Of a DNA stretch of 64,000 nt, positions 1 to 64,000 are shown in pieces. The translations under genes were made by a program, and so were the position numbers. The stretch covers positions 35,106 to 99,105 of the forward strand of contig CAJYHL010000061.1 in assembly GCA_913774625.1 (NCBI GenBank), read 5' to 3'. Source of the DNA: an uncultured Acidovorax sp. GTDB lineage: Bacteria; Pseudomonadota; Gammaproteobacteria; Burkholderiales; Burkholderiaceae_C. Numbering within the stretch: the stretch's first letter is position 1; each line of letters opens with the position of its first letter. The notes beneath the pieces were generated by a model. It made no database searches, was not told the DNA's origin, and worked only from the letters and a program-made list of their open reading frames with translations.

Positions 1-1
1 G

Positions 2-409
2 CTGGAGGGCGACGGCCTCGTCACGCTGCAGCAGCTGGCGCAATTTCCCATCATCACCTACGAGCAGGGCTATACCGGCCGCGCCCACATCGACGAGGCC
101 TTCGCCCGCGAGGGCCTGTCGCCCGACGTGGTGCTGACAGCCATGGATGCCGACGTCATCAAGACCTATGTGGAACTGGGCATGGGCGTGGGCATCGTGG
201 CCTCCATCGCGGTGGACCCGGATCGCGACCTGCACCTGCGCGCCCTGGATGCGCGGCACCTCTTCGAGGTCAACCTCACCCGGCTGGCGATCCGGCGCGG
301 CAGCTGGCTGCGCGGCTACACCTACCAGTTCATCGAGAGCTTCGTGCCCACGCTGACGCGCGAGGCGGTGGAGCAGGCCATGGCGGGGGCCGGCAGCGAG
401 ACCGTCTGA
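2..409 (+). CDS. cysB: LysR-family transcriptional regulator, CysB-like, C-terminal part (truncated by window start)
   Basis: Frame open from base 2; translation LEGDGLVTLQQLAQFPIITYEQGYTGRAHID...DVIKTYVELGMGVGIVASIAV matches the CysB/Cbl effector domain. Confidence 0.8.
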   Translation: MEGDGLVTLQQLAQFPIITYEQGYTGRAHIDEAFAREGLSPDVVLTAMDADVIKTYVELGMGVGIVASIAVDPDRDLHLRALDARHLFEVNLTRLAIRRGSWLRGYTYQFIESFVPTLTREAVEQAMAGAGSETV

Positions 410-449
410 GTCTGCTGCCGGGCCGCCGCCGCGGCCACAATGCCGGCCA

Positions 450-919
450 TGGAACGCTTCACCATTTCGCTGGACGACGAACTCGCGCACGCCTTCGACC
501 ACCTGATCGCCGAACGCGGCTACGGCAACCGCTCCGAGGCCGTGCGCGACGTGCTGCGCGCGCACCTGGCCCGCCTGCAGGAAGGCCGCGACGCCGAAGG
601 CCCCTGCGTGGCCAATCTCTCCTATGTCTACAACCACCACGAGCGCGACCTGTCCGACCGGCTCGCGAGGCTGCAGCACGACCACCATGCGATGACGCTG
701 GCGACCACGCATGTGCATCTGGACCATTACCAGTGCATAGAAACCGTGCTGCTCAAGGGCCCGGCCAGCGAGGTGCGCCGCTTCGCCGACCGGCTGATGG
801 CCGAGCGCGGCGTGCACCACGGCCAGCTCAACGTGGTGATGGTGGGGGCGCTGGCACCGACGCCTGAGCATGCGGCCCATGCCCACGGGCACGACCACGG
901 TCACCGCCACCTAGGCTGA
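450..919 (+). CDS. nikR: Nickel-responsive transcriptional regulator NikR (ribbon-helix-helix plus ACT-like domain)
   Basis: MERFTISLDDELAHAFDHLIAERGYGNRSEAVRDVLR RHH motif; HVHLDHYQCIETVLLKG and VHHGQLNVV typical of NikR; His-rich tail. Track start is 440. Confidence 0.92.
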
Positions 920-985
920 CAAGGGCTGAAAAGGCAGGCGAGGGCGGGCCTACGCCATGTGGCGTACGGGCTGCCGTGGCAGTCG

Positions 986-1012
986 GTATGAGGTTTGCTT
1001 TTTTCTTCATAC
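986..1012. promoter_or_regulatory. Candidate NikR operator GTATGA-N15-TCATAC
   Basis: Perfect half-sites GTATGA (986-991) and TCATAC (1007-1012), between nikR and the TonB receptor start. Confidence 0.65.
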
Positions 1013-1027
1013 AAAAGGCAAACATTC

Positions 1028-3109
1028 ATGCATTTCTCTCCTGATTCCCTCCATCCCTCGGCCACGGCGCTCCGCAGGCCATCGCTCTCTGCACTGTCGC
1101 GGGCCGTCTTCACCATGTTGGTGCTTCATGCGGCCCAGGCCGCGGCGCAAACCGTCCATGCCCAGGCCGCCGATCCCTCCCTGGCCGCCATGGAGGTCAA
1201 GGGCCAGGCCGCGCGCGGCGCCGACGCGGCCTATTCCACGACTCGCTTCGACACGCAGGACATCCAGGCCCAGCACATCAGCCAGCCCGAGGCGCTGTTC
1301 CGGCAGGTGCCTGGCATGAACGTGCAGGACTACCAGCTCTCCGGCGTGGGCAACGCCATCGTCATGCGCGGCTTCGGTGCCGGCGGCCATGGCGGCGACG
1401 TGGGCGTGGTGCTGGACGGCATACCGCTCAACGAGGCCATGTCGCATGCCGACGGCTATGTGGATTTCAACGTCATCGTGCCGCTGGAGATCGACCGGCT
1501 CACCGTCTACAAGGGGCCGGTGTCGGCGCTCTACGGCAATTTCAACCGCGCCGGCCTGATCGCGGTGCAGACGCGCAAGGGCGGCGAATACAAGGACCTT
1601 GATGTCAGCGCCGCGTCGCACGGCACGCTGGATGCGCAGGGCGCGCTGGGCCTGAAGCTGGGCGAGGGCGAAGCGCTGAACCTGGCGGCCCAGCATGCGC
1701 GCACCGACGGCTTCCGCGCCCAGTCCCAGGCCGAGCGCAGCACTCTGGCCGCCCGCTGGAGCCGCCGCATTACGCCCGCGCTGGAGGTGGCGCTCTCGGG
1801 CCGCCTGCACCAGGCGGACGGCGATTCGCCCAGCTACCTGACGGCCGCCCAGTTCGCCGCCGACCCCTACGGCCGCGACCCGCGCGCCATGGACGACGGC
1901 GCGAAGAAGCACTTCGGCACCCTGCGCGCCGACGTTCAGTACCAGCTTGCGCCCGACCTGAAATGGCTGGGCTTCGCCTACGCCACCCGGCAGGACTTCA
2001 CCCGCTGGTTCAGCCGCCCGGTGAGCGCCGCCGCCTGGCGCCAGCGCGAGGAGTCCTACGACCGCGCCGTCGAAGGCGCCGGCACCAGCCTGAACGGCCG
2101 CAGCGCGCTGGCCGGGGCGCCGCTGAACTGGGTCGCGGGCCTGGAGGCTTTCCGCGAATCGACCGACTACCTCTTCTACGACGGCCTGGCCGACCGCGTC
2201 CGTACCGGCCCGGCGGGCTACGACCGCAATGCGCGGCTGAACAGCGTTTCGGCCTTCGCCGAGCTGGATGCGCCCCTGCACCCGCTGCTGCAGCCCTCGG
2301 CCGGCCTGCGCTGGGACCGCTTCACTGGCGCCTGCCGCCCCAACGGCCCCGAGACGGGCACCGACCCCTGCGGCCCGATGGCGCGCACCGCGCATGCCAG
2401 CCCCAAGCTGGGGTTGCGCTCCCGGGTCCTGCCCGGCCTGCTGCTGCGCGCCAGCTGGTCCGAAGGCTTCGCACTGGCCAGCAACTTCGCCAAGTACGCG
2501 CTGGGCGCGGCACAGCTCGATCCCAACCTGTTCCGCCAGACCGAGCTGGGCGCGCAGATCAAGCCCATGCCCGGCCTGGTGCTGGACGTGGCGGCCTACC
2601 GGCTGCTGTCTTCCGACGAGATCCGCACCGTGGCCCCCGGCATCTACGAGAACTACGGCGCCACCCGCCGCAGGGGCGTGGAGGCCAGCGCGCTCTGGTC
2701 GGTGCATAGGGATGTGGACCTGAGCCTGGCCTGGGGCAGCGCCCAGTCGCGCGTCACGCAGAACGGCAGCGCGGCCCTGGTCGGCCGGCAGGTGGCGGGC
2801 GTGCCGCGCTACACGGCCACGCTGGGCGCCGCCTGGCGGCCGGTGGCGGGCTGGGAGGGCACGGCCACCTGGCGCCGCGTGGGCCGCTACGCGGTCAATG
2901 CCGACAACAGCCTGTTCTATGGTGGCTATGCCACCTGGGACCTGGGCCTGAACTACGCGCCGCCGGCCTCGCGCTACCGCTTCTACGCCACCGTGGCCAA
3001 TCTCTCGGACAAGGCCTATGCCACCTCGGCTGCCGTCATCGCCGGCCAAGCCCTGTACGCGCCCGGCGCGCCGCGCACCCTCAAGGTGGGCGTGCAAGGG
3101 CAGTTCTGA
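1028..3109 (+). CDS. TonB-dependent outer-membrane receptor, probably nickel-related
   Basis: Signal peptide, plug domain (QPEALFRQVPGMNVQDYQLSGVGNAIVMRGFG), terminal beta-strand ending GQF; ATG at 1028 preferred over the TTG at 995. Confidence 0.9.
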   Translation: MHFSPDSLHPSATALRRPSLSALSRAVFTMLVLHAAQAAAQTVHAQAADPSLAAMEVKGQAARGADAAYSTTRFDTQDIQAQHISQPEALFRQVPGMNVQDYQLSGVGNAIVMRGFGAGGHGGDVGVVLDGIPLNEAMSHADGYVDFNVIVPLEIDRLTVYKGPVSALYGNFNRAGLIAVQTRKGGEYKDLDVSAASHGTLDAQGALGLKLGEGEALNLAAQHARTDGFRAQSQAERSTLAARWSRRITPALEVALSGRLHQADGDSPSYLTAAQFAADPYGRDPRAMDDGAKKHFGTLRADVQYQLAPDLKWLGFAYATRQDFTRWFSRPVSAAAWRQREESYDRAVEGAGTSLNGRSALAGAPLNWVAGLEAFRESTDYLFYDGLADRVRTGPAGYDRNARLNSVSAFAELDAPLHPLLQPSAGLRWDRFTGACRPNGPETGTDPCGPMARTAHASPKLGLRSRVLPGLLLRASWSEGFALASNFAKYALGAAQLDPNLFRQTELGAQIKPMPGLVLDVAAYRLLSSDEIRTVAPGIYENYGATRRRGVEASALWSVHRDVDLSLAWGSAQSRVTQNGSAALVGRQVAGVPRYTATLGAAWRPVAGWEGTATWRRVGRYAVNADNSLFYGGYATWDLGLNYAPPASRYRFYATVANLSDKAYATSAAVIAGQALYAPGAPRTLKVGVQGQF

Positions 3110-3852
3110 TGTCGCCTTTCCCTACCCATCGCCAACGCATGAAATCCCCCCGCCTTTCCGCCCGCTGGGGCGCCGCCGTCCTGGCTGCCCTGATGTCCGC
3201 CCCCGCCACCTGGGCCCACAACGTCTGGCTGGAGCCCGACGCCGCCGGCGGCTACCTGGTGCAGTTCGGCGGCCATGCCGGCCAGCGCGAGGCTTTCGAC
3301 GCCGCCAAGCTCAAGAGCGTGCAGGCCTTCGACCGTCGCGGCCGGCCCATCGCGGTGGCCGCCACGCCCGTGGCCGGCGGCGTGCGCGTGCAGCCCGCCA
3401 GCCAGGCGGCCCTGCTGGCCGCGCATTTCGACAACGGCTTTTTCAGCCGGGTGGGCGATGGGCCGATGGTGAACAAGCCCATGAACGAGAACCCGGGCGC
3501 GACCAGCGGTGTGCATGCCATCAAGTACCACAAGAGCATCATCCAGTGGGGCGTGGTCGCCAAGAAGCCGCTGGGCCAGCCCTTCGAGATCGTGCCGCTG
3601 GCGCACGAGACCCCGCACGCCGGCGAGCCGCTGCGCGTGCAGCTGTTGCTGGACGGCCAGCCCGCCGCCGGCATCCGGCTGAGCCTGGGCGAGCAGGGCG
3701 CGCCCGTCACCACGGCAGCTGACGGCACGGCGACGGTGACTCCGGTGGCCGGCCCCAACCAGCTGCTGGCCATCCGCCGCGCGCCGGTCACGGGCGATGC
3801 GCGCACCACGTCTCTGAGCTACGAATACCTGCTGGCCTTTCCGGCCCATTGA
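3109..3852 (+). CDS. DUF4198-type periplasmic protein, candidate nickel-uptake accessory
   Basis: WAHNVWLEPDAAGGYLVQFGGHAG, DUF4198-like; start overlaps the receptor stop (ATGA-type coupling); alternative ATG at 3139. Confidence 0.8.
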   Translation: MSPFPTHRQRMKSPRLSARWGAAVLAALMSAPATWAHNVWLEPDAAGGYLVQFGGHAGQREAFDAAKLKSVQAFDRRGRPIAVAATPVAGGVRVQPASQAALLAAHFDNGFFSRVGDGPMVNKPMNENPGATSGVHAIKYHKSIIQWGVVAKKPLGQPFEIVPLAHETPHAGEPLRVQLLLDGQPAAGIRLSLGEQGAPVTTAADGTATVTPVAGPNQLLAIRRAPVTGDARTTSLSYEYLLAFPAH

Positions 3853-3884
3853 CCGGATCGCGCAGGCCCTCTGAGCAGCAGGCG

Positions 3885-4679
3885 TCAGCCAGCCAAGCCG
3901 GGCGGCACGCGGTAGTGGTAGCCGTACAGGTCGGCGAAGCCCAGGCCGGCATAGAGCCGGCGCGCCGCCGGATTGCCCTCGCGCACCTGCAGATAGGCCA
4001 GGCCCGCGCCACCGTCCTGCGCCCAGCGCAGCAGCGCCCGCACCAGCCGGGTCGCATGGCCCTGGCGGCGGTGGCGCGGTGCGACGACGATGTCGAACAG
4101 GCCCACGGCCTCCTGCTCGCGCACGGCCAGCCCGAAGCCGATGGGCCGGCCCTGCTTGCGGAGCGTGGCGAAGGCCGCCGGCCGGGCGATGGACTGCACC
4201 ATGGCGTGATGCAGGGCCTGGTGGTGCGCCGGCACGCAGTTGGCAGCCGCGAAGCCATCGAGCCAGGCGGGGGAGGGTTGCGGGGCCAGTTCCAGGTCCG
4301 CATCCCACGGGTTCTGCCCCGCCGGGGCCGGCGCCAGCGGGCACACCATGACGTGGGACGGGTCGAAGCGGACATAGCCCGCCGCCTGCAGCTGCAGGTC
4401 GGCTTCGGGCGGTGCCAGCGGCGTCAAGCGGAACACCGCCGGCAGGCCGTGCCGTGCATAGAAGGCTTCCGCCGTGGCCTGCACTTCATGGAAAGGCGCT
4501 TGCGCCGCTGCGGCATTGGCCGAATTCGCACGCTTGGTGAAGCCGCCTGCCAAGCGCAGAACCCAGCCGCCGTGGTGCAGCTCCTGCAAGGCAGGCCAGG
4601 CGTGGAAGGCCGAGGTTTCGAGGGCGAGGATGCGGGCCGGCAGGTCTTCGCCGGCCGCCGGGACAGGGCGCTGGTTCAT
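3885..4679 (-). CDS. GNAT-family N-acetyltransferase
   Basis: MNQRPVPAAGEDLPARILALETSAF...FDIVVAPRHRRQGHATRLVRALLRWA...YLQVREGNPAARRLYAGLGF acetyl-CoA-binding motif; start trimmed from the 422-aa track ORF. Confidence 0.88.
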   Translation of the reverse strand: MNQRPVPAAGEDLPARILALETSAFHAWPALQELHHGGWVLRLAGGFTKRANSANAAAAQAPFHEVQATAEAFYARHGLPAVFRLTPLAPPEADLQLQAAGYVRFDPSHVMVCPLAPAPAGQNPWDADLELAPQPSPAWLDGFAAANCVPAHHQALHHAMVQSIARPAAFATLRKQGRPIGFGLAVREQEAVGLFDIVVAPRHRRQGHATRLVRALLRWAQDGGAGLAYLQVREGNPAARRLYAGLGFADLYGYHYRVPPGLAG

Positions 4680-4809
4680 GGTGGGTACGGGACGGGCTGC
4701 GGCCCATTGGACCATGCCGGCGGGTGGCCCGCCTCCCGTGCCGCAGCGCCGGCCGGGCCGGGCCGATGGCCGTCCGTGTAGACTGCGCGGTTTTTTGCAA
4801 CCGGCATCC

Positions 4810-5553
4810 ATGGCGCAGCGACCCGATCGCACCCCCCTGACCGGTTCCACGCTCGTCCGCCTCCTGGCGGGGCTCATCGACCCGCAACAGCGGGTGCGCG
4901 ATTCGCGGATGTCCTTCGCCGACGCCTTGAACCAATGGACGGGCTGGACCGAATCCCTGGCCCTGTCCCAGGCGCTCGAACGCCCGCTGCCGGCGGGCCC
5001 GGCTGCGCCGTCGGCCGACCGGGCTGCACGGGCCGATCGCCATGCCGCCGAGTCGGCCGAATGCCGGCGCGTGCGGGCGCTGCTGGCCCAGTCCATCGCG
5101 CGCGAGGTGTCGGACGCCGGCCGCGGCCCGCTGGACGAAGGCATGGGCTTCACGCCCTTCCGCCAGTGCCATCAGGCGCGCCAGCAGGCGATGGAAGTCT
5201 CCATCGGCCCCTTGCGCGAACGCGTGCGCGCCGCGCTGGCCGAGCACCAGGGCGAGATGGCCCGGCTGGCCGCGCTGGACGCGGTGATGGCCGAGGTGCT
5301 GGCCGCGCAGGAACGGCGGCTGCTGGCCACCGTGCCCGCGCTGCTGGCCCGGCATTTCGAGCGGCTCTGCGGCAGTGGCGCCGAGGCCGAGGCTTGCGGC
5401 GATGCGCAGAGCCTGGACGCGGACGCCCGGCGCGAGCTGTTCCGGCTCGACCAGCAGGCCGTGCTGCTGGCCGAACTGGAGCTGCGCCTGCAACCCGTGC
5501 TGGGGCTGCTGGCCGCCCTGCAACCCCCATCCTCCCCAGAAGGTGGACCATGA
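4810..5553 (+). CDS. DUF3348 family protein
   Basis: MAQRPDRTPLTGSTLVRLLAGLIDP...SFADALNQWTGWTESLALSQAL recalled as DUF3348; first gene of a same-strand cluster. Confidence 0.82.
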   Translation: MAQRPDRTPLTGSTLVRLLAGLIDPQQRVRDSRMSFADALNQWTGWTESLALSQALERPLPAGPAAPSADRAARADRHAAESAECRRVRALLAQSIAREVSDAGRGPLDEGMGFTPFRQCHQARQQAMEVSIGPLRERVRAALAEHQGEMARLAALDAVMAEVLAAQERRLLATVPALLARHFERLCGSGAEAEACGDAQSLDADARRELFRLDQQAVLLAELELRLQPVLGLLAALQPPSSPEGGP

Positions 5554-8540
5554 AGAACAACGAACGTGTACATCCCTCCCGCGCTGGCTCCGGCTCCGGC
5601 ATCGGCTTCGCCGCGGCCTTCTGCGCCGGCCTGATCGTCATCGGCTGGGTGGCCGCCGGCTACGGCGTGACCCACCCGCTGGCGCTGGGCATCACGCTGC
5701 TGATCGCGGCCTTCTATGTGCTGGGCGCGCGCGAGCTGCACGGCTACCGCCAGGCCTCGGGCGCGCTGGCCGCGGCCCTGCAGGTGCCGCCCGCCGAGGG
5801 CAGTGGCCCCGAGGCGCTGGACGGCTGGCTGGCCCCGCTGCCCGCCGCCCTGCGCACCGCCGTGCGCCAGCGCATCGACGGCTTGCGCGCCGGCCTGCCC
5901 GCGCCCGTGATGGCGCCGTATCTCACCGGCCTGCTGGTGCTGCTGGGCATGGTGGGCACCTTCCTGGGCATGGTCGTCACCCTGCAGGGCACGGGCGCCG
6001 CGCTGGCGGGCGCCGACGGGCTGGCCGCCATCCGCGATGCGCTGTCGGCACCCGTGCGCGGCCTGGGCCTGGCCTTCGGCACCTCGGTGGCCGGCGTGGC
6101 CGCTTCGGCCATGCTGGGCCTGATGGGCGCGCTGGCGCGGCGCGAGCGCCTGGCCGCAGCCCAGCAGCTGGATACACTGCTGCCCGCCGCGCTGCGCCCT
6201 TTCACGCCCCAGCACCAGCGCGACGCCGCCTGGCGCCTGCAGGAGCAGCAGGCCGGCCTGCTGCCCGCGCTGGTGGACCGCATCGCCGATGCCATGGCCG
6301 CCATGGAGCGCAGCCAGGCCGCGACGGCCGAGCGCCTGCAGGCCGATCAGGCGCGCTTCTACCGCGAGACCGAGGCCGCCTACACGGGTCTCGCCGCTGC
6401 CGTGGAGCGCACGCTGTCGGCCAGCACAGCCGAAAGCGCACGCCTGGCCGGTGCCGCGCTGCAGCCTGCCATCGAAGCCGCGCTGGCCGGCCTGGGCCGC
6501 GAAAGCGCCGCCCTGCAGGCCGCACTGGCAAGCCAGGTGCGCAGCCAGCTGGACGGCATGGCCGGCCAGTTCGGCACTGCCACCGCCGCCATCACCACCC
6601 AATGGACCGAAGCCCTGGCCGAACACCAGCGCACCGCCGAGGCCACCGCCCAGGCGCTGAACCGCACGCTGGACGGCTTCGCCGAGCGCTTCGAGCAGCG
6701 CAGCGCCACCCTGGCCGACAGCCTGGGTGAGCGGCTGGCGCGCCAGTCCGAAGCGCTGGCCGCACGCTGGGACGAAGCCCTGGCCCGCCAGGCCGGCCAC
6801 AGCGCCCAGCTGGCCGAACGCCACGAAGCCGCCCTGGATGCCGCCGCCCGCGAGTGGGCCCGCCATGCCGAGGCCCTGCATGCCACCGTCGAGGGCAGCC
6901 ACGCCCGCCTGCAGGCCGACGCCGCCGCGCAGGACGCCGCCCGCCAGGCTGCCTGGAATGACGCGCTGCAGACCCTGGCCGCATCGCTGCACAAGGAATG
7001 GCAGACGGCCCAGGCCGGCGCCACCGCCCAATGGAATGCCCTGGGCGAAACGCTCTCTGCCACCGCCGAAGGGATCAGCCAGCGCAGTGCCGAACAGGCC
7101 GCGCAGCTGCTGGCGCAGATCGACCAGCGCGCCGCGCAGGACGAAGCCCGGCAGACGGCCTGGACGCAATCGCTGCAGGCCGTGGCCGAAACCCTGCGCG
7201 CCGAATGGCAGGCCGCCCAGGCCCAGTCCACGGGCCAGTGGCAGCAACTGGGCGAGGTGCTGGCCGCCACGGCCGACGGCATCGGCCAGCGCAGTGCCGA
7301 GCAGGCCACGCAGCTGCTGGCGCAGATCGACCGGCGCGCCGCGCAGGACGAAGCCCGCCAGGCGGCCTGGACGCAGTCGCTGCAGGCCGTGGCCGAAACG
7401 CTGCGCGCCGAATGGCAGGCCGCCCAGGCCCAGTCCACGGGCCAGTGGCAGCAGCTGGGCGAGGTGCTGGCCGCCACGGCCGACGGCATCGGCCAGCGCA
7501 GCGCCGAGCAGGCCACGCAGCTGCTGGCGCAGATCGACCGGCGCGCTGCGCAGGACGAGGCCCGGCAGAACGCCTGGACGCAGTCGCTGGAAGCCGTCGC
7601 GCAGACGCTGCGCGCCGAATGGCAGGCCGCGCAGGTCCAGTCCACCGCCCAGTGGCAGCAGCTGGGCCAGGAACTGGCCCGCACGGCCGAGGCCGTGACC
7701 GCCCGCGCGGCCGAGCAGGCAATGCAGTCGCTGGCGCAGATCGACCAGCGCGCCGCGCAGGACGAAGCCCGCCAGGCCGCCTGGGCGAAGTCGCTGGAAG
7801 CGCTGTCCGCCACGCTGCAGAGCGGCTGGGAGCAGGCCGGCGCCCGCACGGGCCAGCGCTGGGACGCGGCCAGCGAGGCCCTGGCCCGCAGCGCCGGCCA
7901 GATCACCGAGGCGCTGGACGCGCATGCCCGGAACACGCTGGGCGAAATCGGCACCCTGGTGCAGGCCGCGTCCGAGGCGCCCCGCGCGGCGGCCGAGGTG
8001 ATCGGCGAGCTGCGCCAGAAGCTCTCGGACAGCATGGCCCGCGACAACGCCATGCTGGAAGAGCGCAGCCGCATCCTGGAGACGCTCTCCACGCTGCTGG
8101 ACGCCGTCAACCACGCATCGGCCCAGCAGCGCGGCGCCATCGACACGCTGGTGGCCGGCACGGCCGAACTCATGGAGCGCGCTGGCGGCCGCTTCGAGGG
8201 CACGGTGCAGGCCCAGGCCGAGCGCATGGACGCGGTGGCCGCGCAGCTGACCGGCAGCGCGGTGGAGGTCGCCAGCCTGGGCGAGGCCTTCGGCGCGGCG
8301 GTGCAGCACTTCGGCCATGCCAACGAGCAACTGGTGGCGCAGCTGCAGCGCATCGAGTCGGCGCTTGCCAAATCGCTGGCGCGCAGCGACGAGCAGCTGG
8401 ACTACTACGTCGCCCAGGCGCGCGAGGTGATCGAGCTGAGCGTGGGCGCCCAGAAACAGGTGGTGGACGGGCTGCAGCAGGTGGCAGCCGCACAGGCCGG
8501 CAAGCCGGCCCCGGCTGCTGCCGAGGCGGCGGGAGCCTGA
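5550..8540 (+). CDS. DUF802 family protein: MotA/TolQ/ExbB-like membrane domain plus long coiled-coil tail
   Basis: ATGA overlap with DUF3348; TM pairs and GLLVLLGMVGTFLGMVVTLQGTG...IRDALSAPVRGLGLAFGTSVAGVAASAMLGL (MotA/ExbB-like); ~700-aa Ala/Gln/Glu-rich tail. Confidence 0.88.
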   Translation: MKNNERVHPSRAGSGSGIGFAAAFCAGLIVIGWVAAGYGVTHPLALGITLLIAAFYVLGARELHGYRQASGALAAALQVPPAEGSGPEALDGWLAPLPAALRTAVRQRIDGLRAGLPAPVMAPYLTGLLVLLGMVGTFLGMVVTLQGTGAALAGADGLAAIRDALSAPVRGLGLAFGTSVAGVAASAMLGLMGALARRERLAAAQQLDTLLPAALRPFTPQHQRDAAWRLQEQQAGLLPALVDRIADAMAAMERSQAATAERLQADQARFYRETEAAYTGLAAAVERTLSASTAESARLAGAALQPAIEAALAGLGRESAALQAALASQVRSQLDGMAGQFGTATAAITTQWTEALAEHQRTAEATAQALNRTLDGFAERFEQRSATLADSLGERLARQSEALAARWDEALARQAGHSAQLAERHEAALDAAAREWARHAEALHATVEGSHARLQADAAAQDAARQAAWNDALQTLAASLHKEWQTAQAGATAQWNALGETLSATAEGISQRSAEQAAQLLAQIDQRAAQDEARQTAWTQSLQAVAETLRAEWQAAQAQSTGQWQQLGEVLAATADGIGQRSAEQATQLLAQIDRRAAQDEARQAAWTQSLQAVAETLRAEWQAAQAQSTGQWQQLGEVLAATADGIGQRSAEQATQLLAQIDRRAAQDEARQNAWTQSLEAVAQTLRAEWQAAQVQSTAQWQQLGQELARTAEAVTARAAEQAMQSLAQIDQRAAQDEARQAAWAKSLEALSATLQSGWEQAGARTGQRWDAASEALARSAGQITEALDAHARNTLGEIGTLVQAASEAPRAAAEVIGELRQKLSDSMARDNAMLEERSRILETLSTLLDAVNHASAQQRGAIDTLVAGTAELMERAGGRFEGTVQAQAERMDAVAAQLTGSAVEVASLGEAFGAAVQHFGHANEQLVAQLQRIESALAKSLARSDEQLDYYVAQAREVIELSVGAQKQVVDGLQQVAAAQAGKPAPAAAEAAGA
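7080..7907 (+). repeat. Four in-frame tandem copies of a 207-bp (69-aa) coiled-coil unit
   Basis: Units start at 7080, 7287, 7494, 7701; QRSAEQATQLLAQIDRRAAQDEARQxAWTQSLQAVAETLRAEWQAAQAQSTGQWQQLGEVLAATADGIG; first three nearly identical; a degenerate unit precedes. Confidence 0.95.
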
Positions 8541-8544
8541 CGCC

Positions 8545-9213
8545 ATGCCGGGCCATGAAGAACTGGAAGGCGCGGGCGGCGCGGGGCTGGATGCCGACGT
8601 GCCCGTGTGGGCGGTCTTCGGCGACCTGATGGCCGGCGCGCTGGGCGCGTTCGCGCTGATCCTGGTGGCCGCGCTGGGCATGCAGATGGACCTGAGCGAA
8701 CGCCTGAAGACCGAGCAGCGCCAGCGCGAGGCGCAGACCCAGCGCCTGCAGACGCTGGAGCAGGCCCTGGCCGGGCCGCTGGCGGGCGGGCGCGTCACGC
8801 TGGTGGACGGGCGCATCGGCATCAGCGGCAGCGTGCTGTTCGCGCTCAATTCCAACGAGCTGCAGCCCGAGGGGCGGCAGTTGCTCAGCAGCCTGTCGGG
8901 CCCGCTCGCCAGCTACCTGCGCCAGCGCGGCGAGATCCTGATGGTGAGCGGCTTCACCGACGACCAGCCGCTCAGGGACGGCAACCGCTTCGCCGACAAC
9001 TGGGAGCTGTCGGCCCAGCGTGCCCTCACGGTGACGCGCACGCTGATCGAAGCCGGCGTGCCCGCATCCAGCGTGTTCGCCGCGGCCTTCGGCGCAGAGC
9101 AGGCGGTGGCTTCCAACGCCGACGCCGCCGGCCGCGCCCGCAACCGCCGCGTGGAGATGGCGCCCATGCCCCGGCCGGCGCGCAGCGATGCGCAGGCGCA
9201 GACCGCGCGCTGA
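8545..9213 (+). CDS. MotB/OmpA-like protein (one N-terminal TM with Asp, C-terminal OmpA domain)
   Basis: VWAVFGDLMAGALGAFALILVAALGMQ TM with Asp27; OmpA signature GFTDDQPL...NWELSAQRALTVTRTLIEAGV...ARNRRVEM. Confidence 0.9.
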   Translation: MPGHEELEGAGGAGLDADVPVWAVFGDLMAGALGAFALILVAALGMQMDLSERLKTEQRQREAQTQRLQTLEQALAGPLAGGRVTLVDGRIGISGSVLFALNSNELQPEGRQLLSSLSGPLASYLRQRGEILMVSGFTDDQPLRDGNRFADNWELSAQRALTVTRTLIEAGVPASSVFAAAFGAEQAVASNADAAGRARNRRVEMAPMPRPARSDAQAQTAR

Positions 9214-9228
9214 ACGCAGGCCGCTGCC

Positions 9229-10068
9229 ATGCAAGAGCTTTCCTCCCAGGACTGCGCCGCGCCCGACGATTGGGCCGCGCAGCTGGCCGTCTGGCACGCC
9301 CAGGGCGGCCACCGGCTGGAACCCGTGCGCTTCGCCCTGGTCGAGGCGCTGGCACGGCGCGCCGGCAGCCACCAGGGCGCGGTGCGGCAGCTGCTGGACG
9401 CCCGGCTGCGCACGCTGGCGGCCGATCTGCGCGTGCGGCTGGCCGGGCGCACGGGTGGCTTGGCCGCGGAGCCGGCGGCCGTTGCGCCCGCCGCCACAGC
9501 CGAGCCAGCCGCGCGCGGCCGTCTGGGCCAACTGGCCGACCTGCTGGCAGGCGTGGCCGAGCCTGCGGCAGCGAGGGGCGCAGTGGATACGGCGGCCCCG
9601 GGCAGCCCCGTGGCGCCAGCAGCCCCCGCCCACGCCCGCGGCGGAAGGCACTCATCGTCCCGCCAGCGCATGCCGGCCGCCGCGCCCGAGGTGCCGGCCA
9701 TGGCGGTGCTGGAGGCCGCGCCCCAGGTGCTGCCCAGCGCGGCGCGCTCGGGGCCGGCCGCGCCTGCGGCGCTGGAGCTGGCAGCCGTGCGGCGCTTTCG
9801 CGGCACCTGGTCGCGCCTGTCGGCCGAAGAGCGGCTGCGCCAGACCCTGGCCCAGGTGCCGCCCCAGGCCGGGCCGCTGAACGCGCTGCATCTGCTGCAC
9901 CGCGCCCTGGTGGGCATGCACGGCATTTCACCCGACTACCTGCAGCACTTCGTCGCCCAGGTGGACGCGCTGCTGTGGCTGGAACAGGTGCAGGCCGCCT
10001 CGCTGCCCGTGGCCCGCCCGCGTGCCGCCGGCGCCACGCGCCGCAAGCCGGTGGTGCGCAAGCGGTAG
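9229..10068 (+). CDS. DUF2894 family protein
   Basis: DDWAAQLAVWHAQGGHRLEPVRFALVEALARRA...LHLLHRALVGMHGISPDYLQHFVAQVDALLWLEQ recalled as DUF2894; 15 bp after the OmpA gene. Confidence 0.82.
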   Translation: MQELSSQDCAAPDDWAAQLAVWHAQGGHRLEPVRFALVEALARRAGSHQGAVRQLLDARLRTLAADLRVRLAGRTGGLAAEPAAVAPAATAEPAARGRLGQLADLLAGVAEPAAARGAVDTAAPGSPVAPAAPAHARGGRHSSSRQRMPAAAPEVPAMAVLEAAPQVLPSAARSGPAAPAALELAAVRRFRGTWSRLSAEERLRQTLAQVPPQAGPLNALHLLHRALVGMHGISPDYLQHFVAQVDALLWLEQVQAASLPVARPRAAGATRRKPVVRKR

Positions 10069-10107
10069 AGGAAGGGAAGGCCCTCGAGCGGCGCCCGCAA
10101 GCCGTGC

Positions 10108-10476
10108 TCAGCGCGGCGTCTGCGGCGGCAGGCCGGTGATCCAGGTCGCCAGCACGGCGGCCTCGCCGGGCGAGACCTGGGGCTGGCGCGGCATGATGAC
10201 GCGGCCCCATTCGCCCACGCTGCCCTGGCGGATGCGGCCGGCCAGCCGTTCGGCGGCGCCCGGGTCCGTGCGATAGCGGTCCGCCACCTGCTGGAAGGCC
10301 GGGCCCACGTAATGGCGCACCACGTCGTGGCAGCGCAGGCAGCCCTTGTCCTTGGCCAGCGCCCGGCCCGCAGGCAGGTCGGCCGACCACGCGCCCGCCT
10401 GGAGCAGCAGGGCCGCAGCGGCCGGCACGAGGCAGCGGGCTCCCGGTGCGAGGCGGGCGGGCGAGGGCAGATGCAT
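10108..10476 (-). CDS. Class I c-type cytochrome
   Basis: Signal peptide; GCLRCHD (CxxCH) heme motif; distal Met in RVIMPRQPQVSPGEAAVLATWI. Confidence 0.87.
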   Translation of the reverse strand: MHLPSPARLAPGARCLVPAAAALLLQAGAWSADLPAGRALAKDKGCLRCHDVVRHYVGPAFQQVADRYRTDPGAAERLAGRIRQGSVGEWGRVIMPRQPQVSPGEAAVLATWITGLPPQTPR

Positions 10477-10546
10477 GGTGGGCGGCGAAAGGGTGCGCAG
10501 ACCCTGATTTTGATCCTCGGCAGCCGGCCCGGCATGGCGGACACGG

Positions 10547-10588
10547 AAAAAAGCCCCCTGCACCCATGTCCTGGGTGCCGGGGGCCTG
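10547..10588 (-). terminator. Rho-independent terminator of the DUF1090 gene
   Basis: Minus strand: aggcccccggcaccca-ggaca-tgggtgcagggggcttttt. Confidence 0.8.
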
Positions 10589-10624
10589 CATCGCGTGGGC
10601 GCAGCCATGTCGGCTGCGGCAGCG

Positions 10625-11086
10625 TCAGGGCTTGGCCGGGGCGGGCGGCTGGCCGCCGTTCTCCGGCTTCGGCTGCGCCGGCTTGGGCTTCTGCTTCTGT
10701 TCCTTCTTCGCCGCGTCGCGCTTCAGGCGCTCCAGTTCCGCCTGGGCCTTCTTGAGCTCGGCGCGGGCCTTGGCGCCATCGCCCTTGCCGTCCTTTTCGG
10801 CCGCATCCACGGCCTTCTGCGCCTGCGTCACCTTCTTTTCCTGGGTGCTGATGCGGCGTTCGCTCATCACGCGCTCGCCGGGTTCGCTGCAGCTCACGGC
10901 GAGTTCGCCCCGGGCGCGCTCCAGCGACACCGCATGGGCGTCCTTGCCGGCGGACTTGGCTTTCTCCATCTCGCTGGTGAGGCCCGCGCGCTTCTGGGCA
11001 CAGTCGTCGGGGTCGGCCGGCTGGGCCAGGGACAGGGCGGAAGCCGACAGGGCGGCGATGGCGATCAGGGCGGGGGCGAATTTCAT
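10625..11086 (-). CDS. DUF1090 (YqjC-like) periplasmic protein
   Basis: MKFAPALIAIAALSASALSLAQPADPDDCAQKRAGLTSEMEKAKSAG...RISTQEKKVTQAQ. Confidence 0.85.
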   Translation of the reverse strand: MKFAPALIAIAALSASALSLAQPADPDDCAQKRAGLTSEMEKAKSAGKDAHAVSLERARGELAVSCSEPGERVMSERRISTQEKKVTQAQKAVDAAEKDGKGDGAKARAELKKAQAELERLKRDAAKKEQKQKPKPAQPKPENGGQPPAPAKP

Positions 11087-11333
11087 GGAAGGCCTCGTGC
11101 AGGAAGATGCGGGCGAGCTTGTCACGCAGCCTGCGGGCCGCCCGTCGGACGACGGCGCATCGGCGCGCAAGGCGCTGCCATGCGGGCGCGGGCCGCCGCC
11201 TGCCTGCGCGGGCGAAGGGACTTCGCTGCGCGCATCGGGCTTCCACATTAGACTTTCGGGCTGCCGGCGGGCTTCGATGCGCGCCGCTCCCGTCCTGCCC
11301 GGCTTCCGCCCTCCGTCCCTCCCTTCCGCATCC

Positions 11334-13445
11334 ATGTCCGTTTCCAGCGCATCGCCCACCGACTTTCCCAAGGCCCCCGGCCGGGTGAGCGCGAAGCTGC
11401 GGGCGCACGGCTGGAGCGGCCATCCGCTGGGCCCGGTGGCGCAATGGCCGCTGGCGCTGAGGCTGGCGGTGGAGTCGATGCTGGCCACGCACATCCCGAC
11501 CTGCCTGATGTGGGGCGAGGAGCATTTCTTTTTCTACAACGATGCCTACGGCATCATCCTGGGCGAGAAGCCCGAGGCGCTGGGCCTGCCGGCGCGGCAG
11601 GTGTGGTCCGAGGTCTGGGCCGACATCGAGCCGCTGGTGCAGCGCACCTATGGCGGCGAAGCCATCTTCATCGAGGACTATCCGCTCGACATCCACCGCC
11701 ACGGCGTGCCCGAGCGGGCCTATTTCACCTTCTGCTACAGCCCGCTGCGCGACGAGCACGGCGAGATACGCGGCCTGGTGGACACGGTGATGGAGACCAC
11801 CGGCAAGGTGCTGGCCGAAACCCGCCTGCGCGAGCAGAACGCGTCGCTGGAGAACCTGGTGGCGGCCCGCACCGCCGACCGCAACCGGCTCTGGCAGAAC
11901 TCCGACGCGCTGCTGTTCGTGGCACGCTTCGACGGCGTGATCGTCACCGTCAACCCAGGCTGGACCGCGGCCCTGGGCTGGCCCGAGGAGGAGACCGTGG
12001 GGCGCCATGTCCTCTCCTTCGCCCACCCCGACGAGACCGGCACCGTGCTGGGCGAGCTGCAGCGCCTGCGCGATGGCGCGGAGCGCAGCGAATCCACGCT
12101 GCAATTTCGCCACCGCGACGGCTCCGAGCGCTGCATCGTCTGGACCGCCGTGCCCGCCGACGGCTTCCTGCAGTGCGTGGGCCGCGACATCACCCAGGAG
12201 CGTGCCCAGGCCCAGGCCCTGCACGACGCGGAAGAGCGCCTGCGCCAGAGCCAGAAGATGGAGGCCGTGGGCCAGCTCACGGGCGGCATCGCGCACGACC
12301 TGAACAACATGCTGCAGGGCATCGTCCTGCCGCTGCAGCTCATCCGCCAGCGCGTGGCCCAGCAGCGCTACGGCGACGTGAGCCGCTATGTGGACGCGGG
12401 GCTGGCCTCGGCCCGCCGCGCCGGCTCGCTCACGCAGCGGCTGCTGGCCTTCTCGCGCCGCCAGCCGCTGGACTCGCGCCCGGTAGACCTGGGCGAATCG
12501 CTGCGGGGCCTGGAAACGGTGCTGCGCACCACCTGCGGCGAGAACATCGCCCTGGCCATGGAACTGCAGGAAGACTGCTGGCGCGCGCTGACCGATGCCC
12601 ACCAGTTCGAGAGCGCCATCCTGAACCTGGCCATCAACGCCCGGGACGCCATGCCCCAGGGCGGGGAACTGCGCATCAGCGTGCGCAACTGCTCGCTGGG
12701 CGAGCAGCAGGCCCGCCAGCATCAGGGGCTGGAGCCCGGCGACTACGTGTGCGTGACGGTGGCCGACACCGGCACCGGCATGCCGCGCGACGTGATCGAG
12801 CGCGCCTTCGACCCCTTCTTCACCACCAAGCCCATAGGCCAGGGCACGGGCCTGGGCCTGTCGATGATCTACGGCTACATGCGCCAGACGGGCGGCCTGG
12901 CCGTGATCGACAGCACCGAAGGCGAGGGCACGCGCGTGCATCTCTACTTCGTGCGCACCGAGGCGGACAAGGCCGAGGAGCGGCACGAGGTGCTGGACAG
13001 CCAGCCCGCCGACAAGCGCCCCGATTCCGTGCTGGTGGTCGAAGACGACGACACGGTGCGCCTGCTGGCGGTGGAGCTGCTGCGCGACATGGGTTTCCAG
13101 GTCATGCAGGCGGCCAGCGGCACCGAGGCCATGGCCCTGCTGTCGGGCGCGCTGCATTTCGACCTGCTGCTGTCCGACGTGGGCCTGCCGGGCCCGAACG
13201 GCCGCCAGGTGGCCGACTTCTCCCGCGAGAAGCTGCCCGGCATCCGCGTGATCCTGATGACCGGCTATGCCGAGCAGGCCGCCATGAACCCGAACTTCCT
13301 GGGCCCGCAGATGGAGTTGCTGGTCAAGCCCTTCGACGCGCAGGCGCTGGTGTCCAAGGTGCGCGCCGTCATGGGCATGGAGCCGGCCCCCGCTGCCGAC
13401 GAGCGCAGCGAAGCCGGGAGCGGCCAGGCGTATTCGGGCTTCTGA
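11334..13445 (+). CDS. Hybrid sensor histidine kinase / response regulator with PAS domains
   Basis: PAS regions; H-box [19 protein letters not shown] boxes [32 protein letters not shown]-terminal receiver [14 protein letters not shown]. Confidence 0.92.
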
Positions 13446-13732
13446 AACCTTCGGGAGGTGGCGGGGCAAAGCCTCTGCGCATCTGCGGGGTTTCGGCCTG
13501 CAGCCCTTTGTGCAGAAACGCATGCAGCTATGATTAGCGTAGCAGCGTGTTGGGCGTAAGAGGCCGCCGGCACGGCGAAATAACCGCAGCCCATAACCAC
13601 CCAACGATTCGGTCGTTGCCCTGGAACCCGGCCAGCCCGTACATTTCACCCCCTTCACGCATCCGTACTGCGCCGCTGCCGGCAGGCCCTGGCTTGCCGG
13701 GCGGCGCTTTGTTTTTCCTTTCGCGGGCATTC

Positions 13733-14800
13733 ATGATCGACTTACGGGGTATCACCCAGATTTACCAGGGCCCACAAGGCCCGGTGGAGGCGCTGCGCGG
13801 CATCGACCTGCACATCGAGCCGGGCGAGGTCTTCGGCATCATCGGCAAGAGCGGAGCGGGCAAGAGCTCGCTGGTGCGCGTCATCAACCTGCTCAACCGG
13901 CCCACCACGGGCCAGGTCATCGTGGCCGGGCACGACCTGGCGCAGATGGACGAGGCCCGGCTGCGCGAGGCGCGGCGGGGCATCGGCATGGTGTTCCAGC
14001 ACTTCAACCTGCTGTCGTCGCGCACGGTGTTCGGCAACGCCGCGCTGCCGCTGGAGCTGGCCGGCATGGACCGCGCCGCCATCCGAGAGCGCGTGAACCC
14101 GCTGCTGGAGCTGGTGGGCCTGTCGCATCTGGCGGACCGCTACCCCGCGCAGATCAGCGGCGGGCAGAAGCAGCGCGTGGGCATCGCCCGGGCGCTGGCC
14201 AGCCGGCCGCAGGTGCTGCTGTCGGACGAGGCCACCTCGGCGCTGGACCCGGAGACCACGCGCTCCATCCTCGCGCTGCTGCGGCAGGTCAACCGCGAGC
14301 TGGGCCTGACGGTGGTGCTCATCACCCACCAGATGCAGGTCATCAAGCAGGTGGCCGACCGCGTGGCCGTGATCGACGCCGGCCGCATCGTGGAGCAGGG
14401 CCCGGTGCTGGAGGTGTTCACCCGCCCGCAGCAGGCCATCACCAAAAGCCTGATCGACGAGATCGTGCCGCAGGAGCTGCCCGCCAGCGTGCTGGACCAT
14501 GTACGCCACCTAGCCTCGCAGCTGCCCGCGCACGAGACGGGCGAGCTGCTGCGCCTTTCGTATTCGGGCGAGCGCGCCTACCAGCCCATCCTGTCGCGCC
14601 TGATCCGCGAGCACGGGCTGGATCTCTCCATCCTGCACGGGCAGATCGACGAGATCCAGAGCCAGACCTTCGGCTCGCTGGCGGTCTATGTGAGCGGCGA
14701 GGGCGCACGCCTGGCGGCGGCGGTGGCGCAGCTGCGCGCCGAGGGCGTGCTGGTCGATGAAGTGAAGGTGGTGTCCGCCGGCGCGGGCATGGAGGGCTGA
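13733..14800 (+). CDS. metN: Methionine ABC transporter ATP-binding protein
   Basis: [13 protein letters not shown]...[24 protein letters not shown]...[17 protein letters not shown]-terminal NIL-like domain. Confidence 0.94.
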
Positions 14801-14805
14801 GGGCG

Positions 14806-15471
14806 ATGTTCGAGAACTTTTCCGAAATGATGGTCGAGCTGTTCGTCACCTCGCTGTGGGAGACGCTCATCATGGTGGGCATCTCCGGCCTTGCGGGCGC
14901 GCTCATCGGCATCCCGCTGGGCGTCTTCCTGCGGCTGACCGACCGGGGCGGCGTGCTGGAGAACGGCGCCGTCAACAAGACCGTGGGCTGGATCGTGAAC
15001 GCCGTGCGCTCGACGCCGTTCATCATCCTGCTGGTGGCGATCATCCCGCTCACGCGCTTCATCACCGGCTCGTCCATCGGCACGGCCGCCGCCGTGGTGC
15101 CGCTCACCATCGCCGCCGCGCCCTTCGTCGCGCGGCTGGTGGAAGCCTCGCTGCGCGAGGTGGACAACGGCCTGATCGAGGCCGCCCAGGCCATGGGGGC
15201 GACCACCTGGCAGATCGTCTGGAAGGTGCTGCTGCCCGAGGCGCTGCCCGGCATCGTGGCGGGCCTGACCATCACCTTCGTCAGCCTCACGGGCTATTCG
15301 GCCATGGCCGGCGCCATCGGCGGCGGCGGCCTGGGCGACCTGGGCATCCGCTATGGCTACCAGCGCTTCCTGCCGGACATCATGCTGGCCGTGGTGGTGG
15401 TGCTGATCTTCTTCGTGCAGGCCGTGCAGAGCCTGGGCGACTGGGCGGTGCGGCGCCTGAGCCATCGCTGA
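14806..15471 (+). CDS. metI: Methionine ABC transporter permease
   Basis: MFENFSEMMVELFVTSLWETLIMVGISG...EAAQAMGATTWQIVWKVLLPEALPGIVAGLTIT. Confidence 0.94.
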   Translation: MFENFSEMMVELFVTSLWETLIMVGISGLAGALIGIPLGVFLRLTDRGGVLENGAVNKTVGWIVNAVRSTPFIILLVAIIPLTRFITGSSIGTAAAVVPLTIAAAPFVARLVEASLREVDNGLIEAAQAMGATTWQIVWKVLLPEALPGIVAGLTITFVSLTGYSAMAGAIGGGGLGDLGIRYGYQRFLPDIMLAVVVVLIFFVQAVQSLGDWAVRRLSHR

Positions 15472-15570
15472 CTCTCTGCGGTCCATCGCCGCGATAGAAA
15501 TTTCCATGCGTCCGGGCCCCTAGCGCGCAAGTACCATTCCTGCAACATCTTTTTACATGGGACGAGTGGA

Positions 15571-17193
15571 ATGGGTTTTTCTCGCATGACCGTGGCCCGG
15601 CGCCTCATGGCCGCTTTCGGCCTGGTGGTGGCCTTGCTGGTGGTGGTGGTCGCCATAGCGCTGTTCAAGGTGCTGGCCATCGACCGGGCGCTCACCTCCA
15701 ACGAGGCGGAGCACGGACCCATCCAGCGCTACGCCATCAATTTCCGAGGCTCCGCGCACGACCGCTCCATCGCCGTGCGCGACGTGGTGCTGGCCGCCAC
15801 GCCCGAGGAGCGCGAACGCGAGGTGGGCTTGATCGCATCGCTGGCGGCGTTCTACGCGCAGTCCGCGGAGCCGATCGAGAAGATGCTGGCCCAGCCCGGG
15901 ACCGAGCCGCAGCTCAAGACGCTCTACGGCGACATCCGCGAACGCGAGGCCCAGGCCGTCGCCACCACGCAGCGCATCGTCGCGCTCGCCGGCAAGGACG
16001 ATGCCGCGGCACGCAGCGCCCTGTGGAGCGAGGCCAAGCCGCAGTACGTGCAGTGGCTGGCCGCCATCAACCGGCTGATCGATTTCGAGGAGGCGCGCAT
16101 CCGCGCGGCGAATGCGCAGGCGCTGTCCGAGGCCAGGAGCTTCCTGGCCGTCATGCTCACGGCGCTGGTGTTGGCCGTGGGCCTGAGCGCGCTGGTGGCC
16201 TGGGCCGTGTCGCGCAGCCTGCTGGGCCAGCTGGGGGCCGAGCCGCTCGCGCTGGCCGATGTGGCTGGCCGCGTGGCCTCGGGCGACCTGAGCCCCGTGA
16301 CGGGCGCCGATACGGCGCAACCCGGCAGCGTGCTGGCCTCGCTGGGTGGCATGCGGCACAACCTGGCCGCGGTGGTGGCGCAGGTCAGCGCCGCATCGCA
16401 GCAGGTCAGCCACGGGTCCATGGAGATCGCCCAGGGCAACGCCGGCCTGCTGCAGCGCACGGAAGAGCAGGCCCAGCACCTGCAGCACACCACCGCATCG
16501 ATGGAGCGCATGACCGTCTCGGTCAACGGCAACGCCCAGTCCGCCAGCCAAGCCACGCAGCTGGCGCAGTCGGCCAGCGCCGCTGCCGGCAAGGGCGGCA
16601 CGGTGGTGGGCGAAGTGGTGGCCACCATGGACGCGATCACCGCCAGTTCCGGCCAGATCGCCGACATCGTCGGCGTGATCGACTCCATCGCCTTCCAGAC
16701 CAATATCCTGGCGCTGAACGCCGCCGTGGAAGCGGCCCGCGCCGGCGAGCAGGGCAAGGGCTTCGCCGTCGTCGCCAGCGAGGTGCGCAGCCTGGCGCAG
16801 CGCAGCGCCCAGGCCGCCCGGGAGATCAAATCGCTCATCGACCAGAGCGTGGCCCGCGTGGGCGAGGGCGCCCGTCAGGTGGCGCAGGCCGGCTCGGCCA
16901 TGGCCGATATCGTCGAGCAGGTCGGGCGCGTGACCCAGCTCATCGCCCAGATCGACGGCGCCACCCGCGAACAGACCCACGGCATCGCCTCGGTGGGCGA
17001 GGCCGTCACCCAGCTGGATGAAGCGACCCAGCAGAATGCCGCCATGGTGGAGCAGAGCGCCGCGGCCGCCCAGGCGCTGCAGCAGCAAGCGGCGCATCTG
17101 GCTCAGGTGGTCAGCGTATTCAAGCTGGGGGCCGGTGGCGTCGGCGACAGCAGCGGTGGCGCTCACCGCCTGCCTGCGCCTGCGAGGTCGTGA
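15571..17193 (+). CDS. Methyl-accepting chemotaxis protein
   Basis: Two TM segments; signalling hairpin [48 protein letters not shown]. Confidence 0.95.
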
Positions 17194-17305
17194 ACCCATT
17201 CTGAGATCGTGAACACGTTCTGAGCACATGTCCATTCCGTCTTTGGCGGGCGCGCGGGGCGCGCTTACGATCGGCGGCTTTCCCTCCTTCCCAAGGTATT
17301 TCGAC

Positions 17306-18103
17306 GTGAACAAGCGTTCCCTTCTCCGCTCCTGCCTCGCCCTGTCCGCCGCCGCTGTCTTCATGCAGGGCGCACTGGCGCAGGACAAGCCCATCAAGGT
17401 CGGCGTCACCGCCGGTCCCCACGCCCAGATCATGGAGCACGTCAAGAAGATCGCCGAAAAGGACGGCCTGAAGATCCAGATCGTCGAATTCAGCGACTAC
17501 GTGCAGCCCAATGCCGCCCTGGCCGCCGGCGACCTGGACGCCAACAGCTACCAGCACAAGCCCTATCTGGACGCCCAGGTGAAGGACCGGGGCTACAAGC
17601 TGGTATCGGTGGGCTATACGGTCAACTACCCCATCGGCCTGTATTCCAAGAAGGTCAAGAAGCTCGAAGACCTGAAGGAAGGCGCGCGCTTCGGCATCCC
17701 GAACGATCCCACCAACGGCGGCCGCGTGCTGCTGGTGCTGCAGGACAAGGGCCTGATCAAGCTCAAGGACGGCGCGGGCCTGAAGGCCACGCCGCTGGAC
17801 GTGGTGAGCAACCCCAAGAAGCTGCGCTTCGTCGAGCTGGACGCCGCTCAGCTGGCACGTTCGCTGGATGACCTGGACGCCGCCGCCGTCAACACCAACT
17901 TCGCGCTGTCGGCCGGCCTGAACCCGGCCACGGACGCCATCGCGCGGGAAAGCGCCAAGAGCCCCTACGTCAACATCATCGCCGTGCGCGAGGCCGACAA
18001 GGACAAGCCCTGGGTCGCCAAGCTGCTCAAGGCCTACCAGTCCGACGACACGCGCCGCTTCATCCAGAGCGAATTCAAGGGGGCGGTGCTCGTGGGCTGG
18101 TGA
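17306..18103 (+). CDS. metQ: Methionine ABC transporter substrate-binding protein (GTG start)
   Basis: VNKRSLLRSCLALSAAAVFMQGALAQDKPIKVGVTAGPHAQIMEHVKKIA...VQPNAALAAGDLDANSYQHKPYLD (NlpA/MetQ family). Confidence 0.93.
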   Translation: MNKRSLLRSCLALSAAAVFMQGALAQDKPIKVGVTAGPHAQIMEHVKKIAEKDGLKIQIVEFSDYVQPNAALAAGDLDANSYQHKPYLDAQVKDRGYKLVSVGYTVNYPIGLYSKKVKKLEDLKEGARFGIPNDPTNGGRVLLVLQDKGLIKLKDGAGLKATPLDVVSNPKKLRFVELDAAQLARSLDDLDAAAVNTNFALSAGLNPATDAIARESAKSPYVNIIAVREADKDKPWVAKLLKAYQSDDTRRFIQSEFKGAVLVGW

Positions 18104-18154
18104 TCCGCGTTCCATAGAGCCGAAGGCGCTGCAAGCTCTGCGGCGCCTCCACCG

Positions 18155-18192
18155 GGCCATGTCGCTTCCTGCGGGGAGGGCATGGCCTTTTT
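18155..18192 (+). terminator. Rho-independent terminator of metQ
   Basis: ggccatg ... catggcc followed by ttttt. Confidence 0.75.
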
Positions 18193-18385
18193 CTTGGACG
18201 TCCGCTGCTGGCGGGTGCGTCTCATAGATGTTTGGGTGCTTAAGAACTGAAAATTGATTCGTTTGAGTTTTATGGGGCGCTCACTACAGTGAACTTCAGA
18301 CCTCCTGCACCACGCGACAGTGGCGCAGGGCGTCGGATTCCAAAAAAGCCGACAGGCCATCCATCGTTTTCAGGAAAGCCCCTCC

Positions 18386-18865
18386 ATGACGTCCTCCGTA
18401 CTGCACGACATCGAACTGCCCGAAGCCCTGCAGGCCGCCCGCGAAGCGGCCAGCGCCGAAGGCCTTGCCTATCCCGGCGGCGTGACGCCACGCCAGGCCT
18501 GGGACCTGGTCTCGGCCGGCCAGGCGCTGCTGGTGGACGTGCGCTCGGGCGAGGAGCGCAAGTTCGTCGGCCATGTGCCCGGCAGCGTGCATGTGCCCTG
18601 GGCTACCGGCACGGCGCTCACCCGCAACCCCCGCTTCGTGCGCGAGCTCGAAGCCGCCATCCAGAAGGCCGGCGGCGAGCTGCCGGTGCTGCTGCTGTGC
18701 CGCAGCGGAAAGCGCTCGGTGCTGGCCGCCGAAGCGACGGCCAAGGCCGGCCTGGAGAACGTCTTCAACGTGCTCGAAGGCTTCGAGGGCGAGATCGACG
18801 GCGCCCAGCAGCGCGGCCATGCCGATGGCTGGCGCTTTCACGACCTGCCCTGGGTCCAGGACTGA
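18386..18865 (+). CDS. Rhodanese-like sulfurtransferase
   Basis: GGVTPRQAWDLVSAGQALLVDVRSGEERKFVGHVPGSVHVPW...LLLCRSGKRSVLAA, active-site loop CRSGKRS. Confidence 0.93.
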   Translation: MTSSVLHDIELPEALQAAREAASAEGLAYPGGVTPRQAWDLVSAGQALLVDVRSGEERKFVGHVPGSVHVPWATGTALTRNPRFVRELEAAIQKAGGELPVLLLCRSGKRSVLAAEATAKAGLENVFNVLEGFEGEIDGAQQRGHADGWRFHDLPWVQD

Positions 18866-18971
18866 CGGGGCGAAGGCGCGGCGCCCGCTTCGCCGAGTTC
18901 CGCTCTGTCACATATCGCGCCTACGGTAGCGGCGCGAAGAGGATTCCATAACAACACCCCAGGGAGGCCGC

Positions 18972-19916
18972 GTGGCCCGTTTCGATATCGATGGCATCGT
19001 GCAGGCGCTGCACGCGGTGCGCCGCGACTGGCGCGAATCGCAGAACCGCTCGCAGGAGCCCGGCGGGCGCGAATTCCCCTCGCGCGATGCGCTGGCCCAG
19101 GTGCTGGAGCAGCTCAAGGGCGCGCTCTTTCCCATGCGCCTGGGGCCGCACGACCTGCGTCAGGAAAGCGAAGACCTGTACGTGGGCCACACGCTGGACC
19201 TTGCGCTGCACACCCTGCAGGCGCAGGCCCGGCTGGAGCTGCGCTACGGCGCCCGCCAGCAGGGCGCCATCGACGAGGAATGCATCGCCCGGCACTCGCA
19301 GCAGGCTATCCAGGAGTTCGCCACCTCGCTGCCCGCCATCCGCCGCCTGCTGGACAGCGACGTGCTGGCCGCCTACCAGGGCGACCCGGCCGCGCGCAGC
19401 GTGGACGAGGTGCTGCTGTGCTACCCCGGCGTGCTGGCCATGATCCACCACCGCATCGCACACCGGCTCTACGGGCTGGGCCTGCCGCTGCTGGCGCGCA
19501 TCGTGGCCGAGCTGGCGCACGGCCAGACCGGCATCGACATCCATCCGGGCGCGCGCATCGGCGCGGGCTTCTTCATCGACCACGGCACGGGCGTGGTGAT
19601 CGGCGAGACGGCGGTGATCGGCGAGCGCGTGCGCGTCTACCAGGCCGTCACGCTGGGCGCCAAGCGATTTCCTACCGACGCCGAAGGCCACCTGCAGAAA
19701 GGCCTGCCGCGGCATCCGGTGGTGGAGGACGACGTGGTCATCTATGCCGGCGCCACGGTGCTGGGGCGCGTCACCCTGGGCCGGGGTGCGGTGATCGGCG
19801 GCAACGTATGGATCACGCACGACGTGCCGCCAGGCGGCCATGTGTCGCAGGCGGTGTCGCGCGACAGCCGTGACTCCGGCTCTGCGGGCGATCTGGGCAA
19901 CGAGGCCGCTCGATGA
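18972..19916 (+). CDS. epsC: Serine O-acetyltransferase, EpsC type
   Basis: Left-handed beta-helix repeats: GQTGIDIHPGARIGAGFFIDHGTGVVIGETAVIGERVRVYQAVTLGAKRF. Confidence 0.93.
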   Translation: MARFDIDGIVQALHAVRRDWRESQNRSQEPGGREFPSRDALAQVLEQLKGALFPMRLGPHDLRQESEDLYVGHTLDLALHTLQAQARLELRYGARQQGAIDEECIARHSQQAIQEFATSLPAIRRLLDSDVLAAYQGDPAARSVDEVLLCYPGVLAMIHHRIAHRLYGLGLPLLARIVAELAHGQTGIDIHPGARIGAGFFIDHGTGVVIGETAVIGERVRVYQAVTLGAKRFPTDAEGHLQKGLPRHPVVEDDVVIYAGATVLGRVTLGRGAVIGGNVWITHDVPPGGHVSQAVSRDSRDSGSAGDLGNEAAR

Positions 19917-20182
19917 CCACGCTGGTGCGGAATTTCGGCGTGGCCGTGCGCCAGTTGCGCGAGGCCAAGGGTTGGTCGCAGGAGCGGCTGGCCGAGCAGT
20001 CGGACCTCAACCGCTCGTACGTGGGCGAGATCGAGCGCGGCCGTGCCATTGCCTCGCTGCTCACCGTCGAAAAGCTGGCTGTGGCGTTGGGCGTGAAGCC
20101 TTCCGCATTGGTCACCCTCGGCGAAGCGATCTGCCAGGCCAACCTGATGCGCGGCGTCCAGTTGGCGGCTATAGCCTGTTGA
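19913..20182 (+). CDS. XRE-family helix-turn-helix regulator
   Basis: FGVAVRQLREAKGWSQERLAEQSDLNRSYVGEIERGRAIASLLTVEKLAVALGVKPSALV; start overlaps epsC stop. Confidence 0.9.
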   Translation: MTTLVRNFGVAVRQLREAKGWSQERLAEQSDLNRSYVGEIERGRAIASLLTVEKLAVALGVKPSALVTLGEAICQANLMRGVQLAAIAC

Positions 20183-20299
20183 ACGGCTGCTGGGAGCACC
20201 AGACACTGCGTCCCGTCGCTCGAGGTTTCTCGTCGTCCGTTTCCTGTTTTCGCAATCCGTTCCACCATTGCTTTTTGCATACACCAAGGGAGTTTCACC

Positions 20300-21232
20300 A
20301 TGACTGCAACCGTAGGCGGCATCACCGCACTGGGCGACAACGCCGCCCGGCAACTAGCCAATGCCACCAAGACCGCGCCTCAGCTGGAAACCATCAGCCC
20401 GCGCTGGCTGACCCATCTGCTGCAGTGGGTGCCGGTCGAAGCGGGCATCTACCGCGTCAACAAGGTCAAGAACCCCGAAGCGATCAAGGTGACCTGCACC
20501 GCCAAGGAAACCGAGAACCAGCTGCCGCGCACCTTCGTCGATTACGAGGAGAAGCCGCGCGAATACTTCCTGAACGCCGTCAGCACCGTGCTGGACGTGC
20601 ACACCCGCGTCTCCGATCTCTACAGCAGCCCGCACGACCAGATCAAGGAGCAGCTGCGCCTGACCATCGAGACCATCAAGGAGAACCAGGAAAGCGAGCT
20701 CATCAACAACCCCGACTACGGCCTGCTGGCCCAGGTGACCGACGCGCAGCGCATCTTCCCGCTGACCGGCGCGCCCACGCCCGACGACCTGGACGAGCTG
20801 CTGACCAAGGTCTGGAAGGAGCCGGCCTTCTTCCTGGCGCACCCGCTGGCCATCGCCGCCTTCGGCCGCGAAGCGACGCGCCGTGGCACGCCCCCGCCCA
20901 CGGTGAGCCTGTTCGGCTCGCAGTTCATCACCTGGCGCGGCATTCCGCTGATCCCGTCCGACAAGGTGCCGGTGGCCGACGGCAAGAGCAAGATCCTGCT
21001 GCTGCGCGTGGGCGACAAGCGCCAGGGCGTGGTGGGCCTATTCCAGCCCGGCCTCTCGGGTGAGCAGGGCCCAGGCCTGTCGGTGCGCTTCATGGGCATC
21101 AACAACCATGCCATCGCCTCGTACCTGATCTCGCAGTACTGCTCGCTGGCCGTGCTCACCTCCGATGCGCTGGCCGTGCTGGACGACGTCGAGGTGAACA
21201 AGTACCACGACTATCCGGACACCTACAAATAA
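20300..21232 (+). CDS. Family 2A encapsulin shell protein (SrpI-like)
   Basis: LETISPRWLTHLLQWVPVEAGIYRVNKVKNPEA...FPLTGAPTPDDLDELLTKVWKEPAFFLAHPLAIAAFGREATRRGTPPPTV...LSVRFMGINNHAIASYLISQYCSLAVLTSDALAVLDDVEVNKYHDYP, HK97-fold encapsulin; next to a cysteine desulfurase. Confidence 0.92.
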   Translation: MTATVGGITALGDNAARQLANATKTAPQLETISPRWLTHLLQWVPVEAGIYRVNKVKNPEAIKVTCTAKETENQLPRTFVDYEEKPREYFLNAVSTVLDVHTRVSDLYSSPHDQIKEQLRLTIETIKENQESELINNPDYGLLAQVTDAQRIFPLTGAPTPDDLDELLTKVWKEPAFFLAHPLAIAAFGREATRRGTPPPTVSLFGSQFITWRGIPLIPSDKVPVADGKSKILLLRVGDKRQGVVGLFQPGLSGEQGPGLSVRFMGINNHAIASYLISQYCSLAVLTSDALAVLDDVEVNKYHDYPDTYK

Positions 21233-21247
21233 AGAAAAGCGACGGCT

Positions 21248-23275
21248 ATGACCCGAACTTTTCATCCCCCCGGCGCTGATGCGCCCGGGGCTCCCATCGA
21301 CCCGGCGGTGATCGCGCGCATGGCCAATGCCCTGTTCCAGGCGCTGCCCGGCGAGGCGGGCGGCCCGGTGGGCGGCTTTCCGGTCACCCCGCCGGCAGCG
21401 CCCGCATCGCTGCAGGCGCCCGGCTACCTGCCGCCCGGCGTTCAGGCGCCGGCCAACATCGCGCCGCCGGGCTCGCCGCTGGCGAGTCCTGCCGGCTTCG
21501 GCCCCGGCGTGCCCGGCACGCCCATCCCGCAAGGGCAGATTCCCGGCAGCAACCTGCTGCCGGCATCGCCCACGCCGGTGCTGTCGCTGGGCCACCGCGC
21601 CCCTGCGCTGCTGCCCCATGCCGTGGCCGGCAACGGCGTGCCCGACACGGTGCTGAGCACGCTGCCGGCCTACGAGCCGCGCCTGGGCAGCGGCGTGCAG
21701 GGCGTGCCCGAGGCAGCCGGCGCCGTATCGGCACCGCCGGTGGCGTCGCCCGCGCCGGCATCGCCCTACTACTTCGTCGGCGAGCGGCTGCAGCCGCCGG
21801 CGGCCGGCGGCGCTCCGTACGCTGCGGCGGCCGATCCGCTGGACGTGTTGGCGCGCCAGCCCTTCGCGCCGCCGCAGGTGCCCAGCCTGGGCGCTCCGGC
21901 CGGCGTGCCCACGGGGGCCGCTGCCGCAGCGCCTGCGGCCGACCCGCGCTTTTACTTCGTCGATGCGGTGGTGCTGCCCAGCGGCTACGTCACCCCGGCC
22001 AAGCCGGCGCCGCACGGCAGCGTGCCGCTGGCAGGGCAGGGACGGCACCCGCCCTTCGACGTGCATGCCGTGCGGCGCGACTTCCCCATCCTTTCGGAGC
22101 GGGTGAACGGCCGGCAGCTGGTGTGGTTCGACAACGCCGCCACCACCCACAAGCCGAAAGCGGTGATCGACCGCATCAGCCACTTCTACGAGCACGAGAA
22201 CTCCAACATCCACCGGGCCGCGCATGAACTCGCCGCACGCGCGACGGACGCCTACGAAGGCGCCCGCCAGCGCGTGAAGGGCTTCATCAACGCGCCCGAC
22301 GTGAACGAGGTGATCTTCGTGCGCGGCACCACCGAGGCCATCAACCTGGTGGCCAAGAGCTGGGGCGGCCAGCATGTGGGCGAGGGCGACGAGATCATCG
22401 TGAGCCACCTGGAGCACCACGCCAACATCGTGCCCTGGCAGCAGCTGGCGGCGGCCAAGGGCGCGAAGCTGCGCGTGATTCCGGTGGACGATTCGGGCCA
22501 GGTGCTGCTGGATGAATACCAGAAGCTGCTGAACGACCGCACCAAGATCGTCGCCGTCACCCAGGTCTCCAACGCGCTGGGCACCGTGGTGCCCGTGAAG
22601 GAGATCGTGGCGCTGGCCAAGCGCGCGGGCGCCAAGGCGCTGGTCGATGGCGCGCAGTCGGTGTCGCACATGCGGGTGGACGTGCAGGACCTGGGGGCCG
22701 ACTTCTTCGTGTTCTCGGGCCACAAGGTGTTCGGGCCGACCGGCATCGGCGTGGTCTGGGGCAGGCGCGAGGTACTCGAAGACATGCCGCCCTGGCAGGG
22801 CGGCGGCAACATGATCGCCGACGTGACCTTCGAGAAGACCGTGTTCCAGCCCATCCCGAACAAGTTCGAGGCCGGCACCGGCAACATCGCGGACGCGGTG
22901 GGCCTGGGCGCGGCGATCGACTACGTGAACCGGGTGGGCATCGAGAACATCGCCCGCTACGAGCACGAGCTGCTGGCCTACGGCATGCAGCAGCTGCGCA
23001 CCATCCCGGGCGTGCGGCTGATCGGCACGGCCGATGACAAGGCCAGCGTGATGTCCTTCGTGCTGGCCGGCTACTCGACCGAAGAGGTGGGCAAGGCGCT
23101 CAACGAAGAAGGCATCGCCGTGCGCACGGGCCACCACTGCGCGCAGCCCATCCTGCGCCGCTTCGGCGTGGAGACCACGGTGCGGCCGTCGCTGGCGTTC
23201 TACAACACCTTCGACGAGATCGACCGGCTGGTGGACGTGGTGCGTGCGCTGGCCGCGCGCCGGCCGGCGGGCTGA
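21248..23275 (+). CDS. Encapsulin-associated cysteine desulfurase (SufS-like core, long disordered N-terminal cargo-loading region)
   Basis: Pro/Ala/Gly-rich N-term to ~22053, then VRRDFPILSERVNGRQLVWFDNAATTHKP...FSGHKVFGPTGIGVVWG...RTGHHCAQPILRRFGV. Confidence 0.93.
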   Translation: MTRTFHPPGADAPGAPIDPAVIARMANALFQALPGEAGGPVGGFPVTPPAAPASLQAPGYLPPGVQAPANIAPPGSPLASPAGFGPGVPGTPIPQGQIPGSNLLPASPTPVLSLGHRAPALLPHAVAGNGVPDTVLSTLPAYEPRLGSGVQGVPEAAGAVSAPPVASPAPASPYYFVGERLQPPAAGGAPYAAAADPLDVLARQPFAPPQVPSLGAPAGVPTGAAAAAPAADPRFYFVDAVVLPSGYVTPAKPAPHGSVPLAGQGRHPPFDVHAVRRDFPILSERVNGRQLVWFDNAATTHKPKAVIDRISHFYEHENSNIHRAAHELAARATDAYEGARQRVKGFINAPDVNEVIFVRGTTEAINLVAKSWGGQHVGEGDEIIVSHLEHHANIVPWQQLAAAKGAKLRVIPVDDSGQVLLDEYQKLLNDRTKIVAVTQVSNALGTVVPVKEIVALAKRAGAKALVDGAQSVSHMRVDVQDLGADFFVFSGHKVFGPTGIGVVWGRREVLEDMPPWQGGGNMIADVTFEKTVFQPIPNKFEAGTGNIADAVGLGAAIDYVNRVGIENIARYEHELLAYGMQQLRTIPGVRLIGTADDKASVMSFVLAGYSTEEVGKALNEEGIAVRTGHHCAQPILRRFGVETTVRPSLAFYNTFDEIDRLVDVVRALAARRPAG

Positions 23276-23294
23276 CCGGCTCGGCATCAAAGAA

Positions 23295-23329
23295 AAAGGC
23301 GCGGGACCTCACGGCCCCGCGCCTTTCTT
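23295..23329. terminator. Bidirectional terminator between the cysteine desulfurase gene and fabI
   Basis: Stem AAAGGCGCGGG/CCCGCGCCTTT with flanking A and T tracts. Confidence 0.85.
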
Positions 23330-23366
23330 TTTGCTTCGCTGGCATTGCTTGCCAGCCATCGCTGGA

Positions 23367-24164
23367 TCAGGCCAAGTTGGCGCTGTCGCGGCTGATGCCG
23401 CCGGTCTGGCTGAAGCCGCCGTCCACGTACATGATCTCGGCCGTCACGCCGCTGGCCAGGTCCGACAGCAGGAAGGCCGCGGCATTGCCCACGTCCTCGA
23501 TGGTCACGTTGCGGCGCAGCGGCGAGGCGTCGGCCACGGTGCCCAGCAGCTTGCCGAAGTCCTTGATGCCGCTGGCGGCCAGGGTCTTGATGGGGCCGGC
23601 GCTGATGCCGTTGGCACGCATGCCCTTGGGGCCCAGCGATTCGGCCAGGTAGCGCACGCTGGCTTCCAGGCTGGCCTTGGCCAGGCCCATGGTGTTGTAG
23701 TTGGGCACGGCCCGCAGGGCGCCCAGGTAGCTCAGGGTGAGCACGGCGGCCTTGTCGTTCAGGTAGGGCAGGGCGGCCTTGGCCATGGCGGGAAAGCTGT
23801 AGGCGCTGATGTCGTGCGCGATGCGGAAGGATTCGCGCGATAGGCCTTCGAGGAAGTCGCCGGCGATGGCTTCACGCGGCGCGAAGCCGATGCTGTGCAC
23901 GAAGCCGTCGAACTTGGGCCAGGTGGCGGACAGGTCGGCGAACATGCGCTCGATCTGCTCGTCGCTCGCCACGTCGCAGTCGAAGACCAGCTTGGAGTCG
24001 AACTCGGCCGCGAAGTCGGTGATGCGGTCCTTGAAGCGCTCGCCCACGTAGCTGAAGGCCAGTTCGGCGCCTTGCGCATGGCAAGCCTTGGCGATGCCGT
24101 AGGCGATGGAGCGGTTGGACAGCACGCCCGTGATGAGCAGCTTCTTGCCGGTCAGAAAACCCAT
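23367..24164 (-). CDS. fabI: Enoyl-[acyl-carrier-protein] reductase (NADH)
   Basis: [39 protein letters not shown]...[57 protein letters not shown]. Confidence 0.96.
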
Positions 24165-24278
24165 TGTTCTTCTCCTGGGGGATTGGTGTTGAGATGGCGG
24201 GCGGGTGGCCCTGGTGCCGCAGGCAGCGGCTTGCCCCCGAAGGACGGAAGGGCCGCCAGCGTGGTGCAGAATTGTCGC

Positions 24279-26090
24279 ATGCGGTTCTTGGCCATCTGTC
24301 TGCTCTGGGGAAGCTCTCTGTGTGCCGTTCCGGCCTGGGCCGCGCATGGCTACGCGCTGTGGGACGACCTCAAGTACCCCGCCGGCTTCGCGCACTTCGG
24401 CTACGTGAACCCCGACGCGCCCAAGGGCGGGGAGCTGCGCATGGTCAGCAACCTGCGCTATTCCACCTTCGACAAGTACAATCCCTTCACGATGAAGGGC
24501 TCGCCGCCGGCCTATCTGTCGAACCTGCTGTTCGACACGCTCCTGGCCGGCTCCATGGACGAGACCGCCTCCGGCTACGGCCTGCTGGCCGAAGACGTCG
24601 AAGTGCCGCCCGACCACCTGAGCGCCACCTTCCGCCTGCGGCCCGAGGCGCGCTTCCACGACGGCAGCCCGGTCGAGGCCGCCGACGTGAAGTACACCTA
24701 CGAGACGCTGACCGGCCCCTACGCATCGCCCAGCTACGCGACCCTGCTGCAGGACGTGGCCGGCGTCGATGTGCTGGACCGGCGCACGGTGCGCTTCCGC
24801 TTCAAGCAGTCCAACCGCGAACTGCCGCTCACGGTGGGCAGCCTGCCCATCTTCAGCCGTGCCTGGGGGCGCGACGCGAGCGGCAAGACCAAGCGCTTCG
24901 ACGAGATCGTGACCGACACGCCCATCGGCAGCGGCCCCTACCGCATCGGGCCGGTGGCCTTCGGGCGCGACATCACCTACGTGCGCGACCCGAACTACTG
25001 GGGCCGCGGCCTGAACGTGAACCGGGGCGAATACAACTTCGACCGCATCACGGTCAAGATCTACAAGGACAACACCGCCCGGCTGGAGGCGCTCAAGGCC
25101 GGCGAGTTCGACTTCATGAGCGTCTATTCGGCGGGCGACTGGGCGCGCCGCATCGACGGCAAGCTGTTCAAGCAGGGCGTGCTGGTCAAGAAGAAATTCA
25201 ATCACCAGTTGCCGGCCGGCTTCCAGAGCTATGTGCTCAACACCCGACGGCCCTTGCTGAAGGACGTACGCGTGCGTGAGGCGCTGGGCCTGGCGCTGGA
25301 CTACGAATGGATGAACCGCCAGATGTTCTACGGCGGCTATCCGCGCGTGACCGACCTCTTCGGCAACACCGACTGCCGGGCCACCGGCACGCCCGGGCCC
25401 GAGGAACTCAAGCTGCTCGAACCCTGGCGCGGCAAGGTGCCCGATGCCGTGTTCGGCCCCATGTACCAGCCGCCCACGACCGAAGGCGAGGGCCATTCGC
25501 TGCGGGATAACCTGCGCCGCGCCCGCCAGCTGCTGGCCGATGCCGGCTGGACCTACCGTGACGGCGCGCTGCGCAACGCCCAGGGCCAGCCCATGGTGCT
25601 CGAGTACCTGGACAGCAAGGAAGTCGGCGCGCGCACTGTCACGCCCTGGATGCGCAACCTCGAAAAGCTGGGCATCACGCTGCGCTTTTCATCGGTGGAC
25701 TTCGCGCTCTATCTGCAGCGCATGGACAAGTACGACTTCGACATCGTTTCGCTGAACTATCCCGGCACCTACAACCCCGGCCAGGATATGCAGGAACTCT
25801 TCGGCAGCCAGCGCGCCGACGTGGAGGGCGCCAGCAACCATGCGGGCGTGAAGAGCCCGGCCGTCGATGCGCTGGTGAAGGCGCTGACCCGTGCCGATTC
25901 CAAGGCCGAGCTGCTGCCCGCCTGCCGCGCGCTGGACCGGGTCATCATGCACAGCCACTACCTCATTCCGCAGTGGTTCCTCTCGTCGCACCGCGTCGTC
26001 TACAACCAGCAGCGGCTGGCCTACCACGCGCCCATGCCGCCTTACGCCAAGGCCGAGGAATGGGCCATGTCCACCTGGTGGAGCCGGTGA
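24279..26090 (+). CDS. yejA: ABC transporter substrate-binding protein, YejA-like (oligopeptide / microcin C type)
   Basis: Signal peptide; [53 protein letters not shown]; followed by cognate permeases and ATPase. Confidence 0.88.
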
Positions 26091-26093
26091 GGG

Positions 26094-26260
26094 ATCACCC
26101 CCCTGAGGCGCTGCGCGCCTCCGTGCCACCGGCAGAGCCGATCGCTCTTCGCGCTCGTCCAAGCCTGCATAGGCAGGCTTGGAGCCGCGGCGCTCAGCCC
26201 CCGCTCTCGCCGTGCTGCGCACGGCGGGCAGGGGGACGACGCCGGTGGCCTGGCAAAGCC
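26094..26260. repeat. Intra-operon repeat element, copy 1 (longer variant)
   Basis: Starts ccccctgaggcgctgcgcgcc, ends agggggacgacgccggtggcc; internal perfect IR ccaagcctgc-atag-gcaggcttgg (26159-26182). Confidence 0.5.
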
Positions 26261-26389
26261 AGTTCCACGGCGTCCGCTGGCATGGCCTGCTCCGCAGCCA
26301 CCGGATGGGTAGCGTCGCGCCAGTTCCGTGGGGCTGGGCGGCTCGCAGCGCTGTGGGGCGCGAAAGCCTGAAATCTTCTGACTGACTGC

Positions 26390-27424
26390 ATGCTCGTCTA
26401 TATCGCCAAACGCCTGCTGCTCATGCTGCCCACCCTGTTGGGCGTGCTCCTGCTTACCTTCGTGGTGATCCAGTTCGTGCCGGGCGGCCCGGTGGAGCAG
26501 TACCTGGCCGAGGCGCGCACTGCGGCAGGCAAGGGCGGGGGGCTCGAATCGGGCGGCATGAGCTACCGCGGCGACCAGGGCGTGGACCCGAAGCGGCTGG
26601 CGCAGATCAAGGCCCTCTACGGATTCGACAAGCCGGCGCCCGAGCGCTTCTGGCAGATGCTGGGCCAGTTCGCCCGCTTCGATCTGGGCCGCAGCTTCTT
26701 CCAGAACAAGAGCGTGTGGGAGCTGGTCAAGGAAAAGCTGCCCGTCTCCATCAGCCTCGGCCTCTGGACCTTCTTCATCAGCTATCTGGTAGCCGTGCCG
26801 CTGGGCGTGGCCAAGGCGGTGCGCGCCGGCTCGCGCTTCGATTTGGTGACCACGCTGATCATCCTGGTGGGCTATGCCATTCCGGGCTTCGTGCTGGGCG
26901 TGGCGTTGCTGGTCATCTTCGGCGGCCAGCTGCAGTGGTTCCCGCTGCGCGGGCTGACCTCGTCCAACTGGGACCAGCTGGGCTGGGGCGCGCGCATCGC
27001 GGATTACCTCTGGCACATCACGCTGCCCGTGACGGCCATGGTGGCGGGCAGCTTCGCGGTGACGGCCATGCTGACCAAGAACGCCTTCCTGGAGGAGATC
27101 CGCAAGCAGTACGTGCTGACGGCGCGGGCCAAGGGGCTTTCCGAGCGGCAGGTACTCTGGAAGCACGTCTTCCGCAATGCGCTGATTCCCATCGTCACAG
27201 GCTTTCCGGCGGCCTTCATCGGCGCCTTCTTCACGGGCTCGCTGCTGATCGAGACGCTGTTCTCGCTCGACGGCCTGGGCCTCTTGAGCTATGAGAGCGT
27301 GATCCGCCGCGACTACCCCGTGGTGCTGGGCACGCTCTACCTCTTCACGTTGATCGGGCTCTTCACCAAGCTCGTGAGCGACCTGTGCTACGTGTGGGTG
27401 GACCCGCGCGTGAAGTTCGACTGA
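26390..27424 (+). CDS. yejB: ABC transporter permease, YejB-like
   Basis: MLVYIAKRLLLMLPTLLGVLLLTFVVIQFVPGGPVEQYL...YVLTARAKGLSERQVLWKHVFRNALIPIVTG. Confidence 0.93.
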   Translation: MLVYIAKRLLLMLPTLLGVLLLTFVVIQFVPGGPVEQYLAEARTAAGKGGGLESGGMSYRGDQGVDPKRLAQIKALYGFDKPAPERFWQMLGQFARFDLGRSFFQNKSVWELVKEKLPVSISLGLWTFFISYLVAVPLGVAKAVRAGSRFDLVTTLIILVGYAIPGFVLGVALLVIFGGQLQWFPLRGLTSSNWDQLGWGARIADYLWHITLPVTAMVAGSFAVTAMLTKNAFLEEIRKQYVLTARAKGLSERQVLWKHVFRNALIPIVTGFPAAFIGAFFTGSLLIETLFSLDGLGLLSYESVIRRDYPVVLGTLYLFTLIGLFTKLVSDLCYVWVDPRVKFD

Positions 27425-27431
27425 TCCGCCC

Positions 27432-28523
27432 ATGAACGCGTCGATGCCGCCGCCGTCCTCCGTCCCCGCCGCGCCCGCTGCCGCTCCCCTTGCAGCGCCC
27501 GCACCCTCGCTGTCGCCCTCGCGCCGGGCCTGGCTGCGCTTCAAGCGCAACCGGCTGGGCTTCTGGAGCCTCGTCGTCTTCTGCGTGCTGGTCGCCATCA
27601 GCCTGGGGGCGGAGCTGGTCAGCAACGACCGGCCGCTCATCGTGCGCTACGAAGGGCAGACCTATTTCCCGATCTTCAAGACCTACCCCGAAACCACCTT
27701 CGGCGGCGACTTCGACACGCCCACCGACTACCTGGACCCCTACATCCAGGAGCGGCTGCGCGCGGGCAGCAACTGGGCGCTCTACACCCTCAACCCCTAC
27801 GGCCCGGGCACCATCAACTACTTCGCTAAGTCGCCCAACCCGTCGGCGCCGACGGCCGACAACTGGCTGGGCACGGACGACCGGGGCCGCGACATGGTGG
27901 CGCAGCTGCTCTACGGCTTCCGCGTCAGCGTGCTGTTCGGCCTGGCGCTCACCGTCACCGGCACCGTGCTGGGGCTGCTCACGGGCGCCATCCAGGGCTT
28001 CTTCGGCGGCCGGACCGACCTGGCCTTCCAGCGCTTCATCGAGATCTGGAGCTCCATGCCCGAGCTCTACCTGCTCATCATCTTCAGCGCGCTGTTCTCG
28101 CCCAGCCTCTCGCTGCTGCTCATCCTGCTGAGCCTCTTCGGCTGGATGGGCCTGTCGGACTACGTGCGCGCCGAATTCCTGCGCAACCGCCAGCTCGACT
28201 ACGTGAAGGCCGCGCGCGCCCTGGGCGTGCCCAACCGGCAGATCATCTGGCGCCACATTCTGCCCAACAGCCTGACGCCGGTGGTCACCTTCCTGCCCTT
28301 CCGCATGAGCGCGGCCATCCTCTCGCTCACCTCGCTGGATTTCCTGGGCTTAGGGGTTCCGGCCGGCACGCCCAGCCTGGGCGAGCTGCTGAGCCAGGGC
28401 AAGAACAACATCGACGCCTGGTGGATCTCGCTGAGCACCTTCGGCGTACTGGTCGGCACGCTGCTGCTGCTCACCTTCATGGGCGATGCGCTGCGCGATG
28501 CCCTCGACCCAAGGAAACAGTGA
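27432..28523 (+). CDS. yejE: ABC transporter permease, YejE-like
   Basis: RRAWLRFKRNRLGFWSLVVFCVLVAISLGAELVSNDRPLIVRYEGQTYFPIFKTYPETTFGGDF...DYVKAARALGVPNRQIIWRHILPNS. Confidence 0.93.
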   Translation: MNASMPPPSSVPAAPAAAPLAAPAPSLSPSRRAWLRFKRNRLGFWSLVVFCVLVAISLGAELVSNDRPLIVRYEGQTYFPIFKTYPETTFGGDFDTPTDYLDPYIQERLRAGSNWALYTLNPYGPGTINYFAKSPNPSAPTADNWLGTDDRGRDMVAQLLYGFRVSVLFGLALTVTGTVLGLLTGAIQGFFGGRTDLAFQRFIEIWSSMPELYLLIIFSALFSPSLSLLLILLSLFGWMGLSDYVRAEFLRNRQLDYVKAARALGVPNRQIIWRHILPNSLTPVVTFLPFRMSAAILSLTSLDFLGLGVPAGTPSLGELLSQGKNNIDAWWISLSTFGVLVGTLLLLTFMGDALRDALDPRKQ

Positions 28524-28524
28524 T

Positions 28525-28630
28525 CACCCCCCTGAGTCGCTACGCGCCTTCCCCCCTCTCTCGGCTTCGCCGGGAGGGGGGACACCGCCAGCGCGGCGGG
28601 ACGGCCCTTGCGCGGCGGTCGCTGGCCGAT
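28525..28630. repeat. Intra-operon repeat element, copy 2
   Basis: ccccctgagtcgctacgcgcc...ccccctctctcggcttcgccgggaggggggacaccgccagcgcggcgggacggcccttgcgcggcggtcgctggc. Confidence 0.8.
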
Positions 28631-28686
28631 GCCGCGCCACGCCGCCACGCCTTGGCCCAAGCTTGGCCGCATAAAACCGTTCAACC

Positions 28687-30324
28687 ATGAGCATCGTCGT
28701 ACCTTCCTCTTCGTCCTTCGATGCACCCTTGCTGCGCGTGCAGGACCTGCGCGTGCGCTTCGGCGCGAAGGAGGTCGTGCATGGCGTGAGCTTTCACATC
28801 GGCGCGGGCGAGAAGCTGGCGCTGGTGGGCGAATCGGGCTCGGGCAAGACCATCACCGCGCTGTCGCTGCTGCGGCTGGCGGGCGAGGCCGAGGTCGGCG
28901 GCCAGGCCCTGATGGGCGGGCGCGACCTGCTGGCGCTCACGGAGCGCGAACTGCGCGGCGTGCGCGGCGGCGACATCGCCATGGTGTTCCAGGAGCCCAT
29001 GACGGCGCTCAACCCCTTGATGGCCGTGGGCGACCAGGTCGCCGAGGTGCTGGAGCTGAAGCAGGCGCTGACCCGCGCACAGGCAGCGCAGTCAGCTATT
29101 GAGTTGATAGCGAGCACCGGCATCCCGGAGCCCGCCCGCCGGGCCCGCGCCTTTCCGCACCAGCTCTCGGGCGGCCAGCGCCAGCGCGCCATGATCGCCA
29201 TGGCTCTCGCCAGCCGGCCGCGCCTGCTGCTGGCCGACGAGCCCACCACCGCGCTGGACGTGACGCTGCGCGGGCAGATCCTCGATCTGCTTTCCGACCT
29301 GCAGCGGCAGACCGGCATGGCCGTGCTGATGATCACGCACGACCTGAACCTGGTGCGCCGCTTCGCCGACCGCGTGGCCGTGATGGAGCACGGCCGGCTG
29401 GTGGAAGAGGGCGCCGTGGCCGGGGTGTTCGATGCGCCGCGACATGCCTACACCCAGCGCCTGATCGGCAGCGTGCCGGTGCGCGATGTCGAAGAAGCCC
29501 CCCCACCCGCCGGTGCCGTGCCCGCCGCCGAGGCCCAGGGCCTGCGCGTGGCCTACGCCACGCCGCTGCCGGGCCTGCGGGGCTGGTTTCGGCGCGGCGA
29601 GTTCGTGGCGGTCGAGGGGGCCGACTTCTGCCTCGCCCCCGGCCGCACCTTGGGCGTGGTGGGCGAATCCGGCTCTGGCAAGTCCACGCTGGCGCAGGCG
29701 CTGCTCGGCCTCTTGCCTCACCAGGGGCGCCTGGCCATCGCCGGGCAGGGCTGGCAGTTGCCCGCGCAGCGCAATACGCCGGCCAACCAGGCGCTGCGCC
29801 GGCGCGTGCAGGTGGTGTTCCAGGACCCGTTCTCTTCGCTGTCGCCGCGCCTCACGGTGGAGGAGATCGTGGGCGAGGGCCTGCACGTCCACGAGCCCGG
29901 CCTGGCGTTGCCCGAGCGCCACGCCCGCGTGCAGCAGGCGCTGGCCGATGTGGGCCTGTCCGAGATGCAGTTCCCCGGCCTGCTGGCGCGCTATCCGCAC
30001 GAATTCTCGGGCGGCCAGCGCCAGCGGCTGGCCATCGCCCGCGCCCTCATCGTGCAGCCGCAGCTGCTGGTGCTGGACGAGCCCACCAGCGCGCTCGACG
30101 TCACCATCCAGCAGCAGGTGCTGGCGCTGCTGCAGCGGCTGCAGAAGGAGCGCGGCCTCTCCTACCTGCTCATCACGCACGATGTGGCCGTCATCCGGGC
30201 CATGGCCCACGAGGTGCTGGTGATGAAGGATGGCAAGGTGGTGGAAACCGGCCTGGTGGCGCAGGTGCTGGATGCGCCGCAGCATCCCTACACGCGCAAG
30301 CTGGTGACGGCCGCTGGACTTTGA
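28687..30324 (+). CDS. yejF: ABC transporter ATP-binding protein with two nucleotide-binding domains, YejF-like
   Basis: Two Walker A (GESGSGKTIT, GESGSGKSTL) and two LSGGQRQR/FSGGQRQR signatures. Confidence 0.93.
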   Translation: MSIVVPSSSSFDAPLLRVQDLRVRFGAKEVVHGVSFHIGAGEKLALVGESGSGKTITALSLLRLAGEAEVGGQALMGGRDLLALTERELRGVRGGDIAMVFQEPMTALNPLMAVGDQVAEVLELKQALTRAQAAQSAIELIASTGIPEPARRARAFPHQLSGGQRQRAMIAMALASRPRLLLADEPTTALDVTLRGQILDLLSDLQRQTGMAVLMITHDLNLVRRFADRVAVMEHGRLVEEGAVAGVFDAPRHAYTQRLIGSVPVRDVEEAPPPAGAVPAAEAQGLRVAYATPLPGLRGWFRRGEFVAVEGADFCLAPGRTLGVVGESGSGKSTLAQALLGLLPHQGRLAIAGQGWQLPAQRNTPANQALRRRVQVVFQDPFSSLSPRLTVEEIVGEGLHVHEPGLALPERHARVQQALADVGLSEMQFPGLLARYPHEFSGGQRQRLAIARALIVQPQLLVLDEPTSALDVTIQQQVLALLQRLQKERGLSYLLITHDVAVIRAMAHEVLVMKDGKVVETGLVAQVLDAPQHPYTRKLVTAAGL

Positions 30325-30371
30325 GTGATCGATCGAGTCGGCACCTTTGAACTTGCACCGGCCGTTCGGGC

Positions 30372-30441
30372 CGAGCCTGCCTAAGCCTTGCGGGGCGCTT
30401 CGATCTGCATGAACAGATCGAAGCACTTTGACGCCGGCTCG
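30372..30441. other. Nested inverted-repeat structure after yejF
   Basis: Perfect 10-bp IR CTTCGATCTG-catgaa-CAGATCGAAG (30398-30423) inside outer CGAGCC (30372-30377) / GGCTCG (30436-30441). Confidence 0.55.
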
Positions 30442-30477
30442 ATAAGCCAAGTCAGTGAGTGGGTGGCGCGGCGGCGC

Positions 30478-30855
30478 TCAGGCGAAGGTATCGACGTTGG
30501 CGCCCAGGCCGTTCACGGCGCTGCCGCGCTGCTTGTCGGCCTGGCCGTTCTTCGCGGCCGGGGGCGGGGTGGAGGCATCCGCATTGTCCCTTTGGCTCTC
30601 TATCTGCTCCTGCTGCTTTTGCCGCTGGATGGCGGCGATCTGCGCCTGCACGGCCTGGATCTGCGCCTGCAAAAGGCGGGTCTTCTGCTCGCGCGCCTTG
30701 GCGTTCAGGCTGGTGTCGCTGCTGGTTTCCTTCAACTGGTCCGTCAGGTCGCGCAGCTGCTTTTGCAGCGCGGCGGTGTCGTCCGAGCCGCCGGAGGCAG
30801 CAGGCTTGGACGCCGGGGTGACGGCAGCGGCAGAGGAATTGCGGGATATTTGCAT
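30478..30855 (-). CDS. FlxA-like family protein (small coiled coil)
   Basis: MQISRNSSAAAVTPASKPAASGGSDDTAALQKQLRDLTDQLKE...KTRLLQAQIQAVQAQIAAIQRQKQQEQ. Confidence 0.75.
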   Translation of the reverse strand: MQISRNSSAAAVTPASKPAASGGSDDTAALQKQLRDLTDQLKETSSDTSLNAKAREQKTRLLQAQIQAVQAQIAAIQRQKQQEQIESQRDNADASTPPPAAKNGQADKQRGSAVNGLGANVDTFA

Positions 30856-30965
30856 GCCAGCATTATCGGCAGCCTGGGGCACGAATGAAGCCAGCCGCGC
30901 CACCCGGAGCCGAGTGGCAATATCCGTGTGACGTCCCGCCTGCATCGCATCATCCAAGGAGACCC

Positions 30966-31892
30966 ATGTCCGCCCCTCACGACGCCCTGTTTCCCGGCTT
31001 CGCCCTTCACGACATTCCTGTCGCCCCCGGCCTGCGCATCCACGCTGCCGTGGGCGGCAGCGGCCCGGCGCTGCTGGTGCTGCACGGCCACCCGCAGACC
31101 CATGCCATCTGGCACAAGGTGGCGCCCACGCTGGCGCGTCACTTCACGCTGGTGCTGGCCGACCTGCGCGGCTACGGAGATTCGTCCAAGCCGGAGGGCG
31201 AGGCGGAACATGCCAACTACAGCAAGCGCACCATGGCCGCCGACATGCTGGCCGTGATGCGGCATCTGGGCCACGAGCGCTTCGCCGTGCTGGCGCACGA
31301 CCGGGGGGCGCGCGTGGCGCACCGCCTGGCGGCCGACCATCCCCGGGTCGTGCGCCGCCTGGCGCTGCTGGACATCGCGCCCACCCTGGCCATGTACGAG
31401 CAGACCGACGAAGCCTTCGCACGCGCCTACTGGCACTGGTTCTTCCTGATCCAGCGCCGTCCGCTGCCCGAGCGGCTGCTCGAAGCCGACCCCGCCGCCT
31501 ATCTGCGCGACGTGATGGGCGGGCGCAGCGCGGGGCTGGCGCCCTTCGACCCCCGGGCCATGGCCGAATACGTGCGCTGCCTCTCGCAGCCCGGCGCGGC
31601 CCACAGCCTGTGCGAGGACTACCGCGCCGCCGCCGGCATTGATCTGGAACATGACCGCGCCGACCGCGATGCGGGCCGCCGCCTGGGCATGCCGCTGATG
31701 GTGCTGTGGGGGCGGGACGGCGTGATCCAGCGCTGCTTCGACGCCCTGGCCGAATGGCGCCGCGTGGCGGACGATGTGCGGGGCGAGGCGCTGCCCTGCG
31801 GCCATTACGTGCCCGAGGAGGCCCCCGACGCCTTGCTGGCGGCGGTGCTGCCTTTCCTGCTGGAGGGTGCAGAAGGCGCGCCGGCAGCATGA
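30966..31892 (+). CDS. Alpha/beta hydrolase, haloacetate/fluoroacetate dehalogenase-like
   Basis: LLVLHGHPQTHAIWHKVAPTLA...LADLRGYGDSSKP...VLAHDRGARVAHRLAADHP; catalytic Asp in AHDRGA, C-terminal GHYVPEEAP. Confidence 0.88.
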   Translation: MSAPHDALFPGFALHDIPVAPGLRIHAAVGGSGPALLVLHGHPQTHAIWHKVAPTLARHFTLVLADLRGYGDSSKPEGEAEHANYSKRTMAADMLAVMRHLGHERFAVLAHDRGARVAHRLAADHPRVVRRLALLDIAPTLAMYEQTDEAFARAYWHWFFLIQRRPLPERLLEADPAAYLRDVMGGRSAGLAPFDPRAMAEYVRCLSQPGAAHSLCEDYRAAAGIDLEHDRADRDAGRRLGMPLMVLWGRDGVIQRCFDALAEWRRVADDVRGEALPCGHYVPEEAPDALLAAVLPFLLEGAEGAPAA

Positions 31893-31896
31893 AAAA

Positions 31897-31931
31897 AGCG
31901 CGCTGCCCTTGATCCACAAGGGCAGCGCGCT
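31897..31931. terminator. Bidirectional terminator between hydrolase and phoX-like gene
   Basis: Perfect 15-bp stem agcgcgctgcccttg-atcca-caagggcagcgcgct. Confidence 0.85.
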
Positions 31932-31994
31932 CTGCTTTCCATAGCGCTTGGCCGGCCAACCGCCCGGCCGGCCGGCCGGTCAGCCTGGTCTTCT

Positions 31995-34076
31995 TCAGAC
32001 GCCGATGGCGCCGCCATCCTTGCGCTGGATGACCACGGTGGAGGAGCGCGGGCGTACCTTGCCCGTGGGCGCGGCGGTGGCGTCCTCGGTGTCGTAGGCG
32101 GGCCAGTTCACCGGGTGCTGCACGTTCAGGAACACGGACTTGTAGTCGGGCGTGAACGCGAAGCCGGTGATCTCGGCCTCGTTGGGGCCCACGAAGAAGC
32201 GGCGCAGTTCGCCCTGGTTGCCGCCGTTGATGACCGGGCCGCTGGCCGGCGTGGCGCCCATGGCGGGCGGGATCACCGCCAGCATCTGGTCGTTGACGGA
32301 CTTGGCCACGGCGTTGTTGCGGCCGCCATCGATGCCGTTGTCGGTCTGCACCCACAGGATGCCGCGGCTGTCGAAGCACAGGCCGTCGGGGCTGGCCAGC
32401 TGGTTGAGCGACGTCAGGCCCGAGCGGTTGGTGTCGGCATCGGCGCCGGCTTCGGAGCCATAGACGAAGATCTCCCACTGGAAGACGTTGCTGTCCGGCT
32501 GGTCACGCCAACGCACGATGTGGCCGTTGACGTTGTTCAGGCGCGGGTTGGCCGGGTTGGTGCCGCGCGCGGCGTTGCGCGAGGTGTTGTTGGTGAGCGT
32601 GACGTACACCTCGCCGTTGGTGGGGTGGGCGGCGGTCCACTCGGGGCGGTCCATGGGCGTGGCGCCCACGAAGTCGGCGGCGCCGCGCGTGTTCAGCAGG
32701 ATCTGGTCGATGCTGCCGAACTCTTCCTTCAGCGTGCGGCCGGCGGCGTTCTTCGTGCCCTCGGCCAGCGCCAGCCATTCGCCCTTGCCGCTGGCGTCGA
32801 AGCGCGCCACGTACAGTGTGCCTTGGTCCAGGTACTTGGCGCCCACGGCCAGGCGGTCGGTGCGGTCGGCGTCCTTGGGGTCCCACACGGCGGTGGAGAC
32901 GAACTTGTAGAGGTACTCGAAACGAGAGTCGTCGCCGCTGTAGAACGACAGCGGCTTGCCGGCCACGGGCGTGGCGTAGGCCGAGCCTTCGTGGGCGAAG
33001 CGGCCCATGGCCGTGCGCTTGGTGGCGATGCTGCTGGGGTCGTAGGGGTCGATCTCCACCAGGTAGCCGAAGCCGTTGGCCTCGTTGCGCCAGTCCTGCG
33101 TGGCGTCGGCGCCCCTGGGCGTGACGTTGAAGCGGGCGAACTCGCCCAGTTGCTCGCTGGCGTCGCCGGCGGCCGTCTCCCACAGGTAGCGGCCCTTGGC
33201 GGCCTGGATGCCCACGCGCTTCTGGTCGCGCGTCTGCGTGCCTGTGTTGACGAAGCAGGCGGCCCAGTTCTCTTCGGCCGTGATGTAGGTGCCCCAGGGC
33301 GTGAAGCCGTTGCCGCAGTTGTTGTTGGTGCCGCGCGTCTGCGTGCCGTTGGGCGAGAAGGGCGTGCGCACCGAGGCCGTGCCGCCCACCGGGCCTGCCA
33401 GCGCCATCGGCGTGGCGGCGGTGAAGCGGCGGTTGTAGCGGGAGTTCTTCACGATGGACCAGCGGCCGGACTGCAGGCGGATGTGCAGGATGGACACGCC
33501 GTGGGCGTTGATCTCCTTGCGCACCTCTTCGGCCGGGCGCTTGCCGTTCACCTGCGTGGGGCCGGCCGGGTGCAGCGCGTTCTCGTCGATGTATTCGTGG
33601 TTGACGGCGAGCAGCCCTTCGGTGGACGAGCCCTGCAGCGGAAAGTAGTGCATGCCGTCGTGGTGCATGCCGGTGGAGTGCAGCAGGTCGTTGGAGGTGT
33701 TGTTGCCGTCGCGGCTCCAGGGCTGGGCGATGTCGTCGAAGGGCGTGCCCCAGGCGCCGAGCACCTGGGCGACGTAGCCGGCCGGCACCACGCAGCCGTC
33801 GGTCATCGAGGCGGGCAGCGACTGGAAGCCCAGCGCCAGCTTGGGCGCCTCGGGCGCGGTGCCGGCACCGCCACCGCCCGTGCCGGGCTGTGCGGCAGGG
33901 CTGCTGTCGCTGCCGCCGCCGCAGGCGCTCAGGGCGCCGCCGGCCATGGCGGCGAGAGCCGCGCCCAGGCTGCCGCGGGCCAGCGTGCGGCGCGAGAGGG
34001 ACTTTTCCAGGATGGCGCTGAAGGGCTCGTTGGCGCTGGCGTTGCGGACGGCGGAATCGGAGGTGGACTTGCTCAT
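31995..34076 (-). CDS. PhoX-family phosphatase (DUF839), Tat-exported
   Basis: SRRTLARGSLGAALAAMAGGALSACGG signal; GTNNNCGNGFTPWGTYITAEENWAACFVN, SPDGLCFDSRGILWVQTDNG. Confidence 0.92.
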   Translation of the reverse strand: MSKSTSDSAVRNASANEPFSAILEKSLSRRTLARGSLGAALAAMAGGALSACGGGSDSSPAAQPGTGGGGAGTAPEAPKLALGFQSLPASMTDGCVVPAGYVAQVLGAWGTPFDDIAQPWSRDGNNTSNDLLHSTGMHHDGMHYFPLQGSSTEGLLAVNHEYIDENALHPAGPTQVNGKRPAEEVRKEINAHGVSILHIRLQSGRWSIVKNSRYNRRFTAATPMALAGPVGGTASVRTPFSPNGTQTRGTNNNCGNGFTPWGTYITAEENWAACFVNTGTQTRDQKRVGIQAAKGRYLWETAAGDASEQLGEFARFNVTPRGADATQDWRNEANGFGYLVEIDPYDPSSIATKRTAMGRFAHEGSAYATPVAGKPLSFYSGDDSRFEYLYKFVSTAVWDPKDADRTDRLAVGAKYLDQGTLYVARFDASGKGEWLALAEGTKNAAGRTLKEEFGSIDQILLNTRGAADFVGATPMDRPEWTAAHPTNGEVYVTLTNNTSRNAARGTNPANPRLNNVNGHIVRWRDQPDSNVFQWEIFVYGSEAGADADTNRSGLTSLNQLASPDGLCFDSRGILWVQTDNGIDGGRNNAVAKSVNDQMLAVIPPAMGATPASGPVINGGNQGELRRFFVGPNEAEITGFAFTPDYKSVFLNVQHPVNWPAYDTEDATAAPTGKVRPRSSTVVIQRKDGGAIGV

Positions 34077-34288
34077 GGGGCCTTCTAGGGTGATTGCGAA
34101 GCGGAAAAAGAGGCCGCTCGAGGCCCGGCAGGAACTGCCCGGCACGGCGCGGCGAAGGGTTGCGAACGCCGCGCAGTCTAGAAATCGGGCGATGACAAAA
34201 AGGTGTCATATGCCCCTGATCCACGTGCCGCTTTTACGCCCGGAAAAAGGCCTGGCGGATGTGCTCTCCGGGTGCTGGGTTCAGGCGC

Positions 34289-35215
34289 TCAGACGCCAGG
34301 TCGGTGCTGCATCACCAGCGCATGGAGCGCCTGCGCCGCGGGCGAAAGGCCCCGGTCGCGGCGGCGCACGAGGTAGATCTGCCGCGTGAGGCCCGGCAGT
34401 TCCAGCGGCCGCGTGACCAGGCCCGGCTGATCGAAATGGAAGAGGGCGAGGGTGGGCACCACGCTGATGCCCAGCCCTGCGCGCACCATGCCCATCACGG
34501 TGGCCAGTTGCTCGACTTCCATCAGCGTGCGCATGGGTTGCGGATGGAAGGCGGCTTCCAGGTACTGCCGCACGCTGCTGTGGCGCGCCAGATGCACGAA
34601 GGGCCAGGCCGCGAGATCGGCCGGCGTGAGCGCGGCGCCCCGGCGGCGCGGGCGTCCGGGCCGCGGTTGCACCCCCTGGTGCGCCAGGGGGTGGTCGGCG
34701 CGGCAGACCAGATGGAAGCCGTCGGTGCAGAAGGGCTCGGCGCGCAGCTCCGGCGTGTCGGCGCGGATGGCGGCCAGGGCGAAGTCGGCCGCGCCGGAGG
34801 CCACGCGCTCGATGCAGGGCTCTGACAGCACGTCGGCGATGTCCAGCTCGATGCCGGGGTGCATGACGCTGTAGCGGGCCAGCACGCCGGGCAGCCAGCC
34901 CGCCGCGAGCGAGGGCAGCAGGGCGATCGCCACCCGCCCGCGCTGCAGCGTCACAGCGTCGCGCACGCCGGCCAGGGCGGCGTCCACCTCGGTGCGGATG
35001 CGGCGCGCCGCGGCGAGGAAGTTCTCGCCCTCGGGCGTCAGCGCCACATGCCGGGTGCTGCGGTCGCAGAGGCGCAGGCCCAGCGCGTCTTCGAGCGAGC
35101 GCACGAGCGCGCTGAACGCGGGCTGCGACAGATGGCACTGCGCGGCCGCACGGGTGAAGTTGCGCTGGGAGGCCAGCGCCAGGAAGGCGTCGATCTGGCG
35201 GGTGGAAAGATGCAT
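34289..35215 (-). CDS. LysR-family transcriptional regulator
   Basis: MHLSTRQIDAFLALASQRNFTRAAAQCHLSQPAFSALVRSLEDALGLRLCDRSTRHVALTPEGENFLAAARRI; divergent from the atuA-like gene. Confidence 0.93.
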   Translation of the reverse strand: MHLSTRQIDAFLALASQRNFTRAAAQCHLSQPAFSALVRSLEDALGLRLCDRSTRHVALTPEGENFLAAARRIRTEVDAALAGVRDAVTLQRGRVAIALLPSLAAGWLPGVLARYSVMHPGIELDIADVLSEPCIERVASGAADFALAAIRADTPELRAEPFCTDGFHLVCRADHPLAHQGVQPRPGRPRRRGAALTPADLAAWPFVHLARHSSVRQYLEAAFHPQPMRTLMEVEQLATVMGMVRAGLGISVVPTLALFHFDQPGLVTRPLELPGLTRQIYLVRRRDRGLSPAAQALHALVMQHRPGV

Positions 35216-35391
35216 GGGGCCGGTCCGTCATGGCGCGCTTTGCGGCCTGAAAGGCCGGTCAGGTACGCACATTGATCTGCATTGCAAATGAATTCATACC
35301 GATTATCGATTTCCCCAAAGAGCCGCCGCTGCCTACAGTGCTGTCGGACGCGGGCATGCGCCCGTTTACACCCCTTCACGACGGAACGCCC

Positions 35392-36768
35392 ATGGCAGAA
35401 CCTTCCCCCTTGCTGATCGGCTGCGCAGCCGGCTTTTCGGGCGACCGCACCGATGCCGCTGCGCCGGTGGTGCAGGCCCTCATCGACAGCGGCGAGCCTG
35501 CGGTGCTGATCTTCGAGACCCTGGCCGAACGCACGCTGGCGCTGGCGCAACTGGCCCGCCGCACCGACCCGGACGGCGGCTACGAGCCGCTGCTGGACGA
35601 GCTGCTGCGCCCGGTGCTGGCGCAGTGCCTGACGCACGGCGTTCGCATCGTCAGCAACTTCGGCGCGGCCAACCCGCTCGGCGCGGCGCGGTACATCCGC
35701 GAGCTGGCGCGGGAGCTCTCTACGCGGGAGCCGCGCATCGCCGTGGTCCAGGGCGACGATCTGAGCGGCCCGGCGCACCGCGATCTGCTGCGCGAGGCCC
35801 TGGGCGAGAGCCTGCCGGCCGAGCCCATCGTGAGCGCGAATGCCTATATCGGCGCGCAGTCCATCTCCGATGCGCTGCGGGCCGGCGCCGACGTAGTGGT
35901 CTGCGGCCGGGTGGCCGACCCTTCGCTGGCGCTGGGGCCGGCGCTGGCGCACTTCGGCTGGGCCGCCGACGACTGGGACCGCCTGGCCCGGGCCACCATG
36001 GCCGGCCATCTGCTGGAATGCGGAGCGCAGGTCACGGGCGGCTATTTCGCCGACCCCGGCTACAAGGACGTGCCGGACCTGTCGCGCCTGGGCTACCCCA
36101 TCGCGCGCATCGATGCCGACGGCCATTGCACCCTCTTCAAGCCGGCCGGCACGGGCGGCTGCATCGATGAGCGCACGGTCAAGGAGCAACTGCTCTACGA
36201 ACTGCACGACCCCGCCGCCTACCTCACGCCCGACGTGGTGGCCGACATCACGCAGGCCCGCGTGGCGCAGGCCGGGCCGGACGTGGTGAGCCTGCGCGGC
36301 GTGCGCGGCCATGCGCGGCCGGAGCGCCTGAAGGTCAACGTCTGCTTCGAGGCCGGCTGGTTCGCCGAGGGCGAGATTTCCTATGCCGGCCCCCGTGCCG
36401 CAGCCCGTGCCCAGCTGGCAGGCGAGGTGCTGCGAAGCCGGCTGGACGGCGTGGCGCCGCTGCGCATCGACCTGATCGGCGTGCACAGCGTGTTCGCAGG
36501 GGATGCCGCCCCCTTGCCCGAGGGCGGGGACGATGAGGCCCGCGACGTGCGCCTGCGGGTGGCCTGGCAGCACCGCGACCATGCCACGGCCCGGCGCCTG
36601 GTGCGCGAGGTGACGGCGCTCTACTGCTGCGGCCCGGCGGGCGGCGGCGGCGTGCGCACCGCCATGCGTCCGCGCCTGGGCACGGTCTCCTGCCTGGTGC
36701 CGCGCGACGCGGTGCCCACCACCTTTCAGATGCTCGATGCCATCGATGCCCGGAGTTCCGCCGCATGA
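35392..36768 (+). CDS. AtuA-family (DUF1446) protein
   Basis: LIGCAAGFSGDRTDAAAPVVQALIDSGEPAVLIFETLAERTLALAQL...RIVSNFGAANPLGAA, terpene-utilization AtuA family. Confidence 0.88.
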   Translation: MAEPSPLLIGCAAGFSGDRTDAAAPVVQALIDSGEPAVLIFETLAERTLALAQLARRTDPDGGYEPLLDELLRPVLAQCLTHGVRIVSNFGAANPLGAARYIRELARELSTREPRIAVVQGDDLSGPAHRDLLREALGESLPAEPIVSANAYIGAQSISDALRAGADVVVCGRVADPSLALGPALAHFGWAADDWDRLARATMAGHLLECGAQVTGGYFADPGYKDVPDLSRLGYPIARIDADGHCTLFKPAGTGGCIDERTVKEQLLYELHDPAAYLTPDVVADITQARVAQAGPDVVSLRGVRGHARPERLKVNVCFEAGWFAEGEISYAGPRAAARAQLAGEVLRSRLDGVAPLRIDLIGVHSVFAGDAAPLPEGGDDEARDVRLRVAWQHRDHATARRLVREVTALYCCGPAGGGGVRTAMRPRLGTVSCLVPRDAVPTTFQMLDAIDARSSAA

Positions 36769-37208
36769 CCGCACCCGACCCGCTTTCCCTGCCGCCCTCC
36801 CTCGCGGCCGATGTCCCTGCCGCCGCTGCCGGCACCGCGCCCGCGCAGGAACCGATGCAGGTGCCGCTCTACCGCCTGGCGCACAGCCGCACGGGCGACA
36901 AGGGCAACCGCTCCAACATCAGCGTGATCGCCTGGCATCCGTCGCTCTGGGACATCCTGGTGGATCAGGTCACCGAGGCCGCTGTCGCCGCGCGTTTCGC
37001 GCCGCGCCGGCCCAGCCGCGTGACGCGCCATCTGCTGCCGCAGCTGCAGGCGATGAACTTCGTCATCGACGACGTGCTGGACGGCGGCGTGAACGATGCG
37101 CTCAACCTCGACAGCCACGGCAAGACGCTGTCGTACCTGCTGCTGGAGATGCCGGTGGCGGTGCCCGCCGCCCTGGCGGCGCACCTGGCCGGCCCGCTGC
37201 GGCCCTGA
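36765..37208 (+). CDS. AtuA-related protein
   Basis: VPLYRLAHSRTGDKGNRSNISVIAWHPSLWDILVDQVT...LQAMNFVIDDVLDGGVNDALNLDSHGKTLSYLLLEM; 4-bp overlap with preceding gene. Confidence 0.87.
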   Translation: MTAPDPLSLPPSLAADVPAAAAGTAPAQEPMQVPLYRLAHSRTGDKGNRSNISVIAWHPSLWDILVDQVTEAAVAARFAPRRPSRVTRHLLPQLQAMNFVIDDVLDGGVNDALNLDSHGKTLSYLLLEMPVAVPAALAAHLAGPLRP

Positions 37209-37280
37209 CCCCGGCGGCGCGCCCGCCTTCCTTCCTTCCTTTTCCTTTCGATTCCTCCATAACTACCAGGAGACAAAGAC

Positions 37281-38276
37281 ATGAAACCATCGACCCCCTT
37301 AGCTCGCGGCCGCCGAAGCCTGCTGCTGGCGGGCACCGCCGCGCTGGCCCTGCTGGGCCCGTGCGGTGCGGCCTTCGCCCAGGCCTACCCGGCCAAGCCC
37401 ATCACCTTCGTCGTCCCGTTCGCGGCCGGCAGCGCAACGGACCAGCTGGCGCGCGCCGTGGGCCAGTCGGTCACCAGCGACACGAAGCAGCCGGTGGTGG
37501 TGGACAACCGCGGCGGCGCCAGCGGCATGATCGCCGCGCAGTTCGTGGCCAAGGCCCCGGCCGACGGCTACACCGTGCTCATCACCACCAACACCACGCA
37601 TGCGGCCAACGAGCACCTCTACAAGAAGCTGCCCTACGACCCCGTCAAGGACTTCGCGCCGGTCACGGGCCTGGGCAAGGGCGGGCAGGTGATGGTGGTG
37701 AACGCCAGCGCGCCTTACAAGAGCGTGGGCGAGCTGCTGGCGGCGGCGCGCAAGTCGCCGGGCAAGCTGAGCTTCGGCAGCGGCAGCTCGTCGAGCCGCA
37801 TGGCGGGCGAGCTGCTCAAGCAACTGGCGGGCGTGGACATCCTGCACGTGCCCTACAAGAGCAACCCGCTCGCCATCACCGACCTGCTGGGCGGCCAGAT
37901 CGACATGATGATCACCGATACCTCCACCGGCGTGCCGCAGATCAAGTCGGGCAAGCTGCGGGCGCTGGGCTATTCCACGCAGAAGCGCAGCACGCAGCTG
38001 CCCGACGTGCCCACCATCGACGAAGCGGGCGTGAAGGGCTACGACATGGGCTACTGGTTCGCGGCCTATGTGCCCGCCGGCACGCCCGCGCCGGTGGTGG
38101 CCCGGCTCAACGAATTGCTGGTCCACGCGACCCGGAGCGCCGCCGCCAAGTCGTTCTACGACATCGCCGGCTCCGAGCCCTGGACCACCACGCCGCAGGA
38201 GCTGTCGCAGTTCCAGGCGGCGGAGACCCAGAAGTGGGGCCGCGTCATCAAGGCCGCCGGGATCGAGCCCGAGTAA
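37281..38276 (+). CDS. Bug-family tripartite tricarboxylate transporter substrate-binding protein
   Basis: Signal peptide; AYPAKPITFVVPFAAGSATDQLARAVGQ...YKSNPLAITDLLGGQIDMMITD. Confidence 0.94.
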   Translation: MKPSTPLARGRRSLLLAGTAALALLGPCGAAFAQAYPAKPITFVVPFAAGSATDQLARAVGQSVTSDTKQPVVVDNRGGASGMIAAQFVAKAPADGYTVLITTNTTHAANEHLYKKLPYDPVKDFAPVTGLGKGGQVMVVNASAPYKSVGELLAAARKSPGKLSFGSGSSSSRMAGELLKQLAGVDILHVPYKSNPLAITDLLGGQIDMMITDTSTGVPQIKSGKLRALGYSTQKRSTQLPDVPTIDEAGVKGYDMGYWFAAYVPAGTPAPVVARLNELLVHATRSAAAKSFYDIAGSEPWTTTPQELSQFQAAETQKWGRVIKAAGIEPE

Positions 38277-38288
38277 GCCAGTCCCTCC

Positions 38289-38312
38289 AAGGCAGCCTGC
38301 GGGCTGCCTTTT
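38289..38312 (+). terminator. Rho-independent terminator after the Bug gene
   Basis: aaggcagcc-tgcg-ggctgcctttttt. Confidence 0.85.
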
Positions 38313-38410
38313 TTCATGGCCGCTCCTCGCTGCCGCATCGCCCGCCATGGCGCTTTCTGGGGTCGTCGATTCGCGCCCGAGGGCTGTGGCCCGGGGGGCT
38401 GGGCCGGCTT

Positions 38411-40714
38411 CTAGTGCTCCTCGGGCGGGGTAGGGCCGGCCGTCTCCGCCTCGCCGTCCGAGGACGGCACGGGCTCCGCGGGCGCATCCGGTCCGCGGGA
38501 GAGGTAGAAACGGTTGCGGCCGGCGCGCTTGGCGGCATACATGGCGGCGTCGGCGGCGCGTGCCAGGGCTTCGAAGTCCTTGCCGTCCTGCGGGTAGAGC
38601 GCGATGCCTCCGCTCAGGCCGATCCTGCGGCGCTCGCCCGGCAGGTCCATGGGCTCCGTCAGCGAATCGATCAATTTGCGCGCGACGACGCAGGCCTGTT
38701 CCCAATGGTCCAGCGCGGGCAGCAGCACGACGAACTCGTCGCCGCCCTGGCGGCAGACGGTGTCGGACTGCCGCACGGCCCCCGTGAAGCGCTTGGCGAC
38801 CTGCTTGAGCAGCAGATCGCCCGCGTCGTGGCCCAGCGTGTCGTTCACCTGCTTGAAGCCATCCAGATCGATATAGATCAGCGCGACGGAATGCCTGTTG
38901 CGCTTGGCACGGGCGATGGCCTGCTGCGCCCGGTCCTGCAGCAGCAGGCGATTGGGCAGGTCGGTCAGGGCGTCGTACTGCGCCAGATGCGCCATGCGGC
39001 GCGACAGCGCCATGGCCTCGGTCACGTCGCGCAGCACCATCACCGCGCCGGTGACCCGGCCTTCGAGGTCCGTGATGGGGCTGGCCGACTGCTCGACCTC
39101 GATCTCCTGCCCGTCGCGCCTGCGCAGCACCACGCCGCGCTGCACCAGCTGCGGCTTGCCTTCGACCAGGGCACGCTGCACGGGGCTGGGGTCTTCCGGG
39201 TGGCCCGAGGGCATCTGCAGCGGTGCCAGGTGGTTCACGTGCTGGCCCGATGCGTCGAACGCCTGCCAGCCGGTCAGCACCTCGGCCACCGGGTTGAGAT
39301 AGGTGACGTGGCCTTCGGCATCGGTGCAGATGACCGCGTCGCCGATGGCCTGCAGCGTGAGGCGCACCAGCTCCTTTTCTTCGAAGAGCATGTCTTCCAT
39401 GCGCTTGCGCTCGGTCAGGTCGTCGATCTGGACGAAGAAGCCCTGCACCGTGTCGTCCTGCAGGTCGGGGATGTACGAGACGACGCCGTAGCGCGTCTCG
39501 CCGGACGGCATCCGCAGGATGCGTTCGAACACCTGCCGATGGCCCTGCAGCGCCTGCTTGACGTAGGGCTCGACCTGGGCGAAGAGCCGCGGGCCGGCCA
39601 CGTCGTCCATGCGGCGCGCGCGCAGCTGCTCGGCGCTCAGGCCGGACCAGGAGAGATAGGCCTGGTTGGCGTAGCGGTTGTGCAGGCTCTTGTCCCAGTA
39701 GGCGACCATGGACGGCAGGTTGTGCAGGATGGTGCTCAGGTCGTGCTCGGCCTGCCTGAGCTGCCCGCCTATGGCCTGGCGCCGGCGCAGTTCGCGCACG
39801 AAGAGCCACGCCAGCCCCAGGCTGGCCAGCACCAGCAGGGCGGCGAACCCTCCCCAGACCATGGCGCTGCGCCGCCATTGGGCGAGGATGGTGTCCACCG
39901 GCTGGGCCATGCCCACCACCAGCGGATAGCCCTGCACGCGGCGGAAGACGTGCATGCGATCTATGCCGTCTTCCAGGTCGATGCCGGTATAGGTGCCGTG
40001 GTCCGAGGCGGCCGCACGGCGCAACTGGGCGTAGCTCATGTTGAAGCTGCCCACTGCGGCGTCGTTGCTGGGCGCATTGGCTAGCACCATGCCGTCTTCT
40101 CGCCAGAGGTTCGCGCGGCTGGCCGGACCCAGGTTCACCGAGGCGAACAGCTCGTCGAAATACTGCACCCGGATGGAGCCCACCACCACGCCGGCGAAAC
40201 TGCCGTCATCGTGGAAATAGGCACGGCTGAGCGGCAGCATCAAGGCGCCGTTGGCCAGCCGGCTGTGGAGCGGCGCACCGATGAACAGCCCCTGGATCGC
40301 CCCCTGGCGGTGGACCTGGAAATAGTCGCGGTCCGCCAGGTTGACCTTGCGGGGCACTTCGGAGGCCGAATCCAGCACGATGTTGCCCGCCTCGTCCAGC
40401 ACCAGGGTGGAGCCCATGCCCGCCATGCGCAGCGAGCGGTCGAACAGCAGGGCCCGGCGCGTCGAGCGGGGCAGGGCCCGGATGTCCGGGCGCTTCATGC
40501 CGTCCACGATGCCCTCCAGCGACTGGTTGTAGCCGTCGATGGTCCGGCTGATGTTCTGCTCGATGGTGTGGACCAGGTTGGCGTTGGTCTGGCGGGCATG
40601 ATCCCACTGCTCGTCGCGCAGCGTGAGCAGCGCACGCGCGAAGAGCGCCGCGATGGCCAGGGACAGGACCAGGGCCAGGAGGACGTAGCGGCGGGGCGAG
40701 AGTTGGCGTATCAC
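38411..40714 (-). CDS. Diguanylate cyclase with periplasmic Cache-type sensor and PAS domains
   Basis: N-terminal TM, Cache-like region, second TM, PAS, GGDEF-like RQGGDEF; GTG start at 40714 inferred (track ORF runs to 41203). Confidence 0.88.
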   Translation of the reverse strand: MIRQLSPRRYVLLALVLSLAIAALFARALLTLRDEQWDHARQTNANLVHTIEQNISRTIDGYNQSLEGIVDGMKRPDIRALPRSTRRALLFDRSLRMAGMGSTLVLDEAGNIVLDSASEVPRKVNLADRDYFQVHRQGAIQGLFIGAPLHSRLANGALMLPLSRAYFHDDGSFAGVVVGSIRVQYFDELFASVNLGPASRANLWREDGMVLANAPSNDAAVGSFNMSYAQLRRAAASDHGTYTGIDLEDGIDRMHVFRRVQGYPLVVGMAQPVDTILAQWRRSAMVWGGFAALLVLASLGLAWLFVRELRRRQAIGGQLRQAEHDLSTILHNLPSMVAYWDKSLHNRYANQAYLSWSGLSAEQLRARRMDDVAGPRLFAQVEPYVKQALQGHRQVFERILRMPSGETRYGVVSYIPDLQDDTVQGFFVQIDDLTERKRMEDMLFEEKELVRLTLQAIGDAVICTDAEGHVTYLNPVAEVLTGWQAFDASGQHVNHLAPLQMPSGHPEDPSPVQRALVEGKPQLVQRGVVLRRRDGQEIEVEQSASPITDLEGRVTGAVMVLRDVTEAMALSRRMAHLAQYDALTDLPNRLLLQDRAQQAIARAKRNRHSVALIYIDLDGFKQVNDTLGHDAGDLLLKQVAKRFTGAVRQSDTVCRQGGDEFVVLLPALDHWEQACVVARKLIDSLTEPMDLPGERRRIGLSGGIALYPQDGKDFEALARAADAAMYAAKRAGRNRFYLSRGPDAPAEPVPSSDGEAETAGPTPPEEH

Positions 40715-40854
40715 AAGGGATCGGCGGATGCGGCGCCGGCAATGTCTGCTGCGGGCTGTAGGCGGGCCGGTGTGCGCAGGCCGGGTGCCTGGGGGCCGCC
40801 GCCTGCGGTGTCCTGCAGGGGAGGGGACGGCGCCGGACTCCCGGGGTGGATGGC

Positions 40855-41922
40855 TTACCGGCCGGAATACCCTCCGCCTGCGCGCTGGGGCGCGAACAGA
40901 TCCCAGGTGGCGATGAACAGGGCGGCGACGGCCGGGCCGATGACGAAGCCTGTCAGCCCGAACAGCGACATGCCGCCCAGCGTGGAGATCAGCACCACGT
41001 AGTCGGGCATCTTGGTGTCCTTGCCCACGAGCACGGGGCGCAGCATGTTGTCCACCAGGCCGATCACCAGCACGCAGAAGCCCGTCAGCACGCTGCCCTG
41101 CACGAAGGCTCCGGTGGCGAAGAAGTAGATGGCCACCGGGCCCCAGATCAGGCCCGCGCCCACGGCGGGCAGCAGCGAGAGGAAGGCCATCAGAACGCCC
41201 CACAGCACGGGACCCTGGATGCCGAGGATCCAGAAGATCAGCCCGCCGAGCGCGCCCTGCACGGCCGCCACGACGATATTGCCCTTGACCGTGGCGCGGA
41301 TGACGGTGGTGAACTTGCTGGTCAGCTGGCGCTTGTGGCCCTCGTCGAGCGGAATGGCGTCGCCGATGCGCTTGCCCAGAGCCGCGCCGTCGCGCAGCAG
41401 GAAAAAGAGCAGGTACATCATGATGCCGAAGCTCACCACGAACTGCAGCGTGTTCTGGCCCACGTCGAAGGCCCGCGTGGCGAGCGCCTGGCCGGCCTGC
41501 ACGCCCACCGAGGACACACGCTTTTGCAGCTCGGCCATGGAAGTCAGGTTGAAGCGTTCCAGCAAGGCGGTGGCCCAGCCGGGCAGGGCGTCCAGCACCT
41601 GCTGGGCGTAGGAGCCCAGGTTGATCTGGCCGGATTTCAGCTTTTCATAGACGAGGCCCGCTTCCTGCACCAGCGAGATGCTGAGCAGCGTCATCGGCAG
41701 GATCACCACCACCAGGCTCATCAGCAGCGTGAGCAGCGCTGCCGTGTTCGGCCGGCCGGGCATGCGGCGCAGCAGCCGGCGGTAGAGCGGCGTGAACAGG
41801 ATGGCCAGCACCATGCCCCAGAAGACCGCTCCGTAGAAAGGCCACAGGATGGCGAAGAAGGCGACCGTGACGGCTGCCAGCAGGAGCAGCAGCGTGCGGT
41901 TCTGGAGGGTGGAAGGGGTCAT
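40855..41922 (-). CDS. AI-2E family transporter / permease
   Basis: MTPSTLQNRTLLLLLAAVTVAFFAILWPFYGAVFWGMVLAILFTPLYRRL...GALGGLIFWILGIQGPVLWGVLMAFLSLLPAVGAGLIW. Confidence 0.9.
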   Translation of the reverse strand: MTPSTLQNRTLLLLLAAVTVAFFAILWPFYGAVFWGMVLAILFTPLYRRLLRRMPGRPNTAALLTLLMSLVVVILPMTLLSISLVQEAGLVYEKLKSGQINLGSYAQQVLDALPGWATALLERFNLTSMAELQKRVSSVGVQAGQALATRAFDVGQNTLQFVVSFGIMMYLLFFLLRDGAALGKRIGDAIPLDEGHKRQLTSKFTTVIRATVKGNIVVAAVQGALGGLIFWILGIQGPVLWGVLMAFLSLLPAVGAGLIWGPVAIYFFATGAFVQGSVLTGFCVLVIGLVDNMLRPVLVGKDTKMPDYVVLISTLGGMSLFGLTGFVIGPAVAALFIATWDLFAPQRAGGGYSGR

Positions 41923-42059
41923 GGAGGCGGCGTCGATGAAACTCCGCCAAATGTAAGCGAGGCGGATGCCAAGCTTGCCACCCGTTGCGCATGGTTGACG
42001 AATCTCCCCAGGTCCTCCCAGGCGGTTCGGTGGCACAATACCCGCTGCTACCCCCGGCC

Positions 42060-42160
42060 CTTCCCAGCCACAGTCGCATCCGCCAATCGGTTCAGCCGTG
42101 TCGCGGAAGGTTTACCAACCAGCTAAAGCTTTCCAGAGGAAAGCAGAGGTCAGCGGAACA
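42060..42160 (+). ncRNA. Candidate sucA-type 5' leader RNA element (approximate bounds)
   Basis: Located just 5' of odhA/sucA in a Burkholderiales-like genome; perfect hairpin GCTTTCC-aga-GGAAAGC (42128-42144) next to agagg and 16 nt before ATG. Confidence 0.45.
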
Positions 42161-45039
42161 TGAGCGATACGACGTCCGTCTATCAAGCCTACCAAGGCAA
42201 CACCTACCTCTTCGGCGGCAATGCGCCCTATGTCGAAGAGATGTACGAAAACTACCTGGCCAACCCCGGTAGCGTCCCCGACACCTGGCGCGAATACTTC
42301 GATGCCCTGCAGCATGTGCCTGCCGCCGACGGCAGCAATGCCCGCGACGTCCCCCATCTGCCCGTCATCAACGCCTTCGCCGAGCGCGCCAAGCAGGGCG
42401 GCACCAAGGTCGTGGTCGCCACCGGCGCAGATTCGGAACTGGGCCGCAAGCGCACCGCCGTCCAGCAGCTGATCGCCGCCTACCGCAACGTGGGCCAGCG
42501 CTGGGCCGATCTCGACCCGCTCAAGCGCACCGAGCGTCCCGCCATCCCCGAACTGGAACCGTCGTTCTACGAATTCACCGACGCCGACCAGGAGACCGTG
42601 TTCAACATCAGCAACACGTTCTTCGGCAAGGAGTCGATGCCTCTGCGCGAGCTGATCAACGCGCTGCGCGAGACCTACTGCGGCACCATCGGCGTCGAGT
42701 ACATGTACGCCTCCGACCAGAACCAGAAGCGCTGGTGGCAGGAAAAGCTGGAAACCATCCGCAGCAAGCCCAATTTCGGCGCCGAGAAGAAAAAGCAGAT
42801 CCTCGACCGCCTGACGGCCGCCGAAGGCCTGGAGCGCTTCCTCCACACCAAGTACGTCGGCCAGAAGCGCTTCTCGCTCGAAGGCGGCGAAAGCTTCATC
42901 GCCGCCATGGATGAGCTCATCCAGCAGGCCGGCGCCAAGGGCGTGCAGGAAATCGTCATCGGCATGGCCCACCGCGGCCGCCTGAACGTGCTGGTGAACA
43001 CCCTGGGCAAGATGCCCAAGGACCTGTTCGCCGAGTTCGACCACACGGCTCCCGAAGACCTGCCCTCCGGCGACGTGAAGTACCACCAGGGCTTCAGCTC
43101 CGACGTGACCACCGCCGGCGGCCCCGTCCACCTGTCGCTGGCCTTCAACCCCTCCCACCTGGAAATCGTGAACCCCGTGGTCGAAGGCTCCGTGCGCGCC
43201 CGCATGGACCGCCGCGGCGACCCGCACGGTAAGCAGGTGCTGCCCGTGCTGGTGCACGGCGATGCGGCCTTCGCCGGCCAGGGCGTGAACCAGGAAACCC
43301 TGGCGCTGGCCCAGACCCGCGGCTACTCCACCGGCGGCACGGTCCACATCATCATCAACAACCAGATCGGCTTCACCACCTCCGATCCGCGCGACGCACG
43401 CTCCACGCTGTACTGCACCGACATCGTCAAGATGGTCGAGTCGCCCGTGCTGCACGTGAACGGCGACGATCCCGAAGCCGTCGTGCTGGCTACCCAGCTG
43501 GCGCTGGAATTCCGCATGGAGTTCCAGAAGGACGTGGTGGTGGACATCATCTGCTTCCGCAAGCTGGGCCACAACGAGCAGGACACTCCCGCGCTGACCC
43601 AGCCGCTGATGTACAAGAAGATCGGCGCCCACCCCGGCACCCGCAAGCTCTACGCCGACAAGCTGGCCACGCAGGGCCTGGGCGAATCGCTGGGCGACGA
43701 CATGGTCAAGGCCTATCGCGCCGCCATGGAAGCGGGCAAGCACACGGTCGATCCGGTGCTGACCAACTTCAAGAGCAAGTACGCCGTGGACTGGAGCCCC
43801 TTCCTGGGCAAGAAGTGGACCGATGCCGGCGACACCGCCATTCCGCTCGCCGAGTGGAAGCGCCTGTCCGAGAAGATCACCACCATCCCCGAAGGCGTCA
43901 CGCCGCACCAGCTGGTCAAGAAGGTCTATGACGACCGTGCCGCCATGGGCCGTGGCGACGTCCCGGTGGACTGGGGCATGGGCGAGCACATGGCCTTCGC
44001 CTCGCTGGTGGCCAGCGGCTTCCCGGTGCGCCTGTCGGGCGAGGACTGCGGCCGTGGCACCTTCACGCACCGCCATGCCGTGATCCACGACCAGAAGCGC
44101 GAGAAGTGGGACACCGGCACCTACGTGCCGCTGCAGAACGTGAGCGAGAACCAGGCTCCGTTCGTCGTGATCGACTCCATCCTGTCCGAAGAGGCGGTGC
44201 TGGGCTTCGAATACGGCTACGCCTCGAACGACCCCAACACCCTGGTGATCTGGGAAGCCCAGTTCGGCGACTTCGCCAATGGCGCTCAGGTCGTGATCGA
44301 CCAGTTCATCGCCTCCGGCGAAGTCAAGTGGGGCCGCGTCAACGGCATCACGCTGATGCTGCCGCACGGCTACGAAGGCCAGGGCCCCGAGCACAGCTCG
44401 GCGCGCCTGGAGCGCTTCATGCAGCTGGCGGCCGATACCAACATGCAGATCGTGCAGCCCACCACGGCCAGCCAGATCTTCCACGTGCTGCGCCGCCAGA
44501 TGGTCCGCCACCTGCGCAAGCCGCTGATCATCATGACGCCCAAGTCGCTGCTGCGTAACAAGGACGCCACCTCGCCGCTGTCCGAGTTCACCAAAGGCAG
44601 CTTCCAGACGGTGATCCCGGAGCAGAACGAGGCCGTCAGCAAGAAGGCCGACAAGGTCAAGCGGGTGATCGCCTGCTCGGGCAAGGTCTATTACGACCTG
44701 GTCAAGAAGCGCGAGGAGAAGCAGGCCGACGACGTGGTCATCCTGCGCGTCGAGCAGCTCTATCCCTTCCCGCACAAGGCCTTCGCCGCCGAGCTGAAGA
44801 AGTATCCGAACGCGACGGACCTGGTCTGGTGCCAGGACGAGCCGCAGAACCAGGGTGCCTGGTTCTTCGTGCAGCACTACATCCACGAGAACATGCTCGA
44901 AGGCCAGAAGCTCGGCTACGCCGGCCGCGCGGCATCGGCATCGCCGGCCGTGGGCTACTCGCACCTGCACCAGGAGCAACAGAAGGCGCTGGTCGAGGCC
45001 GCGTTCGCCAAGCTCAAGGGCTTCGTGCTGACCAAGTAA
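42160..45039 (+). CDS. odhA: 2-oxoglutarate dehydrogenase E1 component
   Basis: NTYLFGGNAPYVEEMYENYLANPGSVPDTWREYFDAL; VIGMAHRGRLNVLVNTLGK; FRKLGHNEQDTPALTQPLMYK. Confidence 0.97.
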   Translation: MSDTTSVYQAYQGNTYLFGGNAPYVEEMYENYLANPGSVPDTWREYFDALQHVPAADGSNARDVPHLPVINAFAERAKQGGTKVVVATGADSELGRKRTAVQQLIAAYRNVGQRWADLDPLKRTERPAIPELEPSFYEFTDADQETVFNISNTFFGKESMPLRELINALRETYCGTIGVEYMYASDQNQKRWWQEKLETIRSKPNFGAEKKKQILDRLTAAEGLERFLHTKYVGQKRFSLEGGESFIAAMDELIQQAGAKGVQEIVIGMAHRGRLNVLVNTLGKMPKDLFAEFDHTAPEDLPSGDVKYHQGFSSDVTTAGGPVHLSLAFNPSHLEIVNPVVEGSVRARMDRRGDPHGKQVLPVLVHGDAAFAGQGVNQETLALAQTRGYSTGGTVHIIINNQIGFTTSDPRDARSTLYCTDIVKMVESPVLHVNGDDPEAVVLATQLALEFRMEFQKDVVVDIICFRKLGHNEQDTPALTQPLMYKKIGAHPGTRKLYADKLATQGLGESLGDDMVKAYRAAMEAGKHTVDPVLTNFKSKYAVDWSPFLGKKWTDAGDTAIPLAEWKRLSEKITTIPEGVTPHQLVKKVYDDRAAMGRGDVPVDWGMGEHMAFASLVASGFPVRLSGEDCGRGTFTHRHAVIHDQKREKWDTGTYVPLQNVSENQAPFVVIDSILSEEAVLGFEYGYASNDPNTLVIWEAQFGDFANGAQVVIDQFIASGEVKWGRVNGITLMLPHGYEGQGPEHSSARLERFMQLAADTNMQIVQPTTASQIFHVLRRQMVRHLRKPLIIMTPKSLLRNKDATSPLSEFTKGSFQTVIPEQNEAVSKKADKVKRVIACSGKVYYDLVKKREEKQADDVVILRVEQLYPFPHKAFAAELKKYPNATDLVWCQDEPQNQGAWFFVQHYIHENMLEGQKLGYAGRAASASPAVGYSHLHQEQQKALVEAAFAKLKGFVLTK

Positions 45040-45093
45040 GCCGATTCGGCAGCCCCACCGTTCTCACAAGACACTGCAAACGAAAGAATTCAA

Positions 45094-46371
45094 ATGGCTA
45101 TCGTAGAAGTCAAGGTTCCCCAACTGTCCGAATCCGTGGCCGAAGCCACGATGCTCACCTGGAAGAAGAAGGCCGGCGAAGCCGTCGCCGCCGACGAGAT
45201 CCTGATCGAGATCGAGACCGACAAGGTCGTGCTGGAAGTGCCCGCGCCTTCCGCCGGCGTGCTGGCCGAGATCGTGGTGGGTGATGGCGGCACCGTCGTG
45301 TCCGACCAGCTCATCGCCAAGATCGACACCGAAGGCAAGGCCGGCGCTGCCGCGCCTGCGCAGTCCGCTCCCACGGCTGCCGCCCAGGCACCCGCCGTGG
45401 CCGCTGCTGCAGCCACGGCCGCTCCGGCTGCCGGTGGCTCCAAGGGCGACGTGGCCATGCCTGCTGCCGCCAAGCTGCTGGCCGACAACAACCTGTCCGT
45501 CTCGGCCGTTGCCGGCACCGGCAAGGACGGCCGCGTGACCAAGGGCGACGTGCTGGCCGCAGTGGCCGGCGGCGCCAAGCCCTCGGCCGCTCCCAGCACC
45601 ATCCCCACCGGCGTGCCCACCAAGGCGCTGCCCCAGGTCGCAGCTCCCGCCCGCAAGGAAGAGCTGGGCGAGCGTCCCGAGCAGCGCGTGCCCATGAGCC
45701 GCCTGCGCGCCCGCGTGGCCGAGCGCCTGCTGCAGTCGCAGTCCACCAACGCCATCCTGACCACGTTCAACGAAGTGAACATGGCCCCGGTGATGGACCT
45801 GCGCAAGAAGTTCCAGGACGCCTTCACCAAGGAACACGGCACCAAGCTCGGCTTCATGTCCTTCTTCGTCAAGGCGGCCGTGCATGCCCTGAAGAAGTAC
45901 CCGGTGCTGAACGCCTCGGTGGACGGCAACGACATCGTCTACCACGGCTACTTCGACATCGGCATCGCCGTGGGCTCGCCCCGCGGCCTGGTGGTGCCCA
46001 TCCTGCGCAATGCCGACCAGATGAGCTTCGCCGACATCGAGAAGAAGATCGCCGAGTTCGGCAAGAAGGCTGCCGAAGGCAAGCTGGGCATCGAAGAGAT
46101 GACCGGCGGCACCTTCTCCATCTCCAACGGCGGCACCTTCGGCTCGATGATGTCCACCCCCATCATCAACCCGCCGCAGTCGGCCATCCTGGGCGTTCAC
46201 GCCACCAAGGACCGCGCCGTGGTCGAGAACGGCCAGGTCGTGGTGCGCCCGATGAACTATCTGGCCATGTCCTATGACCACCGCATCATCGACGGCCGCG
46301 AAGCCGTGCTGGGCCTGGTCGCCATGAAGGACGCGCTGGAAGATCCTTCGCGCCTGCTGTTCGATATCTGA
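45094..46371 (+). CDS. odhB: Dihydrolipoyllysine succinyltransferase (E2)
   Basis: Lipoyl motif [12 protein letters not shown]3-binding region; [13 protein letters not shown]...[14 protein letters not shown]. Confidence 0.97.
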
Positions 46372-46379
46372 TGCAGCAA

Positions 46380-46490
46380 CCCCCTGAGGCGCTTTGCGCC
46401 ATCCCCCTTCTCTCGAATGGCTGCGCCATTCGGGAAGGGGGACACCGCCAGCGCTGCGGGGCGGCCCTTGCGCGGCGGTCGCTGGCCCGG
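46380..46490. repeat. Intra-operon repeat element, copy 3
   Basis: ccccctgaggcgctttgcgcc...cccccttctctcgaatggctgcgccattcgggaagggggacaccgccagcgctgcggggcggcccttgcgcggcggtcgctggc; same flanks as copy 2, different hairpin tip. Confidence 0.8.
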
Positions 46491-46624
46491 GCTGCGCTCG
46501 GTTCAAGGGCCGGTGGCGGCGTCTGACGCCAAGAGCACCCGACCTCCTGACTGACCCACATGTGTGGCTGGCCCAGCAGCCAGCGCGCAGTGGGTCTTTC
46601 TTCAACTGACATAGAGAGATTTCC

Positions 46625-48052
<1,428 letters not shown>

Positions 48053-48100
48053 GGCCGGTCAGTGCGGCAGGCCCCGGGCCTGCCGCTCCGGTCTTTTCGT

Positions 48101-48164
48101 GATTTGAGCCAAATCAGCTGCGGGTGCTTGAAATACAAGCGCTCGCAGCTATTGTTTTTATAGC
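48101..48164. repeat. Palindromic intergenic element (hairpin plus T-tract plus GCTAT...ATAGC repeat)
   Basis: 15-bp stem agctgcgggtgcttg-aaata-caagcgctcgcagct (48116-48150), then gctattgtttttatagc (48148-48164). Confidence 0.65.
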
Positions 48165-48176
48165 ATCGGGGCGCGC

Positions 48177-49274
48177 ATGAAAGTCAGGCAGGCATACGAA
48201 GCGGAGCTGGCCGCCAAGGGTTATCGCAGCGATCCGGCGCAGCTGCGTGCGGTGGAGGCCCTGCAGCGCTGTGCCGATGAATGGACGGACTACAAGGAGC
48301 GCCGCTCCAACGCGCTCAAGAAGCTCATCCACCGCCCGCCGATACCACGCGGTGTCTACATGTACGGCGGAGTGGGGCGCGGCAAGAGCTTCCTGATGGA
48401 CTGCTTCTTCAACGCCGTGCCTATCCGCCGCAAGGTGCGGCTGCACTTCCACGAATTCATGCGGGAAGTCCACCGCGAACTGGTCGATCTGCAGGGCACG
48501 GTGAATCCGCTCGACGTGCTGGGTGCGCGCATCTCCAAGCGCTTCAAGCTGATCTGCTTCGACGAGTTCCACGTGGCCGACATCACCGACGCGATGATCC
48601 TGCACCGCCTGCTGCAGTCGCTGTTCGACAACGGCGTGGGCATGGTCACCACCTCCAACTTCAAGCCCGACGACCTCTATCCGGACGGCCTGCACCGCGA
48701 CCGCATCCTGCCGGCCATCGCCCTGCTCAACGAGCGCATGGAAGTGGTCAACGTGGACAACGGCACGGACTACCGCCGCCGCACGCTGGAGCTGGTACAG
48801 CTCTACCACACGCCGCTGGGCCCCCAGGCCGACGCCGCCATGTTCGAGGCCTTCGACCAGCTGGCCGAGGTGGCCGACGAAGATCCGGTGCTGCACATCG
48901 AGGCGCGCGAGATCCGCGCCCGCCGCAAGGCCGGCGGCGTGGTGTGGTTCGACTTCCGGGAACTGTGCGGCGGGCCGCGTTCTCAGAACGACTATCTGGA
49001 AATCGCCACGCAGTTCCACACCGTGCTGCTGTCCGACGTGCCCTACATGCCCGTGTCCATGGCCTCGCCGGCGCGGCGCTTCACCTGGCTGATCGACGTG
49101 CTCTACGACCGGCGGGTGAAGCTGATTTTGTCGGCTGCGGTGCCGCCGGAACAGCTCTATACCGAAGGACCGCTGGCGCACGAGTTCCCGCGCACCGTCT
49201 CGCGGCTCAACGAGATGCAATCCAAGGAATTCCTCGCGCTGGAGCGGCGCCTGGTCGATACCGGACTCACCTGA
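48177..49274 (+). CDS. zapE: Cell division protein ZapE (AFG1-like ATPase)
   Basis: PRGVYMYGGVGRGKSFLMDCFFNAVP Walker A; RFKLICFDEFHVADITDAMILHRLL; TSNFKPDDLYPDGLHRDRILPAI. Confidence 0.95.
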   Translation: MKVRQAYEAELAAKGYRSDPAQLRAVEALQRCADEWTDYKERRSNALKKLIHRPPIPRGVYMYGGVGRGKSFLMDCFFNAVPIRRKVRLHFHEFMREVHRELVDLQGTVNPLDVLGARISKRFKLICFDEFHVADITDAMILHRLLQSLFDNGVGMVTTSNFKPDDLYPDGLHRDRILPAIALLNERMEVVNVDNGTDYRRRTLELVQLYHTPLGPQADAAMFEAFDQLAEVADEDPVLHIEAREIRARRKAGGVVWFDFRELCGGPRSQNDYLEIATQFHTVLLSDVPYMPVSMASPARRFTWLIDVLYDRRVKLILSAAVPPEQLYTEGPLAHEFPRTVSRLNEMQSKEFLALERRLVDTGLT

Positions 49275-50020
49275 TGAAGACACCGACCCTGAACCCGATG
49301 GCCGCCGCGCGGACGTCGGCCCTTTCCGCGGTGCTGGCGCTGGGACTGGCATGCACGGCCGTGCATGCGCAGCAGGCCACCTCCCCGGATTCCCCGGCCA
49401 CGGCCGAGGCGGCCGCCAAGACCCCCGCCCAGGAAACGCAGGACGCACGCGACCGCGAGCGCGCCGAACTCAAGCGGCAGCGAGAGGCGCTGGAGATCCG
49501 CCGGGTGCAGGAGGAAAAGCAGTGCTACCAGCACTTCGTCGTGGAGAGCTGCCTGCAGCGCGCGCGTGCCGAGGCGCGCGAGGCGGAGCGTCCGCTGCGC
49601 GCGCGGGAGATAGAACTCAACGACGACGAGCGCCGCGAAAAGGCCGCTGCCCGCCGCCAGTCCATCGAGGAAAAGCAGCAGAGCCAGCGCGCCCGCGAGG
49701 CGGCGGCAGCCGCGGCCCCCGATGCGGCGCCACGCTCGGCGCCTCAGGCGGCGGACCGGGATGCCAGGACGCAGGAAGCCCGGCAACGGGCCGAGCAGCA
49801 GCGCGCCCACCAGGCCAGCCATGCCGCGGACATGGCCCGGCGCCGGACAGAGGAGGCGGCCCGCATGGCCCAGTCCCGCGCCGAGTACGAAGCCAAGCTG
49901 AAGGCCGCCCAGGAGCGGCGTGCGAAGAACGAGAAATCGCGGGCCGACGCAGAGGCTTCGGGCCGCAAGCCGGCTGCGCCTCTTCCGCCGCCCGAACGTC
50001 CTGCCTCGGCCGCGCCGTGA
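49274..50020 (+). CDS. Exported charged coiled-coil protein of unknown function
   Basis: Signal peptide (ALSAVLALGLACTAVHAQ) then Arg/Glu/Ala-rich coiled coil with Cys pair in QCYQHFVVESCLQRARAEAREAERPLRAREIELNDDERREK; 1-nt overlap with zapE stop. Confidence 0.8.
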   Translation: MKTPTLNPMAAARTSALSAVLALGLACTAVHAQQATSPDSPATAEAAAKTPAQETQDARDRERAELKRQREALEIRRVQEEKQCYQHFVVESCLQRARAEAREAERPLRAREIELNDDERREKAAARRQSIEEKQQSQRAREAAAAAAPDAAPRSAPQAADRDARTQEARQRAEQQRAHQASHAADMARRRTEEAARMAQSRAEYEAKLKAAQERRAKNEKSRADAEASGRKPAAPLPPPERPASAAP

Positions 50021-50049
50021 AGGGAGCAGCTTGCGCCAGCGCTTCGGCC

Positions 50050-50844
50050 TCAACCGTTCACGAAGGTCGGCGCTGCTGCTGCGGGCTGCTCCGGCAGCCC
50101 GATCTTCACAACGATCAGCGACAGGTTGTCGCCCGAGCCTTTCGCACGGGTGCGCGCTTTCTGGATCAGGAATTCGGACGCTTCGCGCGGGCTCAGCGTG
50201 GCCAGGGTTTCGGCCAGCTCGGCGGGCGAGAAGTAATGCCAGAGCCCGTCGGTGCAGGCCAGCAGCACGTCGCCGGGCTGCAGCTGGCTGATGCAATGGG
50301 TGGCGATCGGCGGATCGCGTTCCATGCCCAGGCAGCCGACCAGCACATTGGAGCGGGGGTGGATGCTGGCCTCGGCCTCGGAGATCTCCCCCCGGTCCAC
50401 CAGCACCTGCACGTAGGAGTGATCGCGCGTGCGCAGCAGCATCCGGCCGTGCCTGAAGTGGTAGATGCGCGAATCGCCGCAATGCGCCCAGTGGCAGTCG
50501 CCGCGCGGGTTGATCAGGAAGGCCGCGAAGGTGCTGTGCGGCTCCTGTTCGGCAGCCACCGCGGTGAGCCGGATCACCAGATGGGCTTCGCGCGCCAGGT
50601 TGTCCAGCAGTGCCGGCGCATCGTCGGTTTCGGGCGAATAGCGGTCGAACAGCTGCTGGGCGGTCAGCATGACCTGGTCAGCCGCCTTGCGGCCGCCGCT
50701 GCGTCCGCCCATGCCGTCGGCCACCACGCCCAGAACGCAGCCGTGAAAGCGCGGGTGGGCGATCAGGGCGACCTGGTCTTGCTGGTACTCCCGGTCGCCT
50801 TTGTGCGTTCCCGTGGATGCGGCGAGGCGGTAGGCGGTGGTCAT
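50050..50844 (-). CDS. PP2C-family protein serine/threonine phosphatase
   Basis: GDREYQQDQVALIAHPRFHGCVLGVVADGMGGRSGG...CHWAHCGDSRIYHFRHGR...LLACTDGLWHYFS...GSGDNLSLIVVKI. Confidence 0.92.
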   Translation of the reverse strand: MTTAYRLAASTGTHKGDREYQQDQVALIAHPRFHGCVLGVVADGMGGRSGGRKAADQVMLTAQQLFDRYSPETDDAPALLDNLAREAHLVIRLTAVAAEQEPHSTFAAFLINPRGDCHWAHCGDSRIYHFRHGRMLLRTRDHSYVQVLVDRGEISEAEASIHPRSNVLVGCLGMERDPPIATHCISQLQPGDVLLACTDGLWHYFSPAELAETLATLSPREASEFLIQKARTRAKGSGDNLSLIVVKIGLPEQPAAAAPTFVNG

Positions 50845-50975
50845 GGAGGCGGGCAGTTGCGGGCGCGGAGCCGGTTCGGAGAAGCGGGCATTATCCGCGC
50901 GGGGCATCAGCACGAATGTGAAGATACGTCTTTTCCGCAAGGCACCTCGCTGCCCGGTGCGGCAAGGAGCCTGGC

Positions 50976-53129
50976 TTGCCGCTGAGCCCGCTCGCCGCCC
51001 TGGTCGATGCAGCCTTCGCACCCGAGGGCATGCTGGCGCGGGCGCTGCCGCACTTCCATCCGCGTGCAGGGCAGACCGACATGGCACAGGCCGTGGCCCA
51101 GACCATCGACACGGGCGGCGCGCTGGTGGCGGAGGCCGGCACCGGCGTGGGCAAGACCTTCGCCTACCTGGTGCCGGCGCTGCTGAGCGGCGAGAGGGTG
51201 CTGATCTCCACCGCCACCAAGTCGCTGCAGGACCAGCTTTTCGCACGCGACCTGCCGCGCCTGCTGGAGGTGCTGGCGCTGCCCCTGAAGACCGCCTTGC
51301 TCAAGGGCCGATCCAGCTATCTCTGCCTGCACCGGCTGGAGCAGGCCAGGCAGGACGGCCTGGCCGGCGAGCGCGCCCTGCAGCGGATGTTGGCGCGGGT
51401 CGAGGTCTGGTCGCAGGCCACCCGCTCCGGCGATCTGGCCGAGCTGCCCGGCCTCGACGAAAAATCCGCGGCGATTCCCCTGGTCACCTCGACGCGGGAC
51501 AACTGCCTGGGCTCGGCCTGCCCCCGTTTCCGCGATTGCCATGTCAACCGCGCGCGGCGCGAGGCGCTGGCGGCGGATGTGGTCGTCATCAACCACCATC
51601 TCTTCTTCGCCGATCTGGCGGTGCGCGAATCCGGCATGGCGGAGCTGCTGCCCTCGGTGCGCGTGGTGGTCTTCGACGAAGCGCACCAGCTCAATGCCAC
51701 CGGCGTGCAGTTCCTGGGGCTGCAGTTCGGTACCGGGCAGCTGCATGATCTGGCGCGCGATCTGCTCCAGGCCGGGCTGCAGCATGCGCGCGGATGGGTG
51801 GACTGGCCCGGCCTGGCCCAGGCCTTGCGCCAGGCGGCCGACCAGCTGCGGGCGACGGTGCGCAGCGGCAGTGCCGAGGTCCCGGCGGCTGCGGCGGGCG
51901 GGGGCGCGTCTTCCATACGCCTGCCCTGGTCCGGCGCAGCGCCGGAAGGCGCCGACCCGCGTGCCTGGAGCGCGGCGCTGCAGGCGCTCGAATGGGCCTT
52001 GCGCAAGGTGTTGGAAGGCCTGGATGCGGTGGCCGAGCGTGCTCCCGATTTCGCGCGTTTGCATGAACGGACCGTGCAGGCCATGGAGCGCCTGGCCCAT
52101 CTGGCGCAGGCCTGTCCCCCGGATGCCACCCGCTGGGCCGATGCGGGCCTGCATCTGCGCCTGGTGGAATCTCCGCTCGACATCGCGCCGCGGCTGCGCC
52201 CGCTGTGGTCGGCGCCCGAGATCGAGCCAGGTGCATGGGACGATGCTGCTCCCGATGAGTCGAGCGGGGAGGCCGCCGCCGCGCTGGGCAGCGGTGCGGC
52301 GCGGGGACGGGCCTGGGTGTTCACATCGGCGACCCTGGGCACGGACGATGCGCTCAGCTGGTTCACCGAGCCCTGCGGCCTGCAGGGCGCGCGCATCCTG
52401 CGCGTGGAAAGCCCCTTCGACTATGCGGCGCAGGCGGCGCTCTTCGTGCCTCCGCATCTGCCCGCGCCTTCCGATCCCCGGCACACCGCGAGCCTGGCCC
52501 GCTGGGTGGGCGATGCCGTGGAGCGGCTGGGCGGGCGTACCCTGGTGCTCACCACCACGCTCAAGGCCTTGCGCAGCATCGGCGCGGCCTTGCAGCAGCG
52601 CTTCGCCGGCCATCCGGCCATCGAGGTGCTGGTGCAGGGCCAGGGCACCAAGCGCGAATTGATGGAGCGGTTCCGCAACGAATCACCCGGGCAGCACAGC
52701 GCCTGGGAGGAGGAAGAGGGCGGAGCGCCCGGGCAGGGCCGCGTGCTGGTCGCCTCCGCCTCGTTCTGGGAAGGCTTCGATGTGCCGGGCGATGCGCTGC
52801 AGCTGGTGGTGATCGACAAGCTGCCATTTCCTCCGCCAGGAGATCCGCTGGTGGAGGCGCGGGGCCGGCAGCTGGAGCAGGAGGGCCGCAGCGCCTTCCG
52901 CGATTTCGCCCTGCCCGAAGCGGCGGTGGCGCTCAAGCAGGGCGCAGGCCGACTGATACGCAGCGAAACCGATACCGGCGTGCTGGTGGTTGCCGACACC
53001 CGCCTGACGGGCATGGGCTACGGCAAGCGCCTGCTGCGCGCCCTGCCGCCCATGCGGCGGATCGAAACCCAGGACGCCTTCGATCAGGCCCTGGACGCGC
53101 TGGTCACCAGAACTTCCACCACGGGTTGA
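50976..53129 (+). CDS. ATP-dependent DNA helicase, DinG/YoaA family
   Basis: VAEAGTGVGKTFAYLVPALLSGERVLISTATKSLQDQLF; Fe-S Cys pattern CLH...NCLGSACPRFRDCHVNRAR; DEAH; VLVASASFWEGFDVPGDAL; TTG start uncertain. Confidence 0.92.
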   Translation: MPLSPLAALVDAAFAPEGMLARALPHFHPRAGQTDMAQAVAQTIDTGGALVAEAGTGVGKTFAYLVPALLSGERVLISTATKSLQDQLFARDLPRLLEVLALPLKTALLKGRSSYLCLHRLEQARQDGLAGERALQRMLARVEVWSQATRSGDLAELPGLDEKSAAIPLVTSTRDNCLGSACPRFRDCHVNRARREALAADVVVINHHLFFADLAVRESGMAELLPSVRVVVFDEAHQLNATGVQFLGLQFGTGQLHDLARDLLQAGLQHARGWVDWPGLAQALRQAADQLRATVRSGSAEVPAAAAGGGASSIRLPWSGAAPEGADPRAWSAALQALEWALRKVLEGLDAVAERAPDFARLHERTVQAMERLAHLAQACPPDATRWADAGLHLRLVESPLDIAPRLRPLWSAPEIEPGAWDDAAPDESSGEAAAALGSGAARGRAWVFTSATLGTDDALSWFTEPCGLQGARILRVESPFDYAAQAALFVPPHLPAPSDPRHTASLARWVGDAVERLGGRTLVLTTTLKALRSIGAALQQRFAGHPAIEVLVQGQGTKRELMERFRNESPGQHSAWEEEEGGAPGQGRVLVASASFWEGFDVPGDALQLVVIDKLPFPPPGDPLVEARGRQLEQEGRSAFRDFALPEAAVALKQGAGRLIRSETDTGVLVVADTRLTGMGYGKRLLRALPPMRRIETQDAFDQALDALVTRTSTTG

Positions 53130-53940
53130 CCTTGCCCTTGAGGCCCTGGGTCAGCAACTGGCTGTTGGGATAGGAGGCCTGCATCACGCGCGTGGCGTCG
53201 TCGCGCAGCTGGGTCATGCCCAGCGCGTCGTAGGACTTGATGAGGATGTAGAGCGCTTCCTCCAGCGCGGGCACGTCCTTGTATTCGGCCAGGGCGTTCT
53301 GGGCGCGGCCGATGGCGGCCACGTAGGCGCCGCGTTCGTAGTAGTAGCGGGCCACATGGACTTCGTACTGGGCCAGCGAATTCACGATGTAGGTCATGCG
53401 CTGGCGTGCATCCGGCGTATAGCGCGAATCGGGAAAGCGCGTGACCAGCTCACGGAACGATTCGAACGAATCCTTGGCGGCCTTCTGGTCGCGCTCGGAG
53501 AGGTCCTGCCGCGACAGCCAGGAGAACAGGCCGAGGTTGTCGTTGAAGTTGACCAGGCCCTTCAGGTAGAGCGCGTAGTCGTAGGCGGGGCTGGCCGGAT
53601 GCAGCTTGAGGAAGCGGTCCAGCGTGGCGATGGCCTGTGCCTTTTCACCGCCCTTGTACTGCGCGTAGGCCTTGTCCAGCTGGGCCTGCTGCGCCAGCGG
53701 CGTGCCGGCGGCACGGCCTTCGAGCTTTTCCAGCAGCGGTACGGCCTTGTCATAGGCGCCGCCGTTGAGTTCGTCACGCGCTTCCGAATAGATCTTGTCG
53801 GTGCTCCAGCCGGCGGTCTTGTCGTCCGTCGTGGTGGAGCAGCCCGCCAGCAGGCCGGCGGCCAGCAGTGCGGACACGAAGGGAACGGACATACGCGGCA
53901 TGGATGCGGCTTTCTGACTGGAAAAAGGAGTCGTCGTCAT
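53104..53940 (-). CDS. bamD: Outer membrane assembly lipoprotein BamD
   Basis: Lipobox LLAGC; TPR region SPAYDYALYLKGLVNFNDNLGLFSWLSRQDLSERDQKAAKDSFESFRELVTRFPDSRYTPDARQRMTYIVNSLAQYEVHVARYYYERGAYVAA. Confidence 0.95.
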   Translation of the reverse strand: MTTTPFSSQKAASMPRMSVPFVSALLAAGLLAGCSTTTDDKTAGWSTDKIYSEARDELNGGAYDKAVPLLEKLEGRAAGTPLAQQAQLDKAYAQYKGGEKAQAIATLDRFLKLHPASPAYDYALYLKGLVNFNDNLGLFSWLSRQDLSERDQKAAKDSFESFRELVTRFPDSRYTPDARQRMTYIVNSLAQYEVHVARYYYERGAYVAAIGRAQNALAEYKDVPALEEALYILIKSYDALGMTQLRDDATRVMQASYPNSQLLTQGLKGKVNPWWKFW

Positions 53941-54237
53941 GGGCTGGCTGAGCGCCTGGGGGGCGATGGCCGGGCAAGCTGGCTGGCCCCGGCGCGCATC
54001 GTTCCAGCGGAAACGGGCCATTGTACCGATGCAGCAGGCGGCGGGCAGGTAGCGGACAGGCAGGTGCCGGACAGGTCCTGGCCGCATGGGCAGAGCTTGC
54101 CGTCCAGGCCTGCCGGCGGCGACAGTATCCCAGCGACGTGGCCCTGGCCGGGGCCTGACAGGCATGGATGCCGGGCAGGACTCAGCGAGCCTGCCGGCGA
54201 GGTAGAGATGCCGTGACCATGGCCTTCAAACGGATTC

Positions 54238-54876
54238 TCAGACCGCCAGCCGTGCCTCCGAGGCGACGAGACGGTCGAGTTCGGCGCAGACGTCGGCCAT
54301 GCGGCCGGAAATCACCAGCCGGGCGGGGTCGTCACGGTGGACGCGGCGCAGCACGCGCAGAAGAGGCCGCCCCAGCGAGGCGGGCTGGCGCGGATCGGTG
54401 CTCGCAGGCGGGCAGTGCAGACCACCCTGGGCTTCTTCTGCATGGAATCGGTCCGCATTGGCCGCATGCTTGGGGTAAGCGGGTGCGCAGCTCGGGATGG
54501 CTGCCGTCCTCTGCCCCGATGGGCCCTCCTGGCGGGAGATCCGGGACGGAATGATCGGCATCGTCATTCGAGTCGATCGTCTTGCCTTGCCGGAGCGGCG
54601 GAAGGCCAGCGCAGAAGATGCGGAACTGGCTTCGCCTTGCTGCGGTGCAGGGCAGTGCTCGACACCTGCGGCGAAAGCCTGGCCGCCGGGGCTTACTGCC
54701 TGAGGCTGGGAGGCGGCCAAAGGCGGGACGGGAAGGTATGCCGGGGCGAACGACGTGGCGGGGGCTGAGGGCGGCGAGGGCGGCGCGCTCTTGGCTCGAC
54801 CAGGGCTGGCCAGGAACTGGGTCAGCGCCTTGACGGGCTGGGACAGCGAAGAGAAGGCAATCAGGGCAATTCCCAT
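54238..54876 (-). CDS. Hypothetical protein downstream of lexA
   Basis: 212-aa ORF with plausible start MGIALIAFSSLSQPVKALTQFLASPGRAK and C-term HRDDPARLVISGRMADVCAELDRLVASEARLAV; Pro/Ser-rich middle; competing frames overlap. Confidence 0.5.
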   Translation of the reverse strand: MGIALIAFSSLSQPVKALTQFLASPGRAKSAPPSPPSAPATSFAPAYLPVPPLAASQPQAVSPGGQAFAAGVEHCPAPQQGEASSASSALAFRRSGKARRSTRMTMPIIPSRISRQEGPSGQRTAAIPSCAPAYPKHAANADRFHAEEAQGGLHCPPASTDPRQPASLGRPLLRVLRRVHRDDPARLVISGRMADVCAELDRLVASEARLAV

Positions 54877-55150
54877 GTGAAAACTCCATCGTGGCTCATG
54901 CCTTGCAGGGTGCTGTTGCGATCTGCGATGGCGGCAGGGAGGTTTCGGCTCGCCCGGCAGGCGGCCTTCGGCCCCGTCGCATGCTTCGATCTGCCAGCCC
55001 CATGCTTTGGCACGAAGGGTTGAACACAGGCAGGATTGCCATTGGGCGACTCGCCGCAGGGTTGGCCTGTAGGGTCTGCGGGCGCGGTGGTGTACGCGCA
55101 GCTCCCTTGCCCAGGCCAGACGCCCGCCACCTGCGGCGCGCCGTGCGCCA

Positions 55151-55825
55151 TCACATCAGCATGGTGTTTCGGATGAGTCCGACCGCGAGGCCTTCGATTT
55201 CGAAGGGCTCACCGGGCTGGACGGTGATGACGGGGTAGTCAGGATTCTCTGGCAGCAGTTCGATGCCGCTGCCGGTGCGGCGCAGCCGCTTGACGGTGAC
55301 TTCGTCGCCCAGTCGGGCCACGATGATCTGTCCGTTGCGGGCTTCGCGCGTGGCCTGCACGGCCAGCAGGTCGCCATCCATGATGCCGGCGTCGCGCATG
55401 GACATGCCGCGGACCTTGAGCAGGTAGTCGGGCTTGTGCTGGAACAGGCTGCCTTCCACGCTGTAGGTCTGGTCCACATGTTCCTGGGCGAGAATCGGCG
55501 AGCCCGCAGCCACGCGGCCCACCAGGGGCAGCACGAGTTGCGAGAGCCCGGGAATGGGCAGGTGGAACTGCGTGCCGCGCGCTGCGTTGATGGAGCGCAC
55601 GGTGTCGCCGCGCAGGCGAATGCCGCGCGAGGTGCCGCTGACCAGTTCGATCACGCCCTTGCGGGCCAGGGCCTGCAGATGTTCTTCGGCCGCGTTGGCC
55701 GACTTGAAGCCGAGCTGTGCTGCGATTTCCGCCCGGGTGGGCGGTGCGCCGGTGCGGGCGATGGCGGTCTGGATGAGATCCAGGATCTGCTGCTGGCGAG
55801 CGGTGAGCTTGGGACTGTCGAGCAT
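55151..55825 (-). CDS. lexA: LexA repressor
   Basis: [56 protein letters not shown]; protease region [17 protein letters not shown] and [13 protein letters not shown]. Confidence 0.97.
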
Positions 55826-55872
55826 GGCGAGGTTCCAGTGCGAAGCGGTAAAGGAAAAGACCGGCGGCGGAA

Positions 55873-55907
55873 CTGTTTTTTAATCCAGTAACTGTATTTT
55901 TGACCAG
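55873..55907. promoter_or_regulatory. Two tandem SOS-box-like sites
   Basis: CTGTTTTTTAATCCAG (55873-55888) and CTGTATTTTTGACCAG (55892-55907), both CTG-N10-CAG, in the divergent lexA/asparaginase region. Confidence 0.8.
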
Positions 55908-55918
55908 TTTTTTGAAGG

Positions 55919-56887
55919 ATGCAAGTGGGCGCACGAAAAATGGTGGTGCTGGGCACCGGGGGCACGATCGCGGGCACGGCGAACGATGCGGCAGACAACA
56001 TCGGCTACACCGCCGCCCAGGTGGGCGTGCAGCAGCTGCTGGATGCGGTGCCTGGGCTGGCCCAGGCCGCAGGCGGCGTCCTGGTGGCCGAGCAGGTCGC
56101 GCAGGTGGACAGCAAGGACATGGATGGCGGCATCTGGCTGCGGCTGGCCGAGCGCTGCCGGGTCCATCTGGCCGACCCCGAGGTGCAGGGCATCGTCATC
56201 ACCCACGGCACGGACACGCTGGAGGAAACCGCCTGGTTCCTGCGCCTGGTTCTGGATGCCGCCAAGCCCGTGGTGCTGACCTGCGCGATGCGGCCCGCCA
56301 CCTCGCTCGCGCCTGATGGCCCGCAGAACCTGCTGGACGCCGTGGCGGTGGCGGCCACGCCGGGCGCACGGGGCGTGGTGGCCGTGGCAGCCGGCGTGCT
56401 GCATGGCGCCGAGCAGGTGCGCAAGGTGCATCCCTACCGCGTGGACGCCTTCGATTCGGGCGAGGCCGGACCCTTGGGCTGGGTGGAAGAGGGCCGGGTG
56501 CGCCTGGCGCGCGAATGGCCGGACGTGCAGGCGCCATACGCCCAGGCGGCAGCGCGTGGCCTGGAGCAGGATCAGCCCTGGCCGCGCGTGGAGCTGGTGG
56601 CCAGCCATGCCGGCGCCACGGGCCGTCTGGTGGATCTGCTGGTGGCCGACGGCGTTGATGGGCTGGTGGTCGCTGCCACGGGCAATGGCACGCTGCATCG
56701 CGATCTGGAAGCCGCGTTGCTGCGGGCGCAGGCAGCGGGTGTGCAGGTGTGTGTCAGCTCGCGCTGCGCGCTGGGCCGGGTGCTGCCCCGCCCTGGCGAT
56801 GCGCTGGTGGCCGACGGGCTCGGCCTGGGCGCGGTGAAGGTGCGGGTTTCGTTGCTGCTGGAGCTGCTGGCCGCCCGCCAGGCCTGA
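55919..56887 (+). CDS. L-asparaginase
   Basis: MVVLGTGGTIAGTANDAADNIGYTAAQVGVQQLL; VITHGTDTLEETAWFL. Confidence 0.95.
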   Translation: MQVGARKMVVLGTGGTIAGTANDAADNIGYTAAQVGVQQLLDAVPGLAQAAGGVLVAEQVAQVDSKDMDGGIWLRLAERCRVHLADPEVQGIVITHGTDTLEETAWFLRLVLDAAKPVVLTCAMRPATSLAPDGPQNLLDAVAVAATPGARGVVAVAAGVLHGAEQVRKVHPYRVDAFDSGEAGPLGWVEEGRVRLAREWPDVQAPYAQAAARGLEQDQPWPRVELVASHAGATGRLVDLLVADGVDGLVVAATGNGTLHRDLEAALLRAQAAGVQVCVSSRCALGRVLPRPGDALVADGLGLGAVKVRVSLLLELLAARQA

Positions 56888-56925
56888 TGGAGCGCCCGGG
56901 ATCCATCTGCTTCAGGCCATGAAAA

Positions 56926-56949
56926 ACGCCCCGCATGCGGGGCGTCTTC
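56926..56949. terminator. Terminator between asparaginase gene and adk
   Basis: Palindrome acgccccgcatgcggggcgt flanked by aaaaa and cttcttt. Confidence 0.8.
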
Positions 56950-56994
56950 TTTCGCTGGCCTGCCGCCTTTGTCCAAGGCGGCCAGGGCCGGCTG

Positions 56995-57765
<771 letters not shown>

Positions 57766-57826
57766 TCATCGACACGACGCCGGACTCTGTTAGTCGCGCA
57801 ATTTCCGGGGCGGCCACGGGCTGCCT

Positions 57827-58651
57827 TCAGGCCGTCCGCAGCAGTGCCCGAACCCGCTCCAGGTCGGCCGGCGTGTCCACGCCCGGGCCCGGCACTGCAT
57901 GGGTGATGTGCACGGCGATGCGGTGGCCGTGCCAGAGCGCGCGCAGCTGCTCCAGTGCCTCCAGCCTTTCGGTGGGCGCGGGCGGCAGCTGCGGGAACTG
58001 GCGCAGGAAGCCCGCGTGGTAGCTGTAGATGCCGATGTGCCGCAGCGGCGCATGGCCGGCCGCAGTCGCTTCGGCGGTCTTCCACCAGGCCGTGCCGGCC
58101 GCGTGGTCGCGGGCGTGGGGAATCGGCGCGCGGCTGAAATAGTGCGCCAGCCCGCGTCCGTCCAGCACCACCTTGACCACGTTGGGGTTCAGGTAGTCCT
58201 CCAGCGTGTCGATGGCGTGCGCGGCCGTGCCCATGCTGGCGTCGCCGCGCGCGGGCAGCAGGGCGGCCACGGCGTCGATCAGGGCCGGGTCGATGAGGGG
58301 CTCGTCGCCCTGCACGTTGACCACTATGTCGTCGCCGGCCAGGCACAGCTGTTCGCAGGCTTCGGCCAGTCGGTCGCTACCGCTGGGATGGTCGGCGCGG
58401 GTGCGTACGGCCTGCACGCCGTGCCGTTCGCAGGCATCCACGATGCGGAGGTCGTCGGCGGCCACCACGACGCGGCTGGCGCCGCTTTGCGCGGCGCGCT
58501 GCGCCACGCGCACCACCATGGGCAGGCCGGCGATGTCGGCCAGGGGCTTGTCAGGCAGGCGCGTGGAGGCCAGGCGCGCAGGGATGAGCACGGTGAACGC
58601 GGATGCGGCAGCCGGCATGGCGGACGCAGTGCCGTGGGCTGCGGCGCTCAT
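57827..58651 (-). CDS. kdsB: 3-deoxy-manno-octulosonate cytidylyltransferase
   Basis: [50 protein letters not shown]. Confidence 0.96.
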
Positions 58652-58833
58652 GCGGCTTCGATTTCTTCGTCGGTCAGCGTGCGGGCTTCGTTCTCTAGCA
58701 GCACCGGAATGCCGTCGCGCACCGGGTAGGCCAGGCGGGCACTGCGCGACACCAGTTCCTGGCGTTCCCGATCGAAGGAAAGAGGCCCTTTGGTGACGGG
58801 GCAGACCAGCAGTTCGAGCAGTTTGGAGTCCAT
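58648..58833 (-). CDS. Trm112-family protein
   Basis: [51 protein letters not shown]; overlaps kdsB start by 4 bp. Confidence 0.93.
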
Positions 58834-58903
58834 GGCAATGGGCCCTTGGAGGGCGTTGGATGTGGGTGGTCGGAAGAGCCGGGGCGGGCGGGCCGCGCAG
58901 GCT

Positions 58904-59914
58904 TCAGCCGGAAGCCGCCGATGATAGCGACGCAGCCTGGGCCCGGGCCAGCCGGTCGTCCAGCAGGGCGAAGAAGTCGGCAGGCAGCTGCAGGGCCAGC
59001 GGGACGGCGAGGGCCTCCGGGTGGGCTGCCCACAGCTTGACCGCGTCCTTTTCGGTGCAGATCAGCGGCAGATCCTGATCCGGTGCCTGCCGCCAGCCAT
59101 TGAAATCATGGTGATCCGGCAAGGCTTCCGTACGGGCCAGTTCCAGGCCCTGCGCGCGCAGCATGCTGAAGAAGTCGTGCGGGCGGGCGATGGCCGCGAC
59201 GGCATGCAGCGGCTGGCCGCGCAGCGTGGCCAGCGGAACGCGGCTGCCGTCGGCACGCAGGGCGTGGTCCGCCAGCCCGCGCCGCAGCGCGAAGGCGGGC
59301 GCTGCCGTGCCGGCCGGGCAGGGGCCGGCGTGCAGCACGGCATCCACCGCCCGGGGCCAGGGCTCGCGCAGCGGGCCGGCGGGCAGCAGCCAGCCGTTGC
59401 CTATGCCCTCGTCGTTGAACACGCACAATTCGATGTCGCGCGCCAGGGCCAGATGCTGCAGCCCGTCGTCGCAGACGATGACGTCGGTGGCGGGGACGGC
59501 CTGCATCAGCGCCTGGACCGCATCGGCGCGCCGGGCCGCGACGAAGACCGGCGCCCCCGTGCTGCGGGCCAGCAGCGCGGGCTCGTCGCCCACTTCGGCG
59601 GCGCTGCTGTGCGGCAGCGCGGGACGGCAGTCGCGGGTGCTGCGGCCATAGCCGCGCGAGACGATGCCCGGCTGCCAGCCCCTGGACCGCAGATGGCGCA
59701 CCACGGCCTGCGTGACCGGGGTCTTGCCCGCGCCGCCCGCGATCACGTTGCCCACGACCACGACCGGCACCGCAGGCCGGTGGCTGGGCAGCAGGCCTGC
59801 GGCATAGAGCGATCTGCGCAGCGCGGTCAGCCCGCCGTACAGCCAGGCGAGCGGCAGCAGGCAGCGCGCCAGGAGGCCTCTTTTCGACCAGACCTCGTGC
59901 AGCGATGCGGCCAT
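58904..59914 (-). CDS. lpxK: Tetraacyldisaccharide 4'-kinase
   Basis: [66 protein letters not shown]. Confidence 0.96.
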
Positions 59915-59939
59915 GCGGCGGGCAGGGCGCGAGGCCGCG

Positions 59940-60365
59940 CTAGCGCGCGGAGCCGCCCGAGGACTGGGTGGCGAAGGTGATCTGCGAGAGGCCCACGCGC
60001 CGCGCGGCCTCCATCACGGTCACCACGGACTGGTGGGGCGCGGAGGCGTCGGCGCTGATGATGACGATGCTGTCCTTGCCGGCCGTGGCGGCCGCCTGCA
60101 GGGCGCGGGCCACGCCTTCAACGGCCTTGCCCTCCACGCCGGCCTTGTTGACGGCGTAGCGGCCGTCGGCGGATACCGAGACGATGATTTCCCTGGGCCG
60201 GTCGCGCTGCTGCTCGGCATCGGCCACGGGCAGGGTCAGCTGCAGTTCGGTGAACTTGCTGTAGGTGGTGGACAGCATCAGGAAGATGAGGATCACCAGC
60301 AGCACGTCGATGAACGGGATCAGGTTGATCTCGGGCGCATCCTGGGTGCGGGGGCGGAAGTTCAT
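59940..60365 (-). CDS. exbD: ExbD/TolR-family biopolymer transport protein
   Basis: [46 protein letters not shown]. Confidence 0.95.
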
Positions 60366-60381
60366 GGCGGGCAGCCTGGCC

Positions 60382-61017
60382 TTACTTGCGCAGCCGGTCG
60401 ATGTGGCGCACGAAGCGCTCGGCCGACAGCTCCAGCGTCAGCAGGTAGGCGTCGACGCGGCTGCGGAAATAGCGCCAGAAGATCAGCGTGGGAATGGCCA
60501 CGATCAGACCGAAGGCGGTGTTGTAGAGCGCGATCGAGATGCCGTGCGCCAGCTGCGCCGGGTTGCCGCCGCCCATGGCCTGGCCACCGGCCCCGGCTTG
60601 CGAGCCGAAGATGTCGATCATGCCGATGACGGTGCCCAGCAGGCCCAGCAGCGGCGCGGCCGAGGCGATGGTCGCCAGCGCGTTCAGGTACTTCTCCAGC
60701 CGGTGCGCCACGGCGCGGCCCGTGCCCTCCATGGCGGCGCGCAGGTCGGCCTCGGTGCTCTGCGGATGGCTGTTGAGGGTGCGCAGCCCGCTGGCCAGCA
60801 CCTCGCCCAGAGCGGAGTTCTGTGCCAGCTGGTTCACCACGTCGGGTGTGGGCAGGCCGCGCGACGATACGGCGATGGCTTCGTCCAGCAATTGAGGGGG
60901 AGCGACCCGGGCGGTGCGCAGCGCCGTGAAGCGCTCCAGCACCAGCGCCAGGGCGAGCACGGAGCAGGCTATCAAGGGCCAGATGGGCCAGCCTGCGGCT
61001 TGTATGATCGACAGCAA
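60382..61017 (-). CDS. exbB: MotA/TolQ/ExbB proton channel family protein
   Basis: MLSIIQAAGWPIWPLIACSVLALALVLERFTALR...LNALATIASAAPLLGLLGTVIGMIDIFG. Confidence 0.95.
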   Translation of the reverse strand: MLSIIQAAGWPIWPLIACSVLALALVLERFTALRTARVAPPQLLDEAIAVSSRGLPTPDVVNQLAQNSALGEVLASGLRTLNSHPQSTEADLRAAMEGTGRAVAHRLEKYLNALATIASAAPLLGLLGTVIGMIDIFGSQAGAGGQAMGGGNPAQLAHGISIALYNTAFGLIVAIPTLIFWRYFRSRVDAYLLTLELSAERFVRHIDRLRK

Positions 61018-61381
61018 ATTCTCTCTCCGCGCAGATGAAATCCGGCCGGCGATTATGGCCCAGCCGCTGCGGGCCCGGCGTGCCCGCCATGGCGTTTCCG
61101 GTGCTCGGGCCCCGCTTCCCCTGCCGTGCTGCGGTCACCCACAAAAACTGTGGATAACTTTGTGGGAAACCGCCCCGCGATGCCGCGCCAAGCGGCGCCA
61201 GTCCACGGGTTTGACACTTTGATGAAAAAACGCGCAGTGAAAAACAATTGCAAATCAACGACTTGGATCAACCCTCTGGCGCGGCCTCCGATGTGGTATG
61301 GCGCGCGCCAGATAGCTGCCGCCGGCCGCATTCTGTGGACTAGTGAAAGTGCCCGACGGGCCGCCAAGCCGCGCCAGGCCT

Positions 61382-62713
61382 ATGTTTGAGCGGCCCGAGG
61401 CAGGCGTGGCGCCGCGTATCTGGGAGGTCGGCGCGCTGTGCCGCGCCATTGCTGATGCGCTGGAGGCCCGCTTCAACCCGGTGGCCGTGCGCGGCGAGAT
61501 CACCGGCTTCTCGCGCGCGGCCAGCGGGCATTGCTACTTCACGCTCAAGGACGCCCAGGGCCAGGTGCGCTGCGCCATGTTCCGCCGCGCCGCCGGGCTG
61601 CTGGATTTCTCCCCGCGCGATGGGGAGCTGGTGGAGTTGCGCGGCCGGCTGGGCGTCTATGAGGCCCGGGGCGACCTGCAGCTCATCGTCGAAAGCATGC
61701 AGCGCGCGGGGCAGGGCGCGCTGTTCGAGCAGTTCCTGCGCCTGAAGGCCCAGCTCGAGGCCGAGGGCCTGTTCGATGCGGGCCGCAAGCGCGTGCTGCC
61801 GCTGATGCCGCGCGGCATCGGCCTGGTCACCTCGCCCGGCGCCGCGGCGCTGCACGATGTGGTGACGGCGCTGCGCCGGCGCGTGCCGCACATCCCGGTG
61901 GTGTTGGCGCCGGCGCTGGTACAGGGCGCGCAGGCGCCGGCCTCGATCTGCGCGGCGCTATCGAAACTGTATCGGCATGCCGAGGAGGCACGAGGGCTGC
62001 AGCGTGATGACGGCGGGGAAAAGCCCACGCCCATCGACGTGATCCTGCTCGTGCGCGGCGGCGGCTCCATCGAAGACCTCTGGGCCTTCAACGACGAGCA
62101 GCTGGCGCGCACCATCGTGCAGAGCCCGGTGCCGCTGGTGAGCGGCGTGGGGCACGAGACCGATTTCACCATCGCCGACTTCTGCGCCGACCTGCGCGCG
62201 CCCACGCCCACGGCGGCGGCCGAGCTGGTGTCGCAGCCGCGCGCCGTCTGGCTGGGGGCGCTGGATCTGCTGGCCGGGCGGCTGCAGGACGCCGTGCAGC
62301 GGCAGATGGACCTGCGCCACCAGCGCCTGGACATGGCGGGCCAGCGGCTGGGCCGGCCCTCGGGCCTGGTGGGGCGCCAGCAGCTGCAGCTGGCGCGCCA
62401 GGCCCAGCGCATGCGGCATGCGGTGCTGCTGAAGCTGCAGCGCATGGCCCAGGAACGCCAGGCGCTGCAGGCCCGCCTGCCGGTGGCCGTGGAGCGCTGG
62501 CTGGCGGCCCAGTCCGACCGGCTGGACCGGGCCGCGCTGCGCCTGCAGCTGCTAGACCCGCGGCTGGTGCTGCAGCGCGGCTATGCGCTGCTGACCGATG
62601 CCGAGGGCCGGGCGGTGACCCGGCCGGCCCAGGTACGGCCCGGCGATGCGCTGGTGGGCCAACTGGCCGAAGGGGCCATCGATCTCACGGTTTCCCAGCG
62701 GCGGCTGCTGTAG
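61382..62713 (+). CDS. xseA: Exodeoxyribonuclease VII large subunit
   Basis: [110 protein letters not shown]. Confidence 0.96.
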
Positions 62714-62847
62714 GGCGTCTACCTGGCAGCCATCCAGGTCGATCGCCCGGCCTACAGCGGAGGGCGCGTTTTCCTTCCTACAATCGCCGTTCGCCGCACA
62801 AGGGGCGGAACCAGGGCCGGCCGCGATGCCGCCCTCAGCTCCCCCCC

Positions 62848-62872
62848 CAGTTCAACAGTTCAAACAGTTCAA
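62848..62872 (+). repeat. Three direct copies of CAGTTCAA in the sod leader
   Basis: Copies at 62848-62855, 62856-62863, 62865-62872. Confidence 0.9.
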
Positions 62873-62893
62873 TCAACCCACGAAGGACTCACC

Positions 62894-63475
62894 ATGGAAC
62901 ATACCCTGCCGCCGCTGCCCTACGCCATCGACGCCCTGGCTCCCCACTACAGCCAGGAAACGCTGGAATACCACCATGGCAAGCACCACAACGCCTACGT
63001 GGTGAACCTGAACAACCTGCAAAAGGGCACGGAATTCGAGAACATGGCTCTCGAAGAGATCGTGAAGAAGTCCAGCGGCGGCATCTACAACAACGCGGCC
63101 CAGATCTGGAACCACACCTTCTTCTGGAACTGCATGACCCCCAACGGCGGCGGCGAACCCAGCGGCGCCCTGGCCGATGCCATCAACGCCAAGTGGGGCA
63201 GCTACGCCGCCTTCAAGGAAGCCTTCGTCAAGAGCGCCGTGGGCAACTTCGGTTCCGGCTGGACCTGGCTGGTCAAGAAGGCCGACGGCAGCGTGGACAT
63301 CGTGAACATGGGCGCCGCCGGCACGCCCCTGACCACCGGCGACAAGGCCCTGCTGACCGTGGACGTGTGGGAACACGCCTACTACATCGACTACCGCAAC
63401 CTGCGCCCCAAGTTCGTCGAGACCTTCCTCGACAAGCTGGTCAACTGGAGGTTCGCCGAAGCCAACTTCGCCTGA
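62894..63475 (+). CDS. sodB: Superoxide dismutase (Fe/Mn type)
   Basis: [40 protein letters not shown]...[18 protein letters not shown]...[29 protein letters not shown]. Confidence 0.96.
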
Positions 63476-63505
63476 TCGGCAGGGCGGGCCTGAGCGGCCA
63501 AAGCC

Positions 63506-63543
63506 AAAAGGCCTGGAAGCATCGCGCTTCCAGGCCTTTTTTG
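63506..63543 (+). terminator. Rho-independent terminator after sodB
   Basis: aaaaggcctggaagc-atcgc-gcttccaggccttttttt. Confidence 0.9.
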
Positions 63544-63676
63544 CTTCTGGGCAGGGGCTCGGGCTGGGGGCAGCGCGAAAGCGCTCGCCATAACGCCGCA
63601 GGGGGCCCCAGTGCCCCCTGCGTTGCATGCATTCATGCTGCCTGACCCATCACCTCAATGGGGCAGGCAGCGGGCT

Positions 63677-64000
63677 TCAGCGGCCGTAGCCGCCGCCACC
63701 GCCGCGGTTGCCGCCACGGCCGCCGCCGCGATTGCCACCACCTCCGCCGTAGCCACCGCCATTGCCGCCGCGGAAGCCGCCACCGCCGCGGCGTCCGCCG
63801 CCGGCCATGCTGTCCACGCTGGTGCGCATCGGATCGGGCTGGCCGCCGCCACCGCCGCCGTGGCGCGATGCGCCCAGGTTGACGCCGGCCTGGGTGACCA
63901 GGTGGGCGTTCTCGCGGCGGGGTTGGCTGTCGTCGAAGCGCGGTGCGCCGCCACCATTGCCGCCGCCGCCGCCGCTGCGTTGTGCGCTGCGGCCGGGCTG
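63677..64000 (-). CDS. C-terminal Gly/Arg-rich tail, probably of a DEAD-box RNA helicase (RhlE-like); truncated by window end
   Basis: Frame open to 64000 but absent from the track (no start in window): QPGRSAQRSGGGGGNGGGAPRFDDSQPRRENAHLVTQAGVNLGASRHGGGGGGQPDPMRTSVDSMAGGGRRGGGGFRGGNGGGYGGGGGNRGGGRGGNRGGGGGYGR*. Confidence 0.65.
   Translation of the reverse strand, partial: QPGRSAQRSGGGGGNGGGAPRFDDSQPRRENAHLVTQAGVNLGASRHGGGGGGQPDPMRTSVDSMAGGGRRGGGGFRGGNGGGYGGGGGNRGGGRGGNRGGGGGYGR

Follow-up and report, generated by a model that had tools for sequence, protein, structure and literature searches.

Motor activity, peptidoglycan binding and a requirement for the stalk are established for Zorya types I and II (PMC11890865; PDB 8VVN, 8VVI), the only types for which a 5:2 ZorA:ZorB complex with a cytoplasmic rod is known. 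In both, defence is abolished by the ZorB substitution D24N, and they bring with them ZorD, predicted to be a helicase, and the nickase ZorE (PMC11890865). Zorya type III dates from 2021, when it was introduced for 6,401 cases in which genes for DUF3348 and DUF2894 proteins flank the Zorya motor genes (Payne et al. 2021, PMC8565338). The type III system of Stenotrophomonas nitritireducens, cloned in E. coli, reduced plaquing of several phages (PMC8565338). Of the Zorya types, III has been studied least, and we found no published structure or mechanism for it.

We analysed a stretch of 64,000 nucleotides (the window) from an uncultured Acidovorax sp., in which four intact, co-directional frames occupy positions 4810-10068 of the plus strand. 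These encode a DUF3348 protein (4810-5553, 247 aa; Pfam PF11828, 2e-61), a MotA-like DUF802 protein (5550-8540, 996 aa; Pfam DUF802, 1e-15 over two stretches), an OmpA/MotB-like protein (8545-9213, 222 aa; Pfam OmpA, 2e-17) and a DUF2894 protein (9229-10068, 279 aa; Pfam PF11445, 4e-46). The first two genes overlap by 4 bp (ATGA), and gaps of 4 bp and 15 bp separate the second from the third and the third from the fourth. These coordinates and Pfam matches bore out the four same-strand genes, overlap and spacings proposed in a first-pass annotation of this DNA. All four proteins also matched dedicated PADLOC models: ZorA3 with 1012 bits (E 0), ZorB3 at 8e-105, ZorG3 (the DUF3348 protein) at 1e-67 and ZorF3 (the DUF2894 protein) at 1e-56. 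ZorF and ZorG stand for opposite proteins in different sources, DUF3348 being ZorF and DUF2894 ZorG in the 2021 and 2025 papers and the reverse in PADLOC-DB 2.0 (models PDLC00652-00658).

The window operon therefore has a ZorA-like protein with a MotA/ExbB/TolQ block, a ZorB-like protein with a transmembrane Asp and an OmpA domain, and flanking DUF3348 and DUF2894 genes. It shares gene content, domain make-up and all four PADLOC models with type III, the genera reported for that type (Burkholderia, Xanthomonas, Stenotrophomonas, Ralstonia and Paraburkholderia; PMC8565338) match those of the relatives found here, and no feature of the operon excludes membership. We put the probability that 4810-10068 is a complete chromosomal Zorya type III system, predicted to act against phage by homology and by the protection that a homologue confers, at about 0.9. 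The first-pass annotation had described the unit as an undescribed motor without Zorya effectors. Neither description holds: this four-gene set has had the name Zorya type III since 2021, a homologue has been shown to give protection, and PADLOC has dedicated models for all four proteins. Its proposal that the DUF3348 and DUF2894 proteins are dedicated partners in place of ZorC, ZorD and ZorE was right. Assignment to another type found no support: the four proteins matched no ZorC or ZorD model (type I), and their flanks consist of the genes listed below. Nor did any of the four match a ZorE model, and an HNH Pfam family was absent from them and from the scanned flanks (type II).

The arrangement of the four genes is far beyond chance, since 74 of the 80 relatives keep their order and strand (DUF3348-ZorA3-ZorB3-DUF2894) and purifying selection acts on each of the four (dN/dS 0.10-0.39 against a sister species). 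The remaining six loci are cut by contig ends, so that the order is found in 74/74 uncut loci. Of 101 genomes of the family, moreover, 28 carry ZorB3, and precisely these 28 also have DUF3348 and DUF2894, with the genes close together.

Profile comparisons point to a motor of the ZorAB kind. A profile of the MotA/TolQ/ExbB-type motor block of ZorA3 (residues 1-215, 5550-6194) found type I ZorA of 8VVN (8vvn_C) at E 2e-5, covering two conserved transmembrane segments, and profiles built from type III matched the ZorA and ZorB proteins of types I and II (best 3e-9 for the motor and 8e-17 for ZorB). ZorB3 has one transmembrane helix carrying Asp27 (codon 8623-8625, where the first-pass annotation had placed it), followed by an OmpA peptidoglycan-binding domain. 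Asp27 was invariant in 83/83 ZorB3 sequences and aligned with the essential Asp24 of type I ZorB (8VVN). Types I and II share with this operon the ZorAB core, the ion-site Asp in a P-x-W-x-x-F-x-D-L-M context, the Thr/Ser positions (here the conserved ZorA3 residues T137, 5958-5960, and T178 and S179, 6081-6083 and 6084-6086), the OmpA domain and a long cytoplasmic extension of ZorA. However, type I has ZorC and ZorD and type II the ZorE nickase, which this operon does not contain. The matches also included the MotAB/PomAB-type structures 3khn and 8ucs, consistent with a shared family of motor fold and with peptidoglycan binding of the OmpA type. Unlike these stators, the window system has a long stalk and DUF3348 and DUF2894 partners and lacks a flagellar context: its score against the MotB/MotD NCBIfam model was 93 of the 283-bit cut-off, and it has no flagellar neighbours. 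The earlier proposal of an ion-driven motor that resembles ZorAB and whose tail is very long is well supported at the level of sequence. On none of the three points fixed beforehand (motor fold, Asp27 and co-occurrence) did the results go against the motor reading.

What appears to be new lies in the stalk and tip of ZorA3. The stalk (residues 216-792, 6195-7925) separates the motor block from a tip (residues 793-976, 7926-8477) that carries the motif SDEQLDYYVAQAREV, with the consensus form SDEQLxYYVAQAREV in the last ~180 residues across relatives. Motor and tip are strongly conserved and variation is confined to the stalk between them. Among 79 relatives the length of ZorA3 ranges twofold, from 595 to 1155 aa, whereas in types I and II, according to the 2025 structural paper (PMC11890865), the components, ZorA included, are well conserved in size within each type. 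Gain or loss of whole stalk blocks accounts for this range, the two ends staying constant. In the window gene a tandem array of 4.2 copies of a 207-bp (69-aa) unit spans 6923-7801 (86% match, no indels), and the nearest sister species differs from it by exactly one 69-aa block. In 34/80 genes the stalk contained a tandem repeat whose unit was 100 bp or longer and always a multiple of 3 bp. In a control set of type I and II loci, a small sample with several loci overlapping and so suggestive only, one of 19 had a repeat with a period of at least 60 bp.

The blocks keep the register of the helix. Hydrophobic residues in the stalk recur each 3.65-3.66 residues, near a hendecad pattern as opposed to the 3.5 of a heptad. 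Between close relatives (at least 80% identical) every stalk indel of at least 12 aa fell on one of 14 distinct lengths from 22 to 204 aa, among them 29, 51, 58, 69, 87, 102, 116 and 174 aa. At 3.632 residues per turn, each of the 14 comes to a whole number of turns with a deviation no larger than 0.17. When the period was free to vary, not one random set of 14 lengths out of 50,000 fitted as well. This sample consists of the relatives closest to one query, and certain lengths can be composed from others (102 = 2 x 51, 174 = 2 x 87); restriction to pairs sharing no member left eight distinct lengths, which 2/50,000 random sets equalled. The ZorA3 stalk lengthens and shortens between species only in blocks that keep helix register, which looks unreported in the Zorya literature as far as we have checked. 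Candidate homology of the tip to types I and II was not accepted, as the matches were diffuse coiled-coil matches at several places. In Paraburkholderia tropica (locus L077, 6884-10001) ZorA3 is broken within the stalk into two overlapping frames, which may be a real break or an error of repeat assembly.

The partner proteins gave no indication of an enzyme. The AlphaFold2 model of DUF3348 was confident and all-helical (pLDDT 86). That of DUF2894 (pLDDT 70, pTM 0.39) comprised a helical N domain (residues 12-80), a disordered linker, a helical C domain (179-258) and a basic C-terminal tail, the last 25 residues of which carry a net charge of +8 (median +5 over 79 homologues). A PDB structural search with both models returned no match below E 0.5, profile searches gave no convincing fold for either protein (the DUF2894 match to PscE was at E 0.02), and neither matched an enzyme family in Pfam. 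No nuclease or helicase was found within the operon, and type III has no recognisable counterpart of the predicted helicase ZorD or the ZorE nickase of types I and II. The lack of a nuclease or helicase in the operon we count against the defence reading.

The genomic setting also bears on function. Upstream lie NikR, a TonB-dependent receptor, DUF4198 and a divergent GNAT acetyltransferase (3885-4679, minus strand), the last called by inspection of the sequence without a family match. Downstream, cytochrome c and DUF1090 genes, both on the minus strand as previously annotated, leave the unit self-contained and are followed by MetN/MetI (13547-15471). The DUF1090 domain covers only residues 149-255 of its frame (10625-11494), so the true start of that gene is probably well downstream of the start of the longest frame. 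A 697-aa frame (11444-13537, plus strand) has no Pfam match and is found with 65-76% identity in two sister species, beside MetN/MetI. The operon is present in 4/17 congeners, all four carriers having it at one shared place. Comparison with the empty sites of Zorya-less congeners gave no clean insertion boundary. In four of these the GNAT gene directly adjoins MetI/MetN, which indicates that this chromosomal stretch has been rearranged within the genus; in three more the GNAT gene is present and MetNI is absent from the stretch examined.

Beyond the genus, ZorB3 was detected in 94/301 species and 46/126 genera of the family, and in 10/276 genomes spread across the class. A tree of the motor and ZorB follows genera closely, though incompletely (26 changes, where the minimum is 21 and shuffling gives 47). 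Metabolic and regulatory genes of an ordinary kind, from 101 Pfam families, make up the flanks of ~20 relatives; PADLOC matches (four models in all) fell on two of 83 flanking proteins near relatives, one being an RtcR regulator. Given this patchy distribution, shared genus site, genus-following tree and ordinary flanks, the operon is an accessory unit that has long been kept within lineages outside defence islands. Plasmid records with ZorB3 numbered 27, each of them a very large replicon (366 kb to 3.5 Mb) and nearly all from Burkholderiales, where the large replicons that bear it are chromids and megaplasmids. No ZorB3 was found among phage records. Carriage by plasmid or phage was rejected as a sign of mobility.

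Some of these observations we count against defence. The neighbouring genes do not form a defence island, and a vertically kept housekeeping motor of the envelope or cell shape, MotAB- or TolQR-like and blocking phage only incidentally when overexpressed, would give both the genus-following tree and the fixed genus locus. The lack of defence-island neighbours, the Burkholderiales chromids and megaplasmids and the empty phage records agree with such a role. However, two thirds of the species in the family and 13/17 congeners lack the operon, which is hence dispensable, its motor block and ZorB3 are homologous to ZorA and ZorB, and in E. coli a homologue gives protection from several phages (PMC8565338); we consider this explanation unlikely. 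An energiser of outer-membrane transport of the TonB/Tol type, perhaps tied to NikR and the TonB-dependent receptor just upstream, would suit the MotA/TolQ/ExbB-type block, but it is highly improbable given that there is no TonB or ExbD/TolR-like partner, that ZorB3 has an OmpA peptidoglycan-binding domain, and that relatives of other genera have other neighbours, the receptor being local to the genus locus.

For the Zorya type III reading, we infer a mechanism in part from types I and II. By analogy with their stoichiometry, five ZorA3 and two ZorB3 subunits would form an ion-driven motor in the inner membrane, with the ZorB3 OmpA domain gripping peptidoglycan. Phage entry would disturb the envelope, ions would pass Asp27 of ZorB and the ZorA Thr/Ser ring (T137, T178 and S179), and ZorA would turn. 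The five ZorA C-termini would combine into a single long cytoplasmic stalk. Because its length can change by in-register blocks, the most likely role of this stalk is that of a spacer or lever rather than of a fixed ruler. The conserved tip is likely to be where DUF3348 and DUF2894 dock or are activated. Tentatively, type III may be a defence motor whose drive shaft, set between an unchanging motor and an unchanging tip, varies freely in length through duplication or loss of blocks that preserve helix phase. It would transmit to two non-enzymatic helical partners and so stop phage although the system itself has neither a nuclease nor a helicase.

The ZorA3 operon is real and intact, a new copy of a known system. 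To that system it adds in-register variation of stalk length and a conserved tip, both of which look unreported, and the lack of a recognisable effector enzyme. Partners without an enzyme-like fold bring into focus how type III acts on phage, and a series of stalks of natural lengths with constant ends makes possible a direct test of whether the stalk is a rigid shaft, a lever or a fixed-length ruler.
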